Positions 1-42,054 of a DNA stretch of 42,054 bases are shown one piece after another. Source of the stretch: Patescibacteria group bacterium (GTDB taxonomy: Bacteria > Patescibacteriota > Patescibacteriia > Patescibacteriales > BM507). A program made the position numbers and the translations under genes. Location: contig JAQIDC010000064.1 of the NCBI GenBank assembly GCA_027858235.1, positions 1-42,054 on the forward strand, read 5' to 3'. Within the stretch, counting starts at the first letter, position 1. Every line of letters begins with the position of its first letter. Under the pieces are notes generated by a model. The model made no database searches. It was not told the DNA's origin and saw only the letters and a list, made by a program, of their open reading frames with translations.

Positions 1-42
1 CAATGTTAATAATTAATCTTATATTTAGAAGGGAGGTGAAAT

Positions 43-456
43 ATGAGAAAAATCTTTTTAAAAAACCTTACAGCTTTTGCTGTGATCATGATGCTTTTGG
101 TCCCTGCTTTTGTAGTAGCGCTTCCTGCTAATGCAACAGGTCCTTTAGTGTCAAATGATTTAATGGGTAATGATGCAATTTACGACACTGTTTCAGACAC
201 CACTGGTCTAGGTAATAGAGACCCACGTGAAATCGCAGCTGCTGTAATTAGGGTTATGCTTGGATTCCTAGGTATCATCGCTGTTTTAATTATCCTGTAC
301 GCCGGATTCCTTTGGATGACTGCTGCTGGTAATGAAGACAAAATAAGTCAAGCTAAAGGTATGATGTCAGCCGGTGTTATCGGTTTAATCATTATCTTAG
401 CTGCATTCGGTATTGCTACATTTGTAATGAATGCTCTAGTAACTGCCACTGCTTAG
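43..456 (+). CDS. T4SS-type pilin-like protein 1 (VirB2/TrbC-like)
   Basis: 137 aa. An N-terminal signal peptide (about residues 1-31, ending near LPANA) precedes a short variable exported region and two hydrophobic helices (about 70-92 and 105-130). The core reads GFLGIIAVLIILYAGFLWMTAAGN followed by a charged K/Q turn and a second helix, the layout of small VirB2/TrbC-like pilins that CPR bacteria carry in tandem. The start is supported by a strong Shine-Dalgarno (GGGAGGTGA, 8 nt before ATG), much better than those of the six paralogues behind it. Probable role: inner-membrane pilin subunit of a type IV secretion or uptake machine. The function is inferred from family resemblance; no other T4SS gene is visible in the window. 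Confidence 0.8.
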   Translation: MRKIFLKNLTAFAVIMMLLVPAFVVALPANATGPLVSNDLMGNDAIYDTVSDTTGLGNRDPREIAAAVIRVMLGFLGIIAVLIILYAGFLWMTAAGNEDKISQAKGMMSAGVIGLIIILAAFGIATFVMNALVTATA

Positions 457-478
457 TGTATTAAAGCTAGTTTTAATT

Positions 479-503
479 AGTGAAAACCTCGTTGGTTTTC
501 ACT
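479..503 (+). other. Perfect hairpin between pilin genes 1 and 2
   Basis: AGTGAAAACC, loop TCGTT, GGTTTTCACT: a perfect 10-bp stem 23 nt after the stop of pilin 1. No U-tract follows, so it is not a typical intrinsic terminator. A second weaker inverted repeat (CTGTCCA / TGGATAG) follows at about 508-530. It may protect the 3' end of the first pilin mRNA or attenuate transcription into the following genes. Confidence 0.6.
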
Positions 504-593
504 ATCCTGTCCATAAATATTGTGGATAGAATAGTGAAAACAATAATTCAAGTTTTACTTGGAAATTTTTAATTATTAATAAATATACAAACT

Positions 594-1013
594 ATGTTCT
601 CTCTAAAAAATAGGGTCGCAAAATCAATTATATCCTTAATGGTTTTTTCAATGTTTATCATTCCAGCATTCCTTTTTGTTCCAGTGGTTTCAGCTGGGGA
701 CTTAACAGCTGGTGATCTCTGGGGAAACGCGGGTATCCAGACTAATGTTCAAACAGAAACAGGTCTAGGGAATAGAGACCCTCGTGAAATCGCAGCTTCT
801 GTAATTCGTGTGGCTCTTGGATTTCTAGGTATTATCGCTGTTTTAATTATCCTATATGCTGGCTTCCTGTGGATGACAGCTGCTGGTAATGATGATAAAG
901 TATCAAGTGCTAAAGATATGATGTCAGCCGGTGTTATCGGTTTAATCATTATCTTGGCTGCATTCGGTATTGCTACATTTGTAATGAATGCTCTAGTAAC
1001 TGCCACTGCTTAA
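594..1013 (+). CDS. T4SS-type pilin-like protein 2
   Basis: 139 aa, closest paralogue of the first pilin: both contain the block TGLGNRDPREIAA and end MMSAGVIGLIIILAAFGIATFVMNALVTATA-like. Signal peptide about 1-34, then two membrane helices. The last ~95 nt of the two genes differ at only one base, while the N-terminal halves are clearly diverged; this points to recent duplication or gene conversion of the 3' part. No Shine-Dalgarno is visible before this ATG. Probable pilin subunit. Confidence 0.78.
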   Translation: MFSLKNRVAKSIISLMVFSMFIIPAFLFVPVVSAGDLTAGDLWGNAGIQTNVQTETGLGNRDPREIAASVIRVALGFLGIIAVLIILYAGFLWMTAAGNDDKVSSAKDMMSAGVIGLIIILAAFGIATFVMNALVTATA

Positions 1014-1039
1014 ACTCTCAAATAAATAAAAAGAAGGCT

Positions 1040-1429
1040 ATGTCTAAAATATTTTCAATAAAACATTTACTGATAATAATCATGGCCTTCTTTTTATTCT
1101 CTGGATTTATTGCTGATTCCGCTCTCGCTTTAGATAGTGCAAAGAGAGGATTAAACACAACTGCTCAAGAAGGGTTTGATAGTCACATAACAGAGGGTAG
1201 CTCTATATCACAAACCGTCGGAAAGGTTATTGGCTATGTCCTTTCTTTCGTCGGTGTAATTTTTCTTATTTTAATAATTTATGCAGGTTTTACCTGGATG
1301 CTGGCTCGTGGGAATGAAGCTGATGTTAAAAAAGCAAAGGACTTAATGTACGATGCTATTATTGGGCTCGTTATCATCATGTCGGCATACGCAATTACTG
1401 CATTTGTGGGAAATAGTTTAGCAAATTAA
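1040..1429 (+). CDS. T4SS-type pilin-like protein 3
   Basis: 129 aa. Signal peptide about 1-30 (ends near SALA), a short exported segment, then two hydrophobic helices with the family core VLSFVGVIFLILIIYAGFTWMLARGN and KKAKDLMYDAIIGLVIIMSAYAITAFV. It uses WMLARGN instead of WMTAAGN, a subtype shared with the next gene. A weak purine stretch (AAGAAGG) lies just before ATG. Its stop is followed after one base by the next start, so the genes are co-translated. Confidence 0.78.
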   Translation: MSKIFSIKHLLIIIMAFFLFSGFIADSALALDSAKRGLNTTAQEGFDSHITEGSSISQTVGKVIGYVLSFVGVIFLILIIYAGFTWMLARGNEADVKKAKDLMYDAIIGLVIIMSAYAITAFVGNSLAN

Positions 1430-1430
1430 A

Positions 1431-1820
1431 ATGAAACTAAATATTCAAACAATTATAGCTAGTACGTTTTTCATTTTTTTTAGCATCTTCATGTGTTATA
1501 GTCCTGCTTTGGCTATTGATAAATTCAATACGAGTTTAACAGAGGCTGGTGCTGGCACTGGCCACGAGATAGTTACATCCCAACAAGCAAGTGGCCTGTT
1601 TTCAAATACGATTGGAAACGCAATTAAAATACTCCTAAGTTTTGTAGGAATTATATTTATTATTTTAATAATATACGCTGGTTATACTTGGATGTTAGCC
1701 AGAGGAAATGAAACAGAAGCCCAAAAGGCAAAAGATACTATCACAAGAGCAATTATTGGGCTTTTTATAGTCCTCGCTGCATATGCGATTACTGCCTTCG
1801 TCGGTAGATCTATTAGTTAA
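1431..1820 (+). CDS. T4SS-type pilin-like protein 4
   Basis: 129 aa. Signal peptide about 1-29 (ends near SPALA), then two membrane helices with LLSFVGIIFIILIIYAGYTWMLARGN. Same WMLARGN subtype as the preceding gene, so the pair probably arose by duplication. The ATG follows the upstream stop after a single base, with no ribosome binding site of its own, implying translational coupling. Confidence 0.77.
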   Translation: MKLNIQTIIASTFFIFFSIFMCYSPALAIDKFNTSLTEAGAGTGHEIVTSQQASGLFSNTIGNAIKILLSFVGIIFIILIIYAGYTWMLARGNETEAQKAKDTITRAIIGLFIVLAAYAITAFVGRSIS

Positions 1821-1824
1821 ACTT

Positions 1825-2292
1825 ATGAAAAAATATTTTACAAAATTATTTATTTTATTAATTGCGAGCTTTGTGTTAATGAGCACTCCTGTTTTTGCAC
1901 AAAATCTTCAGGATGCTTTTGTAGCACCGCAAAGCGATGAACCATCTACTAGCCCTCAATATGGAGGAGTATTGGAAACCGTTGCGTCTGGTGCAGGATA
2001 TGATTCTACAAATACTTTTGACTCAATGATCGGGAAAATTATCATGGCAGCACTCTCTTTGTTGGGAATTATATTTTTAATATTGTTAATTTACGCTGGA
2101 TATCTCTGGATGACTGCTGCTGGGAATGAACAGCAAGTCACAAAAGCACAATCGATGATAACCACCGCCATAATTGGCCTCGTTATTGTTCTGTCTGCTT
2201 ATTCTATATCATTCTTCGTTCTAAGCTCTCTTCAAGAAGGAGCTCTTCAAGAAACAACCACACTCAATAAAATTACAGAATCTATAAGTTAA
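1825..2292 (+). CDS. T4SS-type pilin-like protein 5
   Basis: 155 aa from the ATG at 1825. A longer in-frame reading from 1783 is rejected because it would overlap the previous gene and bury the signal peptide (MKKYFTKLFILLIASF, ending near PVFA). Two membrane helices follow (LLGIIFLILLIYAGYLWMTAAGN; TTAIIGLVIVLSAYSISFFVL), then an extra polar C-terminal tail of about 20 residues that the other copies lack. The start lies 4 nt after the upstream stop. Confidence 0.77.
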   Translation: MKKYFTKLFILLIASFVLMSTPVFAQNLQDAFVAPQSDEPSTSPQYGGVLETVASGAGYDSTNTFDSMIGKIIMAALSLLGIIFLILLIYAGYLWMTAAGNEQQVTKAQSMITTAIIGLVIVLSAYSISFFVLSSLQEGALQETTTLNKITESIS

Positions 2293-2298
2293 ATAAAT

Positions 2299-2679
2299 AT
2301 GACAAAAATTCTAAAACACATCTTCGTCGCTATATTCCTAATAGGCGTTCTCACTCTTCCTTATTTTGTATTTGCAAATCCCATGGAAGGATTAACAAGC
2401 GTCGCTACTCAAGGTGGTTATTCTGAAACAGTTTCAGATACAACATTCGCTTCAACCCTAGGAACTTTGATAGGTGTGTTTTTGGGATTTCTTGGAATAA
2501 TTTTTATAGTTCTAATGATTTGGTCAGGATATAATTGGATGACAGCTGGAGGGAATGAAGAGAAATTAACTAAAGCAAAATCAACAATCTATAGATCTAT
2601 AATAGGTTTAATAATTATTATTTCATCATATGCAATTTGGTTTTTCATTTTTGAAAGAGTAGTTAAAACGGTAGAATAA
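2299..2679 (+). CDS. T4SS-type pilin-like protein 6
   Basis: 126 aa. Signal peptide about 1-27 (ends near FVFA), short exported region with the SETVSDTT motif also seen in copies 1 and 7, then two helices with FLGIIFIVLMIWSGYNWMTAGGN and IYRSIIGLIIIISSYAIWFF. The W[AS]GYNWMTAGGN variant pairs it with copy 7. The ATG follows the previous stop after 6 nt. Confidence 0.77.
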   Translation: MTKILKHIFVAIFLIGVLTLPYFVFANPMEGLTSVATQGGYSETVSDTTFASTLGTLIGVFLGFLGIIFIVLMIWSGYNWMTAGGNEEKLTKAKSTIYRSIIGLIIIISSYAIWFFIFERVVKTVE

Positions 2680-2684
2680 AACAT

Positions 2685-3071
2685 ATGCAAGAACTTCTTA
2701 AAATAAAAAAAATATTTCTTTTTCTCTTTTCTTTTAGTGCTTTGAGTTTCTATAAGATTTCTTTTGCAATGGAAGCTCAAACTCAAGCATTTGTTGGCTC
2801 GACTGGACTCACTACTGATGTTTCAGATACAACAGCAACCGACATAATAGCATCAATAATAAAAGTATTTCTTGGCTTTCTAGGAATTATATTTATAATT
2901 CTTATTATATGGGCAGGTTATAATTGGATGACTGCTGGAGGAAACGAAGAAAAGGTTACAAAAGCAAGAACAACAATATTCAGAGCTATGATTGGGCTGA
3001 TTATTATTGTTTCGTCATATGCTATCACCTATTTTGTTTTTGGAGCACTAAACAGTTCGACTGGACCATAA
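2685..3071 (+). CDS. T4SS-type pilin-like protein 7, last gene of the operon
   Basis: 128 aa. Signal-like N-terminus (about 1-28), DVSDTTATD exported segment, then FLGIIFIILIIWAGYNWMTAGGN and a second helix ending ITYFVFGAL. Closest to copy 6. A strong intrinsic terminator begins 20 nt after the stop, so this closes the seven-gene operon. Confidence 0.77.
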   Translation: MQELLKIKKIFLFLFSFSALSFYKISFAMEAQTQAFVGSTGLTTDVSDTTATDIIASIIKVFLGFLGIIFIILIIWAGYNWMTAGGNEEKVTKARTTIFRAMIGLIIIVSSYAITYFVFGALNSSTGP

Positions 3072-3091
3072 ATATTTTAAAACTATATAAC

Positions 3092-3119
3092 AAAAAAGCA
3101 TCAAATCGATGCTTTTTTT
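3092..3119 (+). terminator. Intrinsic terminator of the pilin operon
   Basis: AAAAAAGCATC, loop AAATC, GATGCTTTTTTT: perfect stem with a seven-T run. Because both arms carry A/T tracts it may also serve the convergent gene ending at 3134. Confidence 0.85.
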
Positions 3120-3133
3120 ATATGTAGGATTGT

Positions 3134-3430
3134 TTATTTAGTAAACTCTTTTAAAATTTCTTCAAAGTCTTTCAGGTCATCAAGAGTTAAATCTAGTTTC
3201 ACCATATTTTTTCTCAAACTATTCATTTCGAGCCTTATCGTTGTGGAATTAATTCTGTGATATTTCTTTTTTTTGTCTATATATTTTTCTACTAAATCAA
3301 AAAGTAAATCCTTGTTTTTTTGATCGAGGTTTTTATATTTTGATTTATAGCGAAGCAAATCATTAAAATTTCTTTTTATAAGATAGCTTGGGGTATGTTC
3401 TATGTTGTCAAAAAATTTATCTAGGTTCAT
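3134..3430 (-). CDS. Hypothetical 98-aa protein downstream of trpS
   Basis: 98 aa, rich in Lys, Asp and Leu, predicted fully helical and soluble, with no recognised motif. It starts one base after the trpS stop, so it is the second gene of a trpS operon and ends against the pilin-operon terminator. No function can be assigned. Confidence 0.6.
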   Translation of the reverse strand: MNLDKFFDNIEHTPSYLIKRNFNDLLRYKSKYKNLDQKNKDLLFDLVEKYIDKKKKYHRINSTTIRLEMNSLRKNMVKLDLTLDDLKDFEEILKEFTK

Positions 3431-3431
3431 A

Positions 3432-4406
3432 TTATTTTATTCCCATTATTTTTTTAACTTTTAAATATGTTTCCTGGGCTATTGGTTTTATCTTCTTGGC
3501 TCCTGCATCTAGAATATTTCTTACTCCCCCGTCGCTGATATTATTATATTTTTCCTGAAAATCAATCAAAAAGTTTTTCACAATTTCAGCTAAATCTTTC
3601 TTAAAATCACCATAACCCCTTCCTTCATATTTTTTAACTATATCTTCAATTTTCTCATCCGTAAGTAAATGATATATATTTAAGAGATTAGATATTCCTG
3701 GTTTATTTTCTTTGTCATATTTTACAACTGCCTCTGTGTCAGTAACTGCTTTCATAATTTTCTTAACTGCTTTTTCTGGGTCGTCAGTTAGAGCAATATA
3801 ATTTAGCTCGGAGCTAGCGCTTTTGCTCATTTTACTAGATGGGTCGTCTAAGCCCATTATACGAGCCCCTTCTTTGCGAATGCTAACATCAGGAACAACA
3901 AATGTTTTTCCAAATTGGTGATTAAATCTTTTCGCTAAATTACGAGCAAGTTCTACGTGCTGTTTCTGATCTTCACCAACAGGAACAACGTCTGTATTAT
4001 ATAAAAGAATATCAGAAGCCATAAGAACAGGATAATCAAAAAGGCCCACTCCTATGTTCTCACTCTCACCCCCCTTGTCTTTAAATTGGGTCATTTTATT
4101 CAAATCAGACATCCTAGCAACTGTATTTAGAATCCAAGCTACTTCAGCATGCTCTGAAATATCTGATTGTTGGAAAATAACTGACTTTTTTGGATCAATT
4201 CCAAATGCTAAATATATTTTTGCTATTTCAATTATCTTTTTTCTAAGTTCGTCTGGCTTTTGTTTTACGGTAATGGCATGCAAATCAACAACACAAAAAA
4301 TGCTCTCATATTCATCCTGCATTTCAACCCATTGTTTTATTGCTCCGAGATAATTGCCTAAATGTAGCTCACCACTTGGTTGTACTCCCGAAAATATTCT
4401 TTTCAT
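3432..4406 (-). CDS. trpS: Tryptophanyl-tRNA synthetase
   Basis: 324 aa, full length for a bacterial TrpRS. Class I signatures are intact: the HIGH-type motif is HLGN (residues 15-18, in FSGVQPSGELHLGNYLGAI) and the KMSKS loop is at 192-196. Also visible are the family blocks SDILLYNTDVVPVGEDQKQH and the C-terminal YLKVKKIMGI. It charges tRNA-Trp in the cytoplasm. The ATG directly follows a two-hairpin RNA-like element shared with the pseudouridine synthase gene. A promoter (TTGTTT, 16 nt, TATAAT) lies upstream, giving a leader of about 75 nt. Confidence 0.95.
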   Translation of the reverse strand: MKRIFSGVQPSGELHLGNYLGAIKQWVEMQDEYESIFCVVDLHAITVKQKPDELRKKIIEIAKIYLAFGIDPKKSVIFQQSDISEHAEVAWILNTVARMSDLNKMTQFKDKGGESENIGVGLFDYPVLMASDILLYNTDVVPVGEDQKQHVELARNLAKRFNHQFGKTFVVPDVSIRKEGARIMGLDDPSSKMSKSASSELNYIALTDDPEKAVKKIMKAVTDTEAVVKYDKENKPGISNLLNIYHLLTDEKIEDIVKKYEGRGYGDFKKDLAEIVKNFLIDFQEKYNNISDGGVRNILDAGAKKIKPIAQETYLKVKKIMGIK

Positions 4407-4458
4407 ACTGACGTGTGAGTCAGTACCCGGCCTTAAATCAAAGATTTCAAGACGGGTA
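4407..4458 (-). promoter_or_regulatory. Two-hairpin leader element abutting the trpS start codon
   Basis: In mRNA sense, TACCCG (complement of 4453-4458) pairs with CGGGTA (4424-4429) and encloses a hairpin CTTG-AAATC, loop TTT, GATTT-AAG. A second hairpin ACTGAC, loop TCACAC, GTCAGT (4407-4424) touches the ATG. The same layout occurs before the gene starting at 10330, with three base pairs changed on both sides. An AAGG lies 24 nt from the ATG; if the second hairpin is looped out the spacing becomes 6 nt. Confidence 0.65.
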
Positions 4459-4488
4459 ACTAATATTAATAATTAATTTAATACTTTA

Positions 4489-4516
4489 ATTATAGCAGGC
4501 TTGCCTCAAAAAACAA
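4489..4516 (-). promoter_or_regulatory. Promoter of trpS
   Basis: On the minus strand TTGTTT (4511-4516), a 16-nt spacer, and a perfect TATAAT (4489-4494). The predicted start of transcription near 4482 places the whole two-hairpin element inside the 5' UTR. Confidence 0.55.
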
Positions 4517-4537
4517 GAAAGCACTACTAAGCGAATC

Positions 4538-4573
4538 TAGACCTCGGAGGTCCTTAAAGACCTCCGAGGTCTA
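4538..4573. repeat. Double palindrome (CPR-type intergenic repeat)
   Basis: TAGACCTCGGAGGTC, loop CTTAAA, GACCTCCGAGGTCTA: perfect 15-bp stem. Each arm is itself a near-perfect palindrome (GACCTC G GAGGTC). There is no U-tract. It lies between the trpS promoter and the terminator of the GGDEF gene. Confidence 0.7.
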
Positions 4574-4583
4574 ACGTTGTTAC

Positions 4584-4625
4584 AAAGAAAAAACGCGTAT
4601 TCAATTTTATTATTGAATACGCGTT
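4584..4625 (-). terminator. Intrinsic terminator of the GGDEF gene
   Basis: Perfect 14-bp stem AACGCGTATTCAAT / ATTGAATACGCGTT (4592-4605 with 4612-4625), 6-nt loop, followed on the minus strand by TTTTTTCTTTG. Confidence 0.85.
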
Positions 4626-4632
4626 ATAAATT

Positions 4633-5211
4633 TTATCTGTGCCGACGATCTTTTAACTTTTTTTCTGCGTATAGATTGTCGTCAGCAGACTTGAACATTC
4701 CGGAAAACCCATGGTTTTCATTTTCACCATAAACACTAATACCAACGCTTACACCAAAATTGTATTCGCTTGGAATCATGTGTTTTTTGGCTACTTTTTC
4801 AACATTTTCTTTTATTCTTTTCGAAAGTATTTTCAGTCCTTCTTCATTCTCACCTAGAGCGAGAAGAACAAATTCATCGCCGCCAATTCTAGCGACATAA
4901 TCTGTTTCACGACAACATTCCTGAAGCTTCTTAGCAACGTCCTTTAGGACCTCGTCGCCAACCTGATGCCCCATTGTGTCATTGACCATCTTAAACTTAT
5001 CTAGGTCGATCGCGAGGCAGGCAAATGAAACTTTCCTCCTCATTGCTAGCTCAACACATCTCTTTGCTTGTGTTTCGAGAAATCTCCTGTCTGGAATTCC
5101 GGTTAATGGGTCAATTCCCATTTCCCTTTTCATGTGACTTATTCTTTTATGAAGAACATAAATATATCCCAATGACCCCATTAAACAAACCGACAATATT
5201 AGATTCAACAT
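4633..5211 (-). CDS. Membrane-anchored diguanylate cyclase (GGDEF domain)
   Basis: 192 aa. One N-terminal transmembrane helix (about 2-21), then a single GGDEF domain opening with DPLTGIPDRR (34-43), with DLDKFKMVND in the substrate pocket and an intact GGDEF active site (110-114). RETD at 101-104 lies exactly five residues before GGDEF, the position of the classical RxxD product-inhibition site. It is therefore predicted to make c-di-GMP from two GTP at the inner membrane and to be feedback-inhibited. No sensor domain is fused. It is a single-gene unit with its own terminator. Confidence 0.88.
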   Translation of the reverse strand: MLNLILSVCLMGSLGYIYVLHKRISHMKREMGIDPLTGIPDRRFLETQAKRCVELAMRRKVSFACLAIDLDKFKMVNDTMGHQVGDEVLKDVAKKLQECCRETDYVARIGGDEFVLLALGENEEGLKILSKRIKENVEKVAKKHMIPSEYNFGVSVGISVYGENENHGFSGMFKSADDNLYAEKKLKDRRHR

Positions 5212-5269
5212 CTCGAACTCCTTTTCATTTGAAGTTTTAAAAGTTATATTCGAAAGATTTGCTATTTTT

Positions 5270-5278
5270 TGCTATAAT
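5270..5278 (+). promoter_or_regulatory. Extended -10 promoter upstream of lgt
   Basis: TGC followed by TATAAT (5273-5278) forms an extended -10 box about 65 nt before the lgt start. No good -35 hexamer is seen. Confidence 0.45.
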
Positions 5279-5343
5279 TATTTTATCGCCGAAATTTCAA
5301 GGTACTGATTCTAACAATAGCATAATTTCTTAATTTTGTCAAG

Positions 5344-6165
5344 ATGTCTAGTTTAAACTTTTTACATTATTTCACTCCAAACCCGGTGTTACTCAGTCTG
5401 GGACCATTTACTATTTACTGGTATGGGGTTTTTATTGTCATTGGTATGATGCTTGGGATAGTTTTGACACTAAAATTAGCTAAATTATATAAAATTGACG
5501 AGAACAAGATAATTGATCTATCTTTCTGGCTTATTATTTTCTCTATCATTGGTGCTCGTATTTATCACGTTCTTCTTGAACTTCCCTATTATCTAGACAA
5601 TCCTTTGCAAATATTTATGCTTTGGAATGGAGGCATTGCAATTCATGGTGCTATTTTTGCTGGACTTCTTACAATTTGGTTTTATTCTAAAAAACACTCA
5701 CTCTCGCTCCTAAAAATTACTTCTATCATCGTCCCTAGCCTTGCACTGGCCCAGACAATTGGTCGTTGGGGAAATTATTTCAATCAAGAACTCTTTGGTA
5801 GGCCAACAAATCTCCCCTGGGGCATCCCTATCAACCCCTTTCGTCTTCCTCCTGACTATCTTGGTGTTACCTACTTTCACCCAACGTTTTTATACGAGAG
5901 CATCGGGAATCTGCTTATTTTCTTAATATTGATTTATCTAAATTATCTAATCTTGAAATTTAAGAAAATTAAGTTAGAAGTATTAACTTTTGTGTACCTA
6001 CTTCTCTATTCACTATTAAGATTTACGACCGAATTTATTCGTATAGACAAAACACCCGAGATGTTTGGACTTAGACTTCCTCAGATAGTAAGTATCTTAA
6101 TTGTTATTATTTCTCTATATTTTCTCTATAAATTTAGACAAAAAAATACACTTGAAAAAAACTAA
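5344..6165 (+). CDS. lgt: Prolipoprotein diacylglyceryl transferase
   Basis: 273 aa, normal Lgt length, about seven transmembrane helices. The Lgt signature GRWGNYFNQELFG is at 140-152 and the conserved His-Gly pair at 101-102 (GIAIHGAIFAGL). It transfers diacylglycerol from phosphatidylglycerol to the lipobox cysteine of prolipoproteins in the inner membrane, so this organism makes bacterial lipoproteins. No clear Shine-Dalgarno precedes the ATG. Confidence 0.93.
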   Translation: MSSLNFLHYFTPNPVLLSLGPFTIYWYGVFIVIGMMLGIVLTLKLAKLYKIDENKIIDLSFWLIIFSIIGARIYHVLLELPYYLDNPLQIFMLWNGGIAIHGAIFAGLLTIWFYSKKHSLSLLKITSIIVPSLALAQTIGRWGNYFNQELFGRPTNLPWGIPINPFRLPPDYLGVTYFHPTFLYESIGNLLIFLILIYLNYLILKFKKIKLEVLTFVYLLLYSLLRFTTEFIRIDKTPEMFGLRLPQIVSILIVIISLYFLYKFRQKNTLEKN

Positions 6166-6239
6166 GCTTTGTGTTAATATATTTTCATCGCTCTCACATT
6201 TACGTGAATTTTAGAAATTAATGTTTACCAAAAAGCTAT

Positions 6240-6506
6240 ATGGCTAACACAAAATCAGCAAACAAAGAAATTAGAAAGAACGCTACAAATGAAGCGTATA
6301 ACAAAAAAATAAAAGATACTGCAAAGAGCCTAATAAAAAGAAGCAAAAAGGCTATTGAAGCAAATGACCCTAAGGCTGGAGAATTAGTTCAATCAGCATT
6401 AAAGAGTCTTGATAAGGCAGCACAGAAAGGAGTAATCAAAAAAAACACCAAAGACAGAAAGAAATCAAGATTACATCAAGCCCTAAACGAATCAACTACA
6501 AAATAA
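6240..6506 (+). CDS. rpsT: 30S ribosomal protein S20
   Basis: 88 aa, very Lys-rich. It follows the S20 pattern: MANTKSANKEIRKN at the N-terminus, then KSLDKAAQKGVIKKNTKDRKKSRL near the C-terminus. Binds 16S rRNA during 30S assembly. Intrinsic terminator directly after the stop. Confidence 0.93.
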   Translation: MANTKSANKEIRKNATNEAYNKKIKDTAKSLIKRSKKAIEANDPKAGELVQSALKSLDKAAQKGVIKKNTKDRKKSRLHQALNESTTK

Positions 6507-6528
6507 AAAAGAGCATTTGCTCTTTTTT
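6505..6528 (+). terminator. Intrinsic terminator of rpsT
   Basis: AAAAAAGAGC, loop ATTT, GCTCTTTTTT, overlapping the rpsT stop codon. Confidence 0.85.
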
Positions 6529-6549
6529 ACATTACCAAAGTAGGAATAA

Positions 6550-6744
6550 TTGAATATCATAACTGAAGAAATTGGCAAATGTCCACATTGTCCTGGCAAA
6601 AAACTTCTTGATAGAATGACCTACGAGGAAAATTCATATGTGCCATCCCAATGGTTCATGGGGTTTAGATGCAATACTCGAATGGTTACAAAAACTAAAA
6701 AAATAATCTACTGCAGTAAATTCCATACGGGGTTAACAGAATAG
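6550..6744 (+). CDS. Small zinc-ribbon-like hypothetical protein (TTG start)
   Basis: 64 aa starting at TTG, chosen because TAGGA lies 5 nt upstream and no in-frame ATG fits. It has CPHC (residues 11-14) plus Cys41 and Cys54, a spacing compatible with a small metal-binding fold, but this is only suggestive. It stands behind the rpsT terminator and converges on the exonuclease gene. Its terminator (6753-6782) lies inside the 3' end of that gene. Confidence 0.5.
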   Translation: MNIITEEIGKCPHCPGKKLLDRMTYEENSYVPSQWFMGFRCNTRMVTKTKKIIYCSKFHTGLTE

Positions 6745-6745
6745 A

Positions 6746-7579
6746 TTAACTAAGGTCGTGACTATCCACGGCCTTTTTTTTAGGAAATTCTCCTGACAAT
6801 GCCTTCTTGACAATGTCTTTTGTTTCTTCAGAAAAATCAGCTCCGATAATCCAATTTAAAAAGCCGGTTTCAGTTTCTGCAACTTTCTTCAATGGAGTGT
6901 CTTTAAACTTTGAAAAAGAGAAATACGCCTCTCCATCTCGCCAATAAAATTTTCTATCGTTATCAACGAATCTATCCGAATTTGAATTATTGTGAATTTT
7001 GTTTATAAATTCCCAATCTAAAATATCTTTATATTGCTCAATCTGACCAATTAGAACCTCTGCCGAAACTTCTACATCAGCCAATGCATTGTGAGCGTCA
7101 ACATGTTCCTTCCCGCAATAAAAGTTGTAAGCAGCTGAAAGAGTTCTTTTTTCCATCTCATGAAAAATTGTTTTAGAATCTACTATGTCATCATTTGTAT
7201 ATTCAAAATCCATACCAACTCTTACAAATTCTCTTTTCAAAAGAGGCAGATCAAAACCAATCACATTGAATCCTCCATAATAACTATTAGCAAAAATATC
7301 CCAAAACTCTTGAGCCTTATCTTTGAATGTTGGTTTATCTGCAACTTGTTCATCCGTTATTCCGTGAACGGCCATAGACTCTTCAGATATTTTCATTTCT
7401 GGATTCAAATATATATCTTCTTTCACGACCTTTCCATTTGGAAAAATTTTAATATAGGCAATTTCAATTATCCTGTCCATTGTCATGATGAGACCTGTAG
7501 TTTCAAGGTCAAAAATAATAATCGGCTTATCTAATTTTAGCTGGTCAAATATTGGTTTATATTTACTTGCATCGTACAT
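6746..7579 (-). CDS. DEDDh 3'-5' exonuclease (DnaQ/ExoX-like)
   Basis: 277 aa. N-terminal DnaQ-type exonuclease fold: Exo I IIFDLETTG with Asp24 and Glu26, then the HGITDEQVADKPTF block, Exo II with GFDLPLLKREF, and Exo III HNALADVE with the His of the DEDDh class. The C-terminal part (FYWRDGEAYFSFSKFKDTPLKKVAETETGFLNWII) resembles the C-terminal domain of ExoX-like nucleases. Removes 3' nucleotides in repair or proofreading. The gene is alone on its strand. Confidence 0.88.
   Translation of the reverse strand: MYDASKYKPIFDQLKLDKPIIIFDLETTGLIMTMDRIIEIAYIKIFPNGKVVKEDIYLNPEMKISEESMAVHGITDEQVADKPTFKDKAQEFWDIFANSYYGGFNVIGFDLPLLKREFVRVGMDFEYTNDDIVDSKTIFHEMEKRTLSAAYNFYCGKEHVDAHNALADVEVSAEVLIGQIEQYKDILDWEFINKIHNNSNSDRFVDNDRKFYWRDGEAYFSFSKFKDTPLKKVAETETGFLNWIIGADFSEETKDIVKKALSGEFPKKKAVDSHDLS
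6753..6782 (+). terminator. Intrinsic terminator for the 6550-6744 gene, inside the exonuclease gene
   Basis: AGGTCGTG, loop ACTATC, CACGGCCT then eight T. The stem overlaps the last codons of the convergent exonuclease gene. Confidence 0.7.
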
Positions 7580-7772
7580 ATTTTATCGTTATTTCTTATA
7601 CCTACATAGTATCACAAAAATAGACAAGTTATAAATACTATTGCAATAAAATTTATTTATGTTAGTATTTTGTATCAATATCATATGGATTACTTGTTCT
7701 TTCATTTCACTAAAATACTTTTACAACTCAGTCTTGTGTGTAGGAATGTCTTACTAACTCTAGGAGGAAAAA

Positions 7773-8171
7773 ATGAAACTACTACTTGATTCTACAGACT
7801 TAAAAAAATCTCAAATTGACGTGGGCTGTTCATCATCTTGTTTCGATGACTTCAATGAAAGCGCTCAAAAGGCAATTTTGGCTGTTGGGAAAGGAACATT
7901 CTATAGAAACCATGGAACTGATCTTAAAAACTACAATGTTATCTACCCACCAAAGAAAACTGAAGATGACCGAATACTGGATCTTGTTAAAAAACTATCT
8001 GTTTATTACGTCTCTGAAAAACGAATACGTGTTAAACAATTCAATAACAGGACCATAGTTGTCCATGCTAATTATTTTAATTTTCTTGAGGGGACTTTGA
8101 TTGGCAAAGGTTGTCATAATGAGTATGTTGAGATCCCGCTATCTAAAATAAAAGATGTTTCAATTTACTAA
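7773..8171 (+). CDS. Hypothetical 132-aa protein
   Basis: 132 aa with a strong Shine-Dalgarno (AGGAGG, 6 nt before ATG), so expression is likely. No signal peptide or membrane helix and no recognised domain. The N-terminus has a Cys-Ser-rich patch (VGCSSSCFDDF); the C-terminal half is predicted beta-rich. It is followed by a good terminator and forms its own unit. Function unknown. Confidence 0.7.
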   Translation: MKLLLDSTDLKKSQIDVGCSSSCFDDFNESAQKAILAVGKGTFYRNHGTDLKNYNVIYPPKKTEDDRILDLVKKLSVYYVSEKRIRVKQFNNRTIVVHANYFNFLEGTLIGKGCHNEYVEIPLSKIKDVSIY

Positions 8172-8183
8172 GTTCCTTCTTTT

Positions 8184-8219
8184 AAGCCCTAGTCGCCAAC
8201 AACGATTAGGGCTTCTTTT
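8184..8219 (+). terminator. Intrinsic terminator
   Basis: AAGCCCTAGTCG, loop CCAACAA, CGATTAGGGCTT (12 pairs with one G-T) then CTTTTA. The remaining stretch to 8460 shows no gene; it holds a degraded fragment of a GGTCGAAGGG-type repeat near 8330-8340. Confidence 0.75.
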
Positions 8220-8460
8220 ATTAGAAAGAGGGATCCCGCCTGCCTCGATTTTAACACTTTATTTATTAATAAAAATTTTTCCAAATATATTTATTTTATT
8301 GATAAAATTCGTAAACGGCATTTCGGGCAGGTCGAAGGGATAAATCCCAACAAATCAATCGTAAATGATAATTTTATCTTTGTATATTTTTGCCTAGAAG
8401 CACTGCATTTTTATTTCCATATACTCACCACACTAGAGGGTCCTCACCCCTTTTTCTCTG

Positions 8461-8547
8461 AGGAGAAAGAGGGATTCGAACCCTCGGGACCTTTTCAGGT
8501 CCAACGCTTTTCGAGAGCGTCCCGTTCAACCGCTCCGGCATTTCTCC
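8461..8547 (-). tRNA. tRNA-Ser (CGA)
   Basis: 87 nt, type II tRNA. Acceptor GGAGAAA / TTTCTCC, anticodon arm ACGCT CTCGAAA AGCGT (anticodon CGA), long variable arm GGACC-TGAAAA-GGTCC, T arm GAGGG TTCGAAT CCCTC. CCA is not encoded. The discriminator reads U instead of the usual G73 of bacterial tRNA-Ser. Confidence 0.93.
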
Positions 8548-8612
8548 ATTTACAAAACTATTTTCTATGATAGAATAAAATTATATTGATCATTCTAAAA
8601 GGAGGTATAAAT

Positions 8613-8738
8613 ATGGAATATTCCGAAACAAAAGACAACTATCTTAAAAAAATTTCGACAGAAGCTATTCTAAGTGCTCCCCTATATCTCTTGCTTGCGT
8701 TTTTAATTATCATTTCATTTCTCACTTTTCCCTATTAA
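8613..8738 (+). CDS. Small membrane protein, 41 aa
   Basis: ATG at 8613, stop TAA at 8736, preceded by a near-perfect Shine-Dalgarno (AAAAGGAGGT, about 5 nt spacing) and followed 6 nt later by an intrinsic terminator, so it is a complete small gene. Residues 1-17 are polar (MEYSETKDNYLKKISTE); the rest is one transmembrane helix (LLLAFLIIISFLTF). Function unknown. Confidence 0.7.
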   Translation: MEYSETKDNYLKKISTEAILSAPLYLLLAFLIIISFLTFPY

Positions 8739-8743
8739 CACCG

Positions 8744-8770
8744 AGGCGGTCTCTATTGGCCGCCTTTTTT
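8744..8770 (+). terminator. Intrinsic terminator of the 41-aa gene
   Basis: AGGCGG, 10-nt loop, CCGCCT followed by TTTTT. Confidence 0.75.
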
Positions 8771-9614
8771 ATGACAAATCTTTAATAAACTCATTAACAA
8801 AATCCATTTTACCATCATTTAAAATAACTACGTCAAAAGCCCTTTTATAATTATCTATATTTTCATCAACTTCTTCGTTTAAAAAACCAATCTTCATAAT
8901 ATCTGCGCAGTGAAATCCATTAGCCATTTTTTCGTCTTCATAATTATCCCCAAGCAATAATACGTTTTTATTTTTATTATTTACTGTTTCAATTTCAGCT
9001 AAGTGTTCGTTTATAACTAAATATTTATTTGTTGTTGTGACAATTGGGTCAATCACTCCAACCACAACACCTTTTTCGTCAAAATTAAAATAGTTTGTTA
9101 ATATTTTTGTATTATCAAAATATACATTATTTTTTTCCAAGTAATCATCAATTACCATTCCTAGACTTGAGGCTGAAGCAATTAGTAGGGGTATATTACT
9201 TTTATTTAGGTTCTTTATAAATTGTTTTGATCCATCCCTGAGACCAACTTTTCTTTCTTCAACTATTTTATTTATTATTTTTCTACTAAGTCTGTACTCA
9301 ACAAATAATTCGTTATAGTTTCCCCACCACTCATTCATTTTTGTGTTTTTCTCTTCAAAGCTTATTTCCATGTCAATTTCAAATGGATGATATTTCTGAA
9401 AAAGAGCAGTTGCCTTTTTTGTATATTCAGCTCCTAGATAATCTCCTTCTCTTAGAATTGCAATTAAACTTGATACTTTTTTATTTCCGTGAAAAGCGCT
9501 TGTGAGTGTTCTGTCAAAATCACTAACAACAAAAAGATTTTTTAGCCCATCCATTGCTATTCTTTCTTTTTTTCTCTCAAATTCCTCTTTATCACTAATT
9601 ACAATATCCTGCAT
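8769..9614 (-). CDS. Pyrimidine 5'-nucleotidase, UMPH-1 / NT5C3-like (HAD superfamily)
   Basis: 281 aa. HAD motif I is SDFDRTLTS (residues 31-39). Family-specific blocks follow: YHPFEID, EEKNTKMNEWW, a GLRDG segment, IPLLIASASSLGMVIDDYL, NYFNFDEKGVVVG and LLLGDNYEDEKMANG (motif IV). This order matches cytosolic 5'-nucleotidase III, a family best known from eukaryotes, which dephosphorylates pyrimidine mononucleotides. It starts 2 nt after the pseudouridine synthase stop, so the two form an operon. A nucleotide-salvage role is inferred. Confidence 0.82.
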   Translation of the reverse strand: MQDIVISDKEEFERKKERIAMDGLKNLFVVSDFDRTLTSAFHGNKKVSSLIAILREGDYLGAEYTKKATALFQKYHPFEIDMEISFEEKNTKMNEWWGNYNELFVEYRLSRKIINKIVEERKVGLRDGSKQFIKNLNKSNIPLLIASASSLGMVIDDYLEKNNVYFDNTKILTNYFNFDEKGVVVGVIDPIVTTTNKYLVINEHLAEIETVNNKNKNVLLLGDNYEDEKMANGFHCADIMKIGFLNEEVDENIDNYKRAFDVVILNDGKMDFVNEFIKDLS

Positions 9615-9616
9615 AT

Positions 9617-10330
9617 TTATATTATTTGATTTTTATTAATATTTTTCCATTTCCCATTTTCCAGTTTACTAAGTTTTAATTTCCCAAGAGAAATCCTAGT
9701 TAATCTTTTAACTTCCAATCCCTGAGTTGCAAACATTCGTCTGATTTGTCTTTTCTTCCCTTCAACTAAAATAATTTCAAACAATTTCCCGCCTAAATGT
9801 TTTGCGTTCTTTGTCCAAACTATTCCATCTCCTCGCCCTGAGCTTGTCGAAGGGTCTCTCCCGATATCAACCCCTTTCAGAAAATTCTTAACAATTTCCT
9901 GAATGTCTTTTCTCGCCTTATCTACTTCTATAATATATTTTTTCTCGTGCTCAAAGCTTGGGTGGGTCATCTCTTGTGCTAAATCACCATCATTTGTTAG
10001 AAGCACCAATCCCTGACTATCCTTATCAAGTCTTCCAACAATAAAAAGCCTCTCATTTGTTTTAACTAAATCAAAAACATTTTTTTCTCCTTTGAATTTC
10101 TTGGTTGTACATACATAGCCGACTGGTTTGTTTAGGATAATGTATATATGCTCTTTTTTTTCTCCAATTTTTTCATTTCCTATAAAAACATCGTCCCTTT
10201 CACCTACTCTCATCCCAAGCTCAGCCTTTTTCTTGTTTACAGATACTTTTCCACTCCGAATAAGCTCTTCTGCCTGACGGCGAGAACAATGTCCAGAATC
10301 TGCGATATATTTTTGTAAGACTATTTTCAT
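9617..10330 (-). CDS. 16S/23S rRNA pseudouridine synthase (RsuA/RluB/RluF family)
   Basis: 237 aa. N-terminal S4 RNA-binding domain (about 1-60, LQKYIADSGHCSRRQAEELIRSGKV), then the catalytic domain with ILNKPVGYVCT and GRLDKDSQGLVLLTNDGDL, Asp102 being the expected nucleophile, and the C-terminal EGKKRQIRRMF block. The exact target site cannot be told. Residues 159-168 (DPSTSSGRGD) are encoded by a repeat inserted in frame between two conserved segments. The ATG lies one base from the same two-hairpin element that precedes trpS. Confidence 0.9.
   Translation of the reverse strand: MKIVLQKYIADSGHCSRRQAEELIRSGKVSVNKKKAELGMRVGERDDVFIGNEKIGEKKEHIYIILNKPVGYVCTTKKFKGEKNVFDLVKTNERLFIVGRLDKDSQGLVLLTNDGDLAQEMTHPSFEHEKKYIIEVDKARKDIQEIVKNFLKGVDIGRDPSTSSGRGDGIVWTKNAKHLGGKLFEIILVEGKKRQIRRMFATQGLEVKRLTRISLGKLKLSKLENGKWKNINKNQII
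9836..9854. repeat. Palindromic repeat inserted in frame in the pseudouridine synthase gene
   Basis: CCCTGAGCTTGTCGAAGGG on the plus strand, an imperfect palindrome of the kind scattered through CPR and environmental genomes. On the coding strand it adds the low-complexity peptide PSTSSG without breaking the frame. Confidence 0.7.
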
Positions 10331-10382
10331 GCTTGCGTGCGAGCAAGTACCCGGCCTTATGTCGAAGACGTCAAGACGGGTA
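10331..10382 (-). promoter_or_regulatory. Two-hairpin leader element before the pseudouridine synthase gene
   Basis: Second copy of the trpS leader element. TACCCG / CGGGTA outer stem (complement of 10377-10382 with 10348-10353), inner hairpin with ACGTC, loop TTC, GACAT, then hairpin CTTGC, loop TCGCAC, GCAAG (10332-10347) one base before ATG. Relative to the trpS copy, three pairs change on both sides while outer stem and loop sequences stay fixed. AAGG is again 24 nt from ATG. Confidence 0.65.
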
Positions 10383-10426
10383 TCTTCATTTATATATTTT
10401 ATTTGTTTAGTGCGTTTAATGTGAAA

Positions 10427-11860
10427 TTACCTCCTGTTGCTATTTTTATACTCAACCCAATACACACCCATCATAGCAAATATTAACCAAAACAAAAATG
10501 ATAAATCATTTTTAAAATATGGAACATCGACAATGCCGTGTATAAGTATTTCCACCATTGAAAACATTACTCCGATAATCAATATTTTATTATTTTTTAA
10601 AGAAGAATTTTGAATTTTGAATTTTGAATTTTGAATTAATTTCGCTCCAAAATAAAAAAACTGAATCACAAGACCAAAAAAAGCAATTACTCCCAGTAAT
10701 CCAAGCTCAACCCAAAAATTAAGAATTATATTGTGGGGATACATATAAACTTCAACCGGTCGCCAATGTTCGGCTCTATATTTATCATCAAAGATTACTA
10801 TCTTTCTTCTAAAATCTGGATCACGTGATTCATTAAAAAATATTCCTTCTTGATGATAAGGATTTACTGCTTTTTGATATCCAGATAATCCAACCCCTAA
10901 AATTGCCCCATTGTTTTTTAACATTTCCGTAGTTTCTCTCCATTGCTGTTTTCGAACTTCACCAGAAAAATCTTTAAGCTGGATCTTTTCCAAGGCAAAT
11001 GTCCTTAGGTTTGTATTTGTAAAAATAACTACCCCAGAAATAAGCCCCAATAATATAAACCCAATCGCAAATCTTTTTGAAATAAATAACGACCCGAAAA
11101 ATATCGAAATTAAAATAGCGCCTAGGGCTGCTTCACTTTTTGCAAAATAGATAGATAAAAGTGAAAAGATAAAAGTGAAAAGATAAAAGATTATTTTAAG
11201 CAATTCTAAATTAAACCATTTATTCGTAATTCGTAATTCGTAATTCGTAATTAACTCTTTTGTTTTTTTTACCAATAAAAAAAACAAAAGAGTCGTGATC
11301 GGTCCGAGGTATAGTCCTAATGCATTCGGATAAAGAAAAAATGAAGTTACCCTTCTTGTGGCTTCATTCTGCCAGAAAGGATTGACGATAAAATTGCCTG
11401 TTACTTTTTGATAAATCGCAAAGACTGATATTACAAAAGCAGATATAGCCAGGGCCCAAAATACCTTTTCTCTATTTTCTCTGTTTTTAAAATAATTAAA
11501 AGCTAAAACGTAAAAAAGAATTGCTTCTATAAAATATGCTTTGTAAATCCCGAGTGCAGTGATAGAAAAACCACTCATCGTCAAGGCAATAAAACTAGAT
11601 ATTACAAACAAAATGATTAGAATACTAAAGGGGTATATGCCAATTTTCGATTTTCGATTTTCAATTTTCGATTTATTTTTTATTCTCTCTTTGATAGACT
11701 TGAAATTGTTAAAAAACCAAGATAAAAAAACAAACCAAAACATTAGCTCAAGTAAAGTTGTTGGAACTCCAAAAATTTTAAATCTTACTAGATACAGAGG
11801 AAGGCCCGCTATCAAGATCGGTAGACCATATTTATTTATTTTTTCAAAAAAAATATTCAT
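10427..11860 (-). CDS. O-antigen ligase-like / Wzy-type polytopic membrane protein
   Basis: 477 aa with about 11-12 transmembrane helices and one large extracytoplasmic loop before YMYPHNIILNFWVELGLLGVIAFFGL, the His-Asn...Glu-Gly pattern typical of the Wzy_C / WaaL family. It probably ligates or polymerises surface glycan. Last gene of the minus-strand operon that starts at 15156. Four stretches of cytoplasmic or loop sequence are encoded by different short tandem word repeats (near 10605-10638, 11153-11190, 11222-11253 and 11642-11674), giving peptides such as NSKFKIQNSS and KSKIENRKSKIG. Confidence 0.8.
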   Translation of the reverse strand: MNIFFEKINKYGLPILIAGLPLYLVRFKIFGVPTTLLELMFWFVFLSWFFNNFKSIKERIKNKSKIENRKSKIGIYPFSILIILFVISSFIALTMSGFSITALGIYKAYFIEAILFYVLAFNYFKNRENREKVFWALAISAFVISVFAIYQKVTGNFIVNPFWQNEATRRVTSFFLYPNALGLYLGPITTLLFFLLVKKTKELITNYELRITNKWFNLELLKIIFYLFTFIFSLLSIYFAKSEAALGAILISIFFGSLFISKRFAIGFILLGLISGVVIFTNTNLRTFALEKIQLKDFSGEVRKQQWRETTEMLKNNGAILGVGLSGYQKAVNPYHQEGIFFNESRDPDFRRKIVIFDDKYRAEHWRPVEVYMYPHNIILNFWVELGLLGVIAFFGLVIQFFYFGAKLIQNSKFKIQNSSLKNNKILIIGVMFSMVEILIHGIVDVPYFKNDLSFLFWLIFAMMGVYWVEYKNSNRR

Positions 11861-11899
11861 TAATTTGTCCTATGTGTTACAAGTTATGTGCTATGTGTC

Positions 11900-12865
11900 T
11901 TAAGTTACCAAAACATAAAGTCCTAAACTAATCAAAACAACTCCAACCCCTTTTTGAAACATTACACCTCTCCCCATTTCTTCGTCAAGGATATTGGGAT
12001 ATTTTTTAGACATAACCAATACAAGTATTATCAAAAAAGAAAATTGGATTCCTTGAAGAGCGTTTATCATCGCGACATTGCCAAGACTAATGGACCAATT
12101 CAAAAGAATAAAAGCCAGTGCTGCGAGTAGCCTGACCCCAAAGAAGAATCCCATATTTTTTGGGCTCTTTTGTCCCTTTTGTTGTTCAACAATTTTCCTT
12201 CTCCAGTCTGCTACAAAAAGCATTAACAAAACACCGACAAACGTCCCAAGTCTAGACCAAACAAAGCCACCAATAAAAGGCTGGCTAGAATATATATATT
12301 TCATCAACACATAATAAGAAGCAAAGAGAAGAGCAGAGGCCATTGAATTAACTATGAGTCTTCTTGTGGGCCTGTACTGAGCATGGACATGGCCAAGAAC
12401 GTCTCCAAAAATACTTCTAAACTTTTCACTAACTTCTTTTAGAATATATATTTTTGTTTGCTTAACTGAAATCATAATTCCCCCAATTACAAGTATAATA
12501 AAAGCTAAAAACTGCCTTTCTGAAAACACTTCACCAAAGAAAATATATGACAGTGCAAATGAAAAAATCGGTGTAAGCGCCCCAACAACCGGGATAACTC
12601 TTGTCGCCTCACTCTGATGGAGGGCTTTATACCAGACGATTAAGGTTATTAAGAATAAAAGGCCAGCAAGGATATCTAGAGAAAATTCTTGAAAAGTCGG
12701 TATCCAAAAATCGAGAGGCAAAATAAGAAAATTAAAAACACTCCAAATCCCTACAAAAAAAGCATAAGAAATGGAAGAATGAATCTTTTTTGACAACAAG
12801 AATTTGTCGGCCACGTAAACTCCGGCATTTATAAAATAAGCTGAAATTGCAATGAATATCCACAT
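11900..12865 (-). CDS. EamA/DMT-family transporter
   Basis: 321 aa, about 10 hydrophobic helices arranged as two related halves (roughly 1-140 and 165-321), the drug/metabolite transporter layout. The N-terminal half contains the typical ALHQSEATRVIPVVGALTPIFSF segment. The half-joining linker is unusually long and basic. Substrate unknown; in this operon a glycan precursor or lipid-linked substrate is possible. Starts 2 nt after the upstream acyltransferase stop. Confidence 0.8.
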   Translation of the reverse strand: MWIFIAISAYFINAGVYVADKFLLSKKIHSSISYAFFVGIWSVFNFLILPLDFWIPTFQEFSLDILAGLLFLITLIVWYKALHQSEATRVIPVVGALTPIFSFALSYIFFGEVFSERQFLAFIILVIGGIMISVKQTKIYILKEVSEKFRSIFGDVLGHVHAQYRPTRRLIVNSMASALLFASYYVLMKYIYSSQPFIGGFVWSRLGTFVGVLLMLFVADWRRKIVEQQKGQKSPKNMGFFFGVRLLAALAFILLNWSISLGNVAMINALQGIQFSFLIILVLVMSKKYPNILDEEMGRGVMFQKGVGVVLISLGLYVLVT

Positions 12866-12867
12866 AG

Positions 12868-13929
12868 TTATTTAACTGGGTTAATTTTAACAGTTTTGAC
12901 TATTAAAGTATAAATTAATTTAAATCCAAGTGATAATAAAATCGAGACAGGAACACCAACTACAATAAAATAAAGATATTGTAAATAAAAATTGTCACTT
13001 ACTTGCTTAGCAATTGGATAAATTAACTGGATAATAAAATAATGAATTAAATATATCCAAAGACTGTTCCTACCTAAATAACAAAAGAATGAATAACTAG
13101 GGATATTTTTTAATGTATCTTTTAGCAAAAAAAGGAGATTAAAAAGGGCGATAGCATAAAATATTCTAACGTTATAAAGATAGGCCTGGAAATAAATAGA
13201 AGAAAAAAGATAATAAAGAACAACTATTATCCAAAAAGATTTTCCCTTTAAGCCTAGGCTAAAGCTATTAGATAAAAATCTATCCTTTTGAGATATTCCG
13301 TAAGCAAACAAAAACAAATAGCGCGGGAAAAGAGGTATGCCATAAAAACTCCAACTTGCTTCAATAAAAAGTGCAATAATGGTTATTAGAAAAGTGATGT
13401 GCAAAAAATATTTCTTTTTTGAATATTTTACTAAAAAAGGATAGATTAAATAAAATTGCAAAAGAATTGCCATGAAATAATATGGTAGACTTGCTTTCCC
13501 AGCAAAAAATCCCCGAATTATTTCTAATACTCCAGCATTATAATATACCCCAACCATAATAGTTATTAAAAAATAAGGTAAAAAGGTTCTTGTTGTCTTA
13601 TTGAGAAAAAATTGCCTCAAGCTATTTCCTCTTACCAGAAGTATTCCTGAGCTAATAAAAAAGAACGGTACAGCAAATCTAGAAATATTATTTATTAGTT
13701 TTATAAAAACTTGATTACCAGATTGTTCTACATAAAAACTATCTCCAATATGAATAACGATTACAGCGATAATTGCCAGCCCTCTTAAATAGTCAAAAAA
13801 GTCATATCTTCCCTTTCTTTCACTAGTTATTGAAACACCCCGTTCTTCTGAAAAATATATTTTTCTCAAAATAGGGATAGTTAAAACTAAAAAAGAAGTT
13901 AAACCTAAATAGACAAGTTCTTCTATCAT
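12868..13929 (-). CDS. Acyltransferase family 3 membrane protein (OafA/NolL type)
   Basis: 353 aa, about 10 transmembrane helices. The N-terminal block YDFFDYLRGLAIIAVIVIHIGDSF carries the conserved Arg and His of acyltransferase-3 proteins, followed by NISRFAVPFFFISSGILL. Such enzymes O-acetylate or O-acylate surface sugars at the inner membrane. The ATG directly abuts the GH1 stop codon, so the genes are co-translated. Confidence 0.83.
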   Translation of the reverse strand: MIEELVYLGLTSFLVLTIPILRKIYFSEERGVSITSERKGRYDFFDYLRGLAIIAVIVIHIGDSFYVEQSGNQVFIKLINNISRFAVPFFFISSGILLVRGNSLRQFFLNKTTRTFLPYFLITIMVGVYYNAGVLEIIRGFFAGKASLPYYFMAILLQFYLIYPFLVKYSKKKYFLHITFLITIIALFIEASWSFYGIPLFPRYLFLFAYGISQKDRFLSNSFSLGLKGKSFWIIVVLYYLFSSIYFQAYLYNVRIFYAIALFNLLFLLKDTLKNIPSYSFFCYLGRNSLWIYLIHYFIIQLIYPIAKQVSDNFYLQYLYFIVVGVPVSILLSLGFKLIYTLIVKTVKINPVK

Positions 13930-15156
13930 CTAAATTTCTATCTTATTTTCTAAACAAATTTTAGCATACGCTCTTGAACTTGGTCTTGCTTTTCTTTCAA
14001 ATGTTTTTCTGTCCACACTATACAAACCAAATTTTTGTCCGAAACCAGCAGCCCATTCAAAGTTATCAAGAAGAGACCAGTAAAAATATCCTCGGACATC
14101 AACTCCTCCCTCTATGGCTTTGTGCACGTATTTTAGGTGGTCTTTTATAAAAGCCTCTCTTTTCTCGTCCGTTCTATCTGGAATACCGTTCTCCATTATA
14201 AAAATTGGTAGCTTATATTTTTTTAATTGCATTAAAACATGATAAATTCCTTCGGGAAATATTTCCCATCCCATGTCATTTATTTCCTTGTTACGATTTT
14301 TTCTAAAGGGGGGATAAAAAACTAGCCTGTCATGAAAATAATAATCAATACCAATATAGTCCATGTGTTTTTTAATTTTATTCAAAAATCTTTCATTAAC
14401 TAAATATTGAATTGTCTTAGCCATCAGAACTTCAAGGGGGTTCCATTTCCTCGCTGGCTCATAGTAACTTGTAATTTCGGTAATGCTCACATTAGCATAT
14501 GGAAATATTTCATGTATCATTTCGTAGGCTTGATTATGTGCTTTGTAGAGATTATTAAAAACTTTTGACGCCTCTTTTAAGGAACTTTTTTGTGGAGGAA
14601 ATTTTTTTATAATATAACCATTAAAAACATGGACCAATGGTTCATTCAGGGTAACCCAATAATCAATCAGGCCCCCGAGTTCTTCAATAACTTTTAATAC
14701 ATATCTTGAGTAACTTTTTATGACCGAAGGATTTGCCCAGCCACCTCGCTCACTTAACCATACTGGATTGGTCCAATGCCAAAGAGTCACAACCGTCTTA
14801 ATTCCTTTCTTTCTGGCCTCAGTTAAAAGTGCTCTATAGTGTTCTATTTCAATAGCGTTCCAAAAAAACTCATCTGGCTCAATTCTCGCCCACTCAATCC
14901 CAAGTCTAAAAGCTCCGCAGTTTAGTTCTTTTACTAAATCAAGATCTTCTGAATATCTATTGTATGAATCACAAGCTTTACCACAAATAAAATTATCAGG
15001 ATCATTTCCGCTGTCAATAAATTCTTTTGTTTTTACTCTTTTCTTTTCCCATTCGCTCCAATCGCAAGTAATCCCTCCTTCGATTTGGTAGGCACTTGTT
15101 GATGTTCCCCAAATAAAATTTTTTGGAAAGTTAAGAATTTGTTTTTTATCTGACAT
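13930..15156 (-). CDS. Glycoside hydrolase family 1 (beta-glucosidase-like)
   Basis: 408 aa, complete GH1 (beta/alpha)8 barrel. N-terminal signature FPKNFIWGTSTSAYQIEG, acid/base Glu172 in TLNEP, nucleophile Glu322 in MENG, and the C-terminal YFYWSLLDNFEWAAGFGQKFGLY block. No signal peptide, so it acts in the cytoplasm on beta-glycosides. First gene of a four-gene operon with an acyltransferase, a transporter and an O-antigen-ligase-like protein; a role in glycan turnover or glycosyl-lipid processing is inferred from this context. Confidence 0.92.
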   Translation of the reverse strand: MSDKKQILNFPKNFIWGTSTSAYQIEGGITCDWSEWEKKRVKTKEFIDSGNDPDNFICGKACDSYNRYSEDLDLVKELNCGAFRLGIEWARIEPDEFFWNAIEIEHYRALLTEARKKGIKTVVTLWHWTNPVWLSERGGWANPSVIKSYSRYVLKVIEELGGLIDYWVTLNEPLVHVFNGYIIKKFPPQKSSLKEASKVFNNLYKAHNQAYEMIHEIFPYANVSITEITSYYEPARKWNPLEVLMAKTIQYLVNERFLNKIKKHMDYIGIDYYFHDRLVFYPPFRKNRNKEINDMGWEIFPEGIYHVLMQLKKYKLPIFIMENGIPDRTDEKREAFIKDHLKYVHKAIEGGVDVRGYFYWSLLDNFEWAAGFGQKFGLYSVDRKTFERKARPSSRAYAKICLENKIEI

Positions 15157-15183
15157 AAGATTTTTTTGAATTAACTTATCATT

Positions 15184-15192
15184 ATTATAACA
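15184..15192 (-). promoter_or_regulatory. Extended -10 promoter of the GH1 operon
   Basis: Minus-strand TGT followed by TATAAT (complement of 15184-15189), about 28 nt before the GH1 start. AT-rich DNA up to 15430 contains no gene. Confidence 0.5.
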
Positions 15193-15429
15193 TTTTTTTG
15201 ATACTTTTATTAGTAATTATTTTAAAAAATCTTTCCAAGCAATAATATTTTTACTTTAGTTAAAAATTTCGAGGTAATTCTGATAAAAAAATTATTATTT
15301 TTAGCTTTTTTACTAAAATAAAGAAAAAAATTTTAAACTGTTAACAAATTGTTGATACTAGTTTTATATTTTTGCCTTATTCTCTAATATTAGTATATTT
15401 AACTATAAATACTTTATTAACAAAAAACC

Positions 15430-15458
15430 TTGACACAACAGTGAAAATCATCTAATAT
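15430..15458 (+). promoter_or_regulatory. 16S rRNA promoter
   Basis: TTGACA (15430-15435), 17-nt spacer, TAATAT (15453-15458). It is the best sigma70-type match in the region and lies about 235 nt before mature 16S, in keeping with a long pre-rRNA leader. Confidence 0.7.
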
Positions 15459-15567
15459 ACAATTACGTTAAAAAAAACGTATATACAATTTATCATCGAT
15501 CAATAATAGCAGTGATCAAATCCGCTGTTTTTATTTCGTTTTAAACGACCATTCACATTTGAATAAC

Positions 15568-15597
15568 AATTTTGATGCTAATTGGCATCAATTACTC
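15568..15597 (+). other. 5' arm of the 16S rRNA processing stem
   Basis: GCTAATTGGCATCAAT plus ACTC (15577-15597 with one extra T) is complementary to 17272-17291. With the weaker AATTTTGA extension the helix reaches almost 30 bp and would bring the two ends of pre-16S together for RNase III-type cleavage. Confidence 0.8.
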
Positions 15598-15691
15598 AAC
15601 AAAATCCAAATTAAAGTATTTAATATACTTCACATTTATATTATTTGATCTCATTAGATAATATAACTAGGTAAGTAAACCTAGTCAAAAA

Positions 15692-17176
<1,485 letters not shown>

Positions 17177-17229
17177 CTAGGGAGATCGGTGAAGTCATTG
17201 ATAAAATGACTTAGAACACTAAGGTCGTA

Positions 17230-17268
17230 CATTTTCGAAATTTTGGAATTGCTCCAATGTCGAAAATG
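17230..17268 (+). other. Hairpin in the 16S 3' trailer
   Basis: CATTTTCGA pairs with TCGAAAATG (9 bp), enclosing TTGGA-ATTGC-TCCAA. A smaller hairpin GTCATT-GATAA-AATGAC precedes it at 17194-17210. Probably part of pre-16S folding. Confidence 0.55.
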
Positions 17269-17271
17269 TCT

Positions 17272-17300
17272 GAGTATTGATGCCAATTAGCCTCGAAATT
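17272..17300 (+). other. 3' arm of the 16S rRNA processing stem
   Basis: GAGTATTGATGCCAATTAGC (17272-17291) is the partner of 15577-15597; CTCGAAATT extends the pairing with AATTTTGAT at 15568-15576. Confidence 0.8.
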
Positions 17301-17325
17301 TACGGTTTTATGGGACCGTTTCGAT

Positions 17326-17366
17326 AAAAAAAGACTGGTCCTAAAATTTAGAGTTAGTCTTTTTTT
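17326..17366 (+). terminator. Intrinsic terminator of the 16S unit
   Basis: AAAAAAAGACT and AGTCTTTTTTT form an 11-bp stem around a 19-nt loop; T-run at the 3' side. It separates 16S from the tRNAs. Confidence 0.8.
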
Positions 17367-17434
17367 GTAGTAATAGAAATTATTATATATTCACTGTCTA
17401 AAGACTTACTCCGCCTCAGTTCACTAATCATAAT

Positions 17435-17508
<74 letters not shown>

Positions 17509-17529
17509 CATTTAGTAAATGGTGAACTG

Positions 17530-17616
17530 AGCCGGGGCTGGTTACTTGCCTGCCGGCAGGCAGGGAGCGCTTCTCTGATAAGGAAGAGGTTCATAGTTCG
17601 AATCTATGTACGCCCA
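17530..17616 (+). pseudogene. Damaged second tRNA-Ile with a palindrome in its D arm
   Basis: From 17565 the sequence is a tRNA-Ile with the same anticodon arm (CTTCT CTGATAA GGAAG) but its own, sound T arm (CATAG TTCGAAT CTATG) and 3' end TACGCCCA. The 5' half is reduced to GGGCTGGTTA: about 12 nt of the D arm are missing and a palindrome containing CCTGCCGGCAGG (about 17553-17564) sits in place of the rest. No 5' acceptor strand can pair with TACGCCC, so it should not fold as a tRNA. Confidence 0.75.
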
Positions 17617-17641
17617 CAAAACCGCCAAGGGCGGTAAATCC

Positions 17642-17699
17642 AAAACTCTAAATTCTAAATCCTAATTTTTAGAGTTTATGTTTTAGAATTTAGAGTTTT
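17642..17699. repeat. Inverted repeat built of CTAAATTCTAAA words
   Basis: AAAACTCTAAATTCTAAA and its exact reverse complement face each other around a short centre, between the damaged tRNA-Ile and tRNA-fMet. It belongs to the word-repeat family seen elsewhere in the window. Confidence 0.65.
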
Positions 17700-17703
17700 A
17701 CAA

Positions 17704-17779
17704 CGCGGGATAGAGCAGTTGGCAGCTCGCCAGGCCCATAACCTGGAGGCCGTTGGTTCGAATCCAACTCCCGCAACCA
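17704..17779 (+). tRNA. Initiator tRNA-fMet (CAU)
   Basis: 76 nt with encoded CCA. The C1-A72 mismatch (CGCGGGA / TCCCGCA) marks an initiator. Anticodon arm CCAGG CCCATAA CCTGG: position 33 is C instead of the near-universal U, and the first of the three G-C pairs of the anticodon stem (29-41) is A-U. Confidence 0.95.
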
Positions 17780-17797
17780 TCAATCACAAAAGACACA

Positions 17798-17840
17798 ACA
17801 CGTAACAATGTTTTGTGATAATACTAAATTATGTTACGTG
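17798..17840. repeat. Inverted repeat CACGTAACA / TGTTACGTG
   Basis: 9-bp arms between tRNA-fMet and tRNA-Phe, followed by further TTACATG / GCTATGTG words similar to those at 11869-11900. Confidence 0.5.
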
Positions 17841-17866
17841 TTACATGTTTTATGCTATGTGTTTGA

Positions 17867-17938
17867 GCCGTGGTAGCTCAGGGGTAGAGCAAAGGATTGA
17901 AAATCCTTGTGTCGACAGTTCAAATCTGTCTCGCGGCA
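17867..17938 (+). tRNA. tRNA-Phe (GAA)
   Basis: Acceptor GCCGTGG / TCGCGGC with two wobble pairs, anticodon arm AAGGA TTGAAAA TCCTT (GAA), T arm with TTCAAAT, discriminator A. Confidence 0.94.
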
Positions 17939-18016
17939 CAGGTTTAATCACAATTTAGAAACGAATTTTATTTCAATTGCTCTTTTTATTTTCGTTTTAA
18001 TTATGATTAATCCATC

Positions 18017-18089
18017 GGGGCGTGGCCTAGTTGGCTAAGGCGCATGCTTTGGGAGCATGAGACCCTGGGTTCGAGTCCCAGCGCCCCGA
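18017..18089 (+). tRNA. tRNA-Pro (UGG)
   Basis: Acceptor CGGGGCG / CGCCCCG, anticodon loop TTTGGGA (TGG), T arm CTGGG TTCGAGT CCCAG. A 3'-terminal fragment of this gene recurs at 18254-18308. Confidence 0.95.
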
Positions 18090-18253
18090 CAATTTAGTGT
18101 TTTTAGTCTCTGACTATAAAATATTAAATAGTTGGTGTGTTGTATCGAGAATTCAGTCCTGGAGTAAATATTACTATTAGTAAAACCTTGCTTGGCAGTA
18201 AAAATCTCGGAAAGAACATACACGTGTTCGATTGATTTGTTGGGGTTCACCCC

Positions 18254-18312
18254 TTCGAGTCCCCCGCCCAGTTCGTATTCACGAATGTTCGGGCAGGCAG
18301 TGCCCCGACAAT
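18254..18312 (+). pseudogene. tRNA-Pro 3'-end fragment split by a 35-bp palindromic insert
   Basis: TTCGAGTCCC (18254-18263) and AGTGCCCCGACAAT (18299-18312) together repeat the 3' end of tRNA-Pro and its flank with one mismatch. Between them lies a clean 35-bp palindrome-like insert whose arms are CCGCCC and GGGCAGG with an inner TTCGT-ATTC-ACGAA hairpin. The fragment could be an old attachment-site duplicate at tRNA-Pro that was later hit by a repeat. Confidence 0.7.
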
Positions 18313-18413
18313 AAGAGTTATAATTACCATATTATTAAACTAAAAGTAGTTGAAATAAATGTTAATTTGTAATATTATAAAAATAGCAAAAACGTCTAAC
18401 TGAAATATCAGCG

Positions 18414-18446
18414 GGCCTGCCCGCCGAAGCTTCAGCGCAGGCGGGT
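18414..18446. repeat. Palindromic repeat overlapping the 5' end of tRNA-Gly
   Basis: GCCTGCCCGCCGAAGC, then TTCAGC, then GCAGGCGGG: the right arm (GGCGGG) is shared with the acceptor strand of tRNA-Gly, so the repeat directly abuts the mature tRNA end. Confidence 0.65.
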
Positions 18447-18513
18447 ATAGTATAATGGCTTATTATGTCGGCCTTCCAAGCCGAAGATGAGGGTTCGATT
18501 CCCTCTACCCGCT
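18441..18513 (+). tRNA. tRNA-Gly (UCC)
   Basis: Acceptor GCGGGTA / TACCCGC, anticodon loop CTTCCAA (TCC), T arm GAGGG TTCGATT CCCTC, discriminator U as usual for tRNA-Gly. Confidence 0.95.
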
Positions 18514-18520
18514 CAATATC

Positions 18521-18601
18521 CTATTTCTAACCGAAATAGCTTACAGGGCAGAATCAAGTCGCTCAAAACTTGATTATCCCTCGTCACTCTTGTTTGACGA
18601 G
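18521..18601 (+). other. Three consecutive hairpins between tRNA-Gly and rpsP
   Basis: CTATTTC-TAACC-GAAATAG (18521-18539), AATCAAGT-CGCTCAAA-ACTTGATT (18552-18575) and CTCGTCA-CTCTTGTT-TGACGAG (18580-18601), all with perfect stems and no U-tract. Possibly a tRNA trailer structure or small RNA. A TATAAT box (18666-18671) suited to rpsP lies downstream of it. Confidence 0.5.
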
Positions 18602-18686
18602 ATTGTCTCCCCGTTTAAGTATTGACTTTTAGCCCTAAAAAAGCTAACATTTAATTTCAAAAGACTATAATGATTTAAATTAAAAT

Positions 18687-19085
18687 ATGTTAACAATCAG
18701 ATTATCAAGAATTGGAAAAAAGAAAAAGCCCATGTACAGGCTAATTGTTTCAGAAAAATCTAAAGATCCCTACGGAAGGGCTTTAGAAATTTTAGGTTCA
18801 TACAACCCGTTCTCTAAAGAGTTAATTGTAAAAGGAGAGAGAATCAATCATTGGTTAGATAATGGTTCAGGAATATCCCCTACTGCAAATAATCTACTAG
18901 TAGAAAACGGTATTATTAAAAGAGAAAAAGTAGTCGCTTCAAAAAAAGGGAAGAAAAAGAAAGAGGAAGAAGTTAAAAAAGCAGCTCCTACTGAAGAAAA
19001 GAAAGAAGAAAAAATTGAAGAAGCTAAAGAAGAGTCCCCTACTGAAGATAAAAAAGAAGAAACCAAAGAAGGAGACAAAAAATAA
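18687..19085 (+). CDS. rpsP: 30S ribosomal protein S16 with a charged C-terminal tail
   Basis: 132 aa. Residues 1-80 are a standard S16 (MLTIRLSRIGKKKKPMYRLIV, DPYGRALEILGSYNP, GISPTANNLL). The last ~50 residues are an acidic/basic Lys-Glu tail that most S16 proteins lack and that is probably disordered. First gene of the conserved order rpsP-khpA-trmD; rimM, often found between them, is absent here. Confidence 0.93.
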   Translation: MLTIRLSRIGKKKKPMYRLIVSEKSKDPYGRALEILGSYNPFSKELIVKGERINHWLDNGSGISPTANNLLVENGIIKREKVVASKKGKKKKEEEVKKAAPTEEKKEEKIEEAKEESPTEDKKEETKEGDKK

Positions 19086-19188
19086 TACTTTGACAAAGAA
19101 TAATATTGTGTTATATTTAGCATAATAATTAATTTAATAAGAGCTCTTTCTAACTTAAATTTCAAGATAGAAAGAAAACCAAAAACCT

Positions 19189-19527
19189 ATGGAAGATGAC
19201 AAACAGTTCCTAGAAATGATTGTAAAAACAATTGTGGCTCATCCAGACGACGTAAAAATCGACAGAGAAATTGATGAAAGAGGAGTTTTATTGACTCTAA
19301 ACATCAATCCTGAAGATATGGGATTCGTAATCGGAAGAAGAGGACAAACAGCACAAGCTATCAGAACTTTACTGAAAATTGTTGGTGCTAAAAACAACGC
19401 TCGAGTTAATCTAAAAATTGCTGAACCAGAAGGTTCAACAAGACCAGAAAGACCAGCTAGAACAGAAGAAGCTCCAGCAGTCGAAGAAGAAATTGACACA
19501 TCATCAGTAGATGATTTAAAAATCTAA
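19189..19527 (+). CDS. khpA: KH-domain RNA-binding protein KhpA
   Basis: 112 aa. One type II KH domain with the GxxG loop GRRG at 49-52 (GFVIGRRGQTAQAIRTLL). The C-terminal 35 residues are a low-complexity Pro/Glu/Ala tail. Position between rpsP and trmD is the usual one for KhpA (YlqC), a small RNA-binding protein linked to ribosome and cell-envelope functions in other bacteria. Followed by a terminator. Confidence 0.88.
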   Translation: MEDDKQFLEMIVKTIVAHPDDVKIDREIDERGVLLTLNINPEDMGFVIGRRGQTAQAIRTLLKIVGAKNNARVNLKIAEPEGSTRPERPARTEEAPAVEEEIDTSSVDDLKI

Positions 19528-19548
19528 TTTCAAACACATTACATACTC

Positions 19549-19581
19549 AAAAAACCACAACTAACTAGTTCGTGGTTTTTT
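19549..19581 (+). terminator. Intrinsic terminator after khpA
   Basis: AAAAAACCAC and GTGGTTTTTT pair around a 13-nt loop. trmD therefore needs its own promoter. Confidence 0.8.
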
Positions 19582-19588
19582 GTTTATC

Positions 19589-19597
19589 TGATATAAT
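19589..19597 (+). promoter_or_regulatory. Extended -10 promoter giving a leaderless trmD mRNA
   Basis: TGA followed by TATAAT (19592-19597); only 6 nt separate the box from the trmD ATG at 19604, so transcription should begin at or next to the start codon. No Shine-Dalgarno is present. Confidence 0.6.
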
Positions 19598-19603
19598 TAA
19601 TTT

Positions 19604-20275
19604 ATGAATTTCCACATAATCACAATTTTCCCAAATATTTTTGACTCCTACATTAACGAGTCAATTATTAAGCTTGCTCAAGAAAAAGATTTAATTAATA
19701 TCAAAACTTATAATCTTCGTGATTGGACTACAGACAAACACAAAACAGTCGACGATACTCCCTACGGTGGTGGTGCTGGAATGTTAATTAAGATTGAGCC
19801 ACTCTACGGGGCGGTTAAAAGTATAAAGTTAAAAGTTAAAAGTGGCAAAACAAAAACAATTCTATTGTCCGCTAAGGGTAGTACTTGGAATCAACAATCT
19901 GCTCAAAAATTCTCTACAGATTATACGGATATTATTCTTATTTGTGGTCGATACGAAGGAGTAGATGAAAGAATTTCAAATTTTATTGATGAGGAAATTT
20001 CCATTGGAGATTTTGTTTTAACCGGCGGAGAAATTGGGGCACTAACCCTAATAGACTCAATTACAAGACTTATTCCAGGGGTACTTGGAAATGAGGAAAG
20101 CTCAATATCTGAGTCTCACAGCAAAAAAAACATTCTTGAATATCCACAATATACGAGACCAGAAGTTTTTGAAGTGGAAAACAAAAAATACCCAGTCCCC
20201 TCAATTTTGTTATCCGGAAATCACAAAAATATAGAGGAATGGAGAGAAAAAAACAAGAAAACTAAAATTAAATAA
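19604..20275 (+). CDS. trmD: tRNA (guanine-37-N1)-methyltransferase
   Basis: 223 aa. TrmD SPOUT signatures: MNFHIITIFPNIFDSY, NLRDWTTDKHKTVDDTPYGGGAGM, LICGRYEGVDERI, SIGDFVLTGGE and the C-terminal YTRPEVFE with LLSGNHKNIEEWR. It methylates G37 of tRNAs reading CNN codons using S-adenosylmethionine. Around 19815-19845 a word repeat (AAAGTTAAAAGTTAAAAG) encodes the loop KSIKLKVKSGK, in frame. Starts from its own leaderless promoter. Confidence 0.93.
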   Translation: MNFHIITIFPNIFDSYINESIIKLAQEKDLINIKTYNLRDWTTDKHKTVDDTPYGGGAGMLIKIEPLYGAVKSIKLKVKSGKTKTILLSAKGSTWNQQSAQKFSTDYTDIILICGRYEGVDERISNFIDEEISIGDFVLTGGEIGALTLIDSITRLIPGVLGNEESSISESHSKKNILEYPQYTRPEVFEVENKKYPVPSILLSGNHKNIEEWREKNKKTKIK

Positions 20276-20282
20276 ATATATT

Positions 20283-20666
20283 ATGAATAAAAAACTAGCA
20301 ATAAACAAAGACAAAGTATTTACTTATTGGCTTAGCTATTACATCGTATTAAGCGTAATAAATTTTTTTATATATTTAGTACCAGTTATTTCAAGTGGAT
20401 ATTTGTCTTTTTTGCTTATCCCAGCCCCGTTTTTTATAGTTCTTTTACTCGCTTCTTTCGCCTATAAGTTTAGAAACAACTTTACAGCTTATTTATTTTT
20501 AATAATATATTTATTTATTTTTATTTTACATATGGGATTAAGCGTCAAAGGTTTCACAAACTTGTTGTTAAATATTTTTTTATTAGTTGGAATTATCGGA
20601 GCTTTTCAGTATTTCTTCTTAATAAGGCGAATAGTTAGAAACAGTAAGCACAACACAAATCTGTAA
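20283..20666 (+). CDS. Hypothetical four-helix membrane protein
   Basis: 127 aa with four hydrophobic helices (about 15-37, 42-62, 70-90, 95-115) and a basic C-terminal tail. No recognised family. It starts 7 nt after trmD, probably in the same transcript. Confidence 0.6.
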   Translation: MNKKLAINKDKVFTYWLSYYIVLSVINFFIYLVPVISSGYLSFLLIPAPFFIVLLLASFAYKFRNNFTAYLFLIIYLFIFILHMGLSVKGFTNLLLNIFLLVGIIGAFQYFFLIRRIVRNSKHNTNL

Positions 20667-20756
20667 ATTACTAATATTGACTAATTTAACTACTTTTGAT
20701 AGAATATCTTTGATAGTCAATGACGGCTATTTTTTGATTGATGAATTAGTCAATCA

Positions 20757-20787
20757 CCCCGCACCCGAAGGGCTATGCGGGGGTTTT
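20757..20787 (+). terminator. Intrinsic terminator after the trmD unit
   Basis: CCCCGCA and TGCGGGG (7 bp) around a loop that contains CCC-GAA-GGG, then GTTTT. It ends 9 nt before tRNA-Asp. Confidence 0.7.
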
Positions 20788-20795
20788 AAAATCAT

Positions 20796-20869
20796 GGAGC
20801 GGTAGTTCAGTTGGTTAGAATGCCTGCCTGTCACGCAGGAGGTCGCGGGTTCGAGTCCCGTCCGTTCCG
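20796..20869 (+). tRNA. tRNA-Asp (GUC), integration site
   Basis: Acceptor GGAGCGG / CCGTTCC, anticodon loop CTGTCAC (GTC), T arm GCGGG TTCGAGT CCCGT, discriminator G. Its 3' half is overlapped on the other strand by the last codons of the serine recombinase, the hallmark of an attachment site in a tRNA gene. Confidence 0.96.
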
Positions 20870-22489
20870 CACTAGTAAACAAGAAGGCACTAAATCGCCT
20901 TCTTTTTGCTTACCTAAAAGATTTTCTGTGGTTGTAGTGGCCATTTTTTCAGTATTGAAAGAAATTATGAAATTATGAGGTGCAGAATCTGAATTCATTA
21001 GCCTTTTATTGCTTAAAAGCGGGTTATAGTAAATGAATTGAAACACCTCTCGCCGTTCTTCAGGACTAGCGGTTTTAAATTTCTCGCTTAACTTGTAAGT
21101 GAAGTTTACATAATCAGTCGCCAAGTTAAACCAGCTCTGGCAATTATCATCAACATCTCCCATCTTCTCTTGGATTTTTTCTTTCTCCAATAAAATTTCT
21201 TTCTTCTGACCCACAAACTCTTCATCGCCAAGAAGAGAGCCATCAGAGTTGTCTGGTGAAATTTTTAATCTAACCAGATTATCCAATTGTGCCTGACATC
21301 TTTTTAAAGCAACTTCTTGTTTTTTTAAAATCAAATCACGATTACCGATTTCTTTTTCATTAGCCTTATTAATCTCCTCTAGGGCAAGTTTTAAAAAATC
21401 TTCATCAATAGTCATCTCTTTAATAGTTTTAATAATCTGTTCTTCCAGCTCCGACTCAGGAATATATGAAAGTCCAGTGCATTTGGTACATCGATAATAA
21501 GTAATGCCCTTGGCCATCATCCCTGAAATATTGCCTCCGCATGTTCCGCATTTTATAAAATTGGTATAGGTATAATATCTTTTTTTCATAACCGGCCGTC
21601 TTTTACCATGTAGCTCTTCCTGCACTTTATGATAAAGCTCACGGCTGATAATGGGCTCATGTTTCCCGTCTGGAAGTTCTTCCGGCTCAATCAAAGTTCC
21701 TTTCCATAAAATCGCCCCATAATAAAAAGGATTGGAAAGCAATCTATAAATAGTAATTTTAGAAAGCATTTTTTTACTTCTTTCTCCCACTAATCCCCAA
21801 CCATTAGTTATCTCTCTTAGCCTGGCCAAAGAATATTGGCCGGTAGCGCAATATTCAAACAACTCTTGAACCAAAGGGCCCATCATCGGATCAACTTCAA
21901 TTCTTCTCAGTGTTCGATTAAGTTTTTCTAATGCTTCTTGTTTTTCAAATTTATATTGCTTACCTGATATTTTCCCGTCTTTATCCATATTTAAATATCC
22001 CAACGGAACAAAACCGGGATATTCGCCTTTGAGAATTTTGGCTTGTAAATCCCGTCTAACAAACTCCGACGTATCATCTGATGATTTCTTGGACATGGCA
22101 AACTGCAAGGCCAGGAAAAATTCCTGTCCTGAGTTCTTGGCGTAGATTTCCGATGGAGTACGCACCTCCTGCAAAATCTCGTCTTTTAACATGTCTATGA
22201 TAATTCCGCCATCTGTCATGTTTCTGGCTAAGCGAGATATATGGTAAACCAACACACCATCTGCTTTGCCAGATTGAATCATTTTAATAACTTTGGCGAA
22301 CTCTTCTCGTCCTTGTTTATAAGCTGATTTTGACTCTTGAAAATCTCCCACAATTTTCAATTTCTCCTTTTTGGCAAATTCCGCTAATTCTCTTTTTTGT
22401 GAATCTAAACTTAATATTTGTCTATCTTCCGAATCAGATGATTTCCGCCGATATATGACATATTTAATTTTTTTGTCTTTATTTTCCAT
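20831..22489 (-). CDS. Large serine recombinase 1
   Basis: 552 aa. Resolvase-type catalytic domain at the N-terminus (VIYRRKSSDSEDRQ, catalytic Ser about 17; SLDSQ; VYHISRLARNMTDGG), a recombinase DNA-binding domain (about 170-290), a zinc ribbon (CGTCGGN ... YYRCTKC) and a coiled coil (about 350-450). The last residues, NGRDSNPRPPA, are read from the antisense of tRNA-Asp and overlap 39 nt of it, so this end is the attachment site junction. It should catalyse integration and, with a partner, excision of element 1. Confidence 0.93.
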   Translation of the reverse strand: MENKDKKIKYVIYRRKSSDSEDRQILSLDSQKRELAEFAKKEKLKIVGDFQESKSAYKQGREEFAKVIKMIQSGKADGVLVYHISRLARNMTDGGIIIDMLKDEILQEVRTPSEIYAKNSGQEFFLALQFAMSKKSSDDTSEFVRRDLQAKILKGEYPGFVPLGYLNMDKDGKISGKQYKFEKQEALEKLNRTLRRIEVDPMMGPLVQELFEYCATGQYSLARLREITNGWGLVGERSKKMLSKITIYRLLSNPFYYGAILWKGTLIEPEELPDGKHEPIISRELYHKVQEELHGKRRPVMKKRYYTYTNFIKCGTCGGNISGMMAKGITYYRCTKCTGLSYIPESELEEQIIKTIKEMTIDEDFLKLALEEINKANEKEIGNRDLILKKQEVALKRCQAQLDNLVRLKISPDNSDGSLLGDEEFVGQKKEILLEKEKIQEKMGDVDDNCQSWFNLATDYVNFTYKLSEKFKTASPEERREVFQFIYYNPLLSNKRLMNSDSAPHNFIISFNTEKMATTTTENLLGKQKEGDLVPSCLLVRNGRDSNPRPPA

Positions 22490-22629
22490 TAATTTTAATT
22501 ATAATTTATATGGAGATGATGTTAACGTAAACTTGATTAATTGGCAAAAGCAATTTTTGAAGAATTTATTTGTCTAAAGTTAGTTATTTTTTGTTTAGCA
22601 AACCTGATTTCGTAATTTTATTCAAGTTT

Positions 22630-22776
22630 TCAAGTTTGGTTTTTATCAGAAACAGCTATTTTTACCGCTCTCAAAAGTTTAATATACAAATTCAAAGCCT
22701 CCTGTTTTTTCAATTTTACAGAATATTTTTGCTCATACAGTTTTATAAATTTGTTTAAACCTTGATCTGAAATCAT
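22630..22776 (-). CDS. Tiny CPR mobile-element protein, 48 aa
   Basis: ATG at 22776, stop at 22630. Sequence starts MISDQGLNKFIKLYEQKYSV and continues with KKQEALNLYIKLLRAVKIAV. The pattern (aromatic-x-x-LY-x-K, then an EA-x-x-L helix ending in a hydrophobic run) matches the 55-aa gene at 37481-37648 in element 2. Two helices, no signal or membrane segment. It lies behind the HTH gene in the recombinase-proximal block. Function unknown. Confidence 0.6.
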   Translation of the reverse strand: MISDQGLNKFIKLYEQKYSVKLKKQEALNLYIKLLRAVKIAVSDKNQT

Positions 22777-22813
22777 ATTTTTTTCATCAAAAATTGCTGA
22801 CACAATTATATGC

Positions 22814-23356
22814 TCAATCTGTCAAAATTCCTCCCTTTTTTATAGTGTTACTTTCATTACCTTTGCTCATGCCATTTTTCGTCTTTTTTATCTGATTTTG
22901 GCGCAAATTCTCGGCTGTTTCCCTTAATCGCTCTAGACCTGATATATTTTTATATTTTTCCATTATTTGACCAACTGATTCTGGTTTATTGTTTTTGAAA
23001 AAACGTTTTTCTTCTTTCAATAATTCTTTCTTTAATTCTTTAGGTCTGACAGTTTCAGACGGTTCAAGCTCTCCAAATAAGACGGTGGTTAATTGCAATT
23101 CAGACGGTCTCCCATTCTCCTTTTTGTCTAACCGTCTGACCAGACCATACGCTATCAGATTGTTAACCGCTTTCATGACAGTATTTTTATTAATTTTTAA
23201 AATCTTTCCAATCGTCCTGTAACCGACAAAAGTTTTTCTCTCTTTGTTCACAAAAAAAGACAGAGCCATATAAACTGTCTGATCTATCGTTTTAATATTT
23301 TTTGCGTGATGCCTGATAAAATCCTTTCGGATCCAGAATCTTGGATATTTTTCCAT
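22814..23356 (-). CDS. Winged-helix (HTH) protein, possible replication or regulatory protein
   Basis: 180 aa. Residues 1-95 contain a winged helix: TVYMALSFFVNKERKTFVGYRTIGKILKINKNTVMKAVNNLIAYGLVRRL, resembling the helix-turn-helix domain of plasmid replication proteins. The C-terminal half is charged and probably disordered. It might be the element's replication or copy-control protein; the call rests only on fold resemblance and position. Confidence 0.65.
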   Translation of the reverse strand: MEKYPRFWIRKDFIRHHAKNIKTIDQTVYMALSFFVNKERKTFVGYRTIGKILKINKNTVMKAVNNLIAYGLVRRLDKKENGRPSELQLTTVLFGELEPSETVRPKELKKELLKEEKRFFKNNKPESVGQIMEKYKNISGLERLRETAENLRQNQIKKTKNGMSKGNESNTIKKGGILTD

Positions 23357-23387
23357 AGTAATAGTAATTTAAATATATTCATTTAAT

Positions 23388-23630
23388 TTATTGGCTATAC
23401 AATCGGTTCTTTATCATTTTCTGATTATCTACAATTGATCTGGCATTTACCATTAAATTATTGTTCCAATAATCATTAACTGCTATATCGATATCTTTAT
23501 TTCTTTTAAAAATAAACTGGGCTTTTCTAGGATTTGTTTTATCAATCTCCCAAAGTTCATAACCTAAAGTGGTCAAAGCAGATGCCAGGCCTAAATCAAA
23601 TGTTAAAAATTTATCTTTTTGCGTAATCAT
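23388..23630 (-). CDS. DUF5659-like small protein
   Basis: 80 aa. The pattern TFDLGLASALTTLGYELWEIDKTNPRKAQFIFKRN, then a YWNN-L-VNAR segment and NRLY near the end, resembles the DUF5659 family often found in CPR mobile DNA. Function unknown; located next to the HTH gene. Confidence 0.6.
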   Translation of the reverse strand: MITQKDKFLTFDLGLASALTTLGYELWEIDKTNPRKAQFIFKRNKDIDIAVNDYWNNNLMVNARSIVDNQKMIKNRLYSQ

Positions 23631-23728
23631 AATTTAGAGATTAATTTTTCAAAACAAAAAGCCGAAGCTTATTATACTTCGACTATATCAAAAAGTTGTT
23701 GACTCAACGCTGACAAATTTTGAGTGTT

Positions 23729-24580
23729 CTACTCAACAGTCCTCATGATGTTTTTATTTGAATAATCTATGTCAAAAAAATCCTTTATACCTAAAGATTT
23801 TTCTATTTTCTTATTCAACCTTAAGGCGGTGTCATAAATCTTTTGAAATTTTGGGATATCGATGCTTTCCGTTGAACAGTCAATCTTTTCTCCCAAAGGG
23901 CTATTTAGAGCTACGCTTAATAATTGATATTCAAAACTATTTTCACTTTTTATTCTTAGCTCGCTATTGCTCCAGCCTCCTTTTAAAATTCCATTTTCAA
24001 ATACTAGTTTTTGCTTTTCATTTTCTTTCTTAGATTTTTTAATCACCTCTTTATTTAGTTCCTTTTTATGATCATCTAGGTTTTTAAATAAAAGTATTCT
24101 GAATGAAAAAGATTGATCAGTTAAATAATAGGTTGATTCTCTTTGGAATAGAAATTTTTGTTTTTCCAGTATTTCAAAAGTTTTTAAAAACTGAATATGC
24201 TCCCGTTCATATTGTTCAAAGTCTGCCTCTGTAACTGTAAATATAATACTATCTAATTCAATCGCTTTTTCAAGTATGCGATCTGCTACGATTGATAATT
24301 GTCTATTGATGCCGTAAGGCTCTTCTATTAGGTCATCAAAAGTATATTGAGCAAAAGACTCTAACTCTGCCCAATCAACTATTTCAAATTTTATTTTATA
24401 TGCTTCTGTTTTTGGAATATTACTTATCTCTAAATTTTTAATCAGTTTTCTGCCCTCCAATCTCTTTAAAAATGATTTAAATTGATTATTTTCAAATTCT
24501 CCTTTCAGCTCTATTTCCATGTCCGGCTTATAAGCAAAAAATGATTCCAAAAGTTCTATGCACTCTTTATTTATCAACAT
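23729..24580 (-). CDS. Hypothetical 283-aa protein
   Basis: 283 aa, acidic-basic mixed, no membrane segment. The first ~90 residues look like small alpha/beta DNA-binding repeats (FENNQFKSFLKRLEGRKLI), the C-terminal ~100 residues contain ENGILKGGWSNSELRIKSENSFEYQLL. No family recognised. A perfect 18-bp tandem repeat lies immediately upstream of the start, probably a regulatory site. Confidence 0.6.
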   Translation of the reverse strand: MLINKECIELLESFFAYKPDMEIELKGEFENNQFKSFLKRLEGRKLIKNLEISNIPKTEAYKIKFEIVDWAELESFAQYTFDDLIEEPYGINRQLSIVADRILEKAIELDSIIFTVTEADFEQYEREHIQFLKTFEILEKQKFLFQRESTYYLTDQSFSFRILLFKNLDDHKKELNKEVIKKSKKENEKQKLVFENGILKGGWSNSELRIKSENSFEYQLLSVALNSPLGEKIDCSTESIDIPKFQKIYDTALRLNKKIEKSLGIKDFFDIDYSNKNIMRTVE

Positions 24581-24587
24581 AGTTTAA

Positions 24588-24623
24588 TAATAATTGTAAT
24601 ATTTATAATAATTGTAATATTTA
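24588..24623. repeat. Two perfect tandem copies of an 18-bp unit
   Basis: TAATAATTGTAATATTTA twice without spacer, ending 8 bp before the ATG at 24580. Iteron- or operator-like position. Confidence 0.7.
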
Positions 24624-24724
24624 GTTTATCTTAGTAAAAAACTATAAAAAAATCAAATGGTAAACAAAATGCCGGATAATTGGCCGGCATTTGTATTATT
24701 TACTTATTTAAATATATTTAATTT

Positions 24725-25615
24725 CTACTTTTTGTCTTTTGATAATATTTCCTCGTGCATTTTTTCAATTTTTTCATTGCGTTCAATTAAATCGTTTACC
24801 CTCAATAGCAAAGGATGATTTTCAACATCACCATAATACTTTTCCAAGTATGCTTTTAATGCAATCAAAACTAATTTGCTTATTGGTGAAAGTAATCGAG
24901 CATCAACTCTAATCGATTCCAGTTTGGCAGAAAATTTTTCACCATTGTATTCTAAATGGTGCATCGCAATGTCTGACCATGTTCCATGAATTGAATGGGA
25001 AGGAATTTGCTGTAAAACGGGATAAGCCCATTCGAGATTAATTTCCCTTAGGATGGTTTTATAATCTTTCCACCTTGGAATTTGTTTTAGATCTTCAATG
25101 CCGTTTATTTCTGATGCCCTAAACAAACGATCAATTGACTTCAGCATTCTTTCTTCAATTGGTAATTTTTTACCTCTCTGTTTGATATTTTCCTGTATTG
25201 AATTAAATAAATTTTTTTCAGCTTTAAGCGCTGACCTAACAAAAATATCAACATCTTCTGGCTTTGCCTTTGTGCAAAAATAAATAACGTTTATTGCAGA
25301 CTCTACGATACTTCGGTTCAAGGCTAAAATTACTTCGCCATGCTCTTTAACTTTATCTACAGACAAAGCCGTAGCCGATGCCATAAATTTCACAATCCTA
25401 ACCAGCAGGCCAACAATCAATGATTGATCACGTCCGTAAATATATTCCGATTTATCATCAGGATTACATAATCCGCAGACAACAGTTACTGCAGACATTG
25501 CCTCTTTGTATAAATCAAATGCAATTCTTGAGCAATTTTCTTCGTTGAAATTTGAAATATCAACTGGCGCACCCATTATTTCGTCAACGGAAGATTCAAT
25601 GATTTTATCTTTCAT
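24725..25615 (-). CDS. DUF5677-like protein
   Basis: 296 aa from the ATG at 25615. A TTG start at 25645 would overlap the upstream gene. Predicted all-helical; the block VILALNRSIVESAINVIYFC and the later IHGTWSDIAMHHLEY match the DUF5677 pattern of helical proteins often found in defence islands. It follows the PD-(D/E)XK gene after 7 nt, so the two form an operon. No enzymatic motif is certain. Confidence 0.65.
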   Translation of the reverse strand: MKDKIIESSVDEIMGAPVDISNFNEENCSRIAFDLYKEAMSAVTVVCGLCNPDDKSEYIYGRDQSLIVGLLVRIVKFMASATALSVDKVKEHGEVILALNRSIVESAINVIYFCTKAKPEDVDIFVRSALKAEKNLFNSIQENIKQRGKKLPIEERMLKSIDRLFRASEINGIEDLKQIPRWKDYKTILREINLEWAYPVLQQIPSHSIHGTWSDIAMHHLEYNGEKFSAKLESIRVDARLLSPISKLVLIALKAYLEKYYGDVENHPLLLRVNDLIERNEKIEKMHEEILSKDKK

Positions 25616-25622
25616 AAATACT

Positions 25623-26096
25623 TTAATTATTCTTTTCAAAATCAATTAAAATCTGCAAATATTGTTTTTGCAAATCATCTGAAATATGAGAGTTATCAAG
25701 CTTAGAAATATCTCCTTTGTAGTCGATAATTTTATTTATTTCATCAAAATAAAATCCTTCAAGAGTGGCTATAAATAAATATGAAGGATTCCATGATTGG
25801 CTCATTCTTTCAGCATCTTTAAAAACATAGCCAGTATTCAAAGCGCGCATATACTTAACCTCTATAAGCTTTACATTCCTTGTTCTTCTATCAATTACTG
25901 CAAAGTCTGGCGCCGTTCTCAAAGTTTCTATCATTCCATTATTTTCTTTATATCCCTGCTGGACAAGCTCGGGGATAATTTTTTCATATCCAAACTCCAG
26001 CACCGTAAATTCTCCCGCCTCTCTATGCATTTGAGCAAATACAGTTTCAGCTATTTTTCCTTTTACTAAATTTCTGGCAAAATTTATATTGTTCAT
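25623..26096 (-). CDS. PD-(D/E)XK nuclease-like protein
   Basis: 157 aa. GKIAETVFAQM (Glu17), then APDFAVID (Asp64) and KLIEVKYM (Glu79-Val-Lys81) form the E...D...ExK core of PD-(D/E)XK nucleases, similar to Holliday-junction-resolvase or restriction-like folds. It is upstream of and coupled to the DUF5677 gene, and divergent from the HTH controller of the restriction system. Confidence 0.72.
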   Translation of the reverse strand: MNNINFARNLVKGKIAETVFAQMHREAGEFTVLEFGYEKIIPELVQQGYKENNGMIETLRTAPDFAVIDRRTRNVKLIEVKYMRALNTGYVFKDAERMSQSWNPSYLFIATLEGFYFDEINKIIDYKGDISKLDNSHISDDLQKQYLQILIDFEKNN

Positions 26097-26126
26097 ATTT
26101 TTTGTAATTATTAGTAATAAATATAT

Positions 26127-26164
26127 TATTCTAATTTTGAATATTCATATTTAGAATATATAAT
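26127..26164 (+). promoter_or_regulatory. Twin operator and leaderless promoter of the restriction operon
   Basis: Two identical-architecture inverted repeats, TATTC-N7-GAATA at 26127-26143 and again at 26142-26158, spaced 15 bp. The -10 box TATAAT (26159-26164) follows directly, and a -35-like TTGAAT (26137-26142, 16-nt spacer) sits at the junction of the two operators. The ATG of the HTH gene is 6 nt after the -10 box. Another palindrome, TTATTAGTAATAA, lies at 26108-26120. This resembles the paired C-boxes of restriction-modification controller proteins. Confidence 0.65.
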
Positions 26165-26170
26165 ATATGC

Positions 26171-26389
26171 ATGAATAAGTCAATATACTCAAAAGAATAC
26201 AAGGCACTGGTTACGAGACTGAAAGATGCCAGACTCAAAATTGGCCTTACACAAGGTGATGTTGCTAAAAGGCTGAAAAAGCCTCAGTCTTATATTTCCA
26301 AGATTGAAAATGGAGAACAAAGAATTGATGTTATTGAAATGAAAAAATTTGCTGATTTATATAAAAAAGATATTAACTACTTCCTTTAG
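26171..26389 (+). CDS. XRE-family controller-like HTH protein
   Basis: 72 aa, one XRE helix-turn-helix (LKDARLKIGLTQGDVAKRLKKPQSYISKIENGEQRIDVIEM), the size of type II restriction controller (C) proteins. It stands 4 nt before the endonuclease gene and behind twin inverted repeats overlapping its promoter. By analogy with C proteins it should activate and then repress its own operon, delaying endonuclease until DNA is methylated. The transcript is probably leaderless. Confidence 0.82.
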   Translation: MNKSIYSKEYKALVTRLKDARLKIGLTQGDVAKRLKKPQSYISKIENGEQRIDVIEMKKFADLYKKDINYFL

Positions 26390-26393
26390 ATAT

Positions 26394-27566
26394 ATGGCAA
26401 AAAAGATAAAAAGAACGTGGCATAAAAATTTTCTTAAATACATGAAATTTATTGTTAGTCATCCTAACTACAAAGGAATGCCTGACTTGAGAAAGACTGA
26501 TGGAAATATCAGGTGGATTTGCAGTGGCAAAAGTGAGATTGGACAAAGGCGATATAAATGGTGGGATAATAAGAGAAAAGAATTAAAGATAAAAAAGGAT
26601 GGTCCCTGGATATCAAAAGTTGCAAGAGCTATTCACCCAACAGGAAAAAAACCATGCCAAATATGTGGCAAAGAAATGAGCTTGGACTATATTTATCCAA
26701 ATAAAAGAAACGGTTTTAGCCCTGGAGCTATGAGTAATGCTCCTGATCGTCTTGATGGATTTCATACTTATAATTTATGTTGTCGAAGTACCCAAGATAC
26801 AGGGAGGCATAAGGAAAACTTAAATCGTTATGGAGAAGATAGGCGGGCTTATGAAAATTGGGCTGATGGCGATTGGAAAGCGGCCAGCTGGCTGATGAAA
26901 GTTTTTAATAAACATAAAGTTAGCCCAGATCATATTGGACCAATATCTCTTGGATTTTCACATAATCCTCAATTTAACCCAATGACTCCTGCAAAAAACT
27001 CTGCTAAGAACAACCGGATGACACTTGTAGATGTTAAAACTTTAATAAAACTCGAGGAAGAGGGAAAAAGTGTTGTATCTTGGCACTCAAAATACATTTG
27101 GGATCTTTTGAAAAATAAAGTTAAAAATAATTCGGATGCTTTAAAACTTAGCAAAATAATGGGTCGGAATTTACATAATATTTTAATATCTCTCTCCCAA
27201 ATTTCAGAAGCTGGATATGACAAGTTTTTAATATCAAATTTTCTGCATCCAGAATTTGCTTATTTTTCAATTTCATTTAAGGGTTTTAATTCTAAAGATG
27301 GAACGTATAAAGAAATGATAAAAACACCAGGCAAGAAAAAACAATATGAAAATAACGCAAAAAGATATATCAGAATATCTATTGAGTCGCTTGAATCTTA
27401 TAAAAAAGTTAAAAATCGAAATACAAAAGCAATTAAATCAAAAAATGTCCAAAATACTTTGGATAAAACTTTACTATTACTTAAAAACAAAAAACACTCA
27501 CTAGCTAAAAAGAGTTTGCTTAATGTGTGTTCTGAGCTAAGTAAAGAATTAGCTAAAGATTTTTAA
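26394..27566 (+). CDS. Type IIS restriction endonuclease, Alw26I/Eco31I/Esp3I family (HNH)
   Basis: 390 aa from the ATG at 26394. A longer reading from 26349 is rejected because it overlaps the HTH gene. Blocks typical of this family: HPNYKGMPDLRK, GPWISKVARAIHPTGKKPCQICG (CxxC at 88-91), FSPGAMSNAPDRLDGFHTYN, CCRSTQDTGRHKENL, YGEDRRAYENWADGDWKAAS. The HNH-type active site is SPDHIGPISLGF (Asp179-His180) with NSAKNNRM (Asn near 206). Family members cut outside GTCTC-type asymmetric sites; the exact site here is not known. Its 3' end overlaps the convergent m5C methyltransferase by 14 bp. Confidence 0.9.
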   Translation: MAKKIKRTWHKNFLKYMKFIVSHPNYKGMPDLRKTDGNIRWICSGKSEIGQRRYKWWDNKRKELKIKKDGPWISKVARAIHPTGKKPCQICGKEMSLDYIYPNKRNGFSPGAMSNAPDRLDGFHTYNLCCRSTQDTGRHKENLNRYGEDRRAYENWADGDWKAASWLMKVFNKHKVSPDHIGPISLGFSHNPQFNPMTPAKNSAKNNRMTLVDVKTLIKLEEEGKSVVSWHSKYIWDLLKNKVKNNSDALKLSKIMGRNLHNILISLSQISEAGYDKFLISNFLHPEFAYFSISFKGFNSKDGTYKEMIKTPGKKKQYENNAKRYIRISIESLESYKKVKNRNTKAIKSKNVQNTLDKTLLLLKNKKHSLAKKSLLNVCSELSKELAKDF

Positions 27567-28683
27567 TCAATTCCTCTTCATACTTATCTGGAGTAATTAG
27601 TCCAGCCATTAATCTTTGATAGAGTCCTTTTGGGGCTATTTTTTGTTTCAAATAGTTCTCTCCTCCATTAACCTCAATTGATGGAAGGTTTCCTATAGCA
27701 TCATTCACAGAAACAAACTTGTCTTCATTCGCAATTATTTCTTCAGGGTAGCATTTTTCAGGATCACCTTTTAAAACCCCTATTATGACAACCCTTTTTC
27801 GTTTTTGTGGAACACCAAACTTAACTGCTAACATTTTTTTTCCATGCATTTTATAACCAAGTTCTGAAAAACTTTCTTTTATACTTTCAAATGTTTTTCC
27901 TTTATTGCTTGTCAAAATACCTTCGACGTTCTCAACTAAAATTGTTTTTGGTTTTATTTTTTTTACTATTTCAACAAACTCTTTAAAGAGAAAGTTTCTA
28001 GGATCATCTACAAGACGTTTGCCGGCATAAGAAAATCCCTGGCAAGGGGGTCCGCCGATTATTATATCAACCTTTTTATTTTTAATAGCACTATAAATTC
28101 TTTTTTTCACATTTACATCAGTCACATCCCCCTCAACCATAGTAGTACCTTTATGATTTTTTTCATAAGTCTTGCAAGCATGACTAAAATTATCATTGGC
28201 TGCAATTATATTGAATCCTGCCCATTCAAATCCTTTACTCAAGCCACCTGAACCAGAAAAAAGATCAAGCACATTTTTTGTTTTAGTTTGCTCTTTTATT
28301 TTTTTTGCAATAAAATATGCGAGCAAGGGAGGGACAGCATTACCAATCTGTTTACAAAGAGAGGTTTTTGAACCCTCAAAAATAAAATCATCAGGGAAAG
28401 ACTGTAATCTAGCCGCTTCCCTCGCGCTTATTACTCTATCATCTTTGGGATGAATATAAGCTCCGTTTCCTGGCCTATTAAAATATGTGGTAATTGTGTA
28501 GCTTGGTTTCTCCCATCTTAATCTTCCATATAAGGTAGTCCTACCACCTGTTTCTCTTATTCTCTCAAGCCGTTTAGATGGTATATTTAAAGGAATATTT
28601 TTCCAATTTCCTCCCGCAGGAATAGATACGACCATCTTTAAATCGTTCTCGCTAAGAGAGTAGGTTATGTGATTATATAGCAT
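27553..28683 (-). CDS. DNA (cytosine-5-)-methyltransferase, circularly permuted
   Basis: 376 aa. Motif order is IX-X-I-IV-VI-VIII instead of I-VIII-IX-X. Motif IX (RVISAREAARLQSFPDDF, 83-100) and X (QIGNAVPPLLA, 112-122) come first. Then motif I (VLDLFSGSGGLSKGF, 138-152), motif IV with catalytic Cys214 (GGPPCQGFSYAGKR), VI (ENVEGI, 251-256) and VIII (QKRKRVVIIG). It should methylate one strand of the asymmetric site of the adjacent endonuclease. The start overlaps the m6A methyltransferase stop by 11 bp, so they are co-translated. Confidence 0.9.
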   Translation of the reverse strand: MLYNHITYSLSENDLKMVVSIPAGGNWKNIPLNIPSKRLERIRETGGRTTLYGRLRWEKPSYTITTYFNRPGNGAYIHPKDDRVISAREAARLQSFPDDFIFEGSKTSLCKQIGNAVPPLLAYFIAKKIKEQTKTKNVLDLFSGSGGLSKGFEWAGFNIIAANDNFSHACKTYEKNHKGTTMVEGDVTDVNVKKRIYSAIKNKKVDIIIGGPPCQGFSYAGKRLVDDPRNFLFKEFVEIVKKIKPKTILVENVEGILTSNKGKTFESIKESFSELGYKMHGKKMLAVKFGVPQKRKRVVIIGVLKGDPEKCYPEEIIANEDKFVSVNDAIGNLPSIEVNGGENYLKQKIAPKGLYQRLMAGLITPDKYEEELIKNL

Positions 28684-30526
28684 AATTAACTTTTTTATTT
28701 ATTGTACTTATTAAACTTCCTTCTTGATACTTACTCAAGATAAAACTAATTTCATCCTTTGTTAGTTTATATAATTTAAAAATTTCCAAATTTAATTTAG
28801 CAACATCTTCATCTTTTTTTTCTTTTTTAATTCTACCTACCAGGGCTTCAATTCTATTTTTTTGTTTTTCACTAGGTACTGCAATTGGTAGTTCATCAAT
28901 TTCGTAATTACTGATATGATTATTTGAATTTGTTATTTTGAATCGCCAATCTAAAAGTAATGAATTTAAAACTCCCAACAAGTAGTCGAGAGATATGTTT
29001 TTATCCTCAAAAAGATTTTCATGTTTTGAAATATAGTTGCATGAATTTCCTAATACAATATTAGCTGGAACTTTTGAAAACTTTAATCGTTTATTACCAT
29101 GAATATTTGACACTTGTTGACATACAATCCTATCTCTTAAAACATGCTCTCTTTTTCCATTTAATTTCATAATGAAATTATCATCAACATATAAATTACC
29201 TAACTCAAAATCAAATTCTGCTATATTAATTCCTTTTAATAAAGGGAAGTTTGTCTTTTTATCAGTAATAAATGATTTATCTAAAGTTAAGTCTAGCTCT
29301 CCTCGTAAATTTTTAATATCAGAAAATGATTTAACTCTTGGATGGTTATTTATTTTTTCAAGAACGCCCCACCCCTTCTCATCTTCCACAATGATTGGAG
29401 CAGATTTAGAAATACTTTTAATGGTTTCTATATTAATTTTAATACTTCTTTTTTCCATGTCGTCAGAACTTATTACTTCAGGATTTATTTCAAGTATTTT
29501 ACCTCTCCTGCTTTTATCTAATGCAAAAAAACAAAAGGCTTGAGAAATATCAGGAAAAAAACTATTTTTTTCAGGAATAATATAAATTTTTGAAAAAGAA
29601 TAATTTTCTATCATTCTTTTTCTTAATTTCTCACTTTGACAATCATTTAATAATGTTATTGGAATTAATAGTCCAACATTGCTATTCCCGTTTGTATAAT
29701 TTTCTAATATTTCCTCAATAAAAATTTTATAATAATTTAAAGTTCCTTCGTTATATTTATAAACTTTATTTATTTTAATAAAATTAACTAAATTTTTTAT
29801 ACTTCTAAAATCGACTTTTTGGGCATACTTGTTTGAATTCTCCTTTAAAAGTTTGTACGGAGGATTTGTCAAAACTATATCAAAACCATTTTTAACTTTA
29901 AAAATACTTCTAAGATCATTTTTTATAATTTCATTTTCTGTAATATTAAAAAGAACATTGCCAGCGTAATAATTCTTTTCATTTAATTCAATTTTTATCT
30001 TATATTTAAAATTGATATACAGAGGAATTATATTTTTTAATAGTCTAATTGCTTCTTGATCAATGTCGGCACAATAAATATTTTCAACAACCTGTTGAAC
30101 TTTTTTATCAGTTAGTTTTGAACTTGAAGAAAAAATATAATCGATATATGCTAATGCAAAAATACCAATACCAGAACAAGGTTCTAAAAACTTTAAATCA
30201 AATAAATCTTTTTTATCTTTTAAAGCTTCCTTTGTTATTTGTTTCGCAATTTCATAATCTGTATAATAAATACCAAAATGTTTTCTTTCATCTGTTTTAT
30301 CCATTTTGGTATTTTCCTTTTCTTTTTGATGAATCAATCCAATTAATTGAACAACAGAAATTGGGTCAATCTTATTATTTTTTTTCAAATTCTTATATAA
30401 AAAATCATCAACGGTATTTTTAATTAAAGGTTTTTCGGTTAGAAAGCTAAAGAGTAAATTAATCAATTCTTTTTTATTAATATATTTTGAACATATTGAA
30501 TTGTATGTTTGAAATAGTTTTATCAT
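28673..30526 (-). CDS. DNA adenine-N6 methyltransferase of the type IIS system
   Basis: 617 aa. Gamma-type order: motif I FLEPCSGIGIFALAY (113-127), then motif IV NPPY (221-224, in DIVLTNPPYKLL). Then a long C-terminal target-recognition half with RDRIVCQQVSN, LGVLNSLLLDWRF and NNHISNYEIDELPI, like TaqI/Eco57I-type C-termini. In Alw26I/Eco31I/Esp3I-type systems one enzyme makes m5C and the other m6A on opposite strands, exactly the pair present here. Confidence 0.88.
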   Translation of the reverse strand: MIKLFQTYNSICSKYINKKELINLLFSFLTEKPLIKNTVDDFLYKNLKKNNKIDPISVVQLIGLIHQKEKENTKMDKTDERKHFGIYYTDYEIAKQITKEALKDKKDLFDLKFLEPCSGIGIFALAYIDYIFSSSSKLTDKKVQQVVENIYCADIDQEAIRLLKNIIPLYINFKYKIKIELNEKNYYAGNVLFNITENEIIKNDLRSIFKVKNGFDIVLTNPPYKLLKENSNKYAQKVDFRSIKNLVNFIKINKVYKYNEGTLNYYKIFIEEILENYTNGNSNVGLLIPITLLNDCQSEKLRKRMIENYSFSKIYIIPEKNSFFPDISQAFCFFALDKSRRGKILEINPEVISSDDMEKRSIKINIETIKSISKSAPIIVEDEKGWGVLEKINNHPRVKSFSDIKNLRGELDLTLDKSFITDKKTNFPLLKGINIAEFDFELGNLYVDDNFIMKLNGKREHVLRDRIVCQQVSNIHGNKRLKFSKVPANIVLGNSCNYISKHENLFEDKNISLDYLLGVLNSLLLDWRFKITNSNNHISNYEIDELPIAVPSEKQKNRIEALVGRIKKEKKDEDVAKLNLEIFKLYKLTKDEISFILSKYQEGSLISTINKKVNYAI

Positions 30527-30556
30527 TGTAATATTTAAAATTATTTTTATTAAAAT

Positions 30557-31165
30557 TTATATCGTGTATGATAAAATTCCTTTTACCACTCCTTCAATCT
30601 TAAAATTATCCTTGCTCGCTAAAATTGCTTTGTATGCCTGATTTAATGAAGTGAGAAAGATATTATCTTTATCAATTTTTTGAATTTTTTTTATCATCAC
30701 TTCATTGTTATTTACACATACAATAATATTCCCATCTTCTGGATTTATATCTTTTCTTACAATTACTAAATCGCCTTGTTTAATTTTTGGCTCCATTGAA
30801 TCTCCTTTGGCTTTTACTAAAAAAGCTTCAGAAGATGAAAAACCTAGAATTTTTGTTGAGATTGGTATTCTATCAATAGGATTACCATCGAGCATTGAGC
30901 CGTTAGGACCACATTGTGCCATGCCATAGAGATTCAAAAAAGCAATTTTTTTATCCGGGTCATCAGCAAGAATTTGATAATCATGCGAATTATGCGGATT
31001 TCTCCTTAAATACCCTTTTGATTCTAATTGCTTGATGTGATGATGGACAATACTAGGAGATGAGGCACCAATTTCATCCTGAAGCTCACGAATAGTTAAA
31101 GGCTCTTCAATATTGCTTTTAAGTAATTCCAATAGTTTTTCTTGTTTTGGATGTAATTTTTTCAT
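30557..31165 (-). CDS. lexA: LexA-like repressor (S24 peptidase)
   Basis: 202 aa. N-terminal winged helix (TIRELQDEIGASSPSIVHHHIKQLESKGYLRR) and C-terminal S24 domain with catalytic Ser123 (GDSMEP) and Lys159/160 (NEVMIKK). The expected self-cleavage site is Cys85-Gly86 (AQCGPNG), the Cys-Gly type used by UmuD. It sits between the restriction genes and a divergent operon and probably represses itself and that operon until DNA damage. Whether it is the host's LexA or an element-borne one cannot be told. Confidence 0.88.
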   Translation of the reverse strand: MKKLHPKQEKLLELLKSNIEEPLTIRELQDEIGASSPSIVHHHIKQLESKGYLRRNPHNSHDYQILADDPDKKIAFLNLYGMAQCGPNGSMLDGNPIDRIPISTKILGFSSSEAFLVKAKGDSMEPKIKQGDLVIVRKDINPEDGNIIVCVNNNEVMIKKIQKIDKDNIFLTSLNQAYKAILASKDNFKIEGVVKGILSYTI

Positions 31166-31192
31166 AAAACATACCTGTTAATAACTATAATA

Positions 31193-31221
31193 ATTATAAC
31201 ATGTGAATAAGATGTGTGCAA
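31193..31221 (-). promoter_or_regulatory. Promoter of the LexA-like gene
   Basis: Minus strand TTGCAC (31216-31221), 17-nt spacer, TATAAT (31193-31198) with TGT in front (extended -10). Confidence 0.65.
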
Positions 31222-31240
31222 GAACGTATTGACTTGTTCT
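31221..31240. promoter_or_regulatory. Palindromic operator between two divergent promoters
   Basis: AGAAC-N10-GTTCT. The left arm touches the -35 box of the LexA-like gene, the palindrome covers the -35 box (TTGACT, 31229-31234) of the rightward operon, so one bound dimer could shut both promoters. GAAC/GTTC half-sites are the usual vocabulary of LexA boxes, though N10 spacing is unusual. Confidence 0.6.
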
Positions 31241-31257
31241 AGTTTATGTTCTATATT
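31229..31257 (+). promoter_or_regulatory. Promoter of the three-gene operon
   Basis: TTGACT (31229-31234), 17-nt spacer, TATATT (31252-31257). The leader of about 60 nt contains a 12-codon ORF (31289-31327) whose TGA overlaps the ATG of the first gene (ATGA), suggesting translational coupling. Confidence 0.65.
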
Positions 31258-31323
31258 AAATTTATGAATATTAAATTAAAATAACATTATGCTTAAAAAA
31301 GTTCAAAAGCAAAATTTAATTAA

Positions 31324-32442
31324 ATGAAAAAAAATAAAACAAATTTTCTTATTTGGTTTTTTTATAAAACCGGAAATAAATTCAGGAACTTGGTATTTCG
31401 AAAACGGCTTGGCAGAAAAAGGTGGTCTGCAAAACTTATTATTTTTATTATGAGTTTTTTTGACTTTTTCCAAACAAGAGTTTATTTAAATACAGGCGAA
31501 GTTAATAAATTTGACCATTATGTTCCTAGGCTTTTATTGAATCGTTGGCGCATTGCTGAATCCGGTACAGATAAAGGGCAATTATATTGCTGGTCAAAAA
31601 ACAAAGCAATGATTGAAAAAACACCTATAAAAAGCGTTGCCGGTGAAATCGATTGGGAGGTTGCTAGCGCGAATGGAGAGCCAAGCGATTTTGTTCGAAA
31701 AAAGTTATTTGCTGAATTATTGGAAGATAAAGCTTCCAGCGTCATTAAAATAATTAATACTACAGATAATTTAGATTTAACGTATTTAGAGGAAAGCACG
31801 CTCGCTGTTTTTATTGGTCATCAAATAACAAGAGTTCCATTATTTCACGAATATCTACTGCGCTTTTTTTCAATCGGCTATTCCAAAGGACTTATTACGT
31901 ATAATGATTTGGGCAACAAAGAGGTTCTTACAAAAAAGGTCGCCAATAATGAAATAGGGATTACTTATGATCAATTATTAAAAAATAATATACACACAAG
32001 AGTTTCTGGAGGTAAACCACAAAAATTATTGTTATCATTAGTTATTGCCTCAGATGTAGGAGAAAAAATTAATCGAGGCAATTTACATATTTTAGAAATT
32101 CCTCAAAATTCCAATGATGAATTTGTTATTTCCGATAATCCTGTTATTTTTTTAGACTTCGAACGTCAATCTATTTTGCATTTTGTTCCTTGGTGGGAAA
32201 TAGGTAAAAAAGATTTTTGGATATTTATGCCAATTTCTCCTCGAAAGGCAATCTTTTACTGTTGTAAATCTAAAAAGAAAGACGGCCCAATAGAAAATAA
32301 TAATAATGACCTTGTTCAACTATTAAATTTCGGCCAATATTTATGCTGTACTGACAATGTTTTCTCTCGTAATATAAATATTCTAGAAAGCCACCTAAAA
32401 CTTTATTCCAAAGAATTACATAATCTAAATAAAAATATATGA
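31324..32442 (+). CDS. DUF4238-like protein, first gene of the LexA-linked operon
   Basis: 372 aa. After a basic, hydrophobic N-terminal extension (about 1-58, possible membrane-associated helix IIFIMSFFDFF) comes the DUF4238 pattern: FDHYVPRLLLNRW, GQLYCWSK, FVISDNPVIFLD and FWIFMPISPRKAIFY. DUF4238 proteins have no settled biochemical role and recur in defence-rich regions. The gene overlaps the next by 4 bp (ATGA). Confidence 0.75.
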   Translation: MKKNKTNFLIWFFYKTGNKFRNLVFRKRLGRKRWSAKLIIFIMSFFDFFQTRVYLNTGEVNKFDHYVPRLLLNRWRIAESGTDKGQLYCWSKNKAMIEKTPIKSVAGEIDWEVASANGEPSDFVRKKLFAELLEDKASSVIKIINTTDNLDLTYLEESTLAVFIGHQITRVPLFHEYLLRFFSIGYSKGLITYNDLGNKEVLTKKVANNEIGITYDQLLKNNIHTRVSGGKPQKLLLSLVIASDVGEKINRGNLHILEIPQNSNDEFVISDNPVIFLDFERQSILHFVPWWEIGKKDFWIFMPISPRKAIFYCCKSKKKDGPIENNNNDLVQLLNFGQYLCCTDNVFSRNINILESHLKLYSKELHNLNKNI

Positions 32443-33164
32443 CATTTCAAGATTTAATTGATACAGAGAACGAATTATTGCTAAAAGCTAAAAATGAGTA
32501 TGATAAAGAATATATTAACTGTCTTAATTTAGTTTCTTTGCTCCAAAATTTTATCAAGAGCACTAAACTTGATAGCTGGTTATTTAATATTTTTCTATCA
32601 TACATAAGAAAACATATCGTTTTAAGTTTTTTTTCAACCTTAAGACTACATCATGTTCAATCAGACGCTAATTTAAGACAAGCATTGGAAGCAACTTCCC
32701 TCGCTTGTTATTCGCTAGTTCATACTGAAAAAGAAAACTTCATGAAAGATGATAAAAATTTTAAAGATTATATCCTAAACAAGTCCTATAAATGGTTAGA
32801 GCAAAAATATCCAGATGCTTCGAAAGCAATAAAAATATCGAAAGACCAAATTAATTCAAGTTGCTCTCATGCCAGTCTTGCTTACGCATTTCAAGAATTT
32901 CAATTAGAAAGAGATAAATTTTCTTATTCGTTTTTTGATAAAGATGATAAAGATTTAGTTAAGGCATATTTATGGAATATTGCTCATATTTCCGGCAATA
33001 TTATGGATATTATTTATGGAGTAAATAGAGATAGCAATATGCTTATTTTTACCAATGATTTTATTTCCAAGTTAAGAGAATACCGGAAAATAAATGATGA
33101 GATAAAAGCTGAATCATTAAATAAGGAAAAATTCAAAAAACATCTAGAACGACCAAGACAATGA
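32439..33164 (+). CDS. All-helical protein of unknown function, second gene
   Basis: 241 aa, predicted alpha-helical without membrane segment after the N-terminus. The block LSFFSTLRLHHVQSDANLRQALEATSLACYSL resembles the helical core of DUF5677-like proteins, but no certain family match can be claimed. Overlaps both neighbours by 4 bp (ATGA), so all three products are made in fixed ratio. Confidence 0.65.
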   Translation: MTFQDLIDTENELLLKAKNEYDKEYINCLNLVSLLQNFIKSTKLDSWLFNIFLSYIRKHIVLSFFSTLRLHHVQSDANLRQALEATSLACYSLVHTEKENFMKDDKNFKDYILNKSYKWLEQKYPDASKAIKISKDQINSSCSHASLAYAFQEFQLERDKFSYSFFDKDDKDLVKAYLWNIAHISGNIMDIIYGVNRDSNMLIFTNDFISKLREYRKINDEIKAESLNKEKFKKHLERPRQ

Positions 33165-34696
33165 AAAAAGAAGTTTACAATTTATATAAGCCACTCAGAA
33201 ATCATCTCAGGCCGGTTGGTATTGAAAATGCTTTTTATGCGATTTGGGCCTATTTGAATTTTTTTCAGTTTAACAACGCTATTCCAAATAACATACAGGT
33301 AGATAAGATTATTACCGATAGCAAAAACGATGCTAGAAGATTTTTATCAGAATGGGAGCTGTCATTGTTGGCAAGGGAAATGATAGTCAACGGACAAGAA
33401 AATTTAAGTGGTGCGACAAAAAATTTTCAGAATTACAACTATTTTTCTAATGCAATAAATAAAATAAAAGAGTTCGAAAGCAACTTAAGCAAATTATATA
33501 TAAATAAAAATAATATTTTAACTGAATTACGTAGATTGTCACATAGACAATTCCCTTGGCAACAAAAACCCAACTCTGTAGATTTTATTAGATACTATAA
33601 AATATATAATAATGAACGATTAAAAGAAATAGCTGAGAATAAATTAAAATTATCAATTCAACAATGGTACACAATCGGAACAGCAATTACAGGTGGCATT
33701 CTTTCACATCCAAAATTGAACATAGACTCTGAAATAACCATAGCCGGAATTACAAAAAAACATTTCGATATTTTTATAAATTTCACATCTACTAATTTAA
33801 CAGATTTAAAGGAGATAATTCAGAGAGATGTTGATTATGATGACCAATATGTATATGCATTTAACCCTCTTGAATATTACCCGTTGATAAAAATAAAAAA
33901 ATATTATTATTGTCCAATAATTACTTTTTTAATTTGGCGGATGACATCCGGAATTTATTTTGATTTAGTAAATGAAAAAAATTTTGGCAATAATTTTGGA
34001 TTCGCCTTTCAAGATTATATAGAAGAAATTTCTAAAAAGGTTTTTAAAAATAAAAAAATAGCTTTTATCCCTGAAGAGAAATATTATGTAAATACAAAAA
34101 CTCAAAAAGATAGTGTCGATTTTATAATAAAGAAAAATAACTTAGCATTTTTTGTTGAAGCCAAAGCAAAAAGAATTCAGAACAAATCAAAGACCCAATT
34201 ATTATCAAACGAAACAATGGAAAAAGATTTGAATATTCTTGCTGAAGATATTTTGCAGATATATAAAACAATAAGAGATTACAAAAACGGATGCTATAAG
34301 CATTTCAAATATGACAAATCGATAATCATATATCCCTTATTAGTTACTCTTGAAGACTGGTATTTGTTCGGTGAAGATGTAAATAATTTAAAAGAAAAAG
34401 TAAAACAAAAATTAATTACCGCTAAATTATCATTAAATTGTTTAGATGAGATGCCTTATACCACCTGCTCAATAAAAAATTATGAACATCTAGTACAAGT
34501 TATAAATAATATAGAAATCAATGTTATTATGAATGATTGGTTTAAGCCTGAGCATAACGGGCATAATTTTGGTCAATTTTTATTTTCAAATTATTCAAAG
34601 CATTTTAAATCACTAGACTATTTTTTTCCAAATGATTTTGAAAATATATACCCAGATCAGGTTATGAAAAAACCACCCATTCCTGAGCAGTTCTAG
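33161..34696 (+). CDS. PD-(D/E)XK nuclease-like protein, third gene
   Basis: 511 aa. The C-terminal half has a PD-(D/E)XK core: GFAFQDYIEEISKKVF, then DSVDFIIKK (Asp320) and FFVEAKAKR (Glu333-Ala-Lys335). Residues 1-270 are of unknown fold and end in a hydrophobic stretch (YYYCPIITFLIWRM). Likely the effector of the operon, cutting nucleic acid, with the two upstream proteins as sensors or partners; this is inference. The last codons border the second recombinase unit. Confidence 0.75.
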   Translation: MKKEVYNLYKPLRNHLRPVGIENAFYAIWAYLNFFQFNNAIPNNIQVDKIITDSKNDARRFLSEWELSLLAREMIVNGQENLSGATKNFQNYNYFSNAINKIKEFESNLSKLYINKNNILTELRRLSHRQFPWQQKPNSVDFIRYYKIYNNERLKEIAENKLKLSIQQWYTIGTAITGGILSHPKLNIDSEITIAGITKKHFDIFINFTSTNLTDLKEIIQRDVDYDDQYVYAFNPLEYYPLIKIKKYYYCPIITFLIWRMTSGIYFDLVNEKNFGNNFGFAFQDYIEEISKKVFKNKKIAFIPEEKYYVNTKTQKDSVDFIIKKNNLAFFVEAKAKRIQNKSKTQLLSNETMEKDLNILAEDILQIYKTIRDYKNGCYKHFKYDKSIIIYPLLVTLEDWYLFGEDVNNLKEKVKQKLITAKLSLNCLDEMPYTTCSIKNYEHLVQVINNIEINVIMNDWFKPEHNGHNFGQFLFSNYSKHFKSLDYFFPNDFENIYPDQVMKKPPIPEQF

Positions 34697-34806
34697 TCAA
34701 TTCCCAACAGTTCCCAATTTCCTCCCATTCCACCCCGTGTAACCCCGTTCTTGCCCGATTCTCACCATTTGTGAGCCGTTCATCATGATTAACTTAAATA
34801 ACCATA

Positions 34807-36453
34807 TTACACCGAATATTCCCCAATCTTTGGCACGATATAATATCGGTCTAGCTCCTGGAAGTAGGTTATAATCAGCTTCACTACCCCCCGCATATCG
34901 ATACAAAGCCTGGTGTAAGCCGGGTTTTGTTTTGTCTTTACAAGGGTTTTCTCTGGTTCGAGCGTAGCAAATTTGGCCTCTAGGGGTTTAAGATACTTTT
35001 CAATCGCCAAGATGTGATTATGCGGTTGTATTAGCAATTTTCTTGTACTTAGCATTCGGTTCGAGCCTAATCTGTTAATGATGGCTCTACGTGTATCATC
35101 GTCACCTTTTTTGAACTTGATTAAAGCGCGCGTGGCGAATTTAACGTCTTCCAATTTTTCATCGTTCGTGGAATTTTGGCCTTTAAGAGAGGTGATTTTC
35201 TCTTGTAACAAGTTTATCTCTTTTTCATAGTCATTTCGTTGATCCGTGAACTCATCGTCTGAAATTAAACCTCTGCAACTTAATTTGGTTAAGTTGCTTT
35301 TTTCTTGTTTCTTCTTCTCGATCTTCTTGTTGAGATTATCAATGATATTTTGTCTTTCTTCTGGGTCTTCGTTTTTTGTCTCTTTCATAATTTTGAATAA
35401 CAATTTTTGAAAGTCTGGCAGAAGATCATATTTTTCTAATTCCTTTTCAATTTGTTCTTCTAGCACAGGAAGACTAACAGCTTTCTCTTGGCAGTTTATA
35501 CGAGGCTTCTTGTGATTACAGCGATAATATACAAATGTTTTTTCTTTACCAGTTTTTTTGATTATTTTTGTTTTTTTGTCAGCACTAACTAGAGACCCAC
35601 AATTTGCACAACGGATTAATCCAGTATAGGCAAACTTGTTCTTTCTCATTCTAGGTCTACCTTTTTTGCCAAGTAGTTCTTGTATCTGGTCGAATTCTTT
35701 CAAAGTGATCATTGCTTTGTGTTTGCCTTGTTTTTGTTTTCCGTCATATTGAATAATGCCTGCATAAAAAGGATTGGTAAATATTCGATACATGGAACAA
35801 CGAGAAAGTTCTTTATTTTTGATTCGTGTTTTAAAATCCCATTCGTCATTTAATATATCAAGGACTTTTGGAACCGAATAGTTGCCAGTGAGCATTAAGT
35901 CAAAAGCTTTTCGTAAGCAATCAAATCTTTTTCTATCAACTTTGATAATCCGATAACCCTTGTCTTTGAGCATGACATTTTTGTAACCATTCGGAGCAAT
36001 GTTTGGTTGCCAGCCCATTTGGAATTTCTTTTCTAGTCCACGTCGAACATCCTTTCCTAGTTTGGAAGAAAAGTATTGTGATTGAGATAATGCCAGTTGC
36101 AACATCATAATTCCTTCGGGAGAATTATCAAAATTGTATGATACGAATTTCAAATCATCAATTACACCAGTTCGTACCAAGTAAGTTATAGTCGAAGCGT
36201 CAATCTCGTTTCTGGACAGTCTATCAGGGTGCCAAGCGATTATTCCCGTGGCTTCGCCTTTTCGTATTCGCTTGATCATACTTTCGAACACAGGGCGATT
36301 GTAAGGTTTAAAAGCAGAGTGTTTTTCTTCCAGAACTTCCAAAATATCAAGATCGCTAAAAAACTCTTTCGCTTTGTCTAATTGACTGGAAATAGATAGG
36401 GCTTGTTTTTCTTCGCCCTCACTTGATTTTCTTACATAAACAAAATACTTCAT
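34807..36453 (-). CDS. Large serine recombinase 2
   Basis: 548 aa. Catalytic N-terminus FVYVRKSSEGEEKQALSISSQ (Ser10), WHPDRLSRNEIDAS, recombinase domain (about 150-265), zinc ribbon (CANCGS ... YYRCNHK ... NCQ) and a coiled coil (about 365-450). Same architecture as recombinase 1 but clearly diverged, so it belongs to a separate integration event. Unlike recombinase 1 its 3' end does not run into a tRNA. Confidence 0.92.
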   Translation of the reverse strand: MKYFVYVRKSSEGEEKQALSISSQLDKAKEFFSDLDILEVLEEKHSAFKPYNRPVFESMIKRIRKGEATGIIAWHPDRLSRNEIDASTITYLVRTGVIDDLKFVSYNFDNSPEGIMMLQLALSQSQYFSSKLGKDVRRGLEKKFQMGWQPNIAPNGYKNVMLKDKGYRIIKVDRKRFDCLRKAFDLMLTGNYSVPKVLDILNDEWDFKTRIKNKELSRCSMYRIFTNPFYAGIIQYDGKQKQGKHKAMITLKEFDQIQELLGKKGRPRMRKNKFAYTGLIRCANCGSLVSADKKTKIIKKTGKEKTFVYYRCNHKKPRINCQEKAVSLPVLEEQIEKELEKYDLLPDFQKLLFKIMKETKNEDPEERQNIIDNLNKKIEKKKQEKSNLTKLSCRGLISDDEFTDQRNDYEKEINLLQEKITSLKGQNSTNDEKLEDVKFATRALIKFKKGDDDTRRAIINRLGSNRMLSTRKLLIQPHNHILAIEKYLKPLEAKFATLEPEKTLVKTKQNPAYTRLCIDMRGVVKLIITYFQELDRYYIVPKIGEYSV

Positions 36454-36474
36454 ACAATTATTTATAATAAATCT

Positions 36475-36503
36475 TTGACAATTAGCTGTTTGTTAATTAT
36501 TAT
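36475..36503 (+). promoter_or_regulatory. Promoter of the 36554-37258 gene
   Basis: TTGACA, 17-nt spacer, TATTAT: near-consensus sigma70 promoter, about 50 nt before the start codon. Confidence 0.7.
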
Positions 36504-36553
36504 TGAGATATAGCAATGATTAAAATCTAACTTTTTTATAGGGGGGGGTGGTC

Positions 36554-37258
36554 ATGGAGATTTGGTTGTTTATTATCGTTCTTTCGCATGTGTTTTTATC
36601 TTTATTCCAGTGGATTAAAAACAACCGATACGGTGTAAGAAAAAACATCGTGAAAGTTGGCTTTTCTCTTCGTGTAGTCATGTTTGTAAAGGATTATGTT
36701 GTAATGCTTACAATTGTGACTGTTTCTATTGTTTATCTTTTTGACGGTAGCTATTCATTCTTAATGAAGGTTAAGTTTCCGTCATCGATCTCCTACATGG
36801 GAATATTTTTAGCCCTAACCTCTGTTGTGCTAAAAGCTTGGTCCTATGGAACGATAAACAAAAACTGGTCAGCAACAATGGCAATATACCGACAACATGA
36901 ACTTGTGACCTGGGGTCCGTATGCCCATGTCAGACATCCAATTTATACAAGTTATGTACTTATGACTATTGGTGCGTTTTTCTTGTCAGGGATCCTAGCC
37001 TTTCTGTTGCTTGGGACATTGTACATTTTGATAAATTTAATTCGCGTGAAAAAAGAGGAAAAAGAACTTGGTCGAATTTTTGACCGAACACACAAAGTAT
37101 ACAAAAGAAGAGTGGGAATGTTCATTCCCAAAAGTGTGCAAGTTACATGCATAGTTGTTTTATTGCTATGCAATGTTGTGGGCATGATTGATGAGTTTCT
37201 TTTTTTGTTAACCGGCAATTCTTTCACCTTACAGTGGTTTGCATATCTGCTGACATAA
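36554..37258 (+). CDS. Isoprenylcysteine carboxyl methyltransferase-like membrane protein
   Basis: 234 aa from the ATG at 36554, chosen over a GTG 6 nt upstream because the purine run AGGGGGGGG then has normal spacing. About five transmembrane helices. GPYAHVRHPIYTSYVLMTIGAFFLSG and the later KKEEKELGRIFDRTHKVYKRRVGMFIP are the conserved C-terminal half of the ICMT/phospholipid-methyltransferase-like family. Likely a SAM-dependent methyltransferase in the membrane; substrate unknown. Cargo gene with its own strong promoter and terminator. Confidence 0.8.
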   Translation: MEIWLFIIVLSHVFLSLFQWIKNNRYGVRKNIVKVGFSLRVVMFVKDYVVMLTIVTVSIVYLFDGSYSFLMKVKFPSSISYMGIFLALTSVVLKAWSYGTINKNWSATMAIYRQHELVTWGPYAHVRHPIYTSYVLMTIGAFFLSGILAFLLLGTLYILINLIRVKKEEKELGRIFDRTHKVYKRRVGMFIPKSVQVTCIVVLLLCNVVGMIDEFLFLLTGNSFTLQWFAYLLT

Positions 37259-37282
37259 CACTATGGAAGATTGCAATGCTCT

Positions 37283-37316
37283 TGGGCAGCTGATATTTAG
37301 CTGCCCATTATTTTTT
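37283..37316 (+). terminator. Intrinsic terminator of the methyltransferase-like gene
   Basis: TGGGCAGCT, loop GATATTT, AGCTGCCCA then TTATTTTTTT. Confidence 0.85.
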
Positions 37317-37337
37317 TCAAAGATTAAAAACAAAAAA

Positions 37338-37458
37338 GGACGGTTCTAGCTTACCCGAAACAATTACCAAAAAGATAACTTCATCGGAAGAACCGCCCAT
37401 CTCTGGGATGTAGTTATAAAAAAATCCTCTTGGTATTATTTTATTGTTTCGAGTAAGC
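37338..37458. other. 120-nt nested, possibly pseudoknotted structure near the rep gene
   Basis: Outer stem: GCTTACCCGAAACAAT (37349-37364) with ATTGTTTCGAGTAAGC (37443-37458), 15 of 16 pairs, continued by TACCAA (37365-37370) with TTGGTA (37430-37435) across a 7-nt bulge. Inner stem: ATAACTTCATC (37375-37385) with GATGTAGTTAT (37407-37417), 10 of 11. The inner loop contains AGAACCG (37389-37395), complementary to CGGTTCT (37341-37347) just outside the outer stem. Candidate rolling-circle origin or structured RNA. Confidence 0.6.
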
Positions 37459-37480
37459 ATTTATATAGTAGCAGAATTAT

Positions 37481-37648
37481 TTAATTTCTCAAGACCTCTA
37501 GGTCTTTTTTGTATATAGGGCTATATACGATTTTTCCTAGTTCAACTAGGTCTTCTAGTAGTGAATAAGCTTTTTCATAGCTTATCTCTTCGTTGAAATT
37601 TTTCTTGTAGAGTCTTTGGTATTCCAAAACATATTTTTCTTTGAGCAT
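37481..37648 (-). CDS. Tiny CPR mobile-element protein, 55 aa, overlapping rep
   Basis: ATG at 37648, stop at 37481. Sequence MLKEKYVLEYQRLYKKNFNE followed by EISYEKAYSLLEDLVELGKIV. The first 67 nt overlap the 3' end of the HUH gene in another frame. Related to the 48-aa gene at 22630-22776 of element 1 (LY-x-K, then a KA/EA-x-x-L-LL helix). Two short helices, soluble. Function unknown, but its recurrence in both elements argues that it is real. Confidence 0.6.
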   Translation of the reverse strand: MLKEKYVLEYQRLYKKNFNEEISYEKAYSLLEDLVELGKIVYSPIYKKDLEVLRN

Positions 37649-38508
37649 TTTTGTTTTGCAATGTTCAAAATAACAGGTATGTCCTCTGGAAGCGTGTAAG
37701 CGGAATAATTAATCGTGCCTGCATACTCGCTTGAAAAAGTTTTTTCAAATACAGGCTTAAGTCCGCTTATGTGTTGTTCATGAAATAGTACAGCTTTGTA
37801 ACCAGTTAACTCAACTGGTTTTTTGAGTTTTTGAGAACAAAAGAATTTCTTCTTGCCAAACATTCGTCGGTCAAACATATCTTTGCCTAGGTACTTACAA
37901 AAGTAAGCCCCCATGTTCGTGACTTGATCAACTTTCTTAATTTTGATAAAGCCATATTTCCAATAGCGGAGAGCAAACCATCTTTCCCAACTAAACAAAT
38001 CCTTGAGATCCTTGGTTTGGGGCATTTCCAAGTTACAAAGCAGGTGATAGTGAGCTGACCCGCCTTTCTCTTTTCGTCTTCCATGATAGTCAACATCTTT
38101 TTGAAATTCAACCACGGCAATATATTCAAAGGATGTTCTTTTTCGAATAATCCTTTTCATCGCCTGGTTAAAAAGATAATTGGCTTTTGTGAGATCGGTG
38201 GTGCTTTCGGCAAAAGTGAGAGTTAAAAACTTATCCAAGCTCGGGTTTGAGTTTGTTAGTCGACGAATGTTTGTTCTGGTACGAGAGATTGAGAATTTGC
38301 TTTTGATCTTGTGTTCGGCTTCTTGCTCTTTAATACGTTTGAGTTCTTTTTTGTACTCATTCATATCGAGCTGACCTTTGAACACTTTTTTCTCTTTCTT
38401 CTTTCTCTCTTTTCTTTTGTATCCTCGTAGGACTTCCTTATCCTTGTAATCGTATACTTCGATTTCTTTTCCTGATTTAATCACTTTAAAATCGTAGGAT
38501 TCGGCCAT
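37582..38508 (-). CDS. HUH rolling-circle replication initiator
   Basis: 308 aa. Motif I FLTLTF (94-99), the HUH motif HYH (153-155, in GSAHYHLLCNL) and the catalytic-Tyr motif with AYFCKYLGKD (Tyr202, Lys205) occur in the order of rolling-circle Rep proteins. A very basic N-terminal region (about 25-75) may bind DNA. It should nick an origin and attach through tyrosine, so element 2 is probably an integrated rolling-circle plasmid or phage. A structured element lies about 120 nt after its stop. Confidence 0.85.
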   Translation of the reverse strand: MAESYDFKVIKSGKEIEVYDYKDKEVLRGYKRKERKKKEKKVFKGQLDMNEYKKELKRIKEQEAEHKIKSKFSISRTRTNIRRLTNSNPSLDKFLTLTFAESTTDLTKANYLFNQAMKRIIRKRTSFEYIAVVEFQKDVDYHGRRKEKGGSAHYHLLCNLEMPQTKDLKDLFSWERWFALRYWKYGFIKIKKVDQVTNMGAYFCKYLGKDMFDRRMFGKKKFFCSQKLKKPVELTGYKAVLFHEQHISGLKPVFEKTFSSEYAGTINYSAYTLPEDIPVILNIAKQKCSKKNMFWNTKDSTRKISTKR

Positions 38509-38598
38509 AGGTTAAATTGTAGAATGTGCCATAACAAAGAGTACCGTAGTAGCGGTTAGATGTGTGTATATAATCCAGTTATAGAAGAGAGAACGGGA

Positions 38599-38841
38599 CT
38601 ATTGATTGTCTTTGAGTAGCTCAATTACTTCTTCCTCGGTAAAGCCAGAACCAAGTTTTGGATCGATTCCAGTTTTTGTGGCTTGACCCATGTTGAGGCC
38701 AGTTCTGTATAGTCCGTATTTCTCGATAAATTCGGGCTTCACACGAACGAAATATACAGCACCGTTATAACCGAGCTTTTTATTTATGAGATTAACGAAA
38801 TTATTCGCTAATTCTTTATCATTGGTATTAAAGTATGGCAT
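38599..38841 (-). CDS. Hypothetical 80-aa protein upstream of rep
   Basis: 80 aa, soluble, no recognised domain; mixed alpha/beta with GYNGAVYFVRVKPEFIEKYG and a GSGFTEEEVIELLK C-terminus. It precedes the HUH gene in the same direction with a gap of 90 bp and probably belongs to the same replication module. Confidence 0.55.
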   Translation of the reverse strand: MPYFNTNDKELANNFVNLINKKLGYNGAVYFVRVKPEFIEKYGLYRTGLNMGQATKTGIDPKLGSGFTEEEVIELLKDNQ

Positions 38842-38920
38842 ATTATTGTTTTTTATTATTTATGTTCAAAATAACAGTCAAAGGGAGCTTTTGTTTTTCT
38901 GCTTTTTCAATCGGCACGAC

Positions 38921-38960
38921 ATCTTTTTCGGGCGGGTGGGCAAACCCACCCGAAAAAGAT
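38921..38960. other. GC-rich hairpin
   Basis: ATCTTTTTCGGG, an extra CGGG, TGGG, loop CAAA, then CCCACCCGAAAAAGAT: 16-bp stem. No T-run on the 3' side of either strand beyond the arms, so more likely an origin- or repeat-type hairpin than a terminator. Confidence 0.6.
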
Positions 38961-38996
38961 ATTCATTGCCATACTGATTAAAACAGTTTAGGGCAA

Positions 38997-39023
38997 ACAA
39001 AAAAGTCCCCAACTTGGGACTTT
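38997..39023 (-). terminator. Intrinsic terminator of the 39142-40074 gene
   Basis: Minus strand AAAGTCCC, loop AAGTTG, GGGACTTTTTTG. A further inverted repeat TCGGATC / GATCCGA lies at 39031-39065. Otherwise 38842-39141 holds no gene. Confidence 0.7.
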
Positions 39024-39141
39024 GAATAGTTCGGATCCCAAGCAAAACATCTTTACTCGATCCGATCTTTTTACACTTTGATCTTTGGTTTCGGAACTAA
39101 TTAAAATTATAGCAGACAATATCTGCGTTGTCAAAGTTGGT

Positions 39142-40074
39142 TTATTTCTGTTTTTTCTCTGGTTTTAAAATATCGCTTAAAACTTTTTCTGGATTCTCTG
39201 CCTTCCACAAATCCATATTTAAATCATCAACGCTCTTCTCTAGTTTTTTCAAATAACTAACAATACCTTCTTTTCTAACAATATCAATATTTTTGTAGCC
39301 CCCATTTTGCTTATAAATTAATTTTTGTTCTGCAACATCTTTCTCTCTTCCATTTTTTGCATAACGATTATAGAGTGTGTTGAATGAGTATAAAGAATTA
39401 ACAGAATTTTCTTCCGCATCTTCCTTAGCCTCTTCTTTGGTTATTTCATATTTTTGACTTCTGAAAAAGTGTTTATATTGAAGGTAGTTTGTTTTTTTAA
39501 TAGATAACCTTTTATCATAGGTTGCTAAAAAAATTGGAGCGTTTACAAATAAGGCTTTTATGAAAAGTGCATTTTCTTCATCATATCTATTATTTGCAAT
39601 TACAGATATGCTTGATTTTACAACTTTTGAAACCCCGTCTTTTATTTGAGTATTGTTGGTAGGTTTTTTGCTACCTTTTTTAAAGGCTATAAAATTATTG
39701 GCTAAAGGAATTCTTGAATCTAATAAATAAAAATTATTAAAGAAATTATTCTTAACCTCACTATTAACAAAACTAGGATAATACTCTAAAAAACTATAAT
39801 ATCGAGCTGGGCTTGCTTCAGGACAAATAAAAATCCAGCAATCCTCTTTGCTTTGTTTACACTCAATAGTCAGATACACCTTCACCCCGTTAATATTTTT
39901 AGTAGCCAATAGGTCATACTCCCTGTCCTTATTTTCTTCCAGGTCATAAAAGGCATTATTTATTTCAACCTTAAATCCATTTTTTTCAAGAGTTTCCTTT
40001 GCAGACATTTCAAACGGAAACCCTGTAGATTCTAAAAATTTTTTTACATCCTCAGATGAAATTTCTGATGTCAT
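39142..40074 (-). CDS. PD-(D/E)XK nuclease-like protein
   Basis: 310 aa. SAKETLEKNGFKVEIN, then DREYDLLATKN (Asp54) and VYLTIECKQS (Glu71-Cys-Lys73) form a PD-(D/E)XK-like core, as in restriction-endonuclease-like proteins. The region after residue 90 is unassigned; the C-terminal 60 residues are charged and helical. No methyltransferase adjoins it. It could be a defence nuclease working with the AAA+ ATPase encoded upstream on the same strand. Confidence 0.65.
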   Translation of the reverse strand: MTSEISSEDVKKFLESTGFPFEMSAKETLEKNGFKVEINNAFYDLEENKDREYDLLATKNINGVKVYLTIECKQSKEDCWIFICPEASPARYYSFLEYYPSFVNSEVKNNFFNNFYLLDSRIPLANNFIAFKKGSKKPTNNTQIKDGVSKVVKSSISVIANNRYDEENALFIKALFVNAPIFLATYDKRLSIKKTNYLQYKHFFRSQKYEITKEEAKEDAEENSVNSLYSFNTLYNRYAKNGREKDVAEQKLIYKQNGGYKNIDIVRKEGIVSYLKKLEKSVDDLNMDLWKAENPEKVLSDILKPEKKQK

Positions 40075-40096
40075 ATTTAAACTTAATTATTTTTGT

Positions 40097-40198
40097 AGAG
40101 CGGGGGAATTGAACCCGCGTAGCCGCGTATTATGAAGTTGAGCAAAATTATTTACCTTACCAATAACACCGAATAATTTTAGTAACCAACCTCTACAT
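40097..40198 (-). ncRNA. tRNA-like RNA, class unassigned
   Basis: Minus strand, about 100 nt. TGTAGAG at one end pairs perfectly with CTCTACA at the other (7-bp acceptor-like stem). ACGCGGGTTCAATTCCCCCG looks like a T arm with TTCAATT loop, very similar to tRNA and tmRNA 3' domains. Between them AAAATTATT pairs with AATAATTTT and GTTG with CAAC. No normal anticodon arm or tmRNA tag frame was found. The rest of 40075-40476 contains no gene; a plus-strand hairpin GAAGTC / GACTTC followed by TTTTTATTT lies at about 40389-40425. Confidence 0.4.
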
Positions 40199-40476
40199 CA
40201 CGGCTAATTCAATGTTAATTCTAATATTTATACTGATATTTGTCATAATTGATAATATCGGCATTATTCCAAGATAAAAAAGCTTAAGCCCAAGCAACAT
40301 ACAAGTAAAATGTTGTAAAGCTAATAATTAATCAACATTATTATTATTGATCAGCCTTATTGTCTAGCAGTTGTTTTGTTAATTAGGGAAGTCCTGCGGT
40401 TTGCATTATTGCGACTTCTTTTTATTTGTAATCTTTTCTTGACAGTCCCAATTTAAATAGAATAATAAACTATCTT

Positions 40477-41778
40477 TTAGGATGGCCGTTTTTTATTTTC
40501 TTCCTCTTTTATGTTACTGGAATTTTCTCTCACTTTTTTTCTTTCTCCCTCTCTAATAAATATATCAACCAAAATTGCTGTTCTAAATAATTGTGACTGT
40601 AAATAAATTTTGCCATCACTGTTTTCCCTTATAGCACCAGATTTTTTTAGTGATTTTATATATTGGTAAGCATTGCATTTCTCAAATTCTGATTGTATCT
40701 CTTTTTTAAACATCGGTTCATTTTTTACAGCTAAAAAATCAAGTATTTTATCTTTAGCTGTCCTTTTTTTATCAAAAGAATACATTCTTGAAAATTCTTT
40801 TGTTCGTAATTCCATAGATGCATTAAAAATAGCATCTTTCCAGTCTTTGTCGCCTACATTGCTGTCGTTGTCAGTCTCTAGAAGTTTATGTCCTAACATT
40901 TGAAGTGAATGTGGGTAACCTCCTGCTACTGAAATATTTTCATTTAATGCTTTGTCTTCAAAACCAACCTCCGCTTTTTCAAAACCTTTTTTTAATACAT
41001 CCGACGCTTCATTGTCGGGCATAGTTCCTAAGGGAATTGCATCAAATGTTCTGTGGGCTGATGGGTCTCCAGCAAAAAATATTTCCATATCTTCTTTGTA
41101 ACCAACAAGCAAAAAAGAAATTGAACCGAGGCCTTCTACATCAAGTGTCGTTACTATGTTCCTTAAAATTGAAGCTACATTTTCTTTGTCTTTTAGGTTG
41201 TGGACTTCGTCAATTATAATTAAAACACCATCTTCTTTGTCTATTGGTTCAGCTTTATCATCTACACCATCTTCAGCGCCCTTGTCCTCATTTATTGACT
41301 CAATAATACTTGAAAGAACTGCAACACTTTGATCTTTAATCGTGATGTTTCTTTTTTCAACTTCACCCGCTTCAACACCAGCACTTAATCCATAAGCCCC
41401 AATAGTAAATTTTCCATTCTTAAAAAGGTCACCAAGCTTACTGCCAAGTCTTTTTATAACACCTGTACTCATTTGAGCAGTCAAACGATTTACACTTTCT
41501 TGGAGAACACTACCAATGTCTTGACCATTTTCAACTAAATAATATGAGGTGAGCATTCTCACGTCTTTAAAGATCTTGTTCTCTTTTTCCGCAACGCTTT
41601 TTATAAGCTTTACTAGAGCAGTTTTACCTATTCCTCTTTCTCCATAAACAAAGAAGCTTGCAGGCATATTATGTTGTACTAGGGATAATTTTTTACAAAT
41701 ATCTACTACTTGACTTGTTCTTCCTGCAAATAAATTCGGAGCAACAACTGAATTTGGATTAAACGGATTATATTTCAT
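40477..41778 (-). CDS. AAA+ ATPase with winged-helix-like C-terminus
   Basis: 433 aa. N-terminal YNPFNPNSVVAPNLFAGR leads into Walker A GERGIGKT (46-53) and Walker B VLIIIDEVHNL (about 185-195). An insert of about 100 residues lies between them, and a region with QSEFEKCNAYQYIKSLKKSGAI resembles a winged helix near the C-terminus. This resembles Orc1/Cdc6- or STAND-like ATPases of archaea and bacteria that act as regulators or in defence. Its partner may be the nuclease-like gene at 39142-40074, about 400 nt downstream. Confidence 0.75.
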   Translation of the reverse strand: MKYNPFNPNSVVAPNLFAGRTSQVVDICKKLSLVQHNMPASFFVYGERGIGKTALVKLIKSVAEKENKIFKDVRMLTSYYLVENGQDIGSVLQESVNRLTAQMSTGVIKRLGSKLGDLFKNGKFTIGAYGLSAGVEAGEVEKRNITIKDQSVAVLSSIIESINEDKGAEDGVDDKAEPIDKEDGVLIIIDEVHNLKDKENVASILRNIVTTLDVEGLGSISFLLVGYKEDMEIFFAGDPSAHRTFDAIPLGTMPDNEASDVLKKGFEKAEVGFEDKALNENISVAGGYPHSLQMLGHKLLETDNDSNVGDKDWKDAIFNASMELRTKEFSRMYSFDKKRTAKDKILDFLAVKNEPMFKKEIQSEFEKCNAYQYIKSLKKSGAIRENSDGKIYLQSQLFRTAILVDIFIREGERKKVRENSSNIKEEENKKRPS

Positions 41779-41829
41779 ATATATATTTTGAATAATTATT
41801 ATATATTAAGTATATATTATTTAAAATAA

Positions 41830-41860
41830 TTGTCAATGTTATATATTTATGCTATATAAT
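41830..41860 (+). promoter_or_regulatory. Plus-strand promoter of a candidate small RNA
   Basis: TTGTCA (41830-41835), 17-nt spacer, TATATA (41853-41858; or TATAAT at 41855-41860 with 19 nt). Confidence 0.4.
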
Positions 41861-41866
41861 TATGTA

Positions 41867-41971
41867 TTAAATTATATTGCTATCCACCTTTTTTCTTTTA
41901 CTTCAATTCTGAGTCCGGATAAGGTGAACGGCTCGCCGCAAAGCACAAAACTGGGTTTATCCCAGTTTTTT
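41867..41971 (+). ncRNA. Candidate small RNA with intrinsic terminator
   Basis: No ORF fits between the promoter-like site and the terminator AAAACTGGG, loop TTTAT, CCCAGTTTT then TTTA (41947-41972). The body contains a GC-rich hairpin GGTGA-ACGGC-TCGCC followed by GCAAAGCA, in strong contrast to the AT-rich surroundings. Not matched to any known RNA class by eye. 41973-42054 shows no gene. Confidence 0.4.
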
Positions 41972-42054
41972 TATTCTTCTAAACGCTGAATTCCAGACCT
42001 TAGATCTGCCCTTCTCCTAAGTGCGGGGTTCTAGTCCTTGCCCAATTAACTTTT

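Follow-up and report, generated by a model that had tools for sequence, protein, structure and literature searches.

A two-hairpin palindromic repeat at start codons in a Patescibacteria group genome, a probable mobile DNA element

The leaders of trpS and of the pseudouridine synthase gene rluB, both on the minus strand of the window (the whole stretch of 42,054 nucleotides that was analysed), are formed by one 52-nt two-hairpin element. The two are quite probably copies of a non-autonomous mobile DNA repeat, a MITE- or REP-like palindromic element of 52–56 nt made of two adjacent hairpins.

The element in the trpS and rluB leaders

Each of the two copies ends at a start codon (Table 1), and they agree at 42 of 52 positions (BLAST E 2.3e-10). 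An earlier note on this DNA had described them as the same 52-nt leader, with an identical outer stem and three pairs changed on both sides, and coordinates and alignment confirm all of this. The outer stem TACCCG/CGGGTA is common to both, and from the trpS to the rluB copy column pair 38–49 changes from G-C to U-A, 39–48 from A-U to G-C, and 14–22 from A-U to G-C. Absent from that note are two further changes in the rluB copy, where pair 13–23 becomes a C/A mismatch and pair 35–52 becomes A/C. Both copies fold better than their shuffles, with z of −4.0 for trpS and −2.3 for rluB. As previously described, the AAGG ends 24 nt 5′ of the ATG in both leaders, removal of hairpin 2 (16 or 18 nt) leaves an AAGG–ATG spacing of 8 or 6 nt, and the frame is open through the element into the gene. 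Two more close copies, before scpA (contig C28) and holA (contig C40), both end exactly at the ATG. The TATAAT hexamer upstream of the trpS copy, found also in the same-genus genome Parcubacteria BM507, suggests that this copy is transcribed; a full sigma-70 consensus was not found upstream of it.

Table 1. Features of the two leader copies and their genes, in window coordinates
Feature	Position	Strand	Basis
Two-hairpin repeat, subfamily A, trpS leader	4407..4458	-	sequence, alignment
Hairpin 1, trpS copy (TACCCG...CGGGTA, bulged 3′ arm)	4424..4458	-	folding, alignment
Hairpin 2, trpS copy (CTGAC TCACAC GTCAG, then T adjoining ATG)	4407..4423	-	folding, alignment
AAGG, putative weak Shine–Dalgarno, paired in hairpin 1, 24 nt from ATG	4431..4434	-	function inferred only
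TATAAT hexamer upstream of trpS copy; also upstream of trpS in BM507	4489..4494	-	sequence
trpS (tryptophanyl-tRNA synthetase); start codon 4404–4406 abuts element	3432..4406	-	
Two-hairpin repeat, subfamily A, pseudouridine synthase leader	10331..10382	-	sequence, alignment
Hairpin 1, pseudouridine synthase copy	10348..10382	-	folding, alignment
Hairpin 2, pseudouridine synthase copy (CTTGC TCGCAC GCAAG, then C adjoining ATG)	10331..10347	-	folding, alignment
AAGG, putative weak Shine–Dalgarno, pseudouridine synthase copy, 24 nt from ATG	10355..10358	-	function inferred only
RluB/RsuA-type pseudouridine synthase (S4 + PseudoU_synth_2); start codon 10328–10330 abuts element	9617..10330	-	

Two other features of this part of the window were recorded. 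A palindrome, TAGACCTCGGAGGTC...GACCTCCGAGGTCTA, occupies 4538–4573 between trpS and a GGDEF gene, and a similar one, AGACGTCCGAGGTC, adjoins an IS200-like gene at another locus (L005). At 43–3071 lies an expanded tandem family, a run of seven small membrane proteins that resemble one another, each about 130 aa long with two hydrophobic segments.

Family size, structure and covariation

A covariance model built from the four subfamily A copies with the ATG left out (R1) retrieved eight further, more diverged copies from the same genome at E below 1, and across 381 genomes of the class its matches were confined to that genome. The family-wide search was made with a broad model (R2), which recognizes about 29 copies in the 1.43-Mb genome and 6 in BM507. 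Other genera of the order contain weaker copies, and at E ≤ 0.001 the model has matches in 8 of 111 genomes of the order; these counts derive from draft assemblies, one sister genome (BM507) and small numbers per subfamily. A strict sequence pattern run over GTDB genomes matched in two contigs of BM507 only, and no Rfam family was matched at gathering or permissive thresholds.

In the alignment of 18 copies on which the covariation analysis is based, the common plan is that of two adjacent hairpins in fixed order within an element of 52–56 nt. Hairpin 1 varies in sequence among copies with its pairing kept, has a CTTCG or CTTTG loop, and carries a CTA-type bulge in its 3′ arm, and hairpin 2 contains the conserved core GCTCRCAMGC in a palindrome that often extends to TGA...TCA. 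Double changes fill 59 cells versus 19.1 expected and are found in 12 of the 15 stem pairs, and the covariation score reaches 0.50 versus 0.15 when set against shuffles and slid-partner controls. The covarying two-hairpin structure proposed in the earlier note is thus real, and the covariance-model search of relatives returned what would be expected of such a family, namely many copies (11 of them before ATGs) with covariation far above controls.

Selection on sense RNA alone should favour G·U above A·C mispairs, yet the stems of the 18 copies contain 5 G·U versus 8 A·C (small counts), and the five inner pairs of hairpin 2 contain zero G·U. This lack of G·U preference counts against selection on the sense RNA and fits a strand-symmetric DNA palindrome. 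Strong covariation upstream of ATGs is by itself not evidence for an RNA switch.

Placement of copies and comparison with BM507

Eleven of the 29 copies in the genome end 0–10 nt short of a housekeeping gene's ATG, and in 11 of 11 the orientation is the same, with hairpin 2 facing the gene. Taking the gene density of the window, rather than that of the whole genome, as the null, such a concentration within 10 nt and in one orientation has P about 1e-9 under random intergenic placement; from the gaps alone, about 3% of copies would be expected within this distance and in this orientation, whereas 38% are observed. Copies of subfamilies A and B in this genome lie at true starts in 8 of 8 cases, for which P is about 2e-6 even if any noncoding ATG is counted as a target.

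Subfamily A (TACCCG...AAGGCCGGGTA) precedes trpS, rluB, scpA and holA with 0 nt to the ATG in every case, and subfamily B (CCCCG...CGGGAGAC, hairpin 2, CC and then ATG) lies no more than 3 nt before the ATG of metG, ddl, dedA and an M23 peptidase gene, and within 3 nt of that of nifU in BM507. Both subfamilies are found only at start codons, and subfamily B reads in another frame of the element than subfamily A. Subfamily C (...CGGGATGC, hairpin 2, TCAAA) stands 6–10 nt before the ATG of rpoC, nusA and rsmH; its other copies lie between rplK and rplA, after a ppsA-like gene and, in BM507, between rplC and rplD. Segments resembling a Shine–Dalgarno (SD) sequence are AAGG in subfamily A only, where it is conserved and paired in all four copies, and GGGAG or GGGATG in B and C; GGGAGAC occurs also in copies of group B′ far from starts. 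The five copies of group B′ lie within outer palindromes of the type GGATCCTGAATC...GTTCAGGATGAC or GGATTCCGGGT...CCCGGAATGAC. Group D consists of in-frame copies in tRNA-guanine transglycosylase (Tgt), the acidic tail of FtsK, the tail of a signal peptidase (in tandem) and a hypothetical acidic protein (C45), hairpin 2 being always translated as (E/D)-(S/L)-L-x-R-(D/E/N)-S; in Tgt the element yields the peptide RPATAPSGWAGELLARNS (L022 1501–1555; G000:C68:6321–6375). Copies of group E adjoin tRNA genes, at T-loop junctions.

The earlier note had named additional copies at random positions or orientations, lacking compensatory changes, as speaking against a regulatory element. Other copies do lie in ORFs, palindromes and tRNA flanks, alongside the start excess, the fixed orientation and the compensatory changes. 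Its second suggestion, a repeat family that supplies structured start sites, comes close to the best reading of these many copies and their strong start association.

The orthologues of all eleven start-adjacent genes in BM507 use the same ATG/Met and have no element in the leader (trpS was compared by eye), and BM507 Tgt lacks the inserted peptide. No copy common to the two genomes was seen at the loci compared, that is, the eleven start-adjacent genes and Tgt. Since the element is absent from all eleven orthologues, the start-adjacent copies are, as judged from sequence, lineage-specific insertions and not an inherited switch. The start codons of holA and scpA in BM507 overlap or abut the end of the upstream gene. 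Although the empty sites are known, divergence of the leaders obscures the exact left end of the insertions and any target-site duplication. BM507 would offer ready empty sites at which to gauge a GC-rich double hairpin before rpoC, nusA, metG and trpS.

Around the tRNA-flanking copies, the element is in most readable cases fused to a copied tRNA 3′ end that starts at T-loop C56, sometimes with the 5′ T-stem strand preceding it, an arrangement that insertion between T55 and C56 would produce. A tRNA gene, a spacer and then a partial second tRNA end are seen in this genome at L040 and L085 (contigs C49 and C3) and in other genomes at L087, L092, L050, L055, L058, L060, L075, L115, L116 and L117; L058 and L091 are tandem units. 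The window itself contains, downstream of tRNA-Ile(gat) at 17510–17620, a partial tRNA-Ile-like copy reaching from the anticodon arm to the 3′ end, with the palindrome CCTGCCGGCAGG before it, and BM507 has a two-hairpin element downstream of its own tRNA-Ile(gat) (L087). Small GC-rich inserts are nested within the element, CCCAAGAGCACTTTGTCGCTTCGCTCGGGCG in the hairpin 2 loop and TCCCGCCAAAGGAGGACGGG in hairpin 1 (L084, the M23 leader; L026, the ddl leader).

Mobility, translation initiation and known systems

In a mobile repeat of this kind, the hairpins may be kept through their recognition, as single-stranded DNA hairpins, by a mobilising enzyme, and subfamilies A and B would either be targeted to the junction immediately 5′ of the ATG or persist nowhere else. 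A single-strand insertion of the IS200 type would, speculatively, agree with the hairpins as well as with insertion into loops. Y1 transposases have 11 matches in the genome; the model, applied to 8 of these 11 loci, detected no element at E ≤ 10, and other palindromes are present there. One of seven GIY-YIG genes, considered as possible movers, was seen directly beside an element (contig C63) among the flanks read.

A GC-rich hairpin adjoining the AUG is normally expected to harm expression, so that a start excess calls for real targeting or benefit. The junction before the ATG may be tolerated because the gene stays intact and because self-contained hairpins leave the AUG and first codons about as open as before. 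Indeed, when the eleven leaders were folded with the element and with it cut out, openness of the AUG was on average about equal, clearly higher with the element in rluB and dedA and lower in scpA and rpoC, and the region from −35 to −16 was more paired with the element in 10 of 11 leaders. Once inserted, the element would become the last part of the 5′ UTR and structure the ribosome standby region, initiation then proceeding either via the upstream AAGG/GGAG across hairpin 2 or, as is usual among the window's genes, independently of an SD. A fuller scheme, in which the subfamilies are targeted to the pre-start junction and their relatives to T-loops of tRNA gene copies and palindrome loops, with the hairpins acting as both movement substrate and portable initiation leader, is offered tentatively and with considerable doubt. 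Start-codon junctions would give small mobile DNA a safe harbour in streamlined genomes, like tRNA flanks for other elements.

It is also possible, if not favoured, that the mobile element was domesticated as a portable split ribosome-binding site, kept at starts since its SD-like segment and hairpin 2 give efficient or better-insulated initiation. The strong start excess and fixed orientation agree with this, as do the self-contained hairpins, the AUGs of rluB and dedA that are more open than without the element, and a GGAG or AAGG that hairpin 2 would bring closer to the AUG, so that a split site in these leaders is a possibility on sequence grounds. Against it, the lineage's genes in the window are mostly without an SD (few of 39 examined have an SD-like motif, the anti-SD being intact), and in most of the eleven leaders the AUG is not more open. 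The same arrangement of SD-like segment, hairpin and AUG is known from T4 genes 38 and 25, where a hairpin between a possible SD and the AUG shortens the spacing (PMC3014915); there, function was tested in single genes, whereas here a repeat family is known from sequence in a genome where SDs are seemingly rare.

Near-random insertion, followed by selection that purges gene-breaking copies and leaves survivors in gaps, would make start codons merely tolerated sites. This is rather unlikely: it accords with the copies found in intergenic gaps elsewhere, in disordered tails of proteins and in a loop of Tgt, but it fails to predict either the observed proportion near starts (38% versus about 3%) or the restriction of subfamilies A and B to them.

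A cis-acting translational switch, as raised by the earlier note, is improbable. Hairpin 1 would hide the AAGG, a signal would open hairpin 1 and hairpin 2 would loop out, the copies together forming a lineage-specific housekeeping regulon. The AAGG conserved and paired in 4 of 4 subfamily A copies, the constant distance and orientation to the ATG, the housekeeping nature of every start-adjacent gene, the intact anti-SD and the T4 precedent of a hairpin that links SD and AUG (PMC3014915) are all in its favour. As a conserved switch, however, it is not supported: all eleven BM507 orthologues lack the element, other copies sit in ORFs, palindromes and tRNA flanks, and the mispairs are devoid of G·U bias; moreover, AAGG is limited to subfamily A (B and C carrying GGGAG or GGGATG, with GGGAGAC also far from starts), and with SDs unused by most window genes, hiding one would be an unusual means of control. 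Finally, a translated N-terminal extension conserved as the peptide TRL-D/E-V/I-FD-I/L-RPG...M is very improbable, for although all four subfamily A copies are open in frame 0 and their differences there are mostly conservative, the BM507 orthologues start at the same Met, subfamily B uses another frame, and an upstream in-frame ATG, GTG or TTG is absent at trpS, rluB and scpA, in keeping with the earlier note, which had also discounted a coding extension.

The mobile-repeat reading has partial parallels among known systems. MIRUs are short mobile-looking repeats that sit at start codons, keep a fixed relation to the gene and do it little harm (PMC12548453), and subfamilies A and B share with them an insertion at the start codon in fixed orientation. 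They differ in that a MIRU contains an ORF whose −4 overlap couples it to the gene while the present element is a double palindrome, in which a MIRU-like coupled mini-ORF overlapping the downstream ATG was looked for and is absent. Rickettsia palindromic elements (RPEs) are palindromic repeats whose in-frame presence is tolerated by unrelated proteins (PMC10969869), much like the copies in Tgt, FtsK, the signal peptidase and C45, a minority here; compared by description, RPEs are about 150 bp long and lie in ORFs in nearly half of cases, whereas the present copies measure 52–56 nt and favour start codons. REPs, including those tagged with CGTC, are short palindromes in dispersed copies whose stems covary and which lie mostly between genes, at times within them (PMC3733652), a description that applies equally here, except that two different hairpins in fixed order and start-codon subfamilies set this family apart. 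Neither a GTAG nor a CGTC end tag was present in the 18-copy alignment and copy listing, and REP-style flanking of RAYT/Y1 transposase genes was not found at 8 of 11 Y1 loci; CGTC REPs likewise lack a linked transposase (PMC3733652).

Other repeats were encountered as well. At L080 (G000:C30), two copies of the element and tandem 34-bp hairpin repeats (CCAGTGAAACAAAAAAGGTTTCACGGGATAAATC) flank Fic-like genes, and a separate repeat, TTATACAAAATTTGCTGTGACCACTCGCTACCGCTCGCAGGCCCCATCAAATTTTGTATAA, is present in three near-identical copies at L029, L031 and L045 (contigs C13, C20 and C66).
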